A DNA stretch of 64,000 bases, taken from assembly GCF_016097415.1 (NCBI RefSeq), contig NZ_JAEHGE010000001.1, forward strand, positions 2,963,157 to 3,027,156, read 5' to 3'. A program made the translations under genes and the position numbers. Each line of letters begins with the position of its first letter. Position 1 is the stretch's first letter. This document shows positions 1 to 64,000 of the stretch, piece after piece. The notes under the pieces were generated by a model. That model saw only the letters and a program-made list of their open reading frames with translations. It ran no database searches and had not been told where the DNA came from. This DNA is from a sulfur-oxidizing endosymbiont of Gigantopelta aegis (GTDB taxonomy: Bacteria; Pseudomonadota; Gammaproteobacteria; GRL18).

Positions 1-72
1 CAGAATGAAGCAAGACTAGCATACGAAAATGAATTAAACCTTAAATCCCTTAAGGTTTGGGATGTTTTTTAG
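1..72 (+). CDS. C-terminal tail of an unidentified protein (cut by window start)
   Basis: The plus-strand frame starting at base 1 stays open for 23 codons and ends at TAG (70-72), reading ...NEARLAYENELNLKSLKVWDVF. The lysine/glutamate-rich helical look and the convergent position against scpB suggest the end of a real gene, but 23 codons are too few to name a family. It could equally be a chance open stretch. Confidence 0.35.
   Translation, partial: QNEARLAYENELNLKSLKVWDVF
36..70 (+). terminator. candidate intrinsic terminator between convergent genes
   Basis: A perfect 9-bp inverted repeat, AAACCTTAA (36-44) and TTAAGGTTT (50-58), with a 5-base loop is followed by a T6 run at 65-70. It overlaps the last codons of the partial plus-strand reading frame. 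The stem is AT-rich and therefore weak. Confidence 0.3.
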
Positions 73-145
73 TTTTATGCGTTTTTTTATGACGACTATC
101 ACGTACTGATACCTGCTTTACGGTCAAAACTATCATTTGTATGCA

Positions 146-1174
146 TTAGTTACTGCCTTTATCTATATTCTCAGCCATATCATCTGAAGTATCATTGGAT
201 GCCTGTTCAGTATTTTTCTTTTCCTGAGCATCCATTTGCTGATAAGTTTCCCGTAAGGCATCTAGCTCAGCATCAATATCTATGCGTTCGTTAATTGGTG
301 CTTGCTCATCATTTTCACTATCCACATCAACAGAAATGGCTATATTTGCCAAAGAATCATCATTAGATTCCGGATCAGTTTCACTATCCGATGACACGGC
401 TTGAGCGGTAGCTCCATCCCCAAAATCCAACTCTGCATTAATCACATCAAGATCACGTATTTCTGATAAGGGTGGTAGTTCATCCAGTTTTTTCAAACCA
501 AAGTAATCTAAAAATGTTTTTGTGGTCGCATACATTGCCGGTTTACCCGGTACATCACGATGACCAATAATACGTACCCATTCTCTTTCAACTAAAGTAC
601 GCATGATCTGACTACTAACACTCACGCCACGAATTTCTTCAATTTCACCACGAGTCACCGGCTGTCTATAAGCGACCAAGGCCAAGGTTTCTAGCAAGGC
701 ACGAGAATATTTCTGTGGTCGCTCTTCCCATAAACGTGACACCCAAGGTGCAACACTTTGTACCACTTGAAAACGAAAGCCACTGCTCACTTCAATTAAT
801 TCCACGCCTCGCGACTCATAATCCTGCATTAATTGCTCTATGGCCTGACGAACAGCCTCTTTACTCACACTTTCCTGATCCATAAATAAGGCACAGATTT
901 TATCCAGAGAAAGGGCTTTTGAGGCCGCTAAAATTGCCGCTTCAACAATGTTTTTTATGCTTTCGGGGGTATGGATATGATGGGCAGTTGTTACCTTTGA
1001 ATTTGCTTCAGATTGAGTCTCTTTTTTAGCTTCTTCTTTAGAGCGTTGTTTCAGAGAGGCCAGAATATCGGGCACTTCCTCCTTGATGGCGGCCTGAGGT
1101 ATAGGCGTTTGCTCTTCAGTACTATTATCGTTAGAGGCTATATTGTCATTGTCATTGCTCATAGGCTTGCTCAT
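146..1174 (-). CDS. scpB: segregation and condensation protein B
   Basis: ScpB is the kleisin-interacting winged-helix subunit of the SMC-ScpAB complex that compacts and segregates the chromosome. The conserved core spans roughly residues 70-235: tandem winged helices with an AALxLA-like start (AILAASKALS), the LLETLALVAYRQPVTRGEIEEIRG segment and the GKPAMYATTKTFLDYFGL end. The protein (342 aa) is longer than typical ScpB (about 200 aa) because of a Ser/Asn/Glu-rich N-terminal 65 residues and a low-complexity acidic C-terminal 100 residues, both probably disordered. It lies 35 bp downstream of scpA on the same strand, so the two are almost certainly co-transcribed. A second in-frame ATG four codons in (1162) is an alternative start. 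Confidence 0.95.
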   Translation of the reverse strand: MSKPMSNDNDNIASNDNSTEEQTPIPQAAIKEEVPDILASLKQRSKEEAKKETQSEANSKVTTAHHIHTPESIKNIVEAAILAASKALSLDKICALFMDQESVSKEAVRQAIEQLMQDYESRGVELIEVSSGFRFQVVQSVAPWVSRLWEERPQKYSRALLETLALVAYRQPVTRGEIEEIRGVSVSSQIMRTLVEREWVRIIGHRDVPGKPAMYATTKTFLDYFGLKKLDELPPLSEIRDLDVINAELDFGDGATAQAVSSDSETDPESNDDSLANIAISVDVDSENDEQAPINERIDIDAELDALRETYQQMDAQEKKNTEQASNDTSDDMAENIDKGSN

Positions 1175-1209
1175 TACTTATAAATTTGCTTATACAGTTG
1201 CTTATACTA

Positions 1210-2148
1210 TCAATTATCAAAAGAACTATCATTCATGGCTATTTCTGCACCCTCTGCCCCATCATTATCCAAGGCACTGCCCGATAATGGTTTGACGTGA
1301 ATTGAACCATAGGTTTCAGTTTGCACAATTTCCAATAGACGTTGCTTGCTCAGTTCTAAAATGGCTAAAAAAGTGACCACGACGCCGCCACGACCTTCCT
1401 CATACGTAAACAATGCCGTAAAGCGTGTAAAGCCCTGACTACCCACTTTTTCCAGTACCATACTCATACGTTCACGTACCGATAATGTTTCTCGTTCAAT
1501 ATTGTGATGGGTAAACATCGAAGCACGTTGCATCACATCTTTTAAGGCTAACATCAGCTCTTTCATACTGATATCAGGCTGATGGGCGGGAGTACTATAA
1601 TCAATATCGGTTGAGACTGAAAAAACATCCCTGCCCATGCGCGGTAATTCATCAATATCCATCGCCGCTTTTTTAAAACGTTCGTATTCTTGTAAACGGC
1701 GAATGAGTTCTGCGCGTGGATCGGCTTCATCATCTTCTATAGCTTCCAAACGCGGTAGCAACATACGCGATTTAATTTCTGCTAACATCGCCGCCATGAC
1801 CAAGTATTCTGCGGCTAATTCAAACTGAAAATCTTGCATCAATTCAACATATTTAACATATTGTTCAGTGATTTCTGCAATGGGGATTTCCAGAATATCG
1901 AGATTCTGACGTTTGATAAGATAAAGTAGTAAATCCAGCGGCCCTTCAAAGGCTTCCAGAAAAACTTCTAATGCTTCGGGGGGAATATATAAATCTTTTG
2001 GCAGCTCAGTAACCGGCGCACCCTGCACATAGGCAAAGGGCATTTCTTCCTGCTGAGGATTTTGCTGCGCTGGCTGTTCAGCCACGTTTTTTACATCCTG
2101 TTTAGATTGGGTATCAGTGCTTTGGTTGTTATCCACTGGTACGCTCAA
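1210..2148 (-). CDS. scpA: segregation and condensation protein A (kleisin)
   Basis: ScpA is the kleisin that bridges SMC heads and binds ScpB. The diagnostic N-terminal motif FEGPLDLLLYLIKRQNLDI lies around residues 66-84, followed by the helical EIPIAEITEQYVKY and AAEYLVMAAMLAEIKSRMLLP segments. The C-terminal winged-helix region (VVVTFLAILELSKQRLLEIVQ) contacts the SMC head. The first 55 residues are Gln/Asn/Pro-rich and not conserved in the family. Order scpA-scpB with trpS, an M50 protease and yciO upstream is a common gammaproteobacterial arrangement. Confidence 0.95.
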   Translation of the reverse strand: MSVPVDNNQSTDTQSKQDVKNVAEQPAQQNPQQEEMPFAYVQGAPVTELPKDLYIPPEALEVFLEAFEGPLDLLLYLIKRQNLDILEIPIAEITEQYVKYVELMQDFQFELAAEYLVMAAMLAEIKSRMLLPRLEAIEDDEADPRAELIRRLQEYERFKKAAMDIDELPRMGRDVFSVSTDIDYSTPAHQPDISMKELMLALKDVMQRASMFTHHNIERETLSVRERMSMVLEKVGSQGFTRFTALFTYEEGRGGVVVTFLAILELSKQRLLEIVQTETYGSIHVKPLSGSALDNDGAEGAEIAMNDSSFDN

Positions 2149-2169
2149 GCAACTTAATATTCATGATTA

Positions 2170-2436
2170 TTATCCATGCACATGATCTTTTTGTAACTTC
2201 TGTTTACTATGACATTTGGAATAGACAAACTCAGGATCGAGATCAGCACCCGAATTCCATTCAATCGTGTCAAAAACAACATGAACACTTTTAAACTCAT
2301 TATGATTTTTTAATTCTTTAAACACACCCTTATCTAAGAATGGCTTCATATCTAAAATACCACACTCACCATTATCAAATTCAATAATAAGCTCGTAGTC
2401 ACTGCTCGCTGTTACTGTTTTTACTGATGGGTACAT
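2170..2436 (-). CDS. DUF2442 domain protein
   Basis: An 88-aa protein with the DUF2442 pattern: an N-terminal V-x-A-x-x-x-Y-x-L-x-I-x-F-D-N-G-E strand pair, then D-x-K-P-F-L-x-K-G-V-F-K-E-L, ending in a W-x-x-G-A-D-L-D-P-E-F/V-Y motif. DUF2442 genes are often paired with DUF4160 genes, as here: a frameshifted DUF4160 gene ends 13 bp upstream of this start. The pair is suspected by some to be toxin-antitoxin-like, but function is not established. The His/Lys-rich C-terminal tail is not part of the domain. Confidence 0.75.
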   Translation of the reverse strand: MYPSVKTVTASSDYELIIEFDNGECGILDMKPFLDKGVFKELKNHNEFKSVHVVFDTIEWNSGADLDPEFVYSKCHSKQKLQKDHVHG

Positions 2437-2448
2437 AGAGTTTAATTC

Positions 2449-2714
2449 TCACTTTAAGGGCTGAATTTTAAAAGGCTCTTCGCTATTCATGACTAAATTC
2501 CAATCAGCCATTAATTCTTCCTGATGCAACTCGGCCCAAGCCAAAACTAATTTTGACTGTTTCCTTGGTAAGTCACCTTGCAGGATTTCACATATCCGAA
2601 TATCTACTGTTGCCTTATGCTCAGCATAATAAACATGAAAATGAGGTGGGGGTGTTCACCTGGAGCATAATACATACGAACAATAATACCATAAAACATT
2701 GAAATTGTTGGCAT
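2449..2714 (-). pseudogene. DUF4160 family gene with a one-base frameshift in a C-run
   Basis: Reading from ATG at 2714 gives MPTISMFYGIIVRMYYAPGE, the typical DUF4160 start. The family motif PPHFHVYY follows only in another frame. The switch happens in the C5 run at about 2646-2653 (GGGGG on the plus strand). Total length 266 nt is one short of a multiple of three, so restoring a single C gives an 88-aa intact DUF4160 protein ending in ...EPFKIQPLK. It would be co-transcribed with the DUF2442 gene. The loss may be a real mutation or a homopolymer sequencing error. Confidence 0.7.
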
Positions 2715-2746
2715 AACTGTTATCTCTTATTTAGCACATTATGTAA

Positions 2747-3961
2747 TTAACGATACTGAATACCAATTGCCTGACGCACTTCATCCAGGGTATCACTGGC
2801 TAAATCAGAGGCAAATTCGCGACCTTCGGCAACAATTTTTCGTACCATAGCACGGTTTTGACTGAACTCTTTGGCACGCTCCTGCATCGGTTTTAGTTCT
2901 GCTTGCACAGCATCAATGATGGGACGTTTACAATCCAGACAGCCGATACCTGCGGTTTTACAACCTTCCTGCACCCAGTCTTTTACATCATCCGTGGAAT
3001 ATACTTCATGTAATTGCCAAACAGGGCATTTTTTTGGGTCGCCCGGATCAGTTAAACGCACACGATTAGTATCCGTCGGCATTTTACGCAGTTTTTCATC
3101 AATAGCGTCCATATCATCTCTTAAAGAAATGGTATTGCCATAAGATTTTGACATTTTCTGGCCATCTAAGCCCGGCATTTTTGATGCAGGGGTTAATAGC
3201 GCCTGAGGTTCAGGCAGAATGATTTTTCCTGAACCTTCAAGATAACCAAATAAACGCTCTCTATCGGCCATGGTAAGGTTTTGCTGACCTTCTAATAAGG
3301 CTTTGGCTGTTTCCAGTGCTTCATGATCGCCCTGCTCTTGAAAGCGATTGCGTAATTGTTTATATAATTTCGCTTGTTTTTTACCCATTTTTTTAATGGA
3401 TGTTTCAGATTTTTCTTCAAAACCTGGCTCTCTACCATAAATATGGTTAAAGCGACGCGCGACTTCACGGGTTAACTCTACGTGTGCCACCTGATCTTCA
3501 CCGACAGGCACTAAACCGGCACGATAGATCAAAATGTCAGCGCTTTGCAGTAGTGGATAACCAAGGAAACCATAAGTTGCCAAATCTTTTTCTTTTAATT
3601 TAAGTTGCTGATCTTTAAAGGACGGCACACGTTCTAACCAGCCCAAAGGCGTGATCATTGACAGTAATAAATGCAACTCAGCATGTTGTGGTACTTGAGA
3701 TTGAATAAATATTTTCGCAGAGCCGGGATTCACGCCAGCCGCCAGCCAGTCAATCACCATTTCCCAGGTGCTTTCTTCGATATTTTCAGTTTCAGCATAA
3801 TGGGTTGTTAGCGCATGCCAGTCAGCAGCAAAAAACAGACAATCATATTCGTGTTGCAGCTTAATCCAGTTTTTTAATACCCCATGATAATGCCCCAGAT
3901 GAAGCTGACCTGTAGGTCTCATGCCTGATAAAACGCGCTGTTGATGAATCGGTACGACCAA
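2747..3961 (-). CDS. trpS: tryptophan--tRNA ligase
   Basis: Class I aminoacyl-tRNA synthetase that charges tRNA-Trp. The HIGH-type signature is HLGHYHG (residues about 22-28) after GMRPTGQL, and the KMSKS signature is KMSKSYGN near residue 275. At 404 aa it is longer than the E. coli enzyme (334 aa): about 70 extra residues sit between the AGLVPVGEDQVAHVELTRE region and KMSKS, including a charged stretch (KKQAKLYKQLRNRFQEQG). This insertion type is known in a subset of bacterial TrpRS. The gene lies in a minus-strand run between the M50 protease and scpA. Confidence 0.95.
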   Translation of the reverse strand: MVVPIHQQRVLSGMRPTGQLHLGHYHGVLKNWIKLQHEYDCLFFAADWHALTTHYAETENIEESTWEMVIDWLAAGVNPGSAKIFIQSQVPQHAELHLLLSMITPLGWLERVPSFKDQQLKLKEKDLATYGFLGYPLLQSADILIYRAGLVPVGEDQVAHVELTREVARRFNHIYGREPGFEEKSETSIKKMGKKQAKLYKQLRNRFQEQGDHEALETAKALLEGQQNLTMADRERLFGYLEGSGKIILPEPQALLTPASKMPGLDGQKMSKSYGNTISLRDDMDAIDEKLRKMPTDTNRVRLTDPGDPKKCPVWQLHEVYSTDDVKDWVQEGCKTAGIGCLDCKRPIIDAVQAELKPMQERAKEFSQNRAMVRKIVAEGREFASDLASDTLDEVRQAIGIQYR

Positions 3962-4013
3962 AATTAACTCCGAAAAAATTATAAATAAAAAGAAACGGTT
4001 CAGTGTAGTTCCC

Positions 4014-4128
4014 GTACCCGATTAAATAGCTTGTCTTTACAGGGACGCTCAAACACATCCATGTGATCGCTTTATGAAAATATCCCTATTTTCAAAACCC
4101 TGTAAAGACAAGCTATTCAACCGGATAC
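4014..4128. repeat. dispersed hairpin repeat family R1, copy 1
   Basis: Two perfect 20-bp inverted arms, AATAGCTTGTCTTTACAGGG (4025-4044) and its complement (4098-4117), are extended outward by imperfect GTAyCCGrTTrAATAGC ends. A homologous copy in the opposite orientation lies at 21077-21189. It sits between the trpS start and the M50 protease gene. No reading frame is recognisable inside. Confidence 0.85.
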
Positions 4129-4167
4129 TCAATTGATACTTAAAATCTGTTGAATAGTTACAAAAAC

Positions 4168-4857
4168 TTACTGAATACCATTCAATAAGCGATAAAACAC
4201 TTCAGCATCCAAGCCTGAGATAGCCGCCAATGTCACCATGAACAGACTCACTACAGGGAAAATAATGTAAGACAGCATCCCCGTCACCATTAAGCCAATG
4301 ATAATAAAAAAACCATAGGGTTCAATTTTACCATATTGCTGAGATGCTCTGGGTGATAACAAACCGGCCATAATTCGCCCGCCATCTAAGGGAGGAATAG
4401 GCAATAAATTCAATACGCCCAGAATGACGTTAATCGTAATACCCGCCACGGGCATTAATAGAAAAAACAGGCTAATTGACGAGCGACTATCAACAAACAT
4501 TACACTAAAATGCAGTATAATAGCCCAGATAAAAGCCATAATGAAATTACTGGCTGGCCCTGCCAATGCGACCCACATCATATCTTTTTTCGGATTGCGT
4601 AAGTTTCTCACGTCAATCGGCACCGGCTTCGCCCAGCCAAAAGCAAAGCCCGTCAAAGTAATCATCAAAATTGGCACGACTACCGTACCAATGGGATCAA
4701 TATGTTTAAACGGATTAAAGGTCAAACGACCTAACAAACGTGCCGTGGAATCGCCCTTACGATCCGCCATCCAGGCATGAGCTGCCTCATGTAAAGATAC
4801 TGCAAAAAGTACCGGTAAAATCCAAATTGTTATTTTTTGTATTGTCGCTGCGTCCAT
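4168..4857 (-). CDS. site-2 protease family (M50) membrane metalloprotease
   Basis: A polytopic membrane protein with the zinc-protease motif HEAAH near residue 20 and the second-ligand motif NLLPIPPLDGGRI near residue 150. It has about five hydrophobic segments (for example IWILPVLFAVSL and VVVPILMITLTGFAFGWA). This short type has no PDZ domain and is unlike RseP. Its substrate is unknown. I chose ATG at 4857 (229 aa) because homologues begin just before the IQKI-x-I-W-x-L-P segment; a TTG at 4896 gives 13 extra residues. It is co-directional with yciO upstream and trpS downstream. Confidence 0.85.
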   Translation of the reverse strand: MDAATIQKITIWILPVLFAVSLHEAAHAWMADRKGDSTARLLGRLTFNPFKHIDPIGTVVVPILMITLTGFAFGWAKPVPIDVRNLRNPKKDMMWVALAGPASNFIMAFIWAIILHFSVMFVDSRSSISLFFLLMPVAGITINVILGVLNLLPIPPLDGGRIMAGLLSPRASQQYGKIEPYGFFIIIGLMVTGMLSYIIFPVVSLFMVTLAAISGLDAEVFYRLLNGIQ

Positions 4858-4925
4858 TAAAAAATTATACCATTTTATAAAATGAAAAGCCCTCAAGCAA
4901 AAAGAGCACTGACTTTATCGCACAA

Positions 4926-5546
4926 TCACTCAAACGGTGATGCATCTCCCAAGCCTTTACGCACCACCACTGGCACATCTTCTTCAAAATCAATCACCGT
5001 CGTCGCCTCGAACCCACAAAAACCACCATCAATAATCAAATCTAATTGATGTTCCAGTAATTGTCTGATCTCATAGGGATCCGTCATCGGCATATCATCA
5101 TTGGGTAAAATTAAGGTCGAACTCAGTAAAGGTTCGCCGAGTTCTTCCAATAAAGCCTGTGCAATGGCATTATCCGGCACTCGAATGCCAATGGTTTTAC
5201 GTTTAGGATGCATCAACCGCTTTGGCACTTCACGAGTGGCCTTTAAAATAAAGGTATAAGCACCGGGCGTATGGGCTTTTAATAAGCGATAATGGGAGTT
5301 GTCCGCCTGAGCATAGGTGCTGATTTCAGACAAATCACGACACACTAAAGTAAAATTATGCTGTTTATCTAATTGTCTAATTGAACGAATTTTGTCCATC
5401 GACTGCTTATCACCGATATGACAACCAATGGCATAACCGGAATCTGTGGGATACACAATCACTCCGCCCTGACGCACAATATCTGCTGCCTGTCGCACCA
5501 GACGGCTTTGAGGATTCTGATCATGTATTTGAAAAAACTGACTCAT
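4926..5546 (-). CDS. yciO: YciO-type Sua5/YrdC domain protein (threonylcarbamoyl-AMP synthase family)
   Basis: A 206-aa YrdC-fold protein: GGVIVYPTDSGYAIGC near residue 28, PGAYTFILKA in the centre and TIGIRVPDNAIAQALL. The family makes threonylcarbamoyl-adenylate for tRNA t6A. The YciO branch is structurally similar but its physiological role is less certain than that of TsaC/Sua5. The neighbour 33 bp upstream is the PHP phosphoesterase (YciV), the same pairing as in E. coli. The C-terminal VVVRKGLGDASPFE ends without a Sua5 extension domain. Confidence 0.88.
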   Translation of the reverse strand: MSQFFQIHDQNPQSRLVRQAADIVRQGGVIVYPTDSGYAIGCHIGDKQSMDKIRSIRQLDKQHNFTLVCRDLSEISTYAQADNSHYRLLKAHTPGAYTFILKATREVPKRLMHPKRKTIGIRVPDNAIAQALLEELGEPLLSSTLILPNDDMPMTDPYEIRQLLEHQLDLIIDGGFCGFEATTVIDFEEDVPVVVRKGLGDASPFE

Positions 5547-5579
5547 TAATAAATTTCCATACTCGTAAATAAAAAAGTG

Positions 5580-6407
5580 TTATAAAAACAAATCCCACAC
5601 GGGCTTACACTTTGCTGGTAACTCAGGCAAACGCCCTAATTTAATCCAGGGAAAAGCGGGATCATGAAAGTCAGAACCCGACGAAGCATATAGGTCAAAA
5701 TCATCGGCATGACAGGCCATAGTTTTCATTTCATTGACATCATGACTCCCAGAAACCACCTCAATGGCCTGACCTCCTGCAGTCACAAAATCCTTAAGCA
5801 GCTTGCGCAACTTGGTGCGAGTCAATTTGTAACGCGCCGGATGAGCAATGACTGCCACACCACCCGAACCGGTGATCCAACTCACCACATCTTCCAGACT
5901 CGCCCAGTCACCCGTCACATGCCCCGGTTTGTTATTCACCAGATAATGCTTAAAGACACTGCGCACATTTTTCGAGTAACCTGCTTCAACTAAAAAGTTT
6001 GCAAAATGCATACGGCCTAACATATTTCCACCGGATTGACGTTTAGCCCCTTCGTAGGCACCTTTAATACCGGATTTTTCCAGCTTTTCCGCCATTTCCA
6101 CCGCACGTGTCTCACGAAAATCCTGCAAACCTTGAATGCCCGCTTTCAACGGTACATATTCAGGGTCAATATTCAGTCCCACAATATGCACCGTGCGCTT
6201 ATCCCAGGTCACCGATAACTCGATGCCATTAATAAAACGAATACCTAATTCATCAGCACTCTGCCGCGCTTCGTCCAAACCATCCGTACCGTCATGATCA
6301 GTTAAAGCCAGCACCTCAACACCAAATTCGGCGGCCCGGGCAACTAAATCTGCCGGTGCTAGGCGACCGTCTGAGGCCGTTGAATGTGTATGGAGATCTA
6401 TTTGCAT
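5580..6407 (-). CDS. rnm: PHP domain phosphoesterase (YciV/RNase AM type)
   Basis: A 275-aa PHP-fold metal phosphoesterase. N-terminal DLHTHSTASDG supplies the first metal ligands; LTDHDG, GIELS, GLNID and the C-terminal SGSDFHDP carry further ligands. E. coli YciV (RNase AM) is a 5'-3' exoribonuclease and 3',5'-nucleoside bisphosphate phosphatase that trims rRNA 5' ends; this gene likely does the same. It heads the minus-strand run toward yciO and is divergent from yciB, with 258 bp between them that should hold both promoters. Confidence 0.88.
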   Translation of the reverse strand: MQIDLHTHSTASDGRLAPADLVARAAEFGVEVLALTDHDGTDGLDEARQSADELGIRFINGIELSVTWDKRTVHIVGLNIDPEYVPLKAGIQGLQDFRETRAVEMAEKLEKSGIKGAYEGAKRQSGGNMLGRMHFANFLVEAGYSKNVRSVFKHYLVNNKPGHVTGDWASLEDVVSWITGSGGVAVIAHPARYKLTRTKLRKLLKDFVTAGGQAIEVVSGSHDVNEMKTMACHADDFDLYASSGSDFHDPAFPWIKLGRLPELPAKCKPVWDLFL

Positions 6408-6665
6408 AATTGTCTTAATGTTAAATGAGTCATAAAACCACCAATTTTAACCTATTTATCGGACTAAAATGCGCTTTTCACTGAATTTATTCACAAATAG
6501 TGAGTCGAAGCTATTTATCACGGTAAAAATTTGTTCTTATGACTTTAAAATGGCAAAATGTCAGGCGCTTTGGCTGTTTAATTAGTTTAATTAAGTGACC
6601 TTGGACTTAACACGACTTATTGCAACAGCGCCCATAAACCCGTTGGGGAAAAACCACAGACCACT

Positions 6666-7268
6666 ATGCTAAAATTTATCTACGATTTTTTACCCATCAT
6701 TATCTTTTTCGCCACTTATAAATTAACCGATAATGATATCTATGCTGCCACTACCGCAGCCATCATTGCCACTCTAATCCATACCGCTATCCAATGGTTT
6801 ATGCACAAAAAGTTGGAAAAACAACATATCATTAACCTCGTCGTCATTTTGCTCTTCGGCGGCATGACGCTACTCTTTCATGATGATACTTTTATCAAAT
6901 GGAAAGTCACCGTCATCAACTGGATATTTGGTCTGGTTTTATTAGGCAGTCAGTTTTATGGTGAAAAAAATATTATCCAGAGACAATTAGACGAGGCTAT
7001 ACAATTACCCGATAACATCTGGTTCAGACTCAATATGATGTGGGTGGTCTTTTTTATGTTCTGTGGCTTACTGAACCTATACGTTGCTTTTTATTATGGC
7101 TTATCACTCAGCGAAGAAGCACGACAAGCATTTTGGGTCGATTTCAAAATGTATGGCATGCTGGGGCAGACCTTTGTTTTTATGATCTTTCAGATAATCT
7201 ATTTACAACGTCATATACTCGTCCCCGAAGAATCCGATGAAAACACCCGTAACAAGGAAATCAATTAA
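6666..7268 (+). CDS. yciB: inner membrane protein YciB (septation protein A family)
   Basis: A 200-aa integral membrane protein with five hydrophobic segments beginning [18 protein letters not shown], the hallmark start of the YciB/IspZ family, and [15 protein letters not shown] in the middle. YciB is linked to cell-envelope integrity and septation through contact with divisome/elongasome proteins. Its TAA stop overlaps the ATG of yciI by one base, showing translational coupling. The Lys/Glu-rich tail is cytoplasmic. Confidence 0.93.
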
Positions 7269-7567
7269 TGCTATATGCCATTATTGCCAGCGATATCGAA
7301 AACACCTTAAGCAAACGCTTGGCCGCACGCCCTGATCATTTAGCCCGTTTAGAAACACTTAAAGATGAAGGCCGTTTAATTATTGCCGGCCCTCACCCAG
7401 CCATTGACAGCAATGACCCCGGCGAAGCAGGTTTCACCGGCTCACTGGTCATTGCCGAATTTGGAAGCTTAGACGATGCTCAAAAATGGGCAGATAAGGA
7501 TCCCTATATCAGTGCCGGCGTTTATGACAAGATCGTCGTAAAACCCTTTAAAAAAGTTTTACCATAA
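7268..7567 (+). CDS. yciI: YciI family protein
   Basis: A 99-aa ferredoxin-like-fold protein starting MLYAIIASD, with [22 protein letters not shown] (the His of the putative His-Asp dyad) and [21 protein letters not shown] at the end. E. coli YciI shows weak hydrolase/lyase-like features but no agreed biological reaction. It is directly coupled to yciB and lies 57 bp before the parvulin gene, suggesting a three-gene operon. Confidence 0.93.
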
Positions 7568-7624
7568 TATCGCCAAGTAGCAAATTAACAGTCAATTAAT
7601 AAATCCACTTAAGGAAAGATAGTG

Positions 7625-8434
7625 ATGAAAGCAAATACTTATACAAAAAAAAACCTTTTAGTTTTAGCCATTTCCAGCCTATTATTAAGCAGCTCAATCG
7701 CGATAGCAGCTGATGCGGTCTTAGCCACCGTCAATGGTAAAGACGTGACACAAAGCCAGTTAGAAATCGCCGCTGCTCAGAGTAAAGTTGATCTCAAAGC
7801 CATTACCCCTGAACAAAAGAAATTACTCACTGAAGCTCTCGTCAATCGTCAACTGGTATTAGACGAAGCCATCAAAGCTAAATATGACCAAAAGCCAGAT
7901 ATTGCAGCACGGGTCAAAGCACTCACAGAAAGTTATATTGCCGCTAATTACCTTGCTTCAATCGCTAAAGAATTCAAAGCAGATGACAATACACTGAAAG
8001 CTTATTACGATAAAAATGTCATTAAAAATGTACCCAAGGAATACAAGGCGCGTCATATTCTAGTCAAAACAGAAGACGAAGCAAAAGCGCTGATTAAAGA
8101 ATTGGATGGTGGTGCTGATTTTGCAAAACTAGCCAAAGAAAAGTCCACTGACTCGGGTTCCGGTTCTCGTGGTGGTGACTTAGGTTGGTTTACTGACAAA
8201 GATATGGTCGCCCCTTTTGCTGAAAAAGTGGCGGGGTTAAAAAAAGGTGAACTAAGCAAAACGCCAGTGAAATCACAATTCGGCTGGCACGTCGTTCAAT
8301 TGGACGATACCCGTGATACCACACCACCAAAATTTGAAGCGGTTAAAAACGAAATTGAAAAAGTGCTAATCAAAGAAAAACTCAATCAATACCTAGATGA
8401 TTTGAATGCCAAAGCTAAGGTTATTTTAAAATAA
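7625..8434 (+). CDS. exported parvulin-type peptidyl-prolyl cis-trans isomerase
   Basis: A 269-aa protein with an N-terminal signal peptide (hydrophobic LLVLAISSLLLSSSIAIA, probable cleavage after the Ala-rich end). A SurA/PrsA-like helical linker spans residues about 30-125. A parvulin domain at about 130-235 contains ARHILVKTEDEA, FAKLAKEKSTDSGS, GGDLGWF and FGWHVVQLDD. It helps periplasmic proteins fold by isomerising X-Pro bonds. ATG at 7625 follows the ribosome-binding site AAGGAAAG (7611-7618); a GTG directly before it (7622) is less likely. Confidence 0.93.
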   Translation: MKANTYTKKNLLVLAISSLLLSSSIAIAADAVLATVNGKDVTQSQLEIAAAQSKVDLKAITPEQKKLLTEALVNRQLVLDEAIKAKYDQKPDIAARVKALTESYIAANYLASIAKEFKADDNTLKAYYDKNVIKNVPKEYKARHILVKTEDEAKALIKELDGGADFAKLAKEKSTDSGSGSRGGDLGWFTDKDMVAPFAEKVAGLKKGELSKTPVKSQFGWHVVQLDDTRDTTPPKFEAVKNEIEKVLIKEKLNQYLDDLNAKAKVILK

Positions 8435-8436
8435 AT

Positions 8437-8468
8437 TGCTGGGGATATTAAAATATCCCCGCTCCCCA
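8437..8468. terminator. hairpin between convergent parvulin and chemoreceptor genes
   Basis: The perfect stem GGGGATATT/AATATCCCC with a 2-base loop (8441-8460) starts 7 bases after the parvulin stop and lies 20 bases from the chemoreceptor stop. It can fold on both strands. The following T-runs are poor, so termination efficiency is uncertain. Confidence 0.5.
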
Positions 8469-8479
8469 GCTGTTTTGGC

Positions 8480-8551
8480 TCATACTTTAAATTGCACGAT
8501 CATATTATCCAATTCATCAGATAGTTGTTTAAGCGCGTTACTAATATTTAC
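8480..8551 (-). pseudogene. severed 3' end of the interrupted chemoreceptor gene
   Basis: The minus strand reads VNISNALKQLSDELDNMIVQ followed by FKV and a stop at 8480-8482. This is the typical C-terminal helix of a methyl-accepting chemotaxis protein. The body of the same gene resumes at 9384, on the other side of IS3-family copy A, in the same orientation. The stretch is therefore the displaced end of that receptor. Confidence 0.85.
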
Positions 8552-9383
8552 TAATGTGGCTATACTTAACCGGACACACAACTTAAAATAACTAAAAGAT
8601 AAAAAGTGTGACCTAAAATGAATGATCAAACAAAAAAACCGAATAAAAGCTATACATCAGAATTTAAAGAATCAGCTGTCAAATTAGCTAATGAGACGGA
8701 TCAACCCGTTTCTCAGACTGCCAGGGAGCTAGGTGTTAATGTAAATACTCTACATACCTGGATCAGTAAATATTCCAAACCGGTGAAGACGGTAGCCAAT
8801 AGAAGTGATGAACAATTTATGATGAAGTCGTCAACTGCCAGGAGCTTCAGGCGTGATTTATAAAAGCTATACAGCGTACTTTGCAAGGGAAACTTTGTGA
8901 AGTACGCATGGATAACTGATCAGGCTAAAGATTACCCGGTAACGATTCTGTGCCGTTTTATGGATGTTTCCCGTAGTTGCTATTATGATTGGGTTAGCTC
9001 TCCTAAAACGGATAGAGAGAAAAAATGAAGCGCTTACTGAGCAGCTAAAAAACTGTTTGAAGACAGTCGCAAGACTTATGGAACCCGTCGTCTTAAAAAG
9101 AAAACGGCTGAAAAAGGCGTTCATATAAGCCGCCGGAGAATTGGTCGATTAATGAAAAAAGCCGGTTTGTTTTGTAAAACGAAGAACGCTTTAAAGCGAC
9201 GACTAATTCCAAGCATAATAAGCGTATATCTCCAAATTTACTGGAAAGAGAGTTTACTGTCTCTCAACCTGATCGCTACTATGTGGGTGATATTACCTAT
9301 ATTGCCACCAAGGAAGGCTGGTTATATTGAGCGGTTGTCATTGACTTATTCTCTAACGAATTGTTGGCTGGTCGATGGATGAG
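8552..9383 (+). mobile_element. IS3-family element, copy A (right-truncated remnant)
   Basis: It begins with the family left end TAATGTGGCTATACTTAACC and runs co-linear with the other copies until about GATGGATGAG (9374-9383), where it stops abruptly. The right third, including two of the three DDE residues and the right inverted repeat, is gone. orfA (from 8618) is frameshifted after SDE, and the orfA-orfB junction is rearranged. It disrupts a chemoreceptor gene and has no matching target duplication because one end is lost. Confidence 0.9.
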
Positions 9384-11186
9384 TGCATCTAAATTTCGTT
9401 TGACATTATTCTCTGATAACTGACTAATTGTTAGGATATTTTCGTTAATACCTTCTATGGCGGCTTTTTGTTCGCTAATGGAATTGTTTATTTCAATATT
9501 ACTGGTTTCTATTTGAGAGACCTTGGGAGTAATGACTCTTAGGGAGGCTTCTGTCTGATTGGCTAAATCGACACAGGCTTCAACTTCATTACTGCTATTT
9601 TTCATTTCATTGACAGCTGAGTTCACGCCCTTCTTCAGCAGGTCTATCATCTGTTCAATTTCCAGTGTCGATTCCTGTGTTTTACCCGCAAGGGAGCGGA
9701 CTTCATCTGCCACAACCGCAAAACCACGTCCCTGCTCTCCTGCTCTTGCTGCTTCGATGGCAGCATTAAGTGCTAATAAGTTAGTTTGCTCCGCAATACT
9801 TTTTATAACATCTAAAATTCCGCCTATTGACTCCGTTTCTTCGGACAATTCATTAATCACAACTTCTGAACGTTCTACATGAGTCGCTATTTTTTTAATT
9901 GAATTAATAGTTTCTTGAATGATTTTATCTCCCTTACAAAGCTCCCTATTTGTTTCTTTAGAATGAGAGGTCATTTCCTGACTATTTTGCGAAATATTGG
10001 CAATAGCAGTTTCTACACCCATTGCAGCATTGCTGAGCTGTTTTATATTATCTTTTTGCTGACTAATATTACTCTGGTTGGTCATCATAGATTCGGATAG
10101 TCCCTCGGATGATTGATTGACTTCATAAACCAAGGGTTTGATCTTAGAAACAAGTCCATGTAATTTATTGATTGTATTAGAAATTGCTTTTTCAATTTCA
10201 GCAATTTCATCCTGACGCTCACTTTGGGCTATAACAACCGTTAAATCACCTTGGCTCACCGCAGTTAATGACTTGGATATTGAATGAAGTGGTTTTAACG
10301 ATTTACCAAGATATAAGTAGATAAAAATAATAGCTGCAATGCTAATTATTATTAATAACAATATTGCAGTGATATTAATATTTTTTTGTGAATTATAACT
10401 AGCTGTATTATCGCTAATTGTTATCAAATTTCCAATTAATTGCTCACCATGTTTAATAGTCAATATCGTTGTTGAATAAATTTTATCATCTTTTTTGATA
10501 ACAAAATGTGCTTCCTTTTCAACCGGCCAATCATACTGACTTAACTCCTCATTCAAATCAACTTCAGAATATGATTTTATCCGTCCTGAGATATCGGCAA
10601 TGTAAACCTGTATATGTTGGCCATTTTTTAGTAAATTAATGGCTTTATCAAAATATAAAGAAAATGAACCCACACCAATTACTTTACCTCTTTTAGTGAT
10701 TGGAAAAACAAGTTCCGCTTGAAACTCACCGTTAGAGCTTAATGTAATATCAGGTTTATTTTTCTTTTCTTTAATGGCTAAAAGTGATAACTGATTATTT
10801 TTTCCTAGATTATTTTTATCCAGTGCATCAAAAATAATTTTACCCGTATTGTCCGTTAACTGTAAATTTGAAATAACCCCCTGACTGACTAAGGAATTAA
10901 AAGTTGTTGAAACGTTTTCGTATAAGTAATTAATATCCTTTTTTTCAATCGCTTTTTTTAATTTCCGATCCCGTGTGATATTTTTTATATTGGGTTCCAT
11001 CTGAGCATATTGATTAACAGAAATTAAATCCCATAATTGTTTTTTACCATTAATTGCCAGTTCATTGTAGCGTTCCTCTGCTTCATTAACATTCAGATAG
11101 CTAGAAATAAACCCCGCAGTAACGATGATAACAATCATAACAATGACAGTGATAACAATTCTGTTTTTTAAACTCATAATGCTCAA
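9384..11186 (-). pseudogene. methyl-accepting chemotaxis protein, 3' end split off by IS copy A
   Basis: About 600 receptor-derived residues: TM1 ([20 protein letters not shown]), a periplasmic Cache-like sensor of about 250 residues, TM2 ([20 protein letters not shown]) and HAMP. A complete signalling hairpin follows with [20 protein letters not shown], the kinase-binding tip. After ...[10 protein letters not shown] the frame runs into IS copy A and adds about 29 foreign residues, stopping at 9297. The natural end lies at 8480-8551. The tip and methylation helices are largely kept, so a product might still signal, but the last helix is lost. It lies 79 bp downstream of the rhodanese gene. 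Confidence 0.88.
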
Positions 11187-11265
11187 CTTCCATTTAACTA
11201 TATAAAGTTTATGGAAACTTTATTCAAATAAAAAAGCTTCCATCAACATTGTTGCAAGTAATTTT

Positions 11266-11700
11266 TCATTCAACTGGGTAGCCTGCTTTTTTCCAGGCAG
11301 GAAAACCATCACGATAATAATAAATATTAGTAAATCCCCAGGAAACTGCTTTTTTTGTTGCGTTCGAGCTTCGCATACAACGCTCACCATTACAGTAAAT
11401 AACCGCAGGCTCTGTTTTTTTCATTTCTTTTAATAAGTTTTCTTCTGAAAAATTTGTTTTAACATTTAATTGAATAGCATCTGAAACTCGCCCTGCATTC
11501 CAGTCTTTATCCTTACGTACATCAACGAATAATACCCCATCATCAAAAAGTTTTTTTGCTTCTTCTGTCGTGACAGACTTAGCACCATCTACCGTCATTG
11601 GTGAAACCTTATCACCCGCAAAAGAGATTTGAATACAGGCAAAGCCTAACAAAAAGATGACCGCTAAACTTTGAATATGATTTTGCATAAAATTTTTCAT
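11266..11700 (-). CDS. exported rhodanese-like domain protein
   Basis: A 144-aa protein with a signal peptide (SLAVIFLLGFACIQISFAGD) and one rhodanese domain: LFVDVRKDKDW, then the active-site loop VIYCNGERCMRS with the catalytic Cys in CNGERC, and a FPAWKKAGYPVE end. Periplasmic single-domain rhodaneses carry or transfer sulfane sulfur; the substrate is unknown here. It is co-directional with the chemoreceptor downstream and the HD-GYP gene upstream (150-bp gap with an AT-rich region). Confidence 0.88.
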   Translation of the reverse strand: MKNFMQNHIQSLAVIFLLGFACIQISFAGDKVSPMTVDGAKSVTTEEAKKLFDDGVLFVDVRKDKDWNAGRVSDAIQLNVKTNFSEENLLKEMKKTEPAVIYCNGERCMRSSNATKKAVSWGFTNIYYYRDGFPAWKKAGYPVE

Positions 11701-11850
11701 TTTTCTTCCTTTTCAACTATATCGGTAATTATCGACATTACTTTAACCTAAAAAATCAGCGCTTAAAATAACCGTGATAATTTAGAGTATAGGAGGAATT
11801 ATGGAAAAATATAGAAGAAAAAGTTTAAAATATTGTGAAAAAATTATTTT

Positions 11851-13110
11851 TTACTTATTTTGAGAATTATAATAGCTTACATCAGCAAGTTTGATTTCAG
11901 ATCGCTTCAAACCACAAGCTTTTTCACTCACGGACTGTTTAATGGTGTAAATTTCACCACCAATATCTTTGTCTCGATCAGCCAAAACGATTAATTTTTG
12001 TTTTTTAGTCTGTTTATCTGCACCCAGGAGCAAAATGATATTCGGGCGTAATGGTTCTTCATAATGACTATCAACCACAATGGCCACATCATCATTACTC
12101 AGTTGTACCAATGTACCGGGAGGATAGAACCCCAAACATTCTACAAACTTCGTCATCAAGGCAAAATCCAGATGATTACCACTTTTTTGTTGCATAATTT
12201 CTATGGCATTTTCATGGCTACATTCCTGCCGATAGCTTCGATCACTGGTAAGCGCATCATACATGTCTGCGATTGCAACAATACGAGTTGCCAGCGTCAA
12301 CTTATCCCAGCCAATCCCTCTCGGATAGCCCTTGCCATCGACTCGTTCATGATGCGAGTAAGCGACACTAATGACTGAGAGAGGTATTTTCCCTGGTGAT
12401 TTTTTTAAGATTTTTAGACCCAGAACCGTATGGTACTTCATGATCTGAATCTCTTTGCCCGCAAGCTTGCCCGGTTTATTAAGAATTTTTTCCGGGACAA
12501 GCCCTTTACCCATATCAAACAGCAATCCACACAAACCTAATTCTTTTAGCCTTACCACCGATAGTCCAATATGACGCCCCAGCACAAGGGACAAGACACA
12601 GGTATTCACCGTATGTTGGATGGTATAATTGTTACTGCTTTTCCATTGCGTCAGCCAGAGAAAGGTATCCGGTGTTTTAATAATACTGGCAACCAATAGC
12701 GCGATCACCTTTTCTGCTTCTAATAACTCAAGCGTCTGTTTCTGTTCGATGCGTTTGAACAAGCCTTCAACTAGCGTATTGAGTTGTTTGAAAATAGCCC
12801 CTGCCTGATTTATTTCCGTAAAAAAAGAGCTGTTTTTGCTGGGCATTACTGGATAAACAAGTTGCCGTAATTGTTCTTGCTGTAGCGATTTTATTTCTAT
12901 TTCAAAAATACGAGAGCGATCGACAATAACAAATTCACAATGCGCCTGCACAATGGCAATATGTTCGTCTATGGAAAGAAAAAAACCATGAAATACAAAT
13001 GGCGATACCAGCCAGGAGCGATCCAATTCAGTCACATACATCCCCAATGTCAATTGCGACACGGGGATTTTTATTTGACTAAGATGATTGTCTGGTGGAT
13101 TTTTTTTCAT
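11851..13110 (-). CDS. DUF3391 + HD-GYP domain protein (c-di-GMP phosphodiesterase family)
   Basis: The N-terminal DUF3391 region (IPVSQLTLGMYVTELDRSW, residues about 14-32) is followed by an HD-GYP domain at about 160-345 with IQHTVNTC, YSHHERVDGKGYP (intact HH..DGxGYP) and RIVAIADMYDALTSDRSYR. HD-GYP enzymes hydrolyse c-di-GMP. The HD pair itself reads LFDMGK where LxHDIGK is usual, so the metal-binding His is a Phe; activity may be reduced or absent. It is followed by a short C-terminal domain. It lies downstream of lolD on the same strand (18-bp gap). Confidence 0.9.
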   Translation of the reverse strand: MKKNPPDNHLSQIKIPVSQLTLGMYVTELDRSWLVSPFVFHGFFLSIDEHIAIVQAHCEFVIVDRSRIFEIEIKSLQQEQLRQLVYPVMPSKNSSFFTEINQAGAIFKQLNTLVEGLFKRIEQKQTLELLEAEKVIALLVASIIKTPDTFLWLTQWKSSNNYTIQHTVNTCVLSLVLGRHIGLSVVRLKELGLCGLLFDMGKGLVPEKILNKPGKLAGKEIQIMKYHTVLGLKILKKSPGKIPLSVISVAYSHHERVDGKGYPRGIGWDKLTLATRIVAIADMYDALTSDRSYRQECSHENAIEIMQQKSGNHLDFALMTKFVECLGFYPPGTLVQLSNDDVAIVVDSHYEEPLRPNIILLLGADKQTKKQKLIVLADRDKDIGGEIYTIKQSVSEKACGLKRSEIKLADVSYYNSQNK

Positions 13111-13128
13111 TTTAATCTGCTTAAAAAT

Positions 13129-13830
13129 TCATAATGCCAGTGTGGACAAGTTACCATCAGCAAGCATGAGTACGCTGTCCATTCGTGATGCAAGTTTTTC
13201 ATCATGCGTCACTAGGACCAGACTAATATTCATTTCTTCATTCAGTTTGATTAATAAATCATAAACTTGCTTGGCCGTATGATTATCCAAATTCCCCGTT
13301 GGTTCATCTGCCAATAAGCACTTGGGATTGGTCACTAAGGCACGCGCAATCGCCGCACGTTGTCGTTCACCACCAGAAAGTTCGCCTGGCTTGTGTTTAA
13401 GTCGATGGCTCAGCCCCACTTGATCTAGCAGATAAGCCGCTTGCTCCTTTGCCTGAGCTGTACTATCACCACGTATCAATAGTGGCATGGCGACATTTTC
13501 TAACGCAGAAAACTCATGCAATAAATGGTGAAACTGATAAACAAAACCCAAGGTATGATTGCGTAGCACGCCCAATTTTTTAGGGTTTAAACGACTGACA
13601 TCCTGACCATCAATGATCAGTTTACCGGATTTAATTTTATCCAAGCCACCCATCATATAAAGCAAGGTGCTTTTTCCTGAGCCTGATGCACCGACAATTG
13701 CCAGGCGTTGCCCAGCCGTCACTTGCAAATTAATATCTTTAAAAATATCGACACGGCTAGTACCGTCATCAAAATACTGAGTGATATTCTGGCAATCGAT
13801 AATGATCTCTTTATTAGCAGTCTTATTCAT
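13129..13830 (-). CDS. lolD: lipoprotein-releasing ABC transporter ATP-binding protein
   Basis: A 233-aa ABC ATPase with Walker A GASGSGKST, Q-loop VYQFHHLLHEFSALENVAMP (a LolD hallmark), signature LSGGERQRAAIARAL and Walker B CLLADEPTGNLD. It powers release of outer-membrane lipoproteins from the inner membrane to LolA. Its start overlaps the end of the permease gene by 8 bp, so translation is coupled. Confidence 0.95.
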   Translation of the reverse strand: MNKTANKEIIIDCQNITQYFDDGTSRVDIFKDINLQVTAGQRLAIVGASGSGKSTLLYMMGGLDKIKSGKLIIDGQDVSRLNPKKLGVLRNHTLGFVYQFHHLLHEFSALENVAMPLLIRGDSTAQAKEQAAYLLDQVGLSHRLKHKPGELSGGERQRAAIARALVTNPKCLLADEPTGNLDNHTAKQVYDLLIKLNEEMNISLVLVTHDEKLASRMDSVLMLADGNLSTLAL

Positions 13831-15070
13831 AACGTAAGGCCTCCGCAGGTTGTACTCGGGAGGCTCGCCATGCCGGATAAATAGTTGCTAGCACGGTCAG
13901 ACTGAATGAAATAATGCCTGTTGTCAGTACATCCGACCATTTCATTTCAGAAGGTAAATCGCTAATCAGATATATTTCCGGGGCAAGAAATTTTATACCC
14001 AGCACACTTTCTAACGCAGGGACAATGGTTTGAATGTTTTGCGCGGTTAAGATGCCTGAAGCCATGCCCAGTAGTGTGCCAACGATGCCAATCACCATGC
14101 CTTGAGCGATAAAAATCCGCATAATCATTCCCGGACTCGCCCCCAGAGTACGTAAAATAGCAATGTCTGCTTGTTTGTCACTCACGACGATCACCAGTGT
14201 TGAAACAATATTAAATGCTGCCACAGCAATAATCAATGAGAGGATAATAAGCATCATAGTTTTTTCAATATTGATGGCACGAAACAGATTAGCATGGTGT
14301 TGTGTCCAATCAATCACGCGGTGATAGCCCGGTATTTTTTGCTCAATTTCACGGCTAATTTTGGGTGCATTATAAAGATCATCTAACTTCAGACGGATAC
14401 CAGTGACCAAGCCTTTCATTTTAAATAACACTTGGGCATCGCGAATATGAATAAGCGCCATATTAGCATCATATTGATTATGCCCCATTTCAAAGATACC
14501 CACGACAGTGAAACGCTTGAGTCGGGGCATTATACCTGCGGGAGTCACATTAGCAGACGGTGTGACCATGGTGATTTTCGAACCGACTGTTGCACCGATA
14601 GAGCGTGCCAGGAAACGTCCTAAAATAATGCCATATTTGGTATCATTGAGAGCCTCATAGCTACCTCGGTAGATTTTTAAGGAGACTTCTGACACGCTTT
14701 TTTCTTCTTCGGGGTCAATACCACGTACCAACGCACCATGTACATTAGAAGCATTGGTAAGCATGGCTTCTTTTAGAATGTAGGGAGCAGAGCCTTCAAC
14801 ATGGGGCTGTTGTTCCACCAGTTTATCGACATCTTGCCAGTTTTGTATTTTACCATTCATGCCACTGATCGTTGCATGTGATGCCATACCGAGAATGCGA
14901 TCACGAATTTCAGATTGAAAACCGTTCATTACCGATAGCACTGTAATCAATGCCCAAACACCAATAGCAATGCCGGTGAATGAACTGAGGGTGATAAAGG
15001 AGATAAACTGGTTTCGTCGTTTAGCACGGGTATAGCGGAAGCCAAGAAAGAGTGAAAGAGGTTTAAACAT
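13823..15070 (-). CDS. lipoprotein-releasing ABC transporter permease (LolC/LolE family)
   Basis: A 415-aa permease with an N-terminal TM, a large periplasmic domain (about residues 45-270) and three C-terminal TMs, ending YPAWRASRVQPAEALRYE, the classic LolC/E-MacB family tail. The start MFKPLSLFLGFRYTRAKRR is LolC/E-like. Only one permease gene accompanies lolD here, unlike lolC-lolD-lolE in E. coli, so it may be the LolF-type permease that works as a homodimer, or a partner may lie elsewhere. I leave the symbol open. Confidence 0.9.
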   Translation of the reverse strand: MFKPLSLFLGFRYTRAKRRNQFISFITLSSFTGIAIGVWALITVLSVMNGFQSEIRDRILGMASHATISGMNGKIQNWQDVDKLVEQQPHVEGSAPYILKEAMLTNASNVHGALVRGIDPEEEKSVSEVSLKIYRGSYEALNDTKYGIILGRFLARSIGATVGSKITMVTPSANVTPAGIMPRLKRFTVVGIFEMGHNQYDANMALIHIRDAQVLFKMKGLVTGIRLKLDDLYNAPKISREIEQKIPGYHRVIDWTQHHANLFRAINIEKTMMLIILSLIIAVAAFNIVSTLVIVVSDKQADIAILRTLGASPGMIMRIFIAQGMVIGIVGTLLGMASGILTAQNIQTIVPALESVLGIKFLAPEIYLISDLPSEMKWSDVLTTGIISFSLTVLATIYPAWRASRVQPAEALRYE

Positions 15071-15091
15071 AGTTGCTTTGGATGTTTCCTA

Positions 15092-15135
15092 TTTTATGTG
15101 TGTTTTATGTGTGTTTTATGTGTGTTTTATGTATA
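15092..15135. repeat. 11-bp tandem repeat upstream of the Lol permease gene
   Basis: The unit TTTTATGTGTG occurs three times exactly, and a fourth copy ends in TATA (15092-15102, 15103-15113, 15114-15124, 15125-15135). It lies in the 80-bp gap between sfsA and the permease gene start, in the likely leader of the lol genes. Copy-number change here could alter spacing to a promoter or leader; that is inference. Confidence 0.85.
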
Positions 15136-15150
15136 GTTGTGTGCTTGTTT

Positions 15151-15924
15151 TTAGCAAGAGCGTATAAAATTGAGTTGTTTAACCAGTTCTATACCTTCAG
15201 GTGCTTTAGCGCCGGTAAATCTTACGCCATAGGCCAGTACTTCTACGCCATTTTTTTCTGCTTGTGCCAATGTTTGTGCATAAAGAAGATCAATTTCATG
15301 GGCGGCACGAACACTTTCTATGTCATCGCGTTGCACACAAAAAAGTATCACGCCCCGATGTCCCTGTTGCACCATGAGCTCTAACTCACGCAGATGTTTT
15401 GTACCCCGTGCGGTCACGGCATCAGGAAAAGCAGCCACGCCTGCTTCAAAACTGGCGGTGACGTTTTTCACCTCAATATAACATTTTTGACCATCAATTT
15501 GGGTTAATAATAGGTCTATGCGGCTTTTTTCTTCACCATAGGGCACTTCGGTTTGAATTTGAGCAATATCACTCAATTCATGAATCGCCCCTTTTTCAAT
15601 GGCTTCATAAACGAGTTTATTAGCCAGTAGAGTATTAATGCCGATCAAGCCCCCACTTGCTGAGCGCGACGAACTAATATCCTGAGTACTTGAAAGCTCC
15701 CAGCTATAAAGGTATTTACGTTTAGGATTATGGCTATTGCTGATCCATATAGCGCTGTCAGGAATAGCACAGCCCTGCATAGAACCGGTATTAGCCGTGT
15801 GGATGGTAATAAATTTTATTGCTTGGCCATCAACGTCTATCGCCTCAGCCAATTCAATATCAGCTAAAAAGCGTTTATAGCGTTTAATTAAACGTGCCTT
15901 GATCAGTGGCTCTGAATATTTCAC
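15151..15924 (-). CDS. sfsA: DNA/RNA nuclease SfsA
   Basis: A 257-aa SfsA family protein: N-terminal LIKARLIKRYKRFLADIEL, then the HTANTGSMQGC motif, SRSASGGLIGINTLLANKLV, the nuclease core RIDLLLTQIDGQKCYIEVKN (PD-(D/E)xK-like) and FPDAVTARGTKHLRELE. SfsA was first described as a maltose-regulon stimulator and later shown to have nuclease activity. It is slightly longer than E. coli SfsA (234 aa). The start overlaps the stop of the aminotransferase gene by 4 bp, so the genes form one operon with cbbY upstream. Confidence 0.93.
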   Translation of the reverse strand: MKYSEPLIKARLIKRYKRFLADIELAEAIDVDGQAIKFITIHTANTGSMQGCAIPDSAIWISNSHNPKRKYLYSWELSSTQDISSSRSASGGLIGINTLLANKLVYEAIEKGAIHELSDIAQIQTEVPYGEEKSRIDLLLTQIDGQKCYIEVKNVTASFEAGVAAFPDAVTARGTKHLRELELMVQQGHRGVILFCVQRDDIESVRAAHEIDLLYAQTLAQAEKNGVEVLAYGVRFTGAKAPEGIELVKQLNFIRSC

Positions 15925-17180
15925 CCTAAGAAATCCTGCAAGCGTTGCACTGCGTCTTGTAGGTAGCTAATATCCTGGGTATAGGCGAAACGAATATAGC
16001 GCTCTGGATGATGATTGCCAAAGTCGATGCCTGGTGTCAGTGCAAGCCCCGTGGCATTGAGCACATCATGGGCAAACACCATGCTGTCATTTTTGTGATT
16101 TTTGGTATGAGCACTACAATCACAATAGAGATAAAATGCCCCCTGAGGTTTGACCGGCAGTTTAAAATCCAGCGCCTGTAGCTGAGGATAGAGAAAGTCT
16201 CGACGTTGTTGAAAAATAGCTCGACGTTGCTCTAAAATTTCAATCGTCTCCGGTAAAAAAGCCGCCATAGCCGCATATTGTGCGGTAGTTGGTGCGGCCA
16301 GAAAGAGATTTTGTGCTAAATGATCACAGGCCTGCACCAGATGCTCAGGCACAATACACCAGCCCAAACGCCAGCCAGTCATCTGGAAGTATTTTGAAAA
16401 ACTATTGACAATAATAATGTGTTGTTCGTATTGGTTCGGCTGCTGATCGTATTGTTGATTAGGCACACATGATAAGGCACAACTGGATTCAATCTCATAA
16501 ACCAGCCCTTGATAAATCTCATCAACAATGAGATAGGCATTTTTATCTGTCACCAATTGAATGATTTTTTGCATCTCATCCTTCGGCACGATAGTCCCAG
16601 TAGGATTAGCCGGTGAGGCAATGAGTACGGCTTTGGTGTTTTTTTGCCAATTTTTTTCGATAATTTCAGCAGTTAATTGATAGGCACTGGATTCATCCAC
16701 GGCAATTGCCTGAATTTCTCCAGAAACAAAACGGACAAAGTTTTGATTACAGGGGTAGCCCGGATCAGCGAGCATGACCCCATCACCCCGATCAATTAAA
16801 GCCCCCATTATCAATAACAAAGCACCCGAAGCGCCCGGCGTTACAACGACACGTGAGGCGGGAATATCGAGCGCATAAGTGCTTTGATAATAATCGGCAA
16901 TAGCCTGTCTTAAAGCCATAAGCCCCAGACTCGGGGTGTAATGAATATTGCCTTGTTGCAGGGCGGCAATCCCTGCGTCAATAATAGGCTGAGGGGTTTT
17001 AAAGTCTGGCTCCCCGACTTCCAGATGAATAATATCACGTCCTTGGAGTTCCAACGCCTTTGCCTTGCCCAACAAGGACATCACATGAAAGGGCTGAATC
17101 ACATCCATGCGCTGTGCCAGAGCGCTTACAGTCCTAGTGCTAGAAGCGTTAGTGCTAGAAGACTTGGCGCTTTGGCTCAT
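15921..17180 (-). CDS. PLP-dependent aminotransferase class I/II
   Basis: A 419-aa fold-type I aminotransferase. VEVGEPDF-like region HLEVGEPDFKTP near residue 53, ASPANPTG near 190, IVDEIYQGL near 218, and NSFSKYFQMTGWRLGW near 255, where Lys binds PLP. The substrate cannot be read from the sequence; aspartate/alanine-type is plausible. The first about 24 residues are Ser/Thr/Ala-rich and non-conserved, so translation may start at MDVIQPFHVM instead. It overlaps sfsA and cbbY by 4 bp each, a tightly coupled trio. Confidence 0.88.
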   Translation of the reverse strand: MSQSAKSSSTNASSTRTVSALAQRMDVIQPFHVMSLLGKAKALELQGRDIIHLEVGEPDFKTPQPIIDAGIAALQQGNIHYTPSLGLMALRQAIADYYQSTYALDIPASRVVVTPGASGALLLIMGALIDRGDGVMLADPGYPCNQNFVRFVSGEIQAIAVDESSAYQLTAEIIEKNWQKNTKAVLIASPANPTGTIVPKDEMQKIIQLVTDKNAYLIVDEIYQGLVYEIESSCALSCVPNQQYDQQPNQYEQHIIIVNSFSKYFQMTGWRLGWCIVPEHLVQACDHLAQNLFLAAPTTAQYAAMAAFLPETIEILEQRRAIFQQRRDFLYPQLQALDFKLPVKPQGAFYLYCDCSAHTKNHKNDSMVFAHDVLNATGLALTPGIDFGNHHPERYIRFAYTQDISYLQDAVQRLQDFLG

Positions 17181-17974
17181 GCCTGAAACATTTTTTGCGC
17201 AGTTTTCAGGCTAAAATAACTATCGTCACAGTCACCTTGTAGTACGGTCATTGGCTGCTCGGGATCACCAAAGTCAGAAAGCACTAAAGTCGCACCTGCA
17301 CCAGCAAAATCATCATCAGCCGTATAGCCATTGATGGTCACGATGGTTTTTAAATTTGCACCGCAAGAGGATAAAACCCCATTATAGGAATCTTCAAAAG
17401 CCAAACATTGCTCAGCTTTAAGGTGCATTTTTTCCATGGCATAAACATAAATATCAGCGGCTGGTTTCTTAGCAGGAACGATATCGCCTGCCGCAATCAC
17501 TTCAAACCAGTCAAGCGACTCAGCACCCAGCGTATGAGTTAATAAGGAGGTCACATTAGCCGGTGTTGTCGTGGTCGCAATGGCCATACGCATGCCTGCA
17601 TCACGTGCTTCCTGAATCAGGCGTACAACGCCGGTGCGCAATGGCACAGCACCATCGGCCATTAACTGAATATAGAATTCAGTTTTAGAAGCATGCAGTG
17701 CCGCAACAAAAGCAGCAAAATCAGTTTCACCGGGTTTAGTTTGCTCAAGCGAAAACTCCTGGCCACGTTCATCGGGAAAAAAGTCTTTGAGATAATAACG
17801 AATACGTTCTTTGCCACCGGTTACTGCCAGTAACTTGCCATAAAGCTCAACACTCCAGTGCCAGTCAAGCCCAGCTTTTTCAAAAGCCATATTAAAGGCA
17901 ACCAGATGCCCATCTCGCTCAGTATCAGCCAATGTCCCATCGACATCAAAAATTAACGCTTCTAATTGACTCAT
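17177..17974 (-). CDS. HAD-superfamily phosphatase, CbbY family
   Basis: A 265-aa HAD hydrolase: FDVDGTLADTERDGHLVAFN contains the nucleophile Asp, then LDWHWSVELYGKLLAVTGGKERI (CbbY signature), MAIATTTTPANV, KKPAADIYVYAM and AFEDSYNGVLSSCGA. CbbY removes xylulose-1,5-bisphosphate, a RuBisCO inhibitor. The assignment hints at Calvin-cycle metabolism, but no other cbb gene lies in the window. It is the first gene of the cbbY-aminotransferase-sfsA run. Confidence 0.85.
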   Translation of the reverse strand: MSQLEALIFDVDGTLADTERDGHLVAFNMAFEKAGLDWHWSVELYGKLLAVTGGKERIRYYLKDFFPDERGQEFSLEQTKPGETDFAAFVAALHASKTEFYIQLMADGAVPLRTGVVRLIQEARDAGMRMAIATTTTPANVTSLLTHTLGAESLDWFEVIAAGDIVPAKKPAADIYVYAMEKMHLKAEQCLAFEDSYNGVLSSCGANLKTIVTINGYTADDDFAGAGATLVLSDFGDPEQPMTVLQGDCDDSYFSLKTAQKMFQA

Positions 17975-18028
17975 GTCACTCTCTCTGTTCTTTAATTTTG
18001 TTAAATATAACTACTCTATATGGCTATT

Positions 18029-18153
18029 ATACCCCTAATACTTGGAAATGCAGGCTTCGTTATTTTAATTTATAACCTCAATCATGTAGTACTTATACAA
18101 TCAATCGGCTATAAATCAAAATGCCTCGCTGCATTTCCATGTATCCGGGGTAT
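18029..18153. repeat. dispersed hairpin repeat family R2, copy 1 (inverted)
   Basis: Bounded by ATACCCC (18029) and GGGGTAT (18153), with ACTTGGAAATGCAG-type inner arms. Relative to copies 2 and 3 it lies in reverse orientation and is more diverged (125 bp against 138 bp). It sits between the cbbY start and dksA. Confidence 0.8.
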
Positions 18154-18383
18154 AGTCACCAAAAACTCAAGTCAATCCGAACTATAAATAACACTATTTA
18201 AGGCCTCTTTTTAATCCTTTATAAAATAATGATATTTCATTCAAAAATTACTTTTACCTGTAAAAAATCACAAATTAGGACTAAAATGTAAGTAATAAAC
18301 AAAAAAGCCGTTTAAAATTTGCCATAGTGCGTGGATTTTGTTATATATTCACATCTTTTTAAAAACAGGCTGGAGTCCAATCG

Positions 18384-18821
18384 ATGCCAACACAAAAAAG
18401 CACACAACCAGAAAGTGCTAAAGATGCCTTTGTACCTTATAAGGAAAAAAAAGGCGAAGAGTATATGAACGAAAACCAGCAAGCGCATTTTAGCTCCATT
18501 TTGCTTGCCTGGAAAAAAGAATTAATGGAAGAAGTCGATAAGACTGTAACGCATATGAAAGATGATGCAACCAACTTCCCCGATCCCAGTGACCGCGCTT
18601 CTCAAGAAGAAGAATTCGCCCTGGAACTCAGAACTCGTGATCGTGAACGTAAGCTTATTAAGAAAATTGATGAGTCAATAGAAGCGATGGATTCTCAGGA
18701 ATATGGTTTTTGCGAAACCTGTGGTATTGAAATCGGTATTCGACGTCTTGAAGCACGCCCTACTGCGACTCAATGTATTGATTGCAAAGAGTTGGATGAA
18801 AGAAAAGAAAAAACCAGTTAA
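18384..18821 (+). CDS. dksA: RNA polymerase-binding transcription factor DksA
   Basis: A 145-aa protein with the DksA coiled coil (residues about 30-105, containing DDATNFPDPSDRASQEEEFALELR; the DxxDxA tip is DPSDRA) and a C-terminal zinc finger FCETCGIEIGIRRLEARP...CIDCKELDER (C-x2-C, 17 residues, C-x2-C). It works with ppGpp at the RNA polymerase secondary channel to control rRNA and amino-acid promoters. dksA next to gluQRS matches E. coli, although here a DUF3579 gene and a repeat lie between. Confidence 0.95.
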   Translation: MPTQKSTQPESAKDAFVPYKEKKGEEYMNENQQAHFSSILLAWKKELMEEVDKTVTHMKDDATNFPDPSDRASQEEEFALELRTRDRERKLIKKIDESIEAMDSQEYGFCETCGIEIGIRRLEARPTATQCIDCKELDERKEKTS

Positions 18822-18858
18822 TAGCGTTTTTTAAACTAATTGGTTTGAATCAATTGTA

Positions 18859-18885
18859 TTTGACTCATAAGACACATGAGTCAAA
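18859..18885. terminator. hairpin between convergent dksA and DUF3579 genes
   Basis: A perfect 10-bp stem TTTGACTCAT (18859-18868) / ATGAGTCAAA (18876-18885) lies in the 86-bp gap between the two stop codons. It probably acts as a bidirectional terminator. No strong T-run follows on the plus strand, so this is a moderate call. Confidence 0.45.
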
Positions 18886-18907
18886 AACGATTTAAAATCG
18901 GTTGACT

Positions 18908-19237
18908 CTAAGCTAATACCCTCCTACTACGTCTTTCACTATTCACCTGTTGTTCTTCCTGCCTTCTATCTTCCTGCACTCTGAGTTTGTTTTCTGAAGC
19001 AAAGGCCATTAAAAAAGTAAATGAATCCGGCGATTTTGTTTCTAAATCTCGATCCACAATCAAGCAATTAACACCATTAATAATACAGGGGTGGGCACTT
19101 TTACAATAGTGCAAGCGTTGATCTTCGCCAAAGCTGGCCAGCGTTGTCGCTAAACGTTCACACCAGTCACTGGGTCTGAACTTATTTCCATCTTCCTTAA
19201 TCCCTTCGATAATAATGCGTTCCGAATTTGCTGACAT
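18908..19237 (-). CDS. DUF3579 domain protein
   Basis: A 109-aa protein matching DUF3579: IIIEGIKEDGNKFRPSDWCERLA at the start, LHYCKSAHPCIINGVNCLIVD in the middle and FTFLMAFASENKLRVQEDRR. Function is unknown; the family is common in beta- and gammaproteobacteria. The Arg/Gln-rich C-terminus is variable. It is convergent with dksA. Confidence 0.85.
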   Translation of the reverse strand: MSANSERIIIEGIKEDGNKFRPSDWCERLATTLASFGEDQRLHYCKSAHPCIINGVNCLIVDRDLETKSPDSFTFLMAFASENKLRVQEDRRQEEQQVNSERRSRRVLA

Positions 19238-19315
19238 TTAATTCTCTCTCCCTCATCACACACTTTAATTAAAATGCTATGCTTGGCTAATGATTTTTAC
19301 TTTATTATTGTATGT

Positions 19316-19453
19316 ATACCCATGACACTTGGAAATGCAGCAAGGCATTTTGGCTAAGAGCCGATTGATTGTATAAATACTACATGATTGAGGCTTTTAG
19401 TTACATCTCTTAACAAAGAGAACGAAGTCTGCATTTCCAAGTGTCATGGGTAT
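19316..19453. repeat. dispersed hairpin repeat family R2, copy 2
   Basis: 138 bp bounded by ATACCCATGACACTTGGAAA and its near-perfect complement. It is about 90% identical by eye to copy 3 (20416-20553). It sits between divergent DUF3579 and gluQRS, so it must be transcribed with, or lie beside, the gluQRS promoter. Confidence 0.9.
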
Positions 19454-19492
19454 ATATACGTGACACTGTACCAATAACTATAGACACTGACT

Positions 19493-20404
19493 TTGAAAAA
19501 AACCAATTTAAAGACAAATAATTATCGTGGACGCTTTGCACCTTCACCCACGGGTGAATTGCACTTCGGTTCTTTATTAGCTGCAATGGCCAGCTATACG
19601 GATGCAAAAAAAAATAATGGCCTATGGTTATTGCGTATCGATGACATCGATCAGGCTCGCGTGATCGACCAATCCGACTTGCACATCCTCAACACGCTGG
19701 AACAATGTGGCTTTGAATGGGATGAAAGCGTGACCTACCAAAGCCAGTGTCTTAAGCACTACCAATTGGCATTAGAACAACTTGAGCATTCAGGACTAAG
19801 TTATGCTTGTTCTTGTTCACGAAAACAAATTCAGGCGATAATAGAGAAGAATCATCTCCCCCCGAGCATCTACCCCGGCACTTGCCGAAATCAATCTATT
19901 ATCGCAGACAATTCTGCCACTCGTATTCAAGTAGCTGATACGCCAATCGGCTTTAATGATTTAATTCAGGGAGATTGCAGCTCTATTCTTAGCGAAGACA
20001 GTGGTGATTTTATTATTTTGCGCCGGGATAAAACTTTTTCCTATCAACTGAGCGTGGTTGTGGATGATTTTCGCAGTCAAATTACCCATGTAGTACGAGG
20101 CGCTGATCTACTTAATTCCACTGCTCGGCAAATTTATTTACAACAACAATTAGCCTATCCCAGCCCTCAGTATGCCCATATTCCATTAGCAGTCAGCTCG
20201 GATAACCTTAAATTAAGCAAGCTCAGTCAAGCTAAAAAAATCCGCTGTGATCTTAAAACATTGACCCTTGCAGCTGATTTTTTAGGACAAAGACCAATAA
20301 ATCATCACGACTTAGAAAGCAAAGCTGACTTTTGGCAATACCTACTCAATGTTTGGGATATAAATCGAGTTCCAAAGATGGAAAAGCAGATGGTTTTGGT
20401 TTAA
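19493..20404 (+). CDS. gluQ: glutamyl-Q tRNA(Asp) synthetase
   Basis: A 303-aa paralogue of the GluRS catalytic core that attaches glutamate to queuosine-34 of tRNA-Asp. The RFAPSPTGELHFGSLLAA class I signature is present, as is a zinc site YACSCSRKQI...YPGTCRN (C-x-C ... Y-x3-C). The KMSKS-like element is LKLSKLSQAKK. It lacks the anticodon-binding domain, as expected. The start used is TTG at 19493; no ATG is in frame before the conserved GRFAPSP, so a non-ATG start seems required. Confidence 0.92.
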   Translation: MKKTNLKTNNYRGRFAPSPTGELHFGSLLAAMASYTDAKKNNGLWLLRIDDIDQARVIDQSDLHILNTLEQCGFEWDESVTYQSQCLKHYQLALEQLEHSGLSYACSCSRKQIQAIIEKNHLPPSIYPGTCRNQSIIADNSATRIQVADTPIGFNDLIQGDCSSILSEDSGDFIILRRDKTFSYQLSVVVDDFRSQITHVVRGADLLNSTARQIYLQQQLAYPSPQYAHIPLAVSSDNLKLSKLSQAKKIRCDLKTLTLAADFLGQRPINHHDLESKADFWQYLLNVWDINRVPKMEKQMVLV

Positions 20405-20415
20405 TCTAAGGTCTG

Positions 20416-20553
20416 ATACCCGTGATACTTGGAAATGCAGCGAGGCATTTTGACTGAGAGCCGATTGAGTGTATAAGTACTACATGATTGAGGCTTTTAG
20501 TTACATTTCTTAACAAAGAGAACGAAGTCTGCATTTTCAAGTATCTTGGGTAT
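20416..20553. repeat. dispersed hairpin repeat family R2, copy 3
   Basis: 138 bp bounded by ATACCCGTGATACTTGGAAA and TTCAAGTATCTTGGGTAT, in the same orientation as copy 2. It begins 11 bp after the gluQRS stop and ends 35 bp before the next reading frame. Confidence 0.9.
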
Positions 20554-20588
20554 ATTACAAATTTATTTCAATAGAATCGGAGCCACCA

Positions 20589-21062
20589 TTGGTCGAAGCA
20601 GTCACTCAAGTTGAACATCCCTTTATGGAAAAATTCAATGGTCGCCTTATAGGCGTATTACGTTGGGAACAATTGAATGAATTATGGGTCACAATACAAA
20701 CCGGCAAAACAGATGACTGGTTCATTTATCACATTGGCGAAGCCCCCCCTGTTACCGCTTGTAAGCCCGAAAAACTCCATCACTTCGTTGAAGAAATAGA
20801 TAAACTGCTTAAACATGATCATGAACATGATTATTGTGGTATCGTTTATGCCGATGACAAAGATGCCCCTACATTTATCAAAATATATGACCCCAATAAT
20901 CTTGGCCATGTTTGCGGTTCCAGTGGCGCACCACCGCCACTACCCGGCTGGATCTTAAGTAAAGTTCAGCCTATCGATTTAGAAGTTGCCATCGCCCCCC
21001 TGGAAACAGAAGGCGTTGGTGGCAGAAAATTTTTAGTTAGATGCAACTATTCAGCATATTAA
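20589..21062 (+). CDS. conserved hypothetical protein
   Basis: A 157-aa soluble acidic protein that I do not assign to a named family. Visible features are an LRWEQLNELWVTIQTGKTDDWFIYHIGEAPP block, a His/Asp-rich patch (KHDHEHDY) that could bind metal, and PPPLPGWILSKVQPID near the C-terminus, where a CGSSGAPPPLPGW loop is notable. The start is TTG at 20589 after a GGAG-like site; no ATG is available nearby. It stands alone between repeats R2-3 and R1-2. Confidence 0.6.
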   Translation: MVEAVTQVEHPFMEKFNGRLIGVLRWEQLNELWVTIQTGKTDDWFIYHIGEAPPVTACKPEKLHHFVEEIDKLLKHDHEHDYCGIVYADDKDAPTFIKIYDPNNLGHVCGSSGAPPPLPGWILSKVQPIDLEVAIAPLETEGVGGRKFLVRCNYSAY

Positions 21063-21076
21063 AGTCTACCCATAGA

Positions 21077-21189
21077 GTATCCGCTTGAATAGCTTGTCTT
21101 TACAGGGTTATGAAAACAGGATGTTTTCATAAAGCGTCACAGGGATGTGCTCGAGCGGCCCTGTAAAGACAAGCTATTTAATCAGATAC
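21077..21189. repeat. dispersed hairpin repeat family R1, copy 2
   Basis: The same 20-bp arms as copy 1: AATAGCTTGTCTTTACAGGG at 21088-21107 and its complement at 21159-21178. The inner sequence matches the reverse complement of copy 1 (shared TTTTCATAAAGCG). It fills most of the gap before acs. Confidence 0.85.
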
Positions 21190-21243
21190 GGGAATTATTA
21201 CAATTAAATTTACATATTAGTTTCACATAAAGGAAAGTACATA

Positions 21244-23196
21244 ATGTCAGATGATAAGGTCTATCCAATCCCATCCGCTGTCGCCGAAAAAGCATATATT
21301 ACTGAAGATAAATATCAGACAATGTATCAACAATCCATTGATGATCCTGATACTTTCTGGGGAAATATGGCTAAAGATTTTCTCAGTTTTTCACAAGACT
21401 GGGACAAGGTCAGTGACTGCACCTTTGGTGATGCAACAAACAACAATGTCAGCATTAAATGGTTCACTGGTGCAAAACTCAATGTCACCTACAATTGTAT
21501 CGATCGCCATCTGGCCAAACGTGCCGATCAAACAGCCATTATTTGGGAAAGTGATGATCCCAATGTGTCAAAAAACATTACTTATCAACAGCTCTCTGAT
21601 GATGTTAATCGTTTTGCTAATGTACTAAAAGCCCGTGGAGTAAAAAAAGGCGATCGAGTCTGCATCTATATGCCTATGATCCCTGAGGCCGCCTATGCCA
21701 TGTTAGCCTGTGCACGTATTGGTGCAGTGCATTCAGTCGTCTTTGGTGGTTTTTCTCCTGAAGCATTAAAAGACCGCATTCAAGATTCTGACTGCCAAGT
21801 GGTGATTACCGCTGATGAAGGTGTCCGTGGTGGCAAATCCGTTCCCTTGAAGAAAAATGCTGATACTGCCGTGGCACAATGCCCTAATGTCCATACCGTA
21901 TTGGTCATTCAGCATACTCAGGGTGATGTGGTCTGGAACGACAAGCATGATGTCTGGTATCACGAAATTTCTGCCACCGTTGATAGCAATTGTGAGCCGG
22001 AAGAAATGGATGCTGAAGACCCGCTATTCATTCTTTATACCTCAGGCTCAACTGGCAAGCCTAAAGGCGTACTACACACCACCGCAGGCTATTTACTTTA
22101 TGCCGCTGTGACTCACAAATACACCTTTGATTACAAAGACGGCGATATTTATTGGTGTACCGCTGATGTGGGTTGGATCACCGGTCATAGTTATATTCTT
22201 TATGGTCCTCTGGCCAATGGTGCAACCACTTTAATGTTTGAAGGTATTCCAAGTTATCCCGATGCTTCCCGCTTCTGGCAGGTGATAGATAAACATCAGG
22301 TCAATACTTTCTACACTGCCCCTACAGCCATTAGAGCTTTAATGAGTGAAGGTGATGAGCCGGTTAAGAAAACTGATCGTAGCAGTTTACACCTCTTAGG
22401 ATCGGTTGGCGAACCCATCAATCCTGAAGCCTGGGAATGGTATTATAATGTTGTCGGTGAAACCAACTGCCCTATCGTTGATACCTGGTGGCAGACAGAA
22501 ACCGGTGGTTTTATGATCACCCCACTACCTGGTGCAACGCCCTTAAAACCCGGTTCTGCTTCAAAGCCATTCTTTGGTGTTAAGCCTAACCTCATGGATT
22601 CTGATGGCAAGATTATGGCTGGCGAAGCTTCGGGTTCACTGGTTATTAGTGCCAGTTGGCCAGGTCAGATGCGCACCATTTATGGTGATCATGAGCGTTT
22701 CATTGAGACCTATTTTAAAACCTATCCAGGACATTATTTCACCAGCGATGGCTGTCGCCGTGATGCCGATGGTTATTATTGGATCACCGGTCGTGTCGAT
22801 GATGTGCTCAATGTCTCCGGTCACCGTCTTGGCACGGCTGAAATTGAAAGTGCTTTAGTATTGCATAGGACTGTGGCTGAAGCCGCTATCGTTGGCTACC
22901 CTCATGATATTAAGGGACAAGGTATTTATTCCTATATCACCTTGGTTAAAGGCGTTGAAGCCACTGATGAATTAAAAATAGAATTGGTGAAACAAGTGCG
23001 TAAAGAAATCGGCCCCATTGCCACTCTGGATTTCATTCAATGGGCACCCGGTTTACCCAAAACCCGCTCTGGTAAAATCATGCGCCGCATTTTGCGTAAA
23101 ATTGCCATCAATGAGTTAGATAGCATGGGCGACACCAGCACACTCGCTGATCCCGATGTGGTTAATCAACTGGTAGAAAACCGCGAAAACAAATAA
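21244..23196 (+). CDS. acs: acetyl-CoA synthetase
   Basis: A 650-aa adenylate-forming enzyme that converts acetate, ATP and CoA to acetyl-CoA. Motifs are [20 protein letters not shown] (phosphate loop, about residue 265), [14 protein letters not shown] (A5), [20 protein letters not shown] (hinge) and the C-terminal [16 protein letters not shown] with the Lys that can be acetylated. Length matches E. coli Acs (652 aa). The ribosome-binding site is AAAGGAAAG just before ATG at 21244. The preceding 55 bp after repeat R1-2 should hold the promoter. Confidence 0.97.
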
Positions 23197-23256
23197 TCTC
23201 ATTAATTTCCGGCTTAAATATTGCATGTTTTAAAACATATTTTTAACAATCATTAT

Positions 23257-23432
23257 CCTAAAAAAATCAGTTGAACCTACTGCGACCGCCTTATGCACTG
23301 AATCTTAAGGATTTTCCAGAACATTTTGACTTCACCCGTAGGGTGACTGCGAATAAAGCCAAAATAACCTGTAAAACCCTTAATCTTCAGCACCTAAGTC
23401 GCTCTCGCTACGATTCAACTGATTATTTTAGG
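23257..23432. repeat. dispersed palindromic repeat family R3, copy 1
   Basis: 176 bp bounded by CCTAAAAAAATCAGTTGAA and TTCAACTGATTATTTTAGG; the two halves are imperfect complements along the whole length. It lies 60 bp after acs, in the orientation opposite to copies 2 and 3. Confidence 0.92.
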
Positions 23433-23471
23433 ATTATCTTTTGAAATATGTAATATTTGAGCAATCCTTAT

Positions 23472-23807
23472 ATGGAAAATATTAATCAACTTTCTTCAGT
23501 CAAACTGGATATTCTCGTTGCAGAAGCAGTGGGAATTGATGTTTTTTATCCTGACAATCACAATAAACTCAGCTATTTTCCACGCACAGGTTTCCCCCAT
23601 CGTGAATGGGCACCTAGTCGTTTCTGGTCACAGGGCGGACCTTTACTGGAACAACATAAAATTGATTTGAATTGGGGCTGGGAAGAGCTGAGTGAGTGGA
23701 CAGCATCCATAGAACCAGACATCAATGTCCAAGGGGCGACGGTGCTGGAAGCCGCAATGCGTGCAATAGTATGCTTAAAACTACCCAATTATATTCATTT
23801 CGACTGA
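23472..23807 (+). CDS. DUF2591 (phage NinX-like) domain protein
   Basis: A 111-aa protein that resembles DUF2591/NinX: an LDILVAEAVGI-type start (usual form LDWAVAKAEG), WSQGGPLLEQHKI and a C-terminal ATVLEAAMRAIVCLKLP (usual form PLIAAMRCYVASKLG). NinX is a small phage lambda-region protein of unknown role that also occurs in chromosomes. I use ATG at 23472; a TTG five codons upstream (23457) is possible. No other phage gene is nearby. Confidence 0.6.
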   Translation: MENINQLSSVKLDILVAEAVGIDVFYPDNHNKLSYFPRTGFPHREWAPSRFWSQGGPLLEQHKIDLNWGWEELSEWTASIEPDINVQGATVLEAAMRAIVCLKLPNYIHFD

Positions 23808-23829
23808 GCATCATCGGTCGTAGCCTGCA

Positions 23830-24393
23830 TCAAGATAATTCCTGATGGCGAAAACAATCCATTGTATGGTCATTCACCATTCCCACAGCTTGCATATAGG
23901 CATAGCAAATCGTGGTGCCAACAAATTTAAAGCCTCTCTTCTTTAAATCCTTACTCATAGCATCTGATGCTTGGGTACTGGTGGGAATGTCAGCCAAATT
24001 ATTCCAGTGATTAATTTTTGGCTCGCCATCGACAAATTGCCAGATATAATCAGCAAATGAACCGTATTGAGACTGAATGTCTAAAAAGAAACGTGCATTT
24101 GTCACCGTTGAATTCACTTTTAGACGATTACGAATGATCCCTGCATCCTGCAATAATTGAGCAATTTTATGCTCATCATATTGGGCAATTTTTTGCACAT
24201 CAAAGTGATCAAAAACTTGTTGATAATGTGCCCTTTTACGCAATACTGTAATCCAGCTTAAGCCGGCTTGAGCACCTTCCAATGTTAGCATTTCAAATAA
24301 ATGCGCATCTTTATGGTTTGGTACTCCCCATTCAGTATCATGATAGTGTTGGTATAATTCATCCTCACCACACCACTCACATCGTTGTGTCAT
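23830..24393 (-). CDS. tag: DNA-3-methyladenine glycosylase I
   Basis: A 187-aa helix-hairpin-helix glycosylase that removes 3-methyladenine from alkylated DNA. The start RCEWCGEDELYQHYHDTEWGVP carries the Cys and His of the zinc snap, completed by C-terminal HTMDCFRHQE. LEGAQAGLSWITVLRKR and the FKFVGTTICYAYMQAVGMVNDH segment are typical of Tag. It is convergent with the NinX-like gene, with only 22 bp between the stops. Confidence 0.95.
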   Translation of the reverse strand: MTQRCEWCGEDELYQHYHDTEWGVPNHKDAHLFEMLTLEGAQAGLSWITVLRKRAHYQQVFDHFDVQKIAQYDEHKIAQLLQDAGIIRNRLKVNSTVTNARFFLDIQSQYGSFADYIWQFVDGEPKINHWNNLADIPTSTQASDAMSKDLKKRGFKFVGTTICYAYMQAVGMVNDHTMDCFRHQELS

Positions 24394-24538
24394 TATTTTC
24401 TTCCTTTTTAATAATGATTAGTGACCAAAATTGCTTGTAGTTTAAAAGAAAACAAAGCAAAACTAAAGTTCGAGTTTAGCAGGACGCTATAGAGTTAACG
24501 AAAAAAAAAAGCGTTTTTCAAAAAAGAGGAGACTCAGC

Positions 24539-24718
24539 GTGAGTATTTCAGGTGTAGAAACGGCTAGTTTAGCAGCCAATGTCAGCCAAAATGATAGTGT
24601 GGGTATTTCTGTATTGAAAAAAGCCCTCGATATTCAAGAGCAATCGGCTTTAAAATTAATTGAGTCCATTCCTCAAGCCAGTGGTAACTCAGGTCAAAAC
24701 ATCAATATAAAGGTATAA
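24539..24718 (+). CDS. YjfB-like small protein (putative motility protein family)
   Basis: A 59-aa frame starting with GTG at 24539 after the ribosome-binding site AGAGGAGA (24525-24532). It reads VSISGVETASLAANVSQ, then ISVLKKALDIQEQSALKLIE and a Gly/Asn tail. The VLKKALDIQ-x5-LKLIESIP core fits the YjfB family, small proteins often found in flagellated bacteria. No flagellar gene is in the window. The coding evidence is the RBS, the family-like core and an otherwise empty 445-bp gap. Confidence 0.65.
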   Translation: MSISGVETASLAANVSQNDSVGISVLKKALDIQEQSALKLIESIPQASGNSGQNINIKV

Positions 24719-24754
24719 ACTGTGTGTTGAGATCTAATAAACCCACTTATTTTT

Positions 24755-24834
24755 GTAGGATGTGGTGAGGAACGAACCGCATCAAATTTTCCTGTTTAAA
24801 ACATTGATGCGCTTCGTTCCTCAGCACATCCTAC
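24755..24834. repeat. dispersed hairpin repeat family R4, copy 1
   Basis: Inverted arms GTAGGATGTG-GTGAGGAACG (24755 on) and CGTTCCTCAGCACATCCTAC (ending 24834) enclose GCATCAA/TTGATGCG inner arms. It lies between the convergent ends of the YjfB-like gene and the SulP gene, so it may double as a terminator. A second copy is at 31861-31973. Confidence 0.85.
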
Positions 24835-24838
24835 ACTA

Positions 24839-26464
24839 CTAACCGAGCTTATCATCCGCAACATGATATTTAGGATCTTCGATCACATTCACTTCACACA
24901 ACTCACCAGCTTTGGTTAATAATACCTTACATTCAGGACTCATGTGTCGAAGGTGTAAGCGTTTGTGTTCGCTTAAATAACGTTCCGCTAGAGTATCAAT
25001 GGCCTCAATGGCTGAATGGTCTGACACACGCGAATATTTAAACTCTACGACTACATCATCCGGATCATTTTTAGGGTCAAATAAATCCTGAAAGTTATGC
25101 ACTGAACCAAAAAATAAGGGACCGTGTAATTCATATACTTTTGAATCTTCGTTGTCACGGGTGATATTCACCGTAATATGTTTAGCATGATTCCAGGCAA
25201 ACACCAGGGCAGCAAGAATAACCCCAATAAAGACCGCTATCGCCAGATTATCCGTAATCACAGTAATCGCTGAAACAGCAATCAAAATAAAAGCATCGGT
25301 TTTGGGGATTTTGGCTAAAATTCGAAAGCTAGACCACTCAAAAGTACCAATCACCACCATGAACATGACGCCAACCAGAGCCGCTAGTGGTATTTGAGAA
25401 ATCAGCTCTGAGGCAAACATAATAAAACTCAATAAAAACAGCGCCGCCGCAATACCTGATAAACGACTACGACCACCTGAATTCACGTTAATCATTGACT
25501 GACCAATCATGGCACAGCCTCCCATGCTCCCAAAAAAACCACTGGTAATATTAGCAAGACCCTGTCCCACACATTCTTTATTACCATGACCACGGGTTTC
25601 AGTCATTTCATCAATCAAGGTCAATGTCAGTAATGACTCGGTTAAACCAATAGCAGCAAATGCCAAAGAATAAGGCAGGATAATGATTAAAGTGTCTAAT
25701 ATTTCATCCATGCTCGCAAAAGGAATCATAGGAATATGAAACTCAGGAAAACCACCGGAAATAGAAGCAATATCACCCACGGTTCTGGCCGGCAGAGCAA
25801 AGGCAATGGCAATGAAAGAAACGACTAAAATACCCACTAAAGGTGCAGGAATAGCCTTGGTGAATTTGGGTAAATAATGAATAATTGCCATAGTAAGCAA
25901 AATAAGCCCTAGCATTGTCCATAGCAAACTACCTTCCATCCAAACCATGGCTTCACTGCCTTGTGGATCAGGGATTTTAAACTGGCCAATTTGTGCCAGA
26001 AAAATAACTATGGCTAAACCATTCACAAAGCCCAGCATCACAGGATGGGGGACTAGGCGAATAAAGACACCCAAGCGCAAGGCTCCAAAAACAATTTGAA
26101 TTATCCCCATCAGCACCACGGCCGCAAAAAGATATTCCACACCATGTATCACCACCAAGCCCGTCATAATGACGGCCAACGCCCCTGTCGCACCAGAAAT
26201 CATACCCGGACGACCACCAAAGGTAGCGGTAATTAAACCGACAATAAAGGCAGCATATAAACCCACTAGCGGATCAACCTGAGCCACAAAGGCAAAGGCA
26301 ATGGCTTCGGGCACCAGTGCCAGGGCAACTGTCAAACCGGATAGAATTTCAGTTTTAATATTGCAGGGTTGATCTGCAGGACAAATGTCAATCATAGATG
26401 ATCCAGGGATATAAGGCGATTTTTGGTTTTTAAAGGTATGCTTTACTTGTTTGTTAATAAACAA
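24839..26464 (-). CDS. SulP family inorganic anion transporter
   Basis: A 541-aa SLC26/SulP transporter with about 12 membrane helices (for example SGLTVALALVPEAIAFAFV, GLYAAFIVGLITATFGGRPGMISGATGALAVIM, NITSGFFGSMGGCAMIGQS). A short C-terminal STAS domain follows from about residue 440 (VYELHGPLFFGSVHNF ... VVVEFKYSRVSDHSAIEAID). Members move sulfate, bicarbonate or other anions; the substrate is not decidable here. ATG at 26464 gives a 22-residue polar extension before MIDICPADQPC, where translation could start instead. Confidence 0.92.
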   Translation of the reverse strand: MFINKQVKHTFKNQKSPYIPGSSMIDICPADQPCNIKTEILSGLTVALALVPEAIAFAFVAQVDPLVGLYAAFIVGLITATFGGRPGMISGATGALAVIMTGLVVIHGVEYLFAAVVLMGIIQIVFGALRLGVFIRLVPHPVMLGFVNGLAIVIFLAQIGQFKIPDPQGSEAMVWMEGSLLWTMLGLILLTMAIIHYLPKFTKAIPAPLVGILVVSFIAIAFALPARTVGDIASISGGFPEFHIPMIPFASMDEILDTLIIILPYSLAFAAIGLTESLLTLTLIDEMTETRGHGNKECVGQGLANITSGFFGSMGGCAMIGQSMINVNSGGRSRLSGIAAALFLLSFIMFASELISQIPLAALVGVMFMVVIGTFEWSSFRILAKIPKTDAFILIAVSAITVITDNLAIAVFIGVILAALVFAWNHAKHITVNITRDNEDSKVYELHGPLFFGSVHNFQDLFDPKNDPDDVVVEFKYSRVSDHSAIEAIDTLAERYLSEHKRLHLRHMSPECKVLLTKAGELCEVNVIEDPKYHVADDKLG

Positions 26465-26546
26465 ATAAAAATGTGTTTAAAAAAGGTGCTGTATTATATA
26501 TAAATCTATGATTTTTTTCCAGTTAATTTTCCAAGCCGCTTGCCCG

Positions 26547-27713
26547 TTAAGCTAACTGCATTGCCACAATTTTTGCCCAATAACTCGCACCAATAGGCAA
26601 AATTTCATCATTAAAATCATAATGTGGGTTATGTAAGGATGCGCTTTTACCATTACCAATGGACACATAACAGCCCTTGGATTCATTTAATAAAAATGAA
26701 AAATCTTCTGAGCCCATACTCGGTGGATTATCATGGAGAATATTACCACTGCCCACCACATCCATTGCCGCCAGTACCGAATTTTCGGTTTCAACCACAT
26801 TATTGATCGTTGCTGGATAACGCTTTTGATAAGTCATATCAGCGCTTGCGCCATAAGCCTGACAAGTGATCTCAGCCAATTGTTTTAGCTGCGCCATCAC
26901 TTTTTCCTGTGCTGTATGACTAAAGGTTCTCACCGTGCCTGATAACTGCGCCGTTTCAGGAATCACATTATAACTATCACCCGCATGCATACGAGTGATT
27001 GACAGCACCACAGCATCTTGTGGATTAGCATGCCGTGAAGTGATTGTTTGTAAGGCATTGATCACCTGTGCGGCAATCACTATGGGATCGATAGCATTAT
27101 GAGGGGCTGCAGCATGACCACCCTTGGCCTGTATGGTAATATCAAACACATCATAAGCCGCCATTACTGGGCCACTACGAATGGCAAACTTGCCGACATC
27201 CAGTCCAGGCCAATTATGCATGCCATAAATAGCATCAATCGGATATTTATCAAAAAAACCTTCTTCAACCATGACCCGACCACCCCCTTCATTTTCTTCC
27301 GCTGGCTGAAAAATGAAATAAACAATGCCATTAAAATGGCGCTGTTCTGCTAAGTAGCAAGCCGCACCCAATAGCATTGCTGTATGACCATCATGACCAC
27401 AAGCATGCATCATTCCCTCATGGGCAGAGCAATAACTTACACCGGTTTTTTCAATAATAGGCAAGGCATCCAGATCGGCTCTTAAGGCGATAGCCTTAGA
27501 CTTATCCTCAGAGGTTTTATCACCTATTAGTGAACCAATAACGCCCGTCCCCGCGATTCTTGGATGGACAGTTACACCAAATGAAGCGAGTTTTTGCTCT
27601 ACAAATTGTGCCGTTTGCTCTTCATTAAAGGCTATTTCCGGCATCGCATGTAATTGATGACGCCATTGGGTCATCTGTTCTTTTTTATCAACAATAGCAG
27701 CAATCAGAGGCAT
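26547..27713 (-). CDS. M20 family amidohydrolase (hippurate hydrolase-like)
   Basis: A 388-aa M20D peptidase/aminoacylase: RHQLHAMPEIAFNEEQTA start, RADLDALPI, the metal motifs MHACGHDGHTAMLLGAA and QPAEENEGGGRVMVEEGFF, dimerisation domain (KGGHAAAPHNAIDPI) and MGSEDFSFLL near the end. It probably cleaves N-acyl amino acids. It lies 11 bp downstream of the next gene on the same strand, so the two are likely co-transcribed. Confidence 0.93.
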   Translation of the reverse strand: MPLIAAIVDKKEQMTQWRHQLHAMPEIAFNEEQTAQFVEQKLASFGVTVHPRIAGTGVIGSLIGDKTSEDKSKAIALRADLDALPIIEKTGVSYCSAHEGMMHACGHDGHTAMLLGAACYLAEQRHFNGIVYFIFQPAEENEGGGRVMVEEGFFDKYPIDAIYGMHNWPGLDVGKFAIRSGPVMAAYDVFDITIQAKGGHAAAPHNAIDPIVIAAQVINALQTITSRHANPQDAVVLSITRMHAGDSYNVIPETAQLSGTVRTFSHTAQEKVMAQLKQLAEITCQAYGASADMTYQKRYPATINNVVETENSVLAAMDVVGSGNILHDNPPSMGSEDFSFLLNESKGCYVSIGNGKSASLHNPHYDFNDEILPIGASYWAKIVAMQLA

Positions 27714-27724
27714 CCAGGTTTTTC

Positions 27725-28180
27725 CTAATGTGAGGGTTTATTTTGTTTTACTTTAAGCGTAATTAAAATTTTAACTTTAGCAAAGCTATCTGAATCCAAT
27801 TCTGACAAATTGATGTCAATGCGTTCTTGGCTATTAAATTCATCAGTCACTAATAATTCAATTTTTTTATCAGCATGATAGCTGACTTGTTTTATTTCTG
27901 ACCACTTGATGGGATGATTAAACTGCTTAATATTAAAGAGGACTATACCCTCTTTATTCATCACTATTTTATAAACATAGAGGTTAATCCCTCCCACCAG
28001 AAAAATAAAACTGACCGTAAATAAAACCCCAGGCAAATAACTATGACCTTGTTGCTTTTTTAATCGATTTCGCCAACGTCGGCTGATAAAAAAACACAAC
28101 AGACCGGCGAGCAACAACAATGCCATCCATGCAGGCGTGTATTTAATAATAAATTGGTCGGGTAAAATCAATAATTCCAT
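27725..28180 (-). CDS. small membrane protein of unknown function
   Basis: A 151-aa protein with two hydrophobic segments (ALLLLAGLLCFFISRRW, about residues 19-35, and GVLFTVSFIFLVGGINLYVYKIVM, about 50-73) followed by a soluble PH-like beta-rich tail (ILFNIKQFNHPIKWSEIKQVSYHADKKIELLVTD). The arrangement, membrane hairpin followed by a WSEI-x-x-V strand pair, resembles YdbT/PH-domain membrane proteins, but I do not claim that family. It lies directly upstream of the amidohydrolase gene. Confidence 0.7.
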   Translation of the reverse strand: MELLILPDQFIIKYTPAWMALLLLAGLLCFFISRRWRNRLKKQQGHSYLPGVLFTVSFIFLVGGINLYVYKIVMNKEGIVLFNIKQFNHPIKWSEIKQVSYHADKKIELLVTDEFNSQERIDINLSELDSDSFAKVKILITLKVKQNKPSH

Positions 28181-28316
28181 AAATAAGTACAGTTTAGTAT
28201 TGTAAAATTAGCTATTCACTATCGGCCAAAGCAGTCACGAATGTCTAGCATACCCTGTATCTTATCGAATGTATAAGCTAGAATTTAGCTATTATTTATC
28301 CTTGAGACTTTCAGCC

Positions 28317-28736
28317 ATGCTTGATTATATTTTTTTCCACGAAACACCATTAAAGAAATTCCAAAAATACCTCGATAAGAAAGAAATCCCCTATAAAAAC
28401 GATACCGAGTTTCAGGCATCCGTTGAAGAAACAGGATTTACCATCAGCATTAGCGATGATTATGAGCGGGACATACTCAAACAGATAGAAGATTTTTATG
28501 ATGAGATGATGGAGTTAAATGCTGAATTGATTTCTGCTGATGAAGAAATAGAAGAAATAAGCAATGCAGGCATCAGTGTTCAATTAGCAGATGGCAGTAC
28601 TGTATTGGCTGACGTTGATGCGAATTTAATATATAAACTATCTGATGCACTGACACCCAAAGAAATTTTAGAACTCGTACATGCCATAGCCAGCGCTGTT
28701 GAAAATCCGGATAAAAGGCCTTTATGCAAACGCTAA
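28317..28736 (+). CDS. conserved hypothetical acidic protein
   Basis: About 139 aa from ATG at 28317 (MLDYIFFHETPLKKF); a longer frame from 28269 adds 16 residues that do not look conserved. It is strongly acidic with a helical centre (DFYDEMMELNAELISADEEIEEI), then GISVQLADGSTVLADVD and a firm C-terminal motif LVHAIASAVENPDKRPLCKR. To my knowledge proteins with this start and this end occur in several sulfur-oxidising gammaproteobacteria without assigned function. Confidence 0.7.
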   Translation: MLDYIFFHETPLKKFQKYLDKKEIPYKNDTEFQASVEETGFTISISDDYERDILKQIEDFYDEMMELNAELISADEEIEEISNAGISVQLADGSTVLADVDANLIYKLSDALTPKEILELVHAIASAVENPDKRPLCKR

Positions 28737-28822
28737 GCTAAAAGTGTAAATGCTAAAAAGAGTGCAAACGCTGGAACCGATCGATCTGCTTTGCACTTCA
28801 AATGTAGGATGTGGTGTAAAGG

Positions 28823-29422
28823 TTAAGCAGGTCTGATGGATTTGAACAGCTCTTTTTGCTTATCAATCAATATCTTTGATGACAAAGTAAAAGCAGTTTG
28901 TAAAACAAATAAATTCACCAGATCTTTATCATTGTCATTAAACACTCGAATCGTATCAAGATCATTTTTCGCATTGATTAGCTGAATCACACCAATGATT
29001 TTTTTCTCAAAATCAAAAATAGGCACGGTGAGAATTGAATGGGTTCGATAGCCCGTTTTCTCATCAAACGCTCGAGTGCCGGAAAAATTATAAGCATTTT
29101 CATCATAAATATCATCGATTAAAATACTCGTTTCTAACAACACACTATTAACGACCACCATTGATGCATTAGCAACACCATCTTCATGAATAGGGATATT
29201 AGGGAAATCAATGTTTGGCGCTTGTTTATTAATCTCTAATGAGCGGTTTAGCACCACCTCAAATTTGAGCGCTTCATTATCAACAATTGAATACAGCGTT
29301 CCGGCATCTGCATGAGTCAGATCCATCGCCCCTTCAACGACGATGGCTAATTGTGCCTGCAAGTCCGTTTCTCGAGAAAGTTTGCTTGAAATTTGATTAA
29401 AAATTGCTGTGCTATTAGCCAT
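28823..29422 (-). CDS. GAF domain protein
   Basis: A 199-aa protein that is almost entirely one GAF domain: LAIVVEGAMDLTHADAGTLYSI near the start, HSILTVPIFDFEKKIIGVIQLINA near residue 135 and DKDLVNLFVLQTAFTLS at the end. GAF modules bind small ligands (cyclic nucleotides, for instance). With no output domain attached, it must act through a partner or was split from a sensor. No signalling gene is adjacent. Confidence 0.85.
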   Translation of the reverse strand: MANSTAIFNQISSKLSRETDLQAQLAIVVEGAMDLTHADAGTLYSIVDNEALKFEVVLNRSLEINKQAPNIDFPNIPIHEDGVANASMVVVNSVLLETSILIDDIYDENAYNFSGTRAFDEKTGYRTHSILTVPIFDFEKKIIGVIQLINAKNDLDTIRVFNDNDKDLVNLFVLQTAFTLSSKILIDKQKELFKSIRPA

Positions 29423-29658
29423 TATTTTCTATCCATTTACTTGAAAATAAAATACCCATCCCCACCTTTTATAGTGTAGCAGATGCTCAATGAGGTTTGT
29501 TACTACAAAATGACTGGACTGTTAAGTCGGTCACTCAACTTATGTTTGTCTAACGCTTAATAGCTTTTGTTTAGCTCTAAAACTACTTAGCCCTAAACAT
29601 GACTAATAGTAAGTGTAGACCAGCTAAATAAATATTGCTTAAATGAAAGGATATTATT

Positions 29659-30138
29659 ATGAACACATTTGATTTTGCTCCCCTATTTCGTTCTGCTGTC
29701 GGTTTTGATCACCTCTATTCCAAGCTTGATCGTGCCACTCGTACTGCACAGAGCCAACCTAGCTATCCACCCTATAATATTGAGCTGATCGATGAAGACA
29801 GCTACCGTATTACAATGGCATTAGCGGGTTTCAATGAGTCTCAACTCAATATAAAAACAGAAAGTAATGTACTGACGATTACCGGTGATCAAGACGAACA
29901 AAAAGATGCTGAATCTCGCCAATATCTGCATCGTGGTATTGCCGCACGCAACTTTGAACATCGCTTCCAATTAGCTGAGCATGTCAAAGTGACCTCTGCC
30001 AGCTTAGTCAATGGCTTATTAAATATTGAATTGGTAAGAGAAATCCCCGAAGCAATGAAGCCACATACGATTTCTATCAATACCTCAGCCGATAGCAATC
30101 CTCAGAAACTAAAGAGTGCTTCAATCAAAGCTGCGTAA
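29659..30138 (+). CDS. small heat shock protein, Hsp20/alpha-crystallin family
   Basis: A 159-aa IbpA-type chaperone: N-terminal FDFAPLFRSAVGFDHL, alpha-crystallin domain (PPYNIELIDEDSYRITMALAGF ... LTITGDQDE ... YLHRGIAARNFEHRFQLAEHVKV ... LLNIELVREIPEA). The usual C-terminal IxI contact is present as TISI. It holds unfolding proteins for refolding. The RBS AAAGGA lies 9 bp before the ATG. The 236-bp leader region shows no clear sigma-32 site to my reading. Confidence 0.93.
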   Translation: MNTFDFAPLFRSAVGFDHLYSKLDRATRTAQSQPSYPPYNIELIDEDSYRITMALAGFNESQLNIKTESNVLTITGDQDEQKDAESRQYLHRGIAARNFEHRFQLAEHVKVTSASLVNGLLNIELVREIPEAMKPHTISINTSADSNPQKLKSASIKAA

Positions 30139-30160
30139 ATCATTATTTAGTAGCATAAAG

Positions 30161-30195
30161 GGAGCTTGAGTGTAACAACTTAAGCTCCTTTTTTT
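30161..30195 (+). terminator. intrinsic terminator of the hsp20 gene
   Basis: GGAGCTTGAGT / ACTTAAGCTCC stem (30161-30188, one mismatch) followed by T7 (30189-30195). It begins 22 bp after the hsp20 stop. It also faces the convergent lipoprotein gene. Confidence 0.85.
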
Positions 30196-30204
30196 ATTCT
30201 TGTT

Positions 30205-30429
30205 CTACTGAGATGCCTGATCAATTTCTTGCCGTTGTTCCTCAGCGTGATCATTTACCAACTGTTCTACGCCTTTGGCTTTTTCAAGTGCCTGCATTTG
30301 ACTATTTAAAATTGAACTATTTTGCTTCATGTGCTCATTGTTTGCCTGATGTTCATCAGAGCAAGCAACCAATAGGTATGCGGCGAAGATAATCGGCACA
30401 ATATAAAGCACTTCCCTCAGTTTTTTCAT
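30205..30429 (-). CDS. small lipoprotein of unknown function
   Basis: A 74-aa protein from ATG at 30429, chosen because GGAGAATT precedes it at the right distance. An upstream ATG at 30474 would add a non-signal-like segment. The signal peptide REVLYIVPIIFAAYLLVAC ends in a lipobox (LVAC); the mature part is a hydrophilic, Gln/Glu-rich helix (EHQANNEHMKQNSS ... AEEQRQEIDQASQ). It is convergent with hsp20. Confidence 0.7.
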   Translation of the reverse strand: MKKLREVLYIVPIIFAAYLLVACSDEHQANNEHMKQNSSILNSQMQALEKAKGVEQLVNDHAEEQRQEIDQASQ

Positions 30430-30571
30430 AGTAATTCTCCAGTTAAAAATAATATCATAAATGAATCCCAGCAAAAATAACGAGAATTGCTCATATTTTT
30501 GACAAAAAAAGTAAATCTATCTAAAATACCTTACATTATTACTTGGTTATTAATTTTTTAGGAGTTTTTTA

Positions 30572-30736
30572 ATGAAAACATGGCGTTGCAAGGTTTGCAA
30601 TTTTGTATATGATGAAGAAGAAGGTTTTCCAGAAGAAAACATAGCACCTGGCACACGTTGGGAAGATGTACCCGAAGACTGGGTCTGTCCTGATTGCTCA
30701 AAAGGTAAAAATGAATTTGAAATGGAAGAAATTTAA
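30572..30736 (+). CDS. rubredoxin
   Basis: A 54-aa protein beginning MKTWRCKVCNFVYDEEEGFP with the two iron-binding pairs C-x2-C (RCKVC) and C-P-x-C (WVCPDC). It carries one electron on an Fe(SCys)4 centre. The RBS AGGAG lies at 30560-30564. It stands alone, without an oxidase, alkane hydroxylase or reductase next to it, so its partner is unknown. Repeat R3 begins 11 bp after its stop. Confidence 0.95.
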   Translation: MKTWRCKVCNFVYDEEEGFPEENIAPGTRWEDVPEDWVCPDCSKGKNEFEMEEI

Positions 30737-30747
30737 ACTTGTTTCAA

Positions 30748-30923
30748 CCTAAAATAATCAGTTGAATCGTAGCGAGAGCGACTTAGGTGCTGAAGATTAA
30801 GGGTTTTACAGGTTATTTTGGCTTTATTCGTAGTCACCCTAAGGGTGAAGTCAAAATGTTCTGGAAAATTCTTAAGATTCAGTGCATAAGGCGGTCGCAG
30901 TAGGTTCAACTGATTTTTTTAGG
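30748..30923. repeat. dispersed palindromic repeat family R3, copy 2
   Basis: 176 bp bounded by CCTAAAATAATCAGTTGAA and TTCAACTGATTTTTTTAGG, orientation opposite to copy 1. It starts 11 bp after the rubredoxin stop. The inner arms carry TCACCCT/AGGGTGA at the centre. Confidence 0.92.
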
Positions 30924-30971
30924 TTCAACTTCGGGGCTAATTCTATGACCCCACTCATTATCTTTGAAACA

Positions 30972-31217
30972 TCAGTCGAACCACTCTACCAAATAAAAAA
31001 TCATAAAGCCCTCCGATGACTTGGCCGGACCTATCACCTCTGCTGCATACATTTTACTATCATGATCTTGTTCTGCTATTGCTTCCTCTTTTGACTCATA
31101 AACAGTCACCGTGGTTGAGGGAAAACGATCGCGTTTTTTTCTTGGCGAGTAAACTACCGCAAAATGCCGTCCAGCGACATTGGCTCCGGGATGTGGATCG
31201 AGACTATAACCTTGCAT
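30972..31217 (-). CDS. conserved hypothetical protein
   Basis: An 81-aa protein from ATG at 31217 (MQGYSLDPHPGANVAGRHFA); AAAGG lies just upstream as RBS. A start at 31238 adds seven residues. It has the sequence FAVVYSPRKKRDRFPSTTVTVYESKEEAIAEQ and ends FMIFYLVEWFD, giving an alpha/beta profile without known motifs. I do not recognise the family. Confidence 0.6.
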   Translation of the reverse strand: MQGYSLDPHPGANVAGRHFAVVYSPRKKRDRFPSTTVTVYESKEEAIAEQDHDSKMYAAEVIGPAKSSEGFMIFYLVEWFD

Positions 31218-31301
31218 AACAACCTTTTTAAAAATCAAATATTGTTAACATTATACCGTGTTTACAGATTTCATCGTTAATTTTATCGCTAATTTCATAG
31301 G

Positions 31302-31337
31302 CCGTAGGGTGGGCACGCTTTTGTGCCCACCCTACGG
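31302..31337. repeat. perfect hairpin of repeat family R5, copy 1
   Basis: A perfect 15-bp stem, CCGTAGGGTGGGCAC and its complement, with a 6-base loop. The stem sequence matches the ends of the longer R5 repeats at 57018 and 60480. It lies in the divergent gap upstream of the YebG-like gene. Confidence 0.85.
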
Positions 31338-31483
31338 ATAAGACTAATTCGCTAACAAAAACTCTATCTGCTACTGCGATAGCGCTGGTGAAAGACAAAA
31401 TTATATTGTACAATTATCAAAATTAATAATCGAACCCCAAACATGCCATTTAATTTACAAAATATTTCTCAGGAGCAAAATAA

Positions 31484-31837
31484 ATGTCAATTAGACTTGA
31501 ATACATCGTGTGCAATAAAAAAGGTGATGAATTGAATCGTTTCGACATAAAATCAGAAGCCGAAGCTTATGATTCTGTCATTTGTGCTGCAGAAGACATT
31601 AGCATGTTATTAGAACCACTGAAAAAAAAGCTGGCTCTTAACGAAGATCAAATTTATGCCATTTCTGAACACCTAGCCTTTCAGTCTGATGAAGTAAAAT
31701 TAGCTTTGAAACAAATCAAAAAAGTTAAAGTCGCATCCCCCATTGAAGAAAAAATAGAAGAAAAAGCCGAGGAAGAAACTGAGACAAAAGACTCAGATAA
31801 TAAGACCGCAAGCAAAAAAGCCCCACGGAAAAAATAG
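31484..31837 (+). CDS. YebG family protein
   Basis: A 117-aa protein whose first 85 residues follow E. coli YebG, a LexA-regulated protein of unknown mechanism: IRLEYIVCNKKGDELNRF, then KSEAEAYDSVICAAEDISMLLE, then the DEVKLALKQIKK region. The tail (from about 86) is a Glu/Lys-rich low-complexity run ending KKAPRKK, reminiscent of nucleic-acid-binding tails. RBS CAGGAG precedes the ATG. I see no clear LexA box (CTG-N10-CAG) in the 70 bp upstream. Confidence 0.72.
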   Translation: MSIRLEYIVCNKKGDELNRFDIKSEAEAYDSVICAAEDISMLLEPLKKKLALNEDQIYAISEHLAFQSDEVKLALKQIKKVKVASPIEEKIEEKAEEETETKDSDNKTASKKAPRKK

Positions 31838-31860
31838 ATAAAATAGGCCAATTTATATTC

Positions 31861-31973
31861 GTAGGATGCGGTGAGGCACGAACCGCATCAAAAACGTCGG
31901 TTTAAAACCATTGATACTTAAAACCATAGATGCTTAAAAACATTGATGCGGTTCGTGCCTCACCACATCCTAC
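31861..31973. repeat. dispersed hairpin repeat family R4, copy 2
   Basis: Arms GTAGGATGCGGTGAGGCACG (31861 on) and CGTGCCTCACCACATCCTAC-type (ending 31973), with GCATCAA/TTGATGCG inner arms and internal near-repeats of TTAAAACCATTGATACT. It lies between the convergent YebG-like gene and the next minus-strand gene. A half copy, GTAGGATGTGGTG, is at 28804. Confidence 0.85.
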
Positions 31974-32015
31974 ATCTGAAGTAGGTTGATCTGCTCCCAC
32001 ATAAATTGGGATTGG

Positions 32016-32354
32016 TTAATGCCCTAAATATCGGTCAATACAAAGTGTCAGGCTTTTGTGAAGTTCATGTTCAAAATCTGGCAACTTGACATCAAACAAA
32101 GCCAAAAACTTTGCCGCTTGAGCTTGATTAAGCTTTTTATTATTAATCAGGTATTGCATCTCAGGCAAGGATTTATCCCTTCTGGGGATAATATCCCAAT
32201 AGACGAAATCTGAAAACAAGGTGGCAAATTCACTCTTTGCCACTTGGCAAAATTTTTCAATATGGGATTCGCCTTCCGGCCCCAAACAACCGGACTCAAG
32301 TCTAAATAGCACTGTTAATTTTTTGTCTTGTGCTAATGGTAAATTATTCTTCAT
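32016..32354 (-). CDS. conserved hypothetical protein
   Basis: A 112-aa protein with well-conserved-looking blocks: LTVLFRLESGCLGPEGESHI, FVYWDIIPRRDKSLPEMQYLIN and a LNQAQAAKFLALFD helix, ending DRYLGH. I recall similar unnamed proteins in gammaproteobacteria, but no function. The invariant-looking RxDKSLPE loop could be a binding site. The gene stands alone. Confidence 0.68.
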   Translation of the reverse strand: MKNNLPLAQDKKLTVLFRLESGCLGPEGESHIEKFCQVAKSEFATLFSDFVYWDIIPRRDKSLPEMQYLINNKKLNQAQAAKFLALFDVKLPDFEHELHKSLTLCIDRYLGH

Positions 32355-32450
32355 ACACTCGCTTCTTTCAAACTATACCCGTAACATTTGGGAATATACT
32401 GTATTTTAATGACAACGCATTGAAAAAATAAAAAGATTAATGTTACTCTA

Positions 32451-32511
32451 AGTGTCATAAAAGATTGCTACAATTAAATAAGTGACAATCAGATTAAACT
32501 TTCATGACACT
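32451..32511. promoter_or_regulatory. spaced inverted repeat in the leader region of the RluA-type gene
   Basis: AGTGTCATAAAAG (32451-32463) and CTTTCATGACACT (32499-32511) are complementary over 12 of 13 positions, with a 35-bp AT-rich spacer. They lie about 110 bp before the start of the RluA-type gene. They could be two operator half-sites or a hairpin. No match to a known regulator is claimed. The rest of the 261-bp gap shows nothing else recognisable. Confidence 0.4.
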
Positions 32512-32615
32512 CTTTTAATCTGCATACTATTACTATAGCAATAGAAATAGAAGATATAAATAGTAAATAGACATTACAAATAAATATAAGCCATAAAACT
32601 AACCAGTCGAGATAA

Positions 32616-33060
32616 ATGACAAGCAATACGTCAACCAATACTTCAGAGCGATTTGAAAAACATTTGCAGATTGCTCATGACAATGTCACAGCAATTGATA
32701 TTTTAGCCGAACATACCGGCTTTTCTCGGCAGAAAGTCAAACAAATCATGCAAAAAGGAGCTGTTTGGCTCACACAGGGCAAGTCAACGCGCCGCATCCG
32801 ACGTGCCAGCAAAAAGCTGCAAAAAGACCATACCCTGCACTTATATTACGATGCAAAAATTCTAGCTCAAACAGAATTTAACGCCCACCTTATTGCCGAT
32901 GAAGGCGATTATAGCGTCTGGTATAAGCCTTCCGGTATGCTTTCACAGGGTAGCAAATACGGTGATCACGGTGCTATCTATCGCTGGGCTGAAACACATA
33001 TAAGCCCACAACGTAATGCCTTTTTAGTCCACCGCCTTGATCGCGCCACCAGCGGATTAA
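32616..33060 (+). pseudogene. RluA-family pseudouridine synthase, 5' part (split by IS copy B)
   Basis: The first about 148 codons: an S4-like N-terminal region (VTAIDILAEHTGFSRQKVKQIMQKGAV) and the start of the catalytic domain, with the active-site motif HRLDRATSGL containing the catalytic Asp. The frame is broken right after this motif by IS copy B, which adds about 20 foreign residues to a stop at 33119. The 3' part resumes at 34861. The enzyme would isomerise uridines in rRNA or tRNA; the exact target is not readable. Confidence 0.88.
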
Positions 33061-33351
33061 TGATGTGTCAACACTTTTCCGGACAGTTTTCTAAATATTT
33101 TTTTGGCTGTTTCAAGTGATTTTTGTCATTTTGTATTTCCTATCATTTTAGTTTCTCATGTTAACTTTAAACAGATGAAGAGAAAGGGCTTTGCCCTCTG
33201 GAACGATAGAGCCGTTCCATTCACCCAAGGTATTTTCACAACGGTAATGATCCTGTTACAATATCTTCACGGCACAGGCTGAGGAGCCGATGGCCGTCAA
33301 CGGTAATGGGCGGCATTTATGTCGCCTTTTACCCCTCTTCAATCAATCGAT

Positions 33352-33930
<579 letters not shown>

Positions 33931-34212
33931 TTAAAACAAACCGGCTTTTTTCATTAATCGACCAATTCTCCGGCGGCTTATATGAACGCCTTTTTCAGCC
34001 AGTTTTCTTTTTAAGACGACGGGTTCCATAAGTCTTGCGACTGTCTTCAAACAGTTTTTTAGCTGCTCAGTAAGCGCTTCATTTTCTTTCTCTCTATCCG
34101 TTTTAGGAGAGCTAACCCAATCATAATAGCAACTACGGGAAACATCCATAAAACGGCACAGAATCGTTACCGGGTAATCTTTAGCCTGATCAGTTATCCA
34201 TGCGTACTTCAC
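33931..34212 (-). pseudogene. IS3 transposase orfB N-terminal part (copy B)
   Basis: Starts KYAWITDQAKDYPVTILCRF with a GTG or in-frame start, and contains the HTH_21-like region, but after EQLKN it reads in the wrong frame across the A6C site and returns only through a further lesion. It ends at a TAA created by a 3-base deletion relative to copies C-E. Confidence 0.7.
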
Positions 34213-34291
34213 AAAGTTTCCCTTGCAAAGTACGCTGTGGCCTTTTTAATAAATCACGCTCCTGAATCACTTTTGCCAATTCTTTTTTCAG

Positions 34292-34860
34292 ACGTTTTAC
34301 TTCATCATAAATGTGTTCATCACTTCTATTGGCTACCGTCTTCACCGGTTTGGAATATTTACTGATCCAGGTATGTAGAGTATTTACATTAACACCTAGC
34401 TCCCTGGCAGTCTGAGAAACGGATTGATCCGTCTCATTAGCTAATTTGACAGCTGATTCTTTAAATTCTGATGTATAGCTTTTATTCGGTTTTTTGTTTG
34501 ATCATTCATTTTAGGTCACACTTTTTATCTTTTAGTTATTTTAAGTTGTGTGTCCGGTTAAGTATAGCCACATTAACGTTTTACTTCATCATAAATGTGT
34601 TCATCACTTCTATTGGCTACCGTCTTCACCGGTTTGGAATATTTACTGATCCAGGTATGTAGAGTATTTACATTAACACCTAGCTCCCTGGCAGTCTGAG
34701 AAACGGGTTGATCCGTCTCATTAGCTAATTTGACAGCTGATTCTTTAAATTCTGATGTATAGCTTTTATTCGGTTTTTTTGTTTGATCATTCATTTTAGG
34801 TCACACTTTTTATCTTTTAGTTATTTTAAGTTGTGTGTCCGGTTAAGTATAGCCACATTA
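34292..34860 (-). repeat. tandem duplication of the IS left end within copy B
   Basis: Segments 34292-34575 (284 bp) and 34576-34860 (285 bp) are nearly identical. They differ by one T in a poly-T run and one A/G change (GGATTGATCC against GGGTTGATCC). Each carries the orfA start and the left inverted repeat, so two left ends lie in a row. The distal orfA (34573-34794) has the intact poly-A run; the proximal one is frameshifted. Confidence 0.9.
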
Positions 34861-35318
34861 TAATCCTTATTGCTCATAGTAAAACGGCAGCCAGAATATT
34901 ATCAGAAATGTTTAAAACACGTACTATCAACAAATACTACAAGGCATTGGTACAGGGCCATCCCGATGCCCCCCAAACACTGGATACACCACTAGAAGAT
35001 AAAAAGGCCATAACAAAAATACTCAGTACAAACGAACAGACAGATAATGCCTATAGCCTGCTTGATATTCAAATTTTAACCGGTAGAAAACACCAAATTC
35101 GTCAACACCTTGCTGATATTGGCTTCCCAATCATTGGTGATCGTCTCTATGGTTCCAAACCAAAGGGACAAACGAGCAATGATGCAGTCAATTTATGCTT
35201 AACAGCCTATAAAATGAGTTTTGAATCACCTTTTAATAGCCCCTCTCAGGCAAAGCATTATGAACTGGGAAGCGAATTTTACCCTCACTATTCTCACAAA
35301 GACACAAGCAATCAATAA
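34861..35318 (+). pseudogene. RluA-family pseudouridine synthase, 3' part
   Basis: Removing IS copy B and one TAA joins the two parts in frame as HRLDRATSGL-ILIAHSKTAA, exactly the family pattern. The segment continues KTRTINKYYKALVQGH, LLDIQILTGRKHQIRQHLADIGFPIIGD (the second RluA signature) and ends SHKDTSNQ. Its TAA stop overlaps the ATG of ppnN by one base, so the two genes were translationally coupled before the insertion. Confidence 0.9.
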
Positions 35319-36709
35319 TGGATAAAGCAATGCAGAAAGTAAATGAACGTCTTACCCCCGAAGGCAAAATGGATGTACTATCAAAGTGGGAAGTCCACAC
35401 CCTGCTCACTGCCAGCAAGGAAAGATTTTCCTATGAATTCCGTGCCTGCTCACTTGCAGTATTAAATACCGGCAGCACCGAAGACAATGCCAAAGCAGTA
35501 CTGGAACAATATCCTGATTTTAAAATTGAAGTCATCCAACAGGAACGGGGAATTAAATTACAGGTATCCAATGCACCGGCACAAGCCTTTGTCGATGGTG
35601 AAATGATCACCGGTATCAAGGAGCACCTTTTTTCGGTATTACGTGACATTGTATTTGTCGGCAATGAAATTGAAACCAATCCACGTTTTGACTTAGAAAA
35701 AACCGAAGACATTACCAATGCGATTTTTCATATTTTACGTAATGCCAAGGCTTTGCAGACCGAAGTATTACCCAATATCGCCGTCTGTTGGGGCGGTCAT
35801 TCAATTAATCGCATAGAATATGAATATACCAAAGAAGTGGGCTATCAACTCGGTCTACGCTATCTGAATGTCTGTACCGGTTGTGGCCCTGGAGCAATGA
35901 AAGGCCCAATGAAAGGAGCTAATATCGCCCATGCCAAACAACGCATCACCGATGGACGCTATATCGGCATTACTGAACCGGGCATTATTGCGGCTGAATC
36001 ACCCAATCCCATCGTAAATGAACTCATCATCCTACCGGATATTGAAAAACGTCTGGAAGCTTTTGTGCGCATGGGACATGGCGTGATTGTATTTCCTGGT
36101 GGGCCAGGAACAGCCGAAGAAATTCTTTATTTATTAGGTATCTTATTACACCCAAAAAACAAAGAAGTGCCCTTTCCAATGATCCTAACTGGGCCTAAAA
36201 GCAGTGAAGATTATTTCAAACAGATTCACCATTTTATTGAAAGCACTCTGGGCTTTGAAGCACAGCAAAAATATAAAATTATTATCGATGATCCGGCATT
36301 AGTTGCCCGGGAAATGCGCTCCATGATAGAAGACGTATCCGATTATAGGCGCAGTACCAGCGATGCTTATTATTACAATTGGATATTACACATTGATAAA
36401 GAATTTCAATTACCATTTATACCAAGCCATGAAAATATGAGTCAATTAGAACTGCATAAGGATCAGGAAACACATTTATTGGCCGCTAACCTGCGCAGGG
36501 CATTTTCCGGTATTGTCGCTGGTAATGTCAAAGAAGAAGGTATTCTTTCCATTGAAGAAAATGGGAAGTTTCAAATCAGCGGTGATGAAGAAATAATGAC
36601 ACCCTTAGATAAATTACTCAGTGCCTTTGTCGAACAAAAGCGCATGAAATTACCCGGTAGCGAATATATTCCCTGCTATGAAATCGTTAAACCTAGAAAC
36701 CTCAGTTGA
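35318..36709 (+). CDS. ppnN: nucleotide 5'-monophosphate nucleosidase PpnN (YgdH/LOG family)
   Basis: A 463-aa YgdH-type enzyme that cleaves nucleoside monophosphates to base and ribose-5-phosphate and is regulated by (p)ppGpp in E. coli. It has the N-terminal DUF4478-like region, the LOG motif GHGVIVFPGGPGTAEEILYLLG (PGGxGTxxE), TGCGPGAMKGPMKGA and the C-terminal DUF3412-like part. It begins inside the overlap with the RluA-type gene; insertion of IS copy B upstream probably cuts it from its native promoter. Its last six codons and stop lie inside repeat R3-3. Confidence 0.93.
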   Translation: MDKAMQKVNERLTPEGKMDVLSKWEVHTLLTASKERFSYEFRACSLAVLNTGSTEDNAKAVLEQYPDFKIEVIQQERGIKLQVSNAPAQAFVDGEMITGIKEHLFSVLRDIVFVGNEIETNPRFDLEKTEDITNAIFHILRNAKALQTEVLPNIAVCWGGHSINRIEYEYTKEVGYQLGLRYLNVCTGCGPGAMKGPMKGANIAHAKQRITDGRYIGITEPGIIAAESPNPIVNELIILPDIEKRLEAFVRMGHGVIVFPGGPGTAEEILYLLGILLHPKNKEVPFPMILTGPKSSEDYFKQIHHFIESTLGFEAQQKYKIIIDDPALVAREMRSMIEDVSDYRRSTSDAYYYNWILHIDKEFQLPFIPSHENMSQLELHKDQETHLLAANLRRAFSGIVAGNVKEEGILSIEENGKFQISGDEEIMTPLDKLLSAFVEQKRMKLPGSEYIPCYEIVKPRNLS

Positions 36710-36867
36710 ATCGTAGCGAGAGCGTTCAAGGTGCTGTAGATTCAAGGCTTTACAAGTTATTTTAGCTTTATTCGTAGTCACCCTACGGGTGAAGTTAAAA
36801 TATTTTGGGAAGTCTTGTAGATTCAGTGCATTGGACGTTCGCAGTAGGTTCAACTGAGGTTTCTAGG
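36692..36867. repeat. dispersed palindromic repeat family R3, copy 3
   Basis: 176 bp bounded by CCTAGAAACCTCAGTTGAA and TTCAACTGAGGTTTCTAGG. The outer arms have diverged from copies 1 and 2 (TAATCA to ACCTCA) but by paired changes that keep the stem. It supplies the ppnN stop and abuts the stop of the minus-strand gene at 36868. Confidence 0.92.
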
Positions 36868-37257
36868 TTAAATGAGTGCTCTAATCTGAGCTTCACTGAC
36901 CGGTTGAGCAAGTACATAGTCGGCATTGTATTGAAAATCATAATGCCCCTCTAACTTACTGACAAATTCATATTCTCGTTTGCTGACCATAATAATTAAT
37001 TTTGGCTGGTAATCGGGATATTTTTGCAGAGTAATCAACAAAGTATCTAAATTACAGATATGATTGCTGGCATAGTTGGTACCAAAGGCATAAAAAAACT
37101 CTGCCACAATAACATCGGGCTTATTTTTCTTTAAAGCTGCCAAGGTTTTTCTAATTGAATTAAATTGCAGTTCCTCATACCCCAGTTCATCGTATAAGCC
37201 TGACAATTTAGGATGCAGGGCTGATTCTATAATAGAAAATACAATGGGTTTTGGCAC
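36868..37257 (-). CDS. CheY-like fold hypothetical protein
   Basis: A 129-aa alpha/beta protein whose pattern (FSIIESALHPKLSGLYDELGYEELQF, then KPDVIVAEFFYA near residue 50, then KLIIMVSKREYEFVSKL, then YVLAQPVSEAQIRALI) resembles a response-regulator receiver fold. The phosphoacceptor position reads VIVAEFFYA, with Glu where Asp is usual, so it may be a pseudo-receiver. No kinase or output domain is adjacent. Its stop is the first triplet after repeat R3-3. Confidence 0.6.
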   Translation of the reverse strand: MPKPIVFSIIESALHPKLSGLYDELGYEELQFNSIRKTLAALKKNKPDVIVAEFFYAFGTNYASNHICNLDTLLITLQKYPDYQPKLIIMVSKREYEFVSKLEGHYDFQYNADYVLAQPVSEAQIRALI

Positions 37258-37271
37258 GCACTCACTCCAAC

Positions 37272-37310
37272 TTCTTTAGCTAACTTCTTTAGCTAACTTC
37301 TTTAGCTAAC
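37272..37310. repeat. 13-bp tandem repeat at a gene boundary
   Basis: Three exact copies of TTCTTTAGCTAAC (37272-37284, 37285-37297, 37298-37310). It lies just upstream of the CheY-like gene, and its last copy contains the stop region of the basic small protein gene. Each unit carries a minus-strand TAG. Confidence 0.85.
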
Positions 37311-37541
37311 TTGACCAAGACTAAAAACTGGCATTCTCAAAATAGCCTTTAAATGATTTTGAATAAGGCCACTTTGAGAATACCAGTCTTTGCTGAAACG
37401 TACTTTTTCTGCTCGACGCTTTGCCTTGCCGGGCTTGTCGTGAACATGAGATTTTTTCATTAAAGGGTGGTTGAACAAGGGATTTCTGGGTGCTGTTAAC
37501 AGCGTTTCAGCTTTACGCGCTGAGCGTTTCTTGCGAGACAT
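37302..37541 (-). CDS. small basic conserved hypothetical protein
   Basis: A 79-aa, strongly basic protein: MSRKKRSARKAETLLTAPRN, then PLFNHPLMKKSHVHDKPGKAKRR and a shorter hydrophobic end (AILRMPVFSLGQVS). The first 50 residues look conserved in unnamed gammaproteobacterial proteins; the high Lys/Arg content fits nucleic-acid or ribosome contact. The C-terminal residues are encoded by the start of the tandem repeat. It lies upstream of the CheY-like gene on the same strand. Confidence 0.6.
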   Translation of the reverse strand: MSRKKRSARKAETLLTAPRNPLFNHPLMKKSHVHDKPGKAKRRAEKVRFSKDWYSQSGLIQNHLKAILRMPVFSLGQVS

Positions 37542-37641
37542 ATTGTGTTCCTTTTTTTTACCTTTATGTTTGTAAGAGCTTTATATTCTACAGCTATGCG
37601 CTATTTTAACGCAAAGCCATTCAGTAAAAAAGCCTTTATCC

Positions 37642-40044
37642 TTATTCACGATGTTGTACCTTAGGAAAAGTGATAATTTTATCAGCCGTAATATGGTTTA
37701 AATTCAAATCCGGATTATATTGCCGTAATAACCAAAAAGGGATTTTGTAGGTTTTTCGAGTCAGTATCCAGACTGACTCGCCCCGGTTTAAGCGATATTT
37801 ATCGGTGCCAACAATTTGATTGCGAACAAAAAATTCTTCTTGTAAGTTTTTATGATACAAAACGCGTTGTGCTTCAAATTCTTCTACCGACACCTTAACA
37901 AAACTCAGTTTAAGGCGCTTTCCCACCACCATTGGCTTACCATATTTTATTTTATTCAGGCGCCTCAAATCTCTGGCTCTGATTTGCAACCATTCTGCAT
38001 AATGGCCTAAAGTTTCTGCCGCCTGAATCTCAATTGATTTATCCTCACTCACTGAATAATCACTGGGATCAGCCAATAGTTCCGTTGATTCCGCTTTTGT
38101 TAATTCTGAGTCTATAAGCTCAATATCCTCTGGAGCTTCACCTTCTGCAACCATCGTTTCTTTTTCTACAGGATCTACTTTGTCAACAACAGCGATAGAA
38201 TCTACAACCGCTATCGAATCTACAGCGACAGGAGCAAGCAACTCAGTTTCAGCATCACCCGAAGCAAATGCTTCCGCTACTATCGTAGGCTTATTGGCCA
38301 ATGCTTTATCAATTTGAGCCAATTGTACTTTTTCTTGCTGCACAATTTCTTCAGGCTTGACCAAGGTAAGTTTTTGCCCCGGATAAATTTTCTTTTTATT
38401 CGATAAATACTGATGGGTCATATTATTTAAACGCAATAATTGCCTAACACTTAATTCATTTTTACGCGCAATACGCTCCAGACTATCACCCTTTTTAACC
38501 ACATAAATCCCATCTTCTGCCACAGCGATTGGCTCAGGAATGGGTGGATTTTGCTCCTTAACGGCTGGCTTTTTATTGCTTGCCAAAACAAGCTGTTTGC
38601 CCTGTTTTTGTGGCAGAATCAGCACCTGACCAATACGAATAATATGCTTATTACGCATATTATTACTCTCAACTAGGTCTCTCATGCTGATACCATAGCG
38701 TGCGGCAATAAGCGATAGCGTCTGCCCCTTGGTAACACGGTGAAAACGATCTGCCTTTTGCTTGTCAAAGCGCTCATTGGCCGCTACATTTTGTAGCTCG
38801 CTAATAGCCAATGCCACATTGTCTGAAGTTGAACGCTCAATACGCAAGTCATACTGTTTCGGCACATATTTGTTGCCATTCCAAACCGCCGGACGCAAGG
38901 CCGGATTAGCCGCCATTAAGTCTTCTCGACTAATTTTTAGCGCCTTAAGCACCGTAGCCATATTCATATAATCAGCCATTTTAAGCATTTCATAATCCGC
39001 AGGTGCAGCAAGGTTTATATTGTTAAAATATTTTTCTGGCTGTTGGGCGATTGCCAAAGCCGCTAAAAAGGAGGGATAAAAATTACGCGAGGCAAAACCA
39101 AAACTACGGCTTTTGTAACGACGAATAATCACATCAATATCAGTAGTACCGACTTTTTTTGCCGCTCTACGCATGCCAGCAGCACCATGATTATAAGCAG
39201 TGAGTGCTAATGGCCAGGTGCCTGTCACAGCATAATTATTTTTTAATAATCTCGCCGCTGCCACAGTAGCAATAAAGGGATCGAGCCGTTCATCTAAGAC
39301 CTGATCGATCTGCATATAGCGACGCCCAGTGGAGCGAGTGAATTGCCACATACCGGCTGCCCCGACCTTTGAATAAGCCCTATAATTAAAAGAGGATTCA
39401 ACATGAGGTAGGACAGCAATCTCAAGGGGCAAATTCATTTCTTTCAACACTGAAATAATATAGGGTCGCCACTTGCCGGAACGTACTATACCCGCACGAA
39501 ACTTATTAGCCTGTCCCAATTGAAAGCGGATACGTTTTTTTGCCTTGCGTAATTCCTTTGCCGTGACATTTTTTGGCCATAAGGCCAGCACCCGCTGTTC
39601 TTCTTTACTGAGTTGTATGGCTTTATTTTTACCACCAGAACGCTGAAACTTTATGAGTTTGTCCAGAATACGCTGATATTTCTTTTTTATTTTTTTGCTC
39701 AGTTTTGCACGCGCTTTATAACTTAAGCCTTTGGGCAGCTTAATGGTTTCATAGATAATGGACAAATTGACATTATCATGTAAATAACCTTCTGAGGTGG
39801 AAATTTTTGTGTAGACCTGAGTCCAGAATTGCACCGCAGGGACGAGACTTTCAGGCTTAGGGAAATGCTTGTTTTGCCAGACAGCAGGTTGCGCCTGGGC
39901 GGTCTGATGGTCAGTGACTGGCTTGGCATAAAGAGCAGCGCAAGTAAAAAAATAACTGAGAATAAAAATTGTGAGACTGAATACGACAAAATTCTTTCTG
40001 CCTTTTAAAACCAGACGAATAAGGCCAGACTGTTCCATTGTCAT
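37642..40044 (-). CDS. membrane-bound lytic murein transglycosylase D-like, with LysM domains
   Basis: An 800-aa exported protein: N-terminal hydrophobic signal (FVVFSLTIFILSYFFTCAAL), a goose-lysozyme-like SLT domain at about 205-345 with catalytic Glu in LPHVESSFN and GAAGMWQFTRSTGRRY, YNHG. Two clear LysM modules follow (RFHRVTKGQTLSLIAARYGIS, YVVKKGDSLERIARKNELS) and one or two degenerate ones at the C-terminus (KYRLNRGESVWILTRKTYKI). It cleaves glycan strands to 1,6-anhydro products. It is longer than E. coli MltD (452 aa) because of an acidic linker with a short internal repeat (VDSIAVVDSIAVVD). Confidence 0.92.
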   Translation of the reverse strand: MTMEQSGLIRLVLKGRKNFVVFSLTIFILSYFFTCAALYAKPVTDHQTAQAQPAVWQNKHFPKPESLVPAVQFWTQVYTKISTSEGYLHDNVNLSIIYETIKLPKGLSYKARAKLSKKIKKKYQRILDKLIKFQRSGGKNKAIQLSKEEQRVLALWPKNVTAKELRKAKKRIRFQLGQANKFRAGIVRSGKWRPYIISVLKEMNLPLEIAVLPHVESSFNYRAYSKVGAAGMWQFTRSTGRRYMQIDQVLDERLDPFIATVAAARLLKNNYAVTGTWPLALTAYNHGAAGMRRAAKKVGTTDIDVIIRRYKSRSFGFASRNFYPSFLAALAIAQQPEKYFNNINLAAPADYEMLKMADYMNMATVLKALKISREDLMAANPALRPAVWNGNKYVPKQYDLRIERSTSDNVALAISELQNVAANERFDKQKADRFHRVTKGQTLSLIAARYGISMRDLVESNNMRNKHIIRIGQVLILPQKQGKQLVLASNKKPAVKEQNPPIPEPIAVAEDGIYVVKKGDSLERIARKNELSVRQLLRLNNMTHQYLSNKKKIYPGQKLTLVKPEEIVQQEKVQLAQIDKALANKPTIVAEAFASGDAETELLAPVAVDSIAVVDSIAVVDKVDPVEKETMVAEGEAPEDIELIDSELTKAESTELLADPSDYSVSEDKSIEIQAAETLGHYAEWLQIRARDLRRLNKIKYGKPMVVGKRLKLSFVKVSVEEFEAQRVLYHKNLQEEFFVRNQIVGTDKYRLNRGESVWILTRKTYKIPFWLLRQYNPDLNLNHITADKIITFPKVQHRE

Positions 40045-40087
40045 GTATTTCCCAATTTATTGTCATAAAAACATATTAAATCACTCA

Positions 40088-40639
40088 TTACCACATCAAG
40101 TCATCAGGGATTTCATAGTCCGCATAAAATTCATCGGCTTCGGCATCCGCTTCTTGCTTCGATGGATCATTACGCAAGAGAATATAACTTGCATCTCGTT
40201 GCATTATTTTGTCTGCCACTGGCCCCGGTACAATTTCATACTGCCCTTCAAGCTTAACAATCGCCAAACGCCCTAGCGCAATATCATCATGGGTCTCCTG
40301 GGTAACAAAGATCCGTTTCACATTTTTGTTATCTTCAAAATTATATGCCAGGTCATCGCCATTGCCCTTGCGCACTTTATTGCTAAGAATCAATTGCTTG
40401 ATTTGCGCAATAATGGCTTTGTGCTGAGCCTTTTCATCCCGTTGACGATTCAGCTCTCTATCCTTGGCAGCCTTTTCCTGAATGGCTTTTTCCGCCAATT
40501 GCTTAGCTTCATCAACAATAGTCTGATTATTGCTACGCTGATGTTTCATTTTTTTATGCTTAACATTTTTAGCACGATTAGCCTGATTTTTATCGACCAA
40601 ACCTGCCTTGAGTAGCTGATCTTGTAAAGCGTTTCCCAC
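40088..40639 (-). CDS. DUF2058 (YaiL) family protein
   Basis: A 183-aa protein starting NALQDQLLKAGLVDKNQANRA, the DUF2058 hallmark, followed by a charged coiled-coil stretch (AIQEKAAKDRELNRQRDEKAQHK), then YNFEDNKNVKRIFVTQETHDDI and PDDLMW at the end. The family is widely conserved in gammaproteobacteria. It is described as nucleoprotein/polysaccharide-associated, but without a proven function. It is co-directional with galU upstream (30-bp gap). Confidence 0.88.
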   Translation of the reverse strand: MGNALQDQLLKAGLVDKNQANRAKNVKHKKMKHQRSNNQTIVDEAKQLAEKAIQEKAAKDRELNRQRDEKAQHKAIIAQIKQLILSNKVRKGNGDDLAYNFEDNKNVKRIFVTQETHDDIALGRLAIVKLEGQYEIVPGPVADKIMQRDASYILLRNDPSKQEADAEADEFYADYEIPDDLMW

Positions 40640-40669
40640 GACTTATCCTCTTACTTTTAAAGCGATATT

Positions 40670-41494
40670 CTATTCGTATAAATTTTCAAAACAATAATTA
40701 GTCGCTTCAACAAAGCCAGCAACACTGCCGCAATCAAAACGTCGCCCCTTAAACTTATACGCCAACACACAACCGTCTTTTGCTTGCTGCATCAAAGCAT
40801 CTGTGATCTGTACTTCACCACCCACACCCGGCTTGGTATTACGCAAAATATCAAAGATATCCGGCGTTAAGATATAACGGCCAATAATGGCTAAATTACT
40901 GGGGGCATCTTCCGGTGCTGGTTTTTCAACCATTTCGGTGACTTTAAAGATATCATCTCGGATCATATCGCCTTTTATCACCCCGTATTTTTGCGTATCT
41001 TCCATAGGCACTTCTTCTACCGCAACAATACTGCAACGAAACTGCTTATACAGGCCAACCATTTGCGCTAGCACACCATCTGTTTCAGGTGAAATACACA
41101 AATCATCCGCCAACACCACGGCAAACGGTTCATCGCCAATCAATGTTTCGCCTGACAAGATAGCATGTCCCAAACCCTTCATTTCAATTTGACGGGTATA
41201 GGAAAATACACTTTTATCCATAATGCTACGGATACCTTCCAGATATTCTTCCTTGGAACTGCCTTTTATCTGGTGCTCCAGTTCATAGTTGACATCAAAA
41301 TGATCTTCCATTGCCCGTTTGCCACGCCCTGTCACAATGGCCATCGTAGTCAATCCCGCATCAATGGCTTCTTCTACACCATATTGAATCAAAGGCTTGT
41401 TAACCACAGGCAACATTTCTTTAGGCATCGACTTGGTCGCAGGTAAAAAGCGCGTGCCATAGCCCGCCGCTGGAAATAAGCACTTCTTAATCAT
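40670..41494 (-). CDS. galU: UTP--glucose-1-phosphate uridylyltransferase
   Basis: A 274-aa nucleotidyltransferase: KCLFPAAGYGTRFLPATKSMPKEMLPV (nucleotide-binding start), IQYGVEEAIDAG, FAVVLADDLCI, and TEMVEKPAPEDAPSNLAIIGRYIL near the C-terminus. It makes UDP-glucose for envelope polysaccharides and lipids. Length is slightly below the usual 290-300 aa, but all catalytic blocks are present. It is divergent from cdsA (210-bp gap). Confidence 0.95.
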   Translation of the reverse strand: MIKKCLFPAAGYGTRFLPATKSMPKEMLPVVNKPLIQYGVEEAIDAGLTTMAIVTGRGKRAMEDHFDVNYELEHQIKGSSKEEYLEGIRSIMDKSVFSYTRQIEMKGLGHAILSGETLIGDEPFAVVLADDLCISPETDGVLAQMVGLYKQFRCSIVAVEEVPMEDTQKYGVIKGDMIRDDIFKVTEMVEKPAPEDAPSNLAIIGRYILTPDIFDILRNTKPGVGGEVQITDALMQQAKDGCVLAYKFKGRRFDCGSVAGFVEATNYCFENLYE

Positions 41495-41704
41495 AAATAA
41501 TTCCTAACATTATTATCTTTAATTTATTTTGCTCTATTATCTTTTAATTCCACACTTTTGACTATCTTTTTCACACATCAAGCTAATTATTAGAAAAATA
41601 AGGCAGAATTTCAATTTAGCAATATCGTCATAAATACTTTAAACTGTCGATGACGCTCACTACCTTGAAAACCTAATCACTCCTAGCGATAAAGAAGAAT
41701 AAGC

Positions 41705-42649
41705 ATGTTTAATATCCCTGAAAACTCATTTTGGGTCATGGTGGCCGTTTTATGTTTACTCGTCATTGCCTCCATTAGCCGATTTATCATAGAAAAAAGC
41801 CATCCCGATAAAGACTATACCGAGTTGCGTCAACGGATTCAGTCCTGGTGGTGGATGATTGGGATTTTATTTGTATTCATGACTCTGGGACAGACTTCAG
41901 GAAAGACCTATGGCATTATTTTATTTGCTTTTATCAGCTTTCTAGCCCTAAAAGAGTTCTTTTCCATCGTTCCTACGCGCCAATGTGACCGTCGGGTTAT
42001 CTTTTGGGCTTATTTAGCCATCCCCATTCAATACTATCTCATTAGCATCGAATGGTATGGGCTATTTATTATCTTTATTCCCGTTTACTTATTCCTATTC
42101 CTGCCCATGCGCATGGTCTTAATCGGTGAAACTCAGGGCTTTATCCGCGCCGCAGGCGTTATCCATTGGGCAGTGATGTTAACCGTTTACTGTCTCAGCC
42201 ATATTGCCTATTTATTGGTCTTACCAGAGAAAAACCCTGATGCCGGGAGCATGGGACTGGTGATCTTTTTATTATTTATGACTCAATTCAACGATGTCAG
42301 TCAATATATCTGGGGTAAAGCCCTTGGCAAACACCCTATCATTCCCAAAGTCAGCCCTAATAAAACCTGGGAAGGCTTCCTTGGTGGTATGTTCACCATC
42401 GCCATCAGTGCAGCATTCATTGGCCCATTGCTCACACCACTGAATATGCAACTCAGTTTAATTGCCGGACTTATTATCAATGCCTCAGGATTTATTGGCG
42501 ATGTGGTCATTTCATCGGTCAAGCGTGACTTAGCCATCAAGGACAGTGGCGATTTGATTCCCGGTCATGGCGGCATATTGGATCGTTTTGATAGTTTGAT
42601 TTTTACCGCACCCTTATTCTTTCATTACTTGTATTATATGGCTTACTAA
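41705..42649 (+). CDS. phosphatidate cytidylyltransferase (CDP-diglyceride synthase family)
   Basis: A 314-aa membrane protein with about eight helices and the family signature near the C-terminus: SSVKRDLAIKDSGDLIPGHGGILDRFDS. Upstream is the NDVSQYIWGKALGKHPIIPKVSPNKTWEGFLGG block. It forms CDP-diacylglycerol from CTP and phosphatidate. The sequence resembles the YnbB-type more than E. coli CdsA, and there is no neighbouring uppS or dxr, so it may be a second, non-essential copy. A terminator follows. Confidence 0.92.
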   Translation: MFNIPENSFWVMVAVLCLLVIASISRFIIEKSHPDKDYTELRQRIQSWWWMIGILFVFMTLGQTSGKTYGIILFAFISFLALKEFFSIVPTRQCDRRVIFWAYLAIPIQYYLISIEWYGLFIIFIPVYLFLFLPMRMVLIGETQGFIRAAGVIHWAVMLTVYCLSHIAYLLVLPEKNPDAGSMGLVIFLLFMTQFNDVSQYIWGKALGKHPIIPKVSPNKTWEGFLGGMFTIAISAAFIGPLLTPLNMQLSLIAGLIINASGFIGDVVISSVKRDLAIKDSGDLIPGHGGILDRFDSLIFTAPLFFHYLYYMAY

Positions 42650-42712
42650 GCACTTTCATATTACAAAAATGTGTTTTGAATATCTATCTTTATCATAAAG
42701 CACTTAATTAGT

Positions 42713-42750
42713 ATGCAAAAAAAAGCCCCAATATCACTATTGAGGCTTTT
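42713..42750. terminator. bidirectional intrinsic terminator
   Basis: AAAAGCCCCAATAT / ATTGAGGCTTTT (stem broken by one mismatch), with an A8 run on the left that becomes T8 on the minus strand. It lies between convergent cdsA-like and PEP-CTERM genes, 23 bp from the latter's stop. It is a strong terminator for the minus strand and moderate for the plus strand. Confidence 0.8.
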
Positions 42751-42772
42751 CTATGAAGCGAATTAATTTAAG

Positions 42773-43444
42773 TTATTTTTTCTTCCTAGTAAATCCAACA
42801 CCTACTAGGCCAAAAGCTAATAGAGCTAAGCTTGAAGGTTCGGGAATCACAGAAAATGCGACTTCTCCCATTGAGGTATAAGTAAATGCATTCCCATTTT
42901 GATCAGTATAAGTAACACCCGTTAATTCTAATCGTATATAAGATGCATTAACTGCAGTAAAAGACAATACATCGGCAAAATAATTTACATTTTTTGCATT
43001 ATCTGTCAAATCACCATTTAACACACTAAAGTTACCCAAAGATAATATGTTTGTAAATGATGCATCATTAGATGCAAAGATAGAAACGCTACTGATACCG
43101 TACCAATCTTCATTCCAGATTGCGATTTTATCAACTGTAAATACACGACCTAAATAATAATCAATAGTTTCTGTTGCGTCTAACTCAGAGTACCACTCAT
43201 TATTTTCAGCAGAATAAATATGCGATGCACCTGTAACAGAGTTGGTAAATGTATCGAAATCTGTAATACCATTATTATAATTATCACTCAAACCCGACTG
43301 GTTTATAGTATTAATAACTCCATAACCTGCAGCAACTTTTGATACTGTGTTAGAGACACTTTCAGCGCCTCGAATAACTGTTGCCCCCGCAGTAGACGCA
43401 ACGCTAAAAAATACTATAAATGTTAATAACCGCTTAATTTTCAT
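42773..43444 (-). CDS. PEP-CTERM sorting domain protein
   Basis: A 223-aa exported protein: signal peptide (LLTFIVFFSVASTAGA) and a C-terminal PEP-CTERM signal (VIPEPSSLALLAFGLVGVGFTRKKK: PEP, hydrophobic helix, basic end) recognised by exosortase. The central part resembles a galactose-binding/discoidin-like beta fold (YLGRVFTVDKIAIWNEDWY ... SVSIFASNDASFTNILSLG). It is probably anchored or exported in the exopolysaccharide matrix. No exosortase gene (epsH) is in the window. 86 bp downstream of the TAT-peptide gene. Confidence 0.9.
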   Translation of the reverse strand: MKIKRLLTFIVFFSVASTAGATVIRGAESVSNTVSKVAAGYGVINTINQSGLSDNYNNGITDFDTFTNSVTGASHIYSAENNEWYSELDATETIDYYLGRVFTVDKIAIWNEDWYGISSVSIFASNDASFTNILSLGNFSVLNGDLTDNAKNVNYFADVLSFTAVNASYIRLELTGVTYTDQNGNAFTYTSMGEVAFSVIPEPSSLALLAFGLVGVGFTRKKK

Positions 43445-43530
43445 TAATTATAATCCCATTACTAGTTTATTATTTTGCTAATCGAGTTGTTTACTGATTT
43501 TTATTATTAGTTAACAAGTAGTACTTTATT

Positions 43531-43719
43531 CTAGAATCCCGGACCTGGTATGCCAGGAGGTCCTGTATCACTCGTAGCAGCCGCATTTTGACTGATAACC
43601 AATGATGTCATCAAAGGCGCAGCATAAGCAGCATATTTGCTTTTTCTCAAAAAATCACGACGAGACTGATCGGTCTTGCCCTGTTCTTGTTTTTCTTCTT
43701 GCTGTTCATCTTTAGTCAT
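43531..43719 (-). CDS. short twin-arginine signal peptide protein
   Basis: A 62-aa protein: a hydrophilic Gln/Glu/Lys-rich N-terminus (KDEQQEEKQEQGKTDQ), the twin-arginine motif SRRDFLRKSKY, a weakly hydrophobic segment (AAYAAPLMTSLVISQNAAA, an Ala-rich cleavage-like site) and then only about 12 residues, TSDTGPPGIPGPGF. Such small RRxFL-x-K peptides occur next to HprK-like kinase genes and may be substrates of peptide-modifying systems; that is inference. It lies 174 bp downstream of an HprK-like kinase gene. Confidence 0.7.
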   Translation of the reverse strand: MTKDEQQEEKQEQGKTDQSRRDFLRKSKYAAYAAPLMTSLVISQNAAATSDTGPPGIPGPGF

Positions 43720-43893
43720 GCGATTAACCCTATTTAATACTTATATACCAATACAGAATAATGTATAAATTTGCTTCATAATTTAAATTGTATAATAAAT
43801 AAGCAATTAAAGCCAATTTAAATTGAATACTTTACATGATTAAGTAATATATTACCATAAAAACAAGGGTTTTCCTATTATTTTTAGGGAATA

Positions 43894-44631
43894 CTAGAAC
43901 AAAACAGCTTCCAATTCCAATTTAGCCAAATTAATATCAGAATACTTCAAATAATAGCAGGGCAACGCCTCAAGCATTTTAAGCACCGATGCCAATTCAT
44001 GCTCTTTCATTCGTCGCCCCGATGAGCCACATTCAAGAAAACGTAGCAATGCTTCAGTCTTATCAATGACGACTAATTCACAAGCAATACTTTGCTCATA
44101 TTGAGGAAATACTATTGCCTGTAGTGTCGCTCCCACATCAAACGACAAAGCAGCGTTCTTAATCGGTAAATAACGCACATTTTTTTTATCCAGTCGACAA
44201 TATTGTTTCAGTTTTTCAATCAAGGGATAACAATCAACTAAATATTTAACCGCCCCATCCTTAACACAGACAGGTAATGGACATGAGAAAACCTGTTTTG
44301 TATCAGGCACAACAATCGATAACTCATCAGTAAAAAACGACCAGCCTTTAGCCGCCAACAGTGCCGCTAAAGTACTCTTCCCTGCCCCTGACTGCGCAGG
44401 GAAAAGCACAGCCTTATTATCTTTATCAGCTAATGTTGCCGCATGAAACATCAAATAGGGATGTCTACCCTGCTCCTGCTGCTCCGTTTTTGATTGCCAG
44501 ATAGTTTCAAAAACAATACCAAACACATAAGGAACAACCACTGTTAGAGAAAGCCCTGTACAGACACAACTCTTATCAACAAAAATAGAATAGACATCAA
44601 GTGCCTGAACTATTTGTATTAAACGGGCAGT
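43894..44631 (-). pseudogene. HprK-like Ser kinase domain protein, 5'-truncated by IS copy C
   Basis: About 246 codons are left. The central part has a Walker A PAQSGAGKSTLAALLA and downstream FFTDELSIV, which fit HprK-related kinases of peptide- or HPr-modifying loci. The open frame continues upstream of the first ATG (44541) through LIQIVQALDVYSIFVDKSCV to the very edge of IS copy C at 44631, with no plausible start. So the N-terminus, and perhaps further genes of the locus, were removed by the IS. The product, if made from 44541, lacks the N-terminal domain. Confidence 0.75.
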
Positions 44632-45827
44632 TAATGTGGCTATACTTAACCGGTACTTTGCAAGGGAAACTTTGTGAAGTACGCATGGATAACTGATCAG
44701 GCTAAAGATTACCCGGTAACGATTCTGTGCCGTTTTATGGATGTTTCCCGTAGTTGCTATTATGATTGGGTTAGCTCTCCTAAAACGGATAGAGAGAAAG
44801 AAAATGAAGCGCTTACTGAGCAGCTAAAAAACTGTTTGAAGACAGTCGCAAGACTTATGGAACCCGTCGTCTTAAAAGAAAACTGGCTGAAAAAGGCGTT
44901 CATATAAGCCGCCGGAGAATTGGTCGATTAATGAAAAAAGCCGGTTTGTTTTGTAAAACGAAGAGACGCTTTAAAGCGACGACTAATTCCAAGCATAATA
45001 AGCGTATATCTCCAAATTTACTGGAAAGAGAGTTTACTGTCTCTCAACCTGATCGCTACTATGTGGGTGATATTACCTATATTGCCACCAAGGAAGGCTG
45101 GTTATATTTAGCGGTTGTCATTGACTTATTCTCTAGGCAAATTGTTGGCTGGTCGATGGATGAGCGAATGAAAGCCAAGCTAGTCAATGATGCTTTACTG
45201 ATGGCCATATGGAAGCGTAAACCAATGGATGGATTGCTTTGGCATACTGACCGAGGTAGCCAATATGCCTCTGATAGTCATAGAAAAATATTGTCGGATC
45301 ATAACATAATTCAGTCTATGAGCCGCAAAGGAAATTGCTGGGACAATGCTGTATCAGAGAGCTTCTTTCATAGTTTGAAAACTGAATTGACGCACCATTG
45401 TCGATTCAAAACCAGAGTAGAAGCAAAGCAGGCAATATTTGAATATATTGAGGTATTTTATAATCGGGAGCGACTTCATTCGGCTAATGATTATTTGTCA
45501 CCAGTCGATTATGAAATACAGCAGGAAATAGCTTAAATCGATTGATTGAAGAGGGGTAAAAGGCGACATAAATGCCGCCCATTACCGTTGACGGCCATCG
45601 GCTCCTCAGCCTGTGCCGTGAAGATATTGTAACAGGATCATTACCGTTGTGAAAATACCTTGGGTGAATGGAACGGCTCTATCGTTCCAGAGGGCAAAGC
45701 CCTTTCTCTTCATCTGTTTAAAGTTAACATGAGAAACTAAAATGATAGGAAATACAAAATGACAAAAATCACTTGAAACAGCCAAAAAAATATTTAGAAA
45801 ACTGTCCGGAAAAGTGTTGACACATCA
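44632..45827 (+). mobile_element. IS3-family element, copy C (internal deletion)
   Basis: The left end TAATGTGGCTATACTTAACCGG is followed directly by TACTTTGCAAGGGAAAC, so about 317 bp including orfA are missing. The right part is complete to TGTTGACACATCA (45827). The flanking bases (AGT left, AAC right) are not a target duplication, so its two ends do not come from one insertion. Its right end points toward mutS. Confidence 0.9.
44931..45536 (+). CDS. IS3 transposase orfB catalytic part (copy C)
   Basis: 201 aa of the rve domain with the complete DDE set: [20 protein letters not shown] (D), [10 protein letters not shown] (D), [14 protein letters not shown] (E). It follows a separate N-terminal frame (44674-44907, GTG/ATG start KYAWITDQAKD). 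The two are joined only if the ribosome shifts -1 at A AAA AAC (about 44826-44832). No orfA remains, so autonomous transposition is unlikely. Confidence 0.75.
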
Positions 45828-45947
45828 AACTTAGTATCCTGACTCATTATTTCCTACACACCATTCATTAGCATTTCTGATCATGCAATAAAGATAGACC
45901 TTAGAAAAATAACTGTCAAGATTGCAGCTTTAAGATAAAAGAGATGC

Positions 45948-45976
45948 TTTTTACTCACTGTTTATTATCATATAAT
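45948..45976 (+). promoter_or_regulatory. candidate sigma-70 promoter of mutS
   Basis: TATAAT (45971-45976) lies 50 bp before the mutS ATG, with a weak T-rich -35-like hexamer 17 bp upstream (45948-45953). The -10 matches the consensus exactly; the -35 is poor. The 199 bp between IS copy C and mutS shows nothing else. Confidence 0.4.
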
Positions 45977-46026
45977 GGGGTTTTCATCTAACCTCACACT
46001 TCAACAAAGCCAGTTATTAAAAATTT

Positions 46027-48564
46027 ATGAGCACAAATACAGCAGCAAGTAAAAAAACACCTAAAAACACGCCGATGATCGAGCAATATTTAAAGATAAA
46101 GGCAGAATTTCCCAATATGCTGCTATTTTATCGGATGGGTGATTTTTACGAACTTTTTTTTGATGATGCCAAACGTGCCTCACAGCTTTTGGACTTATCC
46201 TTAACTGCTCGTGGACGCTCTGGCGGCGAACCCATTCCCATGGCAGGCCTACCCTACCATGCAGTTGATAATTATTTGATTAAATTGGTTAAACTCAATC
46301 AATCTGTCGCTATTTGTGAGCAAATTGGCGATCCGGCCACATCAAAAGGGCCGGTAGAAAGAAAGGTAGTACGCATAATAACCCCCGGCACCATTACCGA
46401 AGACAACTTACTGGAAGATAGAAAAGACAACTTGCTAGCCGCTATTTTTATTGCTTCAGAAGCAAGCTTAAATGCAGTTTCAACAGAGGCTTCAGAGCAC
46501 TTACACACACATCCAGCAATCATTGAACGCGCCTTTGGACTGGCGGTATTAGATCTGACCAGTGGTCACTTTACTATTTCTGAACTGGATTCATTAGAAG
46601 CACTACAATCCGAATTAGAACGCCATCGCCCCTCCGAATTATTATTGACCGAAAACAACCCTATCAAAGCCCTTTTACAACAGCAATTGGGCAAGCAAAC
46701 AGCTTTTGCAGAACAGCCCGCTTGGTGGTTTGAGGAACAATCTGCGCGTCAATGTCTCAATCAGCAATTTGCCACACAAGATTTAAAAGGCTTTGGTTGT
46801 GACGACTATGACACCGCCCTATGCGCTGCAGGTTGCTTATTACAATATGTGCAAAATACGCAACGCACCGCCCTGCCCCATATCCATAAACTCAAAGTAG
46901 AACAACACGAAACAGCCGTCATTTTGGATACCGTCAGTCGCCGTAATCTAGAAATTGACATGGCATTAAATGGCAATAAAGAACATAGTTTGATGTCGGT
47001 TATGGATAACACCTCGACGACAATGGGCAGTCGTTTACTCGGGCGTTGGCTAAACCGCCCATTGCGAGATCATACACAGCTCAAGCAACGCTATCAAAGC
47101 ATTGCCCAACTACAAACCGATAGCCAGTTTGAGCTCATACAGCCACACCTCAAACAAATTGGCGACATTGAGCGTGTCCTCACACGCATTGCGTTAAGAA
47201 CAGCACGCCCTAGAGATTTTGAGCGTTTAAGGAATTCATTGGCCGTCTTGCCCTTATTGCAAAGTGAATTAGTCAATCTTAACGAGCCATTATTGCAACA
47301 ATTATCTCAGCTCATTGCAGTCTTTCCAGAACAACATGACTTACTCAAACGAGCCATAATCGACAACCCTCCCGTACTGATTCGGGACGGTGGAGTCATT
47401 GCCCCGGGTTATAATGCTGAATTGGATGAGCTGCGTAATATTCAAAAAAATGCCAATCAATTTTTAATCGATCTTGAAAGCCGTGAAAAAGAGCGTAGCG
47501 GTATCCCCACCTTAAAAGTGAATTATAATCGTGTTCATGGCTATTTTATCGAAGTCAGTCGCGCCCAATCTGCCAACGTACCCGATAATTATCAACGCAA
47601 ACAAACCTTAAAAACCAATGAGCGTTATATTACCCCTGAACTCAAAGCCTTTGAAGATAAAGTACTAAGCGCCAATGAAAAAGCCTTAAGCAAAGAAAAA
47701 GCACTCTATGAAGCATTATTCGACACTCTAGCCCCCCATTTAAGAGCCTTACAAATGAGTGCGCAAGCGATCTGTGAACTGGATGTTTTAAGCAATTTTG
47801 CTGAACGTGCTATCAGCCTGCAATGGTGCCAGCCTCAACTAAACTCTGAACCCTGCTTATCCATTCAGCAAGGCCGTCATCCCGTGGTGGAAAAAATTCA
47901 GGACAGCCCTTTTGTTGCCAATGATATGTTGCTAGATGATTCACGTCGTATGTTATTGATCACCGGTCCCAATATGGGTGGTAAATCAACCTATATGCGT
48001 CAAGCTGCCCTACTCACTCTCATGGCACATATTGGCAGTTATGTACCCGCTAAATCTGCAAGTTTTGGTCCCGTAGATCGCATTTTTACCCGTATAGGTG
48101 CTTCAGATGATCTGGCTGGTGGACGTTCTACTTTTATGGTTGAAATGACCGAGACAGCCAATATCTTACATAATGCCACCAAGCAAAGTCTGGTGCTCAT
48201 GGATGAAATTGGTCGTGGCACCAGTACCTATGACGGCCTCTCCCTCGCTTATGCATCAGCCCATTATTTAGCTAAGACTTGCCAGGCTTTTACCTTATTC
48301 GCCACACACTATTTTGAACTAACACAATTACCGGAAAACTTTGCGCAAATAGTTAATGTACACATGGATGCCATCGAGCATGGTGAAAAAATCGTATTTT
48401 TACATAAAGTGCAAGAAGGCAGTGCCTCACAAAGCTATGGCATCCAGGTCGCCGCACTTGCCGGAGTGCCTCAGACTGTCATTAGTATGGCCAAGGCCAA
48501 GCTAATAAGTCTAGAAAAAAATGCACAACAGAACAATCCAACACAAGAAAAAGATATACCCTCT

Positions 48565-48567
<3 letters not shown>
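46027..48567 (+). CDS. mutS: DNA mismatch repair protein MutS, C-terminally truncated by IS copy D
   Basis: 846 aa containing the mismatch-reading domain I ([12 protein letters not shown] with the Phe-x-Glu probe), connector, lever, clamp, the ATPase core [13 protein letters not shown] (Walker A), [12 protein letters not shown] (Walker B) and [12 protein letters not shown]. It recognises mismatches for MutL/MutH-type repair. The stop TGA at 48565-48567 is the first triplet of IS copy D. The true C-terminal region (10 codons at 50080-50109 and 46 codons at 53542-53682) is displaced. In E. coli the equivalent region mediates tetramerisation, and truncated MutS keeps partial function. Confidence 0.93.
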
Positions 48568-50076
<1,509 letters not shown>

Positions 50077-50109
50077 TCTAAAACAATCAACAACTTAAGC
50101 GAAATAACG
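50077..50109 (+). pseudogene. isolated mutS fragment between IS copy D and the IS66-family element
   Basis: After the duplicated TCT the bases read AAA ACA ATC AAC AAC TTA AGC GAA ATA ACG, i.e. KTINNLSEIT. This is in frame with the mutS body (codon TCT at 48562) on one side and with the remnant at 53542 on the other. The last eight bases are the target site of the IS66-family element. Confidence 0.85.
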
Positions 50110-50344
50110 GTAACTTCTCAATAAGTCTGTGCAAAACTTGAAATAAAAACAAAAAAGTCTTGACAGCATTTTAGAGGACAAAATTGCATTTTCACTGCCC
50201 CATGTAATTTATCCCTATAAATGATCCTGTCGATCTGTCTCAGATCGAAATAGAATATTTTTGAATATTATCTTAACTGAGAGGGAGTTTGATCAACACA
50301 GGGCAAACTAAAGAGCCTTAAAAAGCCATGATACAATTGTTTTA

Positions 50345-51992
50345 TTGAAAACAACCTGTATTGATTATAGTGAAAAATTACCTCCAATTCCAGAGATACC
50401 TGAAGAAGAAAAGACACCGGTAGTCCGATTACTCCTTGCTTTCATGGAGCAACAACAGGAAATCATTCAAAACCAACAGGTTGAAATCGATGCCCTTAAA
50501 ACAGAAGTTGCTAAGCTTAAAAGCTACCTCCAAAGCCTAAAATAAGAGCCAGTAAATTGCCAAAGGATGATGACAATGATAATCCGACAGGTCATTCAGG
50601 AAGCAAGAAAAACAACTCAGGAAATGGGACTAGTAAAAGTCGTAAACGAAAGAAGAAATTGGCTATTCATAAAACCACCGTTATCAAACCAGATAACCTG
50701 CCAGAACATTCACGTTTTTAGGGTATCAGGATTATTTTGTTCAGGAGTTGCTGATTAAGCCTTTCAATACTCGTTATCGATTGGCTCGCTATAAAACACC
50801 CGATGGTGATACCTGTATAGGAAAATTGAGCTTTGATACACATATAGGACATTTTGGCCATACATTACAGAGTTATATCGTTTATCAATATTATCACCAG
50901 AGAGTGACTCAGCCATTGATAATACAACAATTAACAGAATTAGGTTTTGATATTTCAACGGGTCAGATCAATGAGATTTTAATCCATGACAAAGACCATT
51001 TTCATACTGAAAAAATACATTGCTAACTGCCGGTATCAACAATAGTACTTATATCCATGTTGATGATACGGGTAGTCGTCATGATGGAAAGAATGGTTAT
51101 TGTACTCACGTTGGCAATGAAACCTTTGCCTGGTTTTCAAGTACTCGATATAAGAGCCGGATTAATTTTCTACAATTGTTACGAGGTGCTGCTGTTGATT
51201 ATACGCTCAACGATGCAGCACTTGATTATATGAGAGCAGAAAAATTACCTCACAAGCCATTGAGCGTTATTGAACAAAGTCATCAGACTTGCTTTGATAA
51301 TGAAGAAGCCTGGAAATACTATCTGCAGAACAATAGTATCATAACACAACGGCATGTTCGCATTGCCACAGAAGGCGCTTTACTGGGGGCATTAATTAAC
51401 AGTGGCTTTCCAAGTGATTTGGTGATTGTGAGTGATGATGCAGGACAATTTGATATTTTGTTGCACGCATTATGTTGGATACATGCAGACAGAGTGTTTC
51501 AGCGGATACTACCACTCAATGAGCGACATGATAAAGAACTGAACTGGGTACATACTCAGATTTGGGAACTATTTTATGATCTCAAACAATATAAACTTGA
51601 GCCAGATGATCCGTTGAAGTCAGCGATTGCTGAACATTTTGATGAATTGTGCCGGACTAAAACAAGCTTTGAAGCTTTGAAACGTTGAATCAGGCACTGA
51701 AACGATTGGCAAGAAATAAAACAGAATTACTGCTGGTATTGGAACGGCCTGATATTCCTCTTCATAATAATTTGAGTGAAAATGATATTCGAGAATATGT
51801 TATTAAGCGTAAAATTAGTGGTAGTACACGCTCAAAGGATGGGCAACTTTGCAGAATACCTTTGTCAGTTTAAAGAAAACTTGTTTGAAACAAGGAATTT
51901 CATTCTGGGATTTTATTAATGACCGGATCAGCAAGAGAAATTTGATCCCATATCTGCCTGAGTTGCTGAAAGGTAAAGTTTGTGCTGTTTAA
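50345..51992 (+). pseudogene. IS66-family transposase (five single-base frameshifts)
   Basis: A TTG or nearby start gives LLLAFMEQQQEIIQNQQVEI (typical leucine-zipper-like N-terminus). After frame corrections it runs KLPKDDDNDNPTG, IKPDNLPEHSRF, YQDYFVQELLIKPFNTRYRLARYKTPDG, then YIHVDDTGSRHDG (D), VSDDAGQFDIL (D), NNLSENDIREYV (E) and LKKTCLKQGISFWDFINDRI. Breaks fall at an A4 run (about 50537), T5 (50715), A6 (51007), TT (51677) and AA (51854). Every one is repaired by adding one base to the run. Confidence 0.88.
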
Positions 51993-52064
51993 ATGCACTA
52001 ATGTGGCTATACTTAACCGGACACACAACTTAAAATAACTAAAAGATAAAAAGTGTGACCTAAA

Positions 52065-52307
52065 ATGAATGATCAAACAAAAAAACCGAATAAAAGCTAT
52101 ACATCAGAATTTAAAGAATCAGCTGTCAAATTAGCTAATGAGACGGATCAACCTGTTTCTCAGACTGCCAGGGAGCTAGGTGTTAATGTAAATACTCTAC
52201 ATACCTGGATCAGTAAATATTCCAAACCGGTGAAGACGGTAGCCAATAGAAGTGATGAACACATTTATGATGAAGTAAAACGTCTGAAAAAGAATTGGCA
52301 AAAGTGA
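52065..52307 (+). CDS. IS3 transposase orfA (copy E, truncated)
   Basis: 80 aa: a helix-turn-helix domain (SEFKESAVKLANETDQPVSQTARELGVNVNTLHTWI) followed by the start of the leucine-zipper-like helix (EHIYDEVKRLKK). An A6-to-A5 loss turns ELAKVIQERDLL into NWQK and a stop. It is the DNA-binding subunit of the transposase. Confidence 0.7.
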   Translation: MNDQTKKPNKSYTSEFKESAVKLANETDQPVSQTARELGVNVNTLHTWISKYSKPVKTVANRSDEHIYDEVKRLKKNWQK

Positions 52308-52577
52308 TTCAGGAGCGTGATTTATTAAAAAGGCCACAGCGTACTTTGCAAGGGAAACTTTGTGAAGTACGCATGGATAACTGATCAGGCTAAAGATTAC
52401 CCGGTAACGATTCTGTGCCGTTTTATGGATGTTTCCGTAGTTGCTATTATGATTGGGTTAGCTCTCCTAAAACGGATAGAGAGAAAGAAAATGAAGCGCT
52501 TACTGAGCAGCTAAAAAACTGTTTGAAGACAGTCGCAAGACTTATGGAACCCGTCGTCTTAAAAGAAAACTGGCTGA

Positions 52578-53222
<645 letters not shown>

Positions 53223-53541
53223 ATCGATTGATTGAAGAGGGTAAAAGGCGACATAAATGCCGCCCATTACCGTTGACGGCCATCGGCTCCTCAGCCTGTG
53301 CCGTGAAGATATTGTAACAGGATCATTACCGTTGTGAAAATACCTTGGGTGAATGGAACGGCTCTATCGTTCCAGAGGGCAAAGCCCTTTCTCTTCATCT
53401 GTTTAAAGTTAACATGAGAAACTAAAATGATAGGAAATACAAAATGACAAAAATCACTTGAAACAGCCAAAAAATATTTAGAAAACTGTCCGGAAAAGTG
53501 TTGACACATCACACAGACTTATTGAGAAGTTACAAATAACG

Positions 53542-53682
53542 CATGAAATAGTCATAGCAGTTGAAAAAATTAATCCTGATGAGCTTTCTCCTAAAGCAGC
53601 ACTTGATCTCATTTATGCCTTAAAGAAAAGTTATAAATATCGTCTGACAATCAAATATTTTTATATTATCATTGAAAAATAA
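53542..53682 (+). pseudogene. displaced 3' end of mutS
   Basis: 46 codons, reading HEIVIAVEKINPDELSPKAA then LDLIYALKKSYKYRLTIK and a TAA at 53680-53682. This matches the MutS C-terminal helix-turn-helix pattern (E. coli: [20 protein letters not shown]). Joined to KTINNLSEIT and the 846-aa body it completes a roughly 902-aa MutS. It has no start codon or promoter of its own. Confidence 0.9.
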
Positions 53683-53748
53683 CATATTTTTGCCTATTTT
53701 TAAGATAGAAAAGAAATGAGTCGCTTATACCCTCGAGATAATCGGTAA

Positions 53749-54574
53749 ATGAAAATAATGAAAAATAAACTGAAACTCCCATTAGTACTCCACACTATTT
53801 TTTTCATCCTAATTTTTTCTTCTTTATCGTTCTCGGCATTTGCAAAGGATAAAGCACTCACATTCGGCGTACTACCTTACGTCACGTCTAGTAAATTAAT
53901 AAAACATCAGGGAAAACTAATCCTCTATTTAGAGCAACAAATAGGCTCTAAAATATCTATCGTGACGGCTCCCAACTTTAAATCATTTATCCAACGAAGC
54001 AATAAGAATACATATGATCTCATACTGACAGCACCTCATCATGGTCGTTATTTAGAGGTTCAAGGTTTATACCAGCCTATAGCGATGACACAAACAAGAA
54101 TTCAAGGCTTATATATTGTTCTTAAAGACTCACCCTATCAGAGTTTGGATGATATTAAGGAGCAAAAGTAGCCATCATGCCTCCCATTACTATGTTGTCT
54201 CAAGTCGTTTATGAACAATTAACTCAGCATGGCATTAAACGCTCAGACTTAGAATTCATTCCAACCAAAACCTATAATAATGCTATCTACTCCGTCATTA
54301 ATCATGATAGTGATGTATCAGTCACTGGAATTAAGATATATCAACGACTTAAAGCAAGCGATAAAGCAAAGTTAAGAATTTTAGATGAAACTAAAAAAAT
54401 ACCTGGGTTTTTCTTAATGGTTTCTAAAAATGTTGAGCCATCTAAAATCAAAAAATACAAGAATCCATCATGCATTTTGAAAACACAAAATATATATTTA
54501 AAGGCTTTGAACCTGTTCACAAACAGATCCGTCAGGAGCTGAATGAATACACCCACGTTTTCAAACAGTTTTAA
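53749..54574 (+). pseudogene. PhnD-like periplasmic binding protein, two single-base frameshifts
   Basis: Starts with a signal peptide (TIFFILIFSSLSFSAFAKD), followed by LTFGVLPYVTSSKLIKHQGK and YDLILTAPHHGRYLEVQG, typical of phosphonate/phosphite-binding PhnD-family proteins. The frame breaks at an A4 run (54164-54167; adding one A joins DIKEQK to VAIMPPITMLSQVVYEQL). It breaks again at an A6 run (54450-54455; adding one A joins EPSKIKK to IQESIMHFENTKYIF). The repaired protein is about 274 aa and ends YTHVFKQF 9 bp before the GGDEF-EAL gene, so it probably was that protein's ligand sensor. Confidence 0.8.
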
Positions 54575-54583
54575 TCCATTAAT

Positions 54584-57013
54584 ATGCGTCATTCACTTCG
54601 AACCAAACTTATTTCTACCAGTATTATCATTGAGGTAGTCATGCTGACTATCTTATTGGGCAATAGTTTTCGTTTAAGCAACAATCTCATCGAAGAGCAG
54701 ACTGAACTGCGTATTCAATCCATTAATCCCCTACTCAATGCTTCATTAAGTGGTGCACTTTTTCAGCGTGACTATGAAGAGATCAATAATATTATTGAGC
54801 ACCTTAAAGGTGATGAAATAGAAAGTTTTGAATACATTATTGTGCTTGACAGCCATAACAAGATTTATGCTCAAACGGATGAATTTAGTATCGACAAGTT
54901 GCCAACATTAGATGAAAATTTTAACAATGCCATGAACCAGGGTATTTTTAATGGCGCATACCCTTTGGACATCTCTGGACAGAAAGTCGGTGAAGTCCGA
55001 TATGGATTGTCCATTGCCTCTTTTGTTGCTGGTAAGGAAAAAATATTACAACAAGGTTTTTTGATTGCTAATATTGGCGTCATATTAACGGCCTTGTTGT
55101 TAGCCCTCAGTATTTATTATTATACTCGAAATTTAGGCGTGCTCATCAAGAGCACGGAGTCTATTCGACAGGGTAATTATGATATCAATATCAGAATAAA
55201 AACCAAGGATGAAATTGGTCTGCTTGCCAATAAGTTTAATTTAATGGCTCAGGCCATTCATTCAAGAATCGATGCGCTCAACAACTCCAAACATGATCTA
55301 GCATTGATTCTTAACGACTTAAGCAAAGAAAAAGAGTTAGCTCAGGTCACACTCGAATCCATTGCTGATGCCGTTATTACTACCGATGCCAAGGGTTTAA
55401 TTGAATATATGAACCCCAATGCAGAGATGCTGCTGGGCTGGAATCGGCATGAATCAAGTGGCCTGCTTATAGACGATATTTTCAAAATCTATAACGAGAT
55501 AACCGGCGCCCCTCTGGAAAACCCCGTCACACAATGCCTGCAAACACAAAAAACCATTGCCACGATCAGCAACACCTTATTAATCAGCCAACAGGGCAAA
55601 CAATATTTAATTGAAGAGTCTGCCGCCCCCATGATTGATGAACAGGAAAATATCATTGGTGTGGTGCTGACATTCAGGGATGTCAGCAGCTCTAGAAAAA
55701 TGGCGGATGAAATCAGATGGCGAGCCAGCCATGACTCACTGACAGGCTTATACAATCGGCAAGAGTTTGAAAATGAATTACACCTGTCGATACTCAGTGC
55801 TAAAGAAATAGGGCTGACACATTGCTTGCTGTACATGGATCTGGCTCAATTTAAAGTCGTGAATGATACCTGCGGGCATATCGCAGGTGATGAATTATTG
55901 CGCCAGTTATCTGAGCAGTTTAAGAATCTGTGCCGTGAGAGTGATTCTCTAGCACGATTAGGCGGTGATGAGTTTGGTTTGTTAATGAGAAACTGCCCAC
56001 TTCCTCAGGCCATGAGCCGGGCTAAAAGTTTTCTGGAATTACTGGAAGATTATCGTTTTAGCTGGGACAATAATGCTTTCACTTTGGGCATGAGCATCGG
56101 TTTGGTGCAAATTGATCATTCGTTAAATAATATCGCAGAAGTCCTAAGTCTTGCTGATATGGCTTGTTATGCGGCCAAGGATGATGGTAGAAACCGCATT
56201 CACATCTATCAATCAAATGATGATGAATTAATCAAACGTCAGGGTGAAGTACGCTGGGTCAGTAAAATAAAAGATGCCCTGGAGAATAATTATTTTTGTC
56301 TCTATGCACAAACCATCAGTCCCATACAAACATCAGCTAACGAACAAAATGACTTTATCAAGCATTTTGAAATACTCATACGGCTCAAAGACAAAGAGGG
56401 GAAGATTATATCCCCCATTGCCTTTTTACCTGCCGCAGAATGCTATAATCTCATGCCTCAGGTTGATCGTTGGGTTGTGAAAACGGCAATTAATTATTTG
56501 TCTGATAATAAAATTGATGATTGTATCTTATCACTCAATCTTTCCGGTCAAACGTTAGGCGATGATACCTTTCTTGATTTTATCATTGATTTATTAAACA
56601 GCAGTCATGTGTCTAATGGGTTGATTTGCTTTGAAATAACAGAAACGGCGGCTATTTCAAATTTCAATAAGGCCTTGAAGTTTATTTCTGAACTTAAAAA
56701 AATGGGTTGCTCATTTTCTCTGGATGACTTTGGCAGTGGCTTGTCTTCGTTTAGTTATCTGAAAAACTTTCCCGTTGATTATTTAAAAATTGATGGTTGC
56801 TTTGTGAAGAATATTGTCGATGATCGAATTGATGAGGCGATGGTGACGGCGATTAATACTATCGGTCATGAAATGAATATCAAAACCATTGCAGAGTTTG
56901 TTGAGAATGATGACATATTAAAAAAATTAGCCAGCATTAAGGTTGATTATGCGCAGGGCTATGGTATTGCTAAACCCATTCCTATTGAGGAAGCGGTTAT
57001 TTGTAGACATTAG
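54584..57013 (+). CDS. membrane GGDEF-EAL protein with HAMP and PAS domains
   Basis: 809 aa: two TMs (about 9-27 and 157-176) enclosing a periplasmic region of about 130 residues, HAMP (about 177-232), PAS (about 255-375, ADAVITTDAKGLIEYMNPNAE), GGDEF (about 385-545, with RLGGDEFGLLM, an intact active site) and EAL (about 560-805). The EAL core reads FEILIRL (E-x-L-x-R kept), EITETAA, SLDDFGSGLSSFSYL, DYLKIDG. It can make and/or break c-di-GMP. The PhnD-like gene ends 9 bp upstream, implying a shared operon and possible ligand-bound partner sensing. Confidence 0.92.
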   Translation: MRHSLRTKLISTSIIIEVVMLTILLGNSFRLSNNLIEEQTELRIQSINPLLNASLSGALFQRDYEEINNIIEHLKGDEIESFEYIIVLDSHNKIYAQTDEFSIDKLPTLDENFNNAMNQGIFNGAYPLDISGQKVGEVRYGLSIASFVAGKEKILQQGFLIANIGVILTALLLALSIYYYTRNLGVLIKSTESIRQGNYDINIRIKTKDEIGLLANKFNLMAQAIHSRIDALNNSKHDLALILNDLSKEKELAQVTLESIADAVITTDAKGLIEYMNPNAEMLLGWNRHESSGLLIDDIFKIYNEITGAPLENPVTQCLQTQKTIATISNTLLISQQGKQYLIEESAAPMIDEQENIIGVVLTFRDVSSSRKMADEIRWRASHDSLTGLYNRQEFENELHLSILSAKEIGLTHCLLYMDLAQFKVVNDTCGHIAGDELLRQLSEQFKNLCRESDSLARLGGDEFGLLMRNCPLPQAMSRAKSFLELLEDYRFSWDNNAFTLGMSIGLVQIDHSLNNIAEVLSLADMACYAAKDDGRNRIHIYQSNDDELIKRQGEVRWVSKIKDALENNYFCLYAQTISPIQTSANEQNDFIKHFEILIRLKDKEGKIISPIAFLPAAECYNLMPQVDRWVVKTAINYLSDNKIDDCILSLNLSGQTLGDDTFLDFIIDLLNSSHVSNGLICFEITETAAISNFNKALKFISELKKMGCSFSLDDFGSGLSSFSYLKNFPVDYLKIDGCFVKNIVDDRIDEAMVTAINTIGHEMNIKTIAEFVENDDILKKLASIKVDYAQGYGIAKPIPIEEAVICRH

Positions 57014-57017
57014 TTAG

Positions 57018-57110
57018 CGTAGGGTGGGCAGGCTTTATGTGCCCACGCAGTGAGAGTGTGAACGTGGGTGTTGAGCCAGCGTGGGCAGATAAAGCCTTGC
57101 CCACCCTACG
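57018..57110. repeat. dispersed hairpin repeat family R5, copy 2
   Basis: Outer arms CGTAGGGTGGGCAGGCTTTA (57018 on) and its near complement ending at 57110; inner arms GTGCCCACGC / GCGTGGGCA. It starts 4 bp after the GGDEF-EAL stop and ends 20 bp before the DUF938 stop, so it separates convergent genes. Confidence 0.88.
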
Positions 57111-57130
57111 TTTAAAGCAATACCTTGTAG

Positions 57131-57739
57131 TTAACCCTTCTTCTTCCAGCAAAGAATTCTATTATTAGCTGGCATCGGATAGTCTTGCAGGAGTTTGAGG
57201 CCTTGTGCTTCTGCTAAGGTGTTCACTGCTGAAAAATCTCGAATAGCACTATTCTCATCATGGTTCTTTAACCAGACATCAAATTGTCGATTGCTTTCAC
57301 TGGTGTATTGCCCTTGGTAGTTGAACGGGCCATAAACGATTAAGAGGCCATTATCATTGAGTAAGGCAGGTGCCTGGGAAAAGAATTTTTCAACATCATC
57401 CCAAGACATAATATGTAGGGTATTGGCACTAAACAGCGCATCCACTTTTATCTCAGGCCAGGTGCTTTGTTGCACGTCTAAAATAATGGGTGCTTGAAGA
57501 TTGTCCAGCTTGCCATCGACACAATATTCATCTAACCACATCTGAATGCCCTGATTCATCCTATCTGAGCGTTCGCTGGTTTGCCATTGAATATGAGGCA
57601 TGACGTGAGAAAAATAAACCGCATGTTGTCCTGTGCCACTACCGATTTCTAATAGGCTGTTACTTTGTGCGAGCAGTGGCTGTATCACTTGCAAAATAGC
57701 GGCTTTATTTTGTTCGCATGATTCGGAATACGGCTTCAT
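57131..57739 (-). CDS. DUF938 SAM-dependent methyltransferase-like protein
   Basis: A 202-aa class I methyltransferase fold: KPYSESCEQNKAAILQVIQPLL, the SAM site LLEIGSGTGQHAVYFSHVMP, WQTSERSD, FSANTLHIMSWDDVEKFF and NGLLIVYGPFNYQGQYTSESN with NRQFDVWLK. This is the DUF938 pattern. The substrate is unknown. Its start coincides with the last base of the upstream gene, so the two are coupled. Confidence 0.9.
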   Translation of the reverse strand: MKPYSESCEQNKAAILQVIQPLLAQSNSLLEIGSGTGQHAVYFSHVMPHIQWQTSERSDRMNQGIQMWLDEYCVDGKLDNLQAPIILDVQQSTWPEIKVDALFSANTLHIMSWDDVEKFFSQAPALLNDNGLLIVYGPFNYQGQYTSESNRQFDVWLKNHDENSAIRDFSAVNTLAEAQGLKLLQDYPMPANNRILCWKKKG

Positions 57740-58908
57740 TAAGGTGACTTTCCTATCTGTTTTTTATAAGGCAAATGCTGATTGATTTCATCAATGTATT
57801 TTAGCACGTGATTTTTTTCATGTTCGACAAATTGTTCGAGTGATTGCTTAAAATGATCTTGCATTAAATAATGTGCTGAGCGTGTCAAGGTGGGGACAAA
57901 GCCACGGGAGACTTTATGCTCTCCCTGAGCACCAGGTTCAAATACGGATAAGTTGTTTTCAATACAGTATTCGATTCCCTGATAATAACAGGCTTCAAAA
58001 TGTAAGCCTTTTATGGTTTTATCACAGCCCCAAAAGCGGCCATAGAGTCGGGTGTCACTCAAGAACATTAATGAGCCTGCAATGCATTCACCGTCTAGTT
58101 CAGCTAATACCAATAAGACCTGATCGGGTAATTGTTGGGCAATCGCTTGAAAAAAATCATAGTTGAGTGTGGGCGTTCCCCATTTTTCTTTAAAGGTGCG
58201 TTCATAAAAGTGTGCCATTTTTTGCCAGTCTTGAGCGCTGGCCTGATGACCATTCAGGCGCTTTAGCGTCACCCCTGATTGCGCGACAGACTGACGTTCT
58301 TTAATGATGTTTTTTCGTTTGCGTGATGAAAACTGTGCTAAAAAATCATCAAAATTTTGATAGTTTTTATTATGCCAATGGAACTGACAGTCATGGCGGA
58401 TCAACATATTTTGTGTTTTAAGCCATTCTAGTTGGTTATCAAGAGGAAATAGGATATGAAAACCACTGACTGATAACTGGCTAGCGACATCCTTCAAGGC
58501 GTCAAGAAACAAAGGCATTATTGTTTCGCTAGCAGTACCGGCTTTTATTAGAAAGCGTTGTCCTAGGGTGGGGGTATAGGGAATAGACGATACTAGCTTG
58601 GGGAAATATTGCAGACCATTTTGCTGCCAGGCTTCAGCCCAGGATTGATCGAAGACAAACTCACCATAGCTATTGTATTTTTCATACAAGGGCATGGCGG
58701 CAACCATTTCCTCATTTTGATAGATAGCAAGATGCCTTGGCAGCCAACCAAATTTTTCCCGGCCATTTTTTCCTACACAATGATGTGTCTCTAATGCATT
58801 AAGAAATTCATGACGTAAAAAGGGGTTATTGTCTTCTACTAAAGCATTCCATTGTTGTGCATCAATCAGTGCTATTTCATTAAACACTTTGACTTGTAAC
58901 GACATCAA
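57739..58908 (-). CDS. GNAT-fold/FemAB-like protein (DUF482 family)
   Basis: A 389-aa protein with the family pattern: WNALVEDNNPFLRHEFLNALE at the N-terminus, YGEFVFDQSWAEAWQ, SSRKRKNIIKERQSV and LYGRFWGCDKTIKGLHFEACYYQGIEYCI, then FEPGAQGEHKVSRGFVPT near the end. The family (COG3146) is predicted to be an acyl/aminoacyl-transferase; its acceptor is unknown. Coupled to the DUF938 gene downstream. Confidence 0.88.
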   Translation of the reverse strand: MMSLQVKVFNEIALIDAQQWNALVEDNNPFLRHEFLNALETHHCVGKNGREKFGWLPRHLAIYQNEEMVAAMPLYEKYNSYGEFVFDQSWAEAWQQNGLQYFPKLVSSIPYTPTLGQRFLIKAGTASETIMPLFLDALKDVASQLSVSGFHILFPLDNQLEWLKTQNMLIRHDCQFHWHNKNYQNFDDFLAQFSSRKRKNIIKERQSVAQSGVTLKRLNGHQASAQDWQKMAHFYERTFKEKWGTPTLNYDFFQAIAQQLPDQVLLVLAELDGECIAGSLMFLSDTRLYGRFWGCDKTIKGLHFEACYYQGIEYCIENNLSVFEPGAQGEHKVSRGFVPTLTRSAHYLMQDHFKQSLEQFVEHEKNHVLKYIDEINQHLPYKKQIGKSP

Positions 58909-58943
58909 TCACATCTCGCAAAAAGAACTCTATTAATTAAGCG

Positions 58944-59738
58944 TTACATTTTACTATATAAATATGTTGCCGTATCCATATATTTTAATAGTTGATTGAC
59001 GGTCAGAGAGACCAGAAAGGCGTTGTGGGTATTATCCAGGGAATGACTAAATAAATTAAATGAGCGATCAGCCTTTGCCAAAAGCCCTTCGACTTCAGGG
59101 GTATTATGCTTATACTGATTCAAATATACTAAGCCCTCAGTAAAAGCCTGGCGTGACTCAGCTAATTCATCACGATAGAAATCATCGTTAAAGCCCCAGT
59201 CACGTAACAAATAAAATAGTTCAATGCGTTGACTTAACATCCGCTGACGACCAGCCACATTAACAATTTTAGCCAGTTCTTTACCTGACTTTTTTTCTAA
59301 ATCCAGTACGATTTGATGGGATAATGCGAGTAATTTTTCGTTCATTTTAATCAGTGGAGGGATATTATCTTTTGTTGCCGGAGCCAAAATCAAAGTTTTG
59401 TATTGTGGCATCATTTGCTTGATACTTTTCAGTGAATCATTAATTTCTTCAATATCAGTAAATTCACTGATTAATAATAGGCCATTTTCAAAACGACTGA
59501 GGGATTTATAGAGCTTTTTTTCTGGTTGATTATAGAATTGATCCTGGCCTATCTGACAATAGGATTTTAGGATTTTCTGAGTGAGCATTCGCTGCAAGCC
59601 AGCGCGGTTTATTGCCTCATTCAGCTCTGTGTCTGAATGTGTAGTCGATGCATTCACAGGTAAAATGAGTATCAGACTAAATAGTATCAAAAAAATTATC
59701 TGAGTGGGGGTATTTGAACAAAAGTGAGTTTTGACCAT
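58944..59738 (-). CDS. exported PilJ-type (T4P chemotransducer N-terminal) domain protein
   Basis: A 264-aa protein with a signal peptide (TQIIFLILFSLILILPVNA) and two copies of the PilJ helix motif AGxQRMLxQ: INRAGLQRMLTQKILKSYC near residue 45 and VNVAGRQRMLSQRIELFYLL near 160. Such domains sense ligands in pilus-linked chemoreceptors, but this protein lacks HAMP and signalling parts. It probably acts as a periplasmic ligand-binding partner. It is preceded by an AT-rich gap of 164 bp without other features. Confidence 0.85.
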   Translation of the reverse strand: MVKTHFCSNTPTQIIFLILFSLILILPVNASTTHSDTELNEAINRAGLQRMLTQKILKSYCQIGQDQFYNQPEKKLYKSLSRFENGLLLISEFTDIEEINDSLKSIKQMMPQYKTLILAPATKDNIPPLIKMNEKLLALSHQIVLDLEKKSGKELAKIVNVAGRQRMLSQRIELFYLLRDWGFNDDFYRDELAESRQAFTEGLVYLNQYKHNTPEVEGLLAKADRSFNLFSHSLDNTHNAFLVSLTVNQLLKYMDTATYLYSKM

Positions 59739-59902
59739 TATGTTACCTAATTTAAGCTTGGGTTCTGGTTGATAATTAACTTTAATGTTCGGTAGTGCTG
59801 TACTGTATTGGTGCGCTTGGTTTGACTTATAATATCAAAATTAAAAAAAAATGAAACTAGTTAGGGTAATTACTTAGTTGACTTCTTGATCAATATCAAA
59901 TT

Positions 59903-60421
59903 TCAGTATTTTTGTGCCTTCTGAGGTTCACCCAATTCAATATAGCTTTGTTTGATGACTTTGGAGTTGTTCTTTTTTAATTGCGGGTTATTTTTACCCA
60001 GATTATTGGATTTTAATGCTTGCTGAATGGCTTGCTGATAATCTTGCTGATAAAACTTTAATACTGCCATATTGTGCCATAGCCAGGCATTGCCCGGTTC
60101 TATGCGCAGGGCACGTTTTAGCAGATTTTCTGCACTATTATAATCATATTGTTCAATGGCTGATTTTGACTGTGCAAGCAGATCCAGTACAGCTTCACGA
60201 CTGGCAGGTGGAGAGGATTTTTTGCGTGTCATCGGGGTGCCACGATCCAGCGCCGCAGTAGTAATAACTTTGGGCTGGTGTTGGTCTTCGCTATTCACTG
60301 TGCGATCTTCTACCGGTGGTTTATCTGGCATGCTCGTGCGATTGTAGGGGGAATCTTTAATGCTGGTACAACCATTGATTAGACTGAGAATGAAGATGAT
60401 TAATAAGTATATTTTGATCAT
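59903..60421 (-). CDS. TPR-repeat lipoprotein
   Basis: A 172-aa lipoprotein (signal YLLIIFILSLINGC, lipobox LINGC with acylated Cys) followed by a Pro/Thr-rich linker and at least two TPR units around 80-150 (AIEQYDYNSAENLLKRALRIEPGNAWLWHNMAVLKFYQQDY). Such proteins are protein-protein scaffolds of the outer membrane. It is co-directional with the PBP1b gene downstream, with repeat R5-3 in the 187-bp gap. Confidence 0.85.
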   Translation of the reverse strand: MIKIYLLIIFILSLINGCTSIKDSPYNRTSMPDKPPVEDRTVNSEDQHQPKVITTAALDRGTPMTRKKSSPPASREAVLDLLAQSKSAIEQYDYNSAENLLKRALRIEPGNAWLWHNMAVLKFYQQDYQQAIQQALKSNNLGKNNPQLKKNNSKVIKQSYIELGEPQKAQKY

Positions 60422-60479
60422 TTTAGGCTCATTGAGTATTGAATTTAGCTTCTCCCTTTGAAAATGAGGGGAGGTGACT

Positions 60480-60569
60480 GTAGGGTGGGCACGCTTTTTG
60501 TGCCCACGCTGAAAGAGTAAATATAGAGTATTGAGTCAGCGTGGGCAGATAAAGCCATGCCCACCCTAC
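60480..60569. repeat. dispersed hairpin repeat family R5, copy 3
   Basis: GTAGGGTGGGCACGCTTTTTGTG and its near complement at the end (60569), with an inner GCGTGGGCA arm. It is the same 90-bp type as copy 2. It lies between the TPR lipoprotein gene and the PBP1b gene, both on the minus strand. Confidence 0.88.
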
Positions 60570-60608
60570 TATTTTATACTGATAAATAGCCCTATTTACG
60601 GATGGGCA

Positions 60609-62957
60609 CTAATTAAATAAACGATCTAACCAGTTTACCTTATTTTTGCCACAAGTCTGAGTGTTTTGTGGTTCACTGCCAATGATAAAGGGCAAATATT
60701 CAGTATTTTCACAACGTCCGGTCAATGTTAATTGCTTCATCGAATCAATCCAGAACCATTTTATATTTTCTGGCTGGTTTTGCTCCAAGACTCCAACATC
60801 CAATTGTTTCATCATCTTGCCCCATACTTTTAACGCCCCCGAAGATCCGGTTAGGCCTGCTGGGCTGTTGTCGTCATGCCCAAGCCAGACAACTCCGACC
60901 AGGTTATTACCAAAACCTGCAAACCAGCTATCACGCAATTCATTGGTAGTGCCAGTTTTGCCCGCCAAGTTATAATGGGCTGGAATATAACGAGTCATTC
61001 CCCGACCGGTACCCATGCTCACCGCTTCTTGTAGGTTGGCATTGACCAGATAAGTGGCACTTGCGTCCACTTTGCGCTCCACTCTTACCGGAAACTGTTG
61101 CAAGGACTCATTATTTTCATCTTGTACCGATACAATGGTATGCAAGGGTGAATAAAATCCCTGATCGGCCAGTGTTTGATACATTTGTGCCACCTGAATA
61201 GGTGATAGTGTCAAGGAGCCTAATAAGACTGCCGGATAGGGTAAGGCATCGGTGTCAACACCTAGTTTTCGCACCGTATTAAGCACTTTATCAACGCCTA
61301 TTTCCATGCCCAGTCTAGCGGTTGAAAGGTTATAGGACTTTGCCAGAGCAAGGTGTAAAGGCACTAAGCCATGTTCTTTTTTATCAAAGTTTTTCGGTTT
61401 CCATAATTTACCTTTAACACTTTTGGCGGAAAAGGATTTATCTTTTATTAACGACGCTAAAGTATAACCCTGTTCCATCGCCGTGAGGTAAATTGCTGGT
61501 TTAATCAAGGAACCAATGGGTCGGCGGGCATTAATGGCGCGGTTAAAGTCCCCTTCCCGACTTTCTTTGCCCCCCACAATGGCTAAGATTTCTGCGGAAT
61601 CCCGATGGCTGACCACAATCGCACCTTGTAGTTGTTTTGAGAACTTTTTACCCCAACTTTTGAGCTGACTCGCAAGGGCATTTTCTGCCGCCCATTGTAC
61701 TTGTGGATTCAGGGTAGTGAAGATGCGCAAGCCTTTGTCAGTCAGATCATCCTGATCATAATTTTCCTGTAACTGGGTTTTCACACTATCCAAAAAGGCG
61801 GGAAAAGGTGAATTGCTTAATGACCAGCGACGACTGATCCCCAAGCTACTTGTTATTGCCTTTTGATAATGATTTTGCGTCAATAAGCCTTGCTCTAACA
61901 TAACTTTTAATACGGTATTGCGACGTTTTAGCGCACGCTTTTTGTTATTTCTAGGATTGTAAAAAGAAGGGCCTTTAACCAGTCCCACCAATAAGGCGAT
62001 TTGTGGCTGGCTCAATTGTGTCACCGGACGCTTGAAATAGTATTCACTGGCCAGGGCAAAACCATGAATAGCACGGCGACCATCCTGACCGAGATAGACT
62101 TCATTAATATAAGCCGTGAGAATTTCATCTTTAGAATAATGGTATTCCAGCAATAAGGACATAATGGCCTCATTGATTTTTCTCACTAGGGTGCGTTCAC
62201 GGGTTAGAAAATAATTTTTCACTAGTTGCTGAGTTAAAGTACTGCCCCCCTGCACGGTTGCACCCGCTTTAAGATTAGCCCACATTGCTCTGGCAATACC
62301 CTTGGGGTCAATGCCATAGTGCTGATAGAAATTTCTATCTTCGACGGCCAATAAAGTATTTTTGAGTTTTTGCGGAATGTCTTCCTGACTCAGCAATAGG
62401 CGATCTTCATGTAAGCGCGGATGGATACTACCAATTTGAGCGGGGTCAAGGCGCACTAAGGCGAGTTTTTTTCGTTTTTCCCTATCATAAATTGAGCTAA
62501 TGCCCCGAGTATTGAATTGAATACGTAATTTATGAGACGCTTCTTCACCATCGGGGAAAGCAAATTTACGGGTGACTAATTCAATGCGCTGACCACCTCG
62601 GGCAAAGCTACCCTGAGTAGATGCCTGTCGATCTTTTCGATACGCGGCAAGCTTGAGTTCCTGCTCAAATTGCTTGGCGGTAATTTTGAGTCCGGGATAA
62701 ATTTCGAGAGAACGCGCATACACTTTTGCCGGAATCGACCAGCGCCGCCCTTCAAATTTGTCTTTGATGATATTGTTTAGATAAAGCGTGTAAAACGTTA
62801 GGATAATACTACCGAACAAAAAACTCCAAAGGATGAGTTTTTTTAAACCCTGCCATACACGCCCGAAAAAAGAGCGTTTATTAGCAGCGCGCTTTTTACG
62901 GCCTTTTTTTGCACGTTTTTTAGCACTTTTATGAGTAGTCGCTTTTTTTACCGGCAT
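60609..62957 (-). CDS. mrcB: penicillin-binding protein 1B (bifunctional transglycosylase/transpeptidase)
   Basis: 782 aa: a basic cytoplasmic start (KKATTHKSAKKRAKKGRKKR), one TM (LILWSFLFGSIILTFYTLYL), a UB2H-like region, glycosyltransferase domain with EDRNFYQHYGID, GGSTLTQQLVKN and the KDEILTAYINEVYLGQ block. The transpeptidase has SxxK in RPIGSLIKPAIYL (Ser nucleophile), SYN and KTGTTNELRDSW. It polymerises and cross-links peptidoglycan. Length matches E. coli PBP1b (about 844 aa) with a shorter tail. The N-terminal gene edge lies 8 bp from cysS. Confidence 0.95.
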   Translation of the reverse strand: MPVKKATTHKSAKKRAKKGRKKRAANKRSFFGRVWQGLKKLILWSFLFGSIILTFYTLYLNNIIKDKFEGRRWSIPAKVYARSLEIYPGLKITAKQFEQELKLAAYRKDRQASTQGSFARGGQRIELVTRKFAFPDGEEASHKLRIQFNTRGISSIYDREKRKKLALVRLDPAQIGSIHPRLHEDRLLLSQEDIPQKLKNTLLAVEDRNFYQHYGIDPKGIARAMWANLKAGATVQGGSTLTQQLVKNYFLTRERTLVRKINEAIMSLLLEYHYSKDEILTAYINEVYLGQDGRRAIHGFALASEYYFKRPVTQLSQPQIALLVGLVKGPSFYNPRNNKKRALKRRNTVLKVMLEQGLLTQNHYQKAITSSLGISRRWSLSNSPFPAFLDSVKTQLQENYDQDDLTDKGLRIFTTLNPQVQWAAENALASQLKSWGKKFSKQLQGAIVVSHRDSAEILAIVGGKESREGDFNRAINARRPIGSLIKPAIYLTAMEQGYTLASLIKDKSFSAKSVKGKLWKPKNFDKKEHGLVPLHLALAKSYNLSTARLGMEIGVDKVLNTVRKLGVDTDALPYPAVLLGSLTLSPIQVAQMYQTLADQGFYSPLHTIVSVQDENNESLQQFPVRVERKVDASATYLVNANLQEAVSMGTGRGMTRYIPAHYNLAGKTGTTNELRDSWFAGFGNNLVGVVWLGHDDNSPAGLTGSSGALKVWGKMMKQLDVGVLEQNQPENIKWFWIDSMKQLTLTGRCENTEYLPFIIGSEPQNTQTCGKNKVNWLDRLFN

Positions 62958-62965
62958 ATTCAGAC

Positions 62966-64000
62966 TTATTTCCTGCGCCAGCGTGTGCCTTCAGCAGTAT
63001 CTTCCAATAAAATGTCTTCGCCATCCAGCACATCACGAATGCGATCACATTCTGACCAGTTTTTTTCTTGCTTGGCGGTCGCACGTTGCTCAATTAATGC
63101 GTTGATCTCATCATCGGATAAACCACCTTCTGTACTACTGCCTTGTAAAAACTGCTGGGCATCGTTCTCTAATAGGCCTAATAATTCCGCCAAAAGCTTT
63201 AGTTGCCCCGCCAGTGCAGTCGCCTGTGCTGTGTCCGATGTTTTTAAGCGATTAATTTCATGGCTCATATCAAAGAGTACGGAAATCGCCATTGGGGTAT
63301 TAAAATCATCATCCATCGCTTGGAAAAAACGCTGTGCATAGCCCTGTACATAGTCGCTCTGTTCATCCAAAACCGTCGCATCCGACAATTCTAAACCTAA
63401 TAAAGCCTGATACAAGGTGGTCAGAGACGATTTTGCTTTATCCAGATTTTCATCAGAATAATTCAAGGGGCTCATATAGTGACTATTGAGAATAAAATAG
63501 CGAATGACTTCCGGTGCATAGGTTTTCAGTACATCACGAATAATGAAGAAGTTGCCCAAGGATTTAGACATTTTTTCATCATCAACACGTACAAAACCGT
63601 TATGAATCCAATAATTAACAAATTTATGTCCGGTACAGCCTTCAGATTGAGCGATTTCATTTTCATGATGGGGAAATTTCAGATCCAAACCACCCCCATG
63701 AATATCAAAGTGATCACCTAGACATTTAACGGACATGGCTGAACATTCAATATGCCAACCGGGACGTCCCTCACCCCAGGGTGATGCCCAACTAGGCTCA
63801 CCGGGTTTGGCTTTTTTCCACAAAACGAAATCCATGGGGTCACGCTTGGCCTGTTCGACTTCAACGCGACTACCCGACTGCAAGTCATCGAGGTTCTTTT
63901 TTGCCAGTTTGCCATAATCGGCAAATTGACTCACTTGATAATAGACATCACCATTGTCAGCATAGTAGGCCATTCCCTTATCAATCAAGGTTTGGATCAT
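62966..64000 (-). CDS. cysS: cysteine--tRNA ligase (N-terminus beyond the window)
   Basis: 344 residues of the C-terminal three quarters. Zinc ligands [14 protein letters not shown]...[20 protein letters not shown] (Cys, His, Glu) and KMSKS motif [13 protein letters not shown] are present; DALR-like domain and the C-terminal [24 protein letters not shown] close the protein. The HIGH motif and start lie outside. The frame is open at 64000. It ends 8 bp before the PBP1b start on the same strand. Confidence 0.93.

Follow-up and report, generated by a model that had tools for sequence, protein, structure and literature searches.

Conserved pairing of an exported PhnD-fold binding protein with an adjoining GGDEF-EAL receptor, a probable c-di-GMP sensing unit, in an endosymbiont of Gigantopelta aegis

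The arrangement of an exported binding protein (SBP) of PhnD fold directly before a receptor with periplasmic sensor, HAMP, PAS, GGDEF and EAL is conserved, and its two members are jointly inherited. As the pairing recurs in many bacteria, SBP and receptor are very probably one sensor. In the window, i.e., the whole stretch of 64,000 nucleotides analysed, the two genes probably form one sensing unit, an SBP-gated c-di-GMP receptor. The original prediction had read them as a two-component ligand-sensing unit for phosphonate/phosphite or a similar anion; the pair is indeed conserved and jointly inherited, and the phosphonate/phosphite part was not upheld. The features of the locus, with the evidence for each, are:

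53749..54574, + strand, gene of the exported PhnD-fold (PF12974) SBP, in three frames (Pfam, two pieces; tblastn)
54584..57013, + strand, 809-aa membrane receptor with GGDEF and EAL (open frame, Pfam)
54584..55105, + strand, sensory module of the receptor: TM1, periplasmic part and TM2 (TMs by inspection; alignment A8; class search; Pfam matches of relatives)
55127..55261, + strand, HAMP of the receptor, residues 182-226 (Pfam)
55346..55684, + strand, PAS of the receptor, residues 255-367 (Pfam)
55724..56197, + strand, GGDEF of the receptor, residues 381-538 (Pfam; GGDEF motif and preceding RxxD by inspection)
56264..56977, + strand, EAL of the receptor, residues 561-798 (Pfam; EAL-type catalytic residues by inspection)

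The SBP gene starts with a signal-peptide-like sequence (by inspection) and has three pieces. The first (53749-54171, 140 aa) and the second (54177-54542, 121 aa) matched PF12974 with E 5e-16 and 59.2 bits and with E 1e-10 and 41.8 bits, respectively, the curated cut-off being 27; the third lies in a different frame and ends with the stop TAA at 54572-54574. The breaks are located near 54160-54180 and 54450-54480, and the intact SBP of a congener aligned to the window in tblastn as three collinear pieces in three frames. The receptor starts with ATG at 54584, 9 bp after the SBP stop. Its 809-aa frame is intact, in the order TM, periplasmic part, TM, HAMP, PAS, GGDEF, EAL. A PhnD-like exported protein 9 bp before a membrane c-di-GMP protein, as originally described, was thus confirmed by Pfam, tblastn and the open frame. 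The locus has what defines SBP-gated GGDEF-EAL receptors, namely an exported SBP and an adjoining receptor with periplasmic part, GGDEF and EAL, export and TMs being judged by inspection. The genome of the endosymbiont (G000, 4.9 Mb), in which the window is C1:2963157-3027156, has 22 EAL matches and 15 matches to PF12974, the latter including pieces of broken genes; only the EAL match of the window has PF12974 just upstream, as judged by eye. No Pfam match of the receptor to CHASE8 (PF17152) was obtained at E 0.01, and the sensory module had no significant hit among the sequences of solved structures. Mean pLDDT was 36 for the AlphaFold model of the sensory module and 45 for that of the intact congener SBP, too poor for either to be used.

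The same pair is present in the congener (G013, contig JAPVVU010000164 of a gammaproteobacterial MAG), where an intact 283-aa SBP is encoded, followed after 9 bp by a receptor of the same type with 931 aa. This contig was the sole return of a scan of named genome contigs. The two receptors are 67% identical over the first 174 residues, and the SBP pieces of the window are about 50% identical to the congener SBP. In the 24 genomes of the bacterial family, the sensory module gave four matches (E 1e-10), one in the window, one in G013 and two in G016, and all four are downstream of an SBP gene; at a further G016 locus (L073), the protein encoded after an SBP is kinase-like and carries a related module.

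PF12974 had 149 hits in the 24 family genomes. The 62 in open frames of at least 500 aa, probably fused sensors, are outside the count; 82 standalone or partial hits were mapped, and five shorter ones (four hits and the second piece of the window) were not. Two mapped hits had no clear ORF, which gave 80 tabulated genes, and 63 were left after removal of five at contig ends, five with the next gene more than 100 bp away and seven with a next gene on the opposite strand. In these 63, which include some fragments or cut genes, the next gene on the same strand within 100 bp carried HATPase_c in 27, GGDEF in 12 (eight of these also with EAL) and ABC_tran in six, according to Pfam; it was set by hand for L078 and for the window. 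In pairwise searches, the GGDEF-linked and kinase-linked SBPs of the family were disjoint sets, and the six ABC-linked ones resembled one orthologous set.

Directly upstream of the congener pair are the genes of another SBP and of a GGDEF protein that matches CHASE5 weakly (L029, 4454-6668). A similar SBP is found in the endosymbiont genome beside a shortened GGDEF gene (L032, 7259-8567).

Beyond the family, alignment A8, whose nine sensory-module rows were all taken from beside SBPs, had matches in 73 of 369 class genomes sampled (E 1e-8). Of the 30 best class loci, window included, 25 have an SBP immediately upstream (24 found by script, and L146 with an inner start); when the window and L144, which is already in A8, are left out, the count is 23 of 28. 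No SBP stands beside the module in L148, L149, L153 and L159, and L157 is cut by a contig end. The domains of the 30 class receptors were HAMP in 28, GGDEF in 15, EAL in 14, HATPase_c in 12 and CHASE8 in six (Pfam, E 0.001), all of these counts being lower bounds because receptors are cut at locus ends. Among ten receptors scanned singly, four exceeded the CHASE8 cut-off, including those of L148 and L153, which have no SBP, and six (L146, L150, L158, L161, L167, and L169) have both an SBP and the HAMP-PAS-GGDEF-EAL order of the window. In the phylum sample, the module was found in 20 of 398 genomes (E 1e-12); an SBP is adjacent in 14 of 24 further phylum loci, and none lies within the stretch examined in the other ten. 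The pair, for which a search in other genomes had been proposed, recurs in the congener and in the family, class and phylum samples, and chance neighbourhood was rejected on this recurrence.

Distances between SBPs and distances between sensory modules correlated with r 0.885 in a set of 33 pairs (nine of the family and 24 of the class search), a value reached in 0 of 2000 shuffles and uncorrected for species relatedness. This correlation shows joint inheritance of SBP and receptor, and not contact between them. It bears on another reading, in which the receptor senses alone and the adjoining SBP has a separate role, the two being neighbours for some other reason. Receptors of the same type without a neighbouring SBP, in 4 of 30 class and 10 of 24 phylum loci, speak for a receptor that senses alone, but the pairing is retained with kinase as well as with GGDEF-EAL outputs and the two genes are jointly inherited, so that we consider this reading improbable and one sensing unit of SBP and receptor the preferred one.

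Upstream of the receptors of L148 (440-910), L153 (946-1398) and L146 (3013-3507), similar exported-looking proteins of about 150 aa are encoded, possibly another partner.

YfiR is a periplasmic protein that acts on the CHASE8-type diguanylate cyclase YfiN, and the window resembles this system in having a periplasmic protein with a membrane c-di-GMP enzyme. YfiR is not PhnD-like and YfiN has no active EAL domain, whereas the SBP of the window is PhnD-like and its receptor has EAL. NspS of the NspS-MbaA system binds polyamines and belongs to another SBP family, in contrast to the PF12974 protein of the window. In the excerpted texts of the respective papers, the periplasmic binding protein of NspS-MbaA from Vibrio cholerae acts on a membrane GGDEF-EAL receptor (PMC8967002), and a homologue of the system is described from Sinorhizobium (PMC9993111). 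As in NspS-MbaA, the SBP and the GGDEF-EAL receptor of the window come from two separate genes, and the output would be bifunctional, as judged for the window from sequence motifs. Arsenic oxyanions are sensed in AioX-AioS, ArxX and ArrX by a PhnD-fold SBP encoded with the sensor (PMC5908839, in excerpt); in the window, too, a PhnD-fold SBP gene adjoins the sensor gene, but the output is GGDEF-EAL and not a histidine kinase as in AioX-AioS. A PhnD-like domain senses tetrathionate in TtrS and thiosulfate in ThsS (PMC5408782 and PMC11293645, both in excerpt), and there it is fused to the kinase, while the window encodes it as a protein of its own, upstream of a GGDEF-EAL receptor. PhnD-fold SBPs sensing arsenic and fused PhnD-like sensors for sulfur oxyanions are already known, and so are SBP-gated receptors that include c-di-GMP enzymes (PMC9602780, in excerpt). 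No paper on a PhnD-fold SBP with a GGDEF-EAL receptor was found among those listed in a literature search that missed most subscription journals.

By analogy with NspS-MbaA and AioX-AioS, the SBP, either ligand-loaded or empty, would dock on the periplasmic part of the receptor. The HAMP and PAS domains would then relay the signal and shift the balance between synthesis and breakdown of c-di-GMP, as in NspS-MbaA. As motifs are present in both catalytic domains (by inspection), either activity may dominate; the roles of the GGDEF, RxxD and EAL motifs of the receptor are presumed here.

The phosphonate question was addressed by the ligand pocket and by the neighbouring genes. The solved structures nearest to the SBP are PtxB, PhnD and ArrX. 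At the pocket places Tyr, Tyr, Ser, Ser and His, the window has F, L, T, L and Y and the congener F, Y, T, L and H, as aligned via PhnD (3p7i); we assumed part of the place-to-place mapping of the PhnD ligand residues onto the two SBPs. The residues that hold the anion in AioX include Tyr88, Tyr131, Ser161, Ser163 and His192, and the pocket of PhnD is like that of AioX except for a cysteine (PMC5908839, in excerpt). The full residue set of AioX and ArrX is absent from the window SBP, where the Tyr, Ser, Ser and His of AioX are mostly lost, and the congener SBP (L029) retains one tyrosine and the histidine, with threonine at one serine place. At the place of the serine motif, the window has PPITMLSQ and the congener PPITLLTQ, while the ABC-linked copies of the family have STSG in 6 of 6. 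Serine at both places occurs in 0 of 33 receptor-linked SBPs (L160 has one), and instead of DPxSTSG these show motifs such as TPPxxAxxT or FPAPAAFAAS. A general loss of the serine motif in all sensory PhnD-fold SBPs was also considered and found wrong, since the SBPs of L093 and L096, encoded before other GGDEF-EAL proteins, retain STSG; the loss therefore belongs to this receptor type. No ABC genes are beside the window SBP, as the next gene is that of the receptor and a mutS remnant and an insertion cluster are upstream. The window SBP has the Pfam family and fold class of PhnD, PtxB and HtxB, which serve ABC transporters (PMC5700983, in excerpt), and differs from them in having no following ABC genes and no serine motif.

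A role of the SBP in the transport of phosphonate, phosphite or some other phosphorus anion, with the receptor reporting that anion, would agree with the name of the Pfam family, with the nearest structures and with the Tyr, the His and the one Thr for Ser retained in L029. Against it are the absence of an ABC gene downstream, the separate STSG set formed by the ABC-linked SBPs of the family (6/6), the 33 receptor-linked SBPs of which none has both serines, and the replacement in the window of the two tyrosines and the histidine as well; we consider it very unlikely. Phosphonate sensing was rejected as the favoured reading on the loss of the serine motif, and phosphonate or phosphite as the originally proposed ligand was not borne out, the known oxyanion-holding residues being mostly replaced. 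The SBP of the preferred sensing unit would be a member of a receptor-linked subfamily that lacks the serine oxyanion motif, and for this reason it probably does not bind phosphonate, phosphite or an arsenic oxyanion in the known manner. We infer that its ligand would differ from the known anions. Whether the window SBP belongs to a widespread undescribed subfamily of PhnD-fold SBPs that has departed from transporting oxyanions, acts with CHASE8-like receptors whose kinase and c-di-GMP outputs are interchangeable, and senses a new class of ligands is for us an evenly balanced question.

Such SBPs are annotated as parts of phosphonate transporters, yet at least 39 of the 63 family copies precede a kinase or GGDEF protein. 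In tblastn against plasmids, the L029 SBP returned 20 records and the distant SBP of L150 nothing. In the three of the 20 records that were examined (Vibrio coralliilyticus, Azospirillum, and Salinivibrio), the SBP is annotated as part of a phosphate/phosphite/phosphonate transporter, and the gene that follows it is labelled 'ATP-binding protein' or 'response regulator'. If the proposed role is true, a ligand could be assigned to many orphan c-di-GMP enzymes and kinases through screens with a small soluble partner.

As assembled, the SBP gene of the window reads as a pseudogene. Two single-base frameshifts in A-runs had been claimed; two frame breaks are present in the given sequence, and they may be mutations or assembly errors. 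A dead SBP would leave the receptor an orphan, as some relatives seem to be. We give an even chance to the possibility that both frameshifts arose in assembly and that the organism itself has an unbroken SBP. In the stretches of the endosymbiont genome examined, one insertion sequence is present in thirteen near-full copies, which differ mostly through the loss of single bases. Relative to an intact copy, twelve copies have 49 deletions and 1 insertion of one base, 8 substitutions, and one deletion each of 2 and of 3 bases; 39 of the 51 deletions are in A-runs of four or more, a pattern that speaks for assembly error. The losses nevertheless cluster at few sites, with A-runs of equal length elsewhere untouched, and repeats are hard to polish and may misrepresent single-copy DNA; furthermore, the four tRNA-synthetase genes found are all unbroken. 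Sixteen single-copy ORFs in the A-run comparison were chosen for being intact, and they are uninformative on the error rate.

That the frameshifts are real, e.g., from weakened mismatch repair after loss of the mutS tail, has in our view close to an even chance. The mutS frame (46027-48567) stops at the edge of an insertion-sequence cluster of about 4.9 kb (about 48565-53512), which lies inside mutS and has the same terminal sequence inverted at both ends. The tail is found at 53512-53682, just upstream of the SBP gene, with 46-74% identity to MutS ends of relatives (23 to 36 residues). A mutator is possible because the C-terminal tail was lost to this cluster: the mutS beside the pair is without it, the genome has no second MutS_V match, and strains with weakened mismatch repair lose bases in A-runs. 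Breaks also occur in further SBP genes of this genome, in one case through a transposase-like gene (L036). On the other hand, MutS retains its conserved regions intact, and its C-terminal tail may be dispensable.

In the insertion-sequence copies at 51981-53300, 48777-50076 and 33273-34575 and in others in L030-L040, losses were seen at few A-runs and at one C-run.

Several other PF12974 loci were noticed. The SBP gene split by a transposase-like gene in the endosymbiont genome (L036, 13358-17085, G000:C3) is followed by a histidine kinase, and intact pairs similar to it are found in L075 (G019) and L077 (G021). Tandem pairs of PF12974 proteins, each of about 250 aa, without signal peptide by inspection and perhaps cytosolic, are encoded in the endosymbiont (L036, 8819-10331) and in G013 (L127, 3490-5022). 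A frame of 744 aa that includes a PAS-like region also matches PF12974, and a regulator-like gene follows (L034, 5773-10730, G000:C1). The gene divergent from this frame is presumably soxB, and the locus recalls the sulfur sensors TtrS and ThsS.
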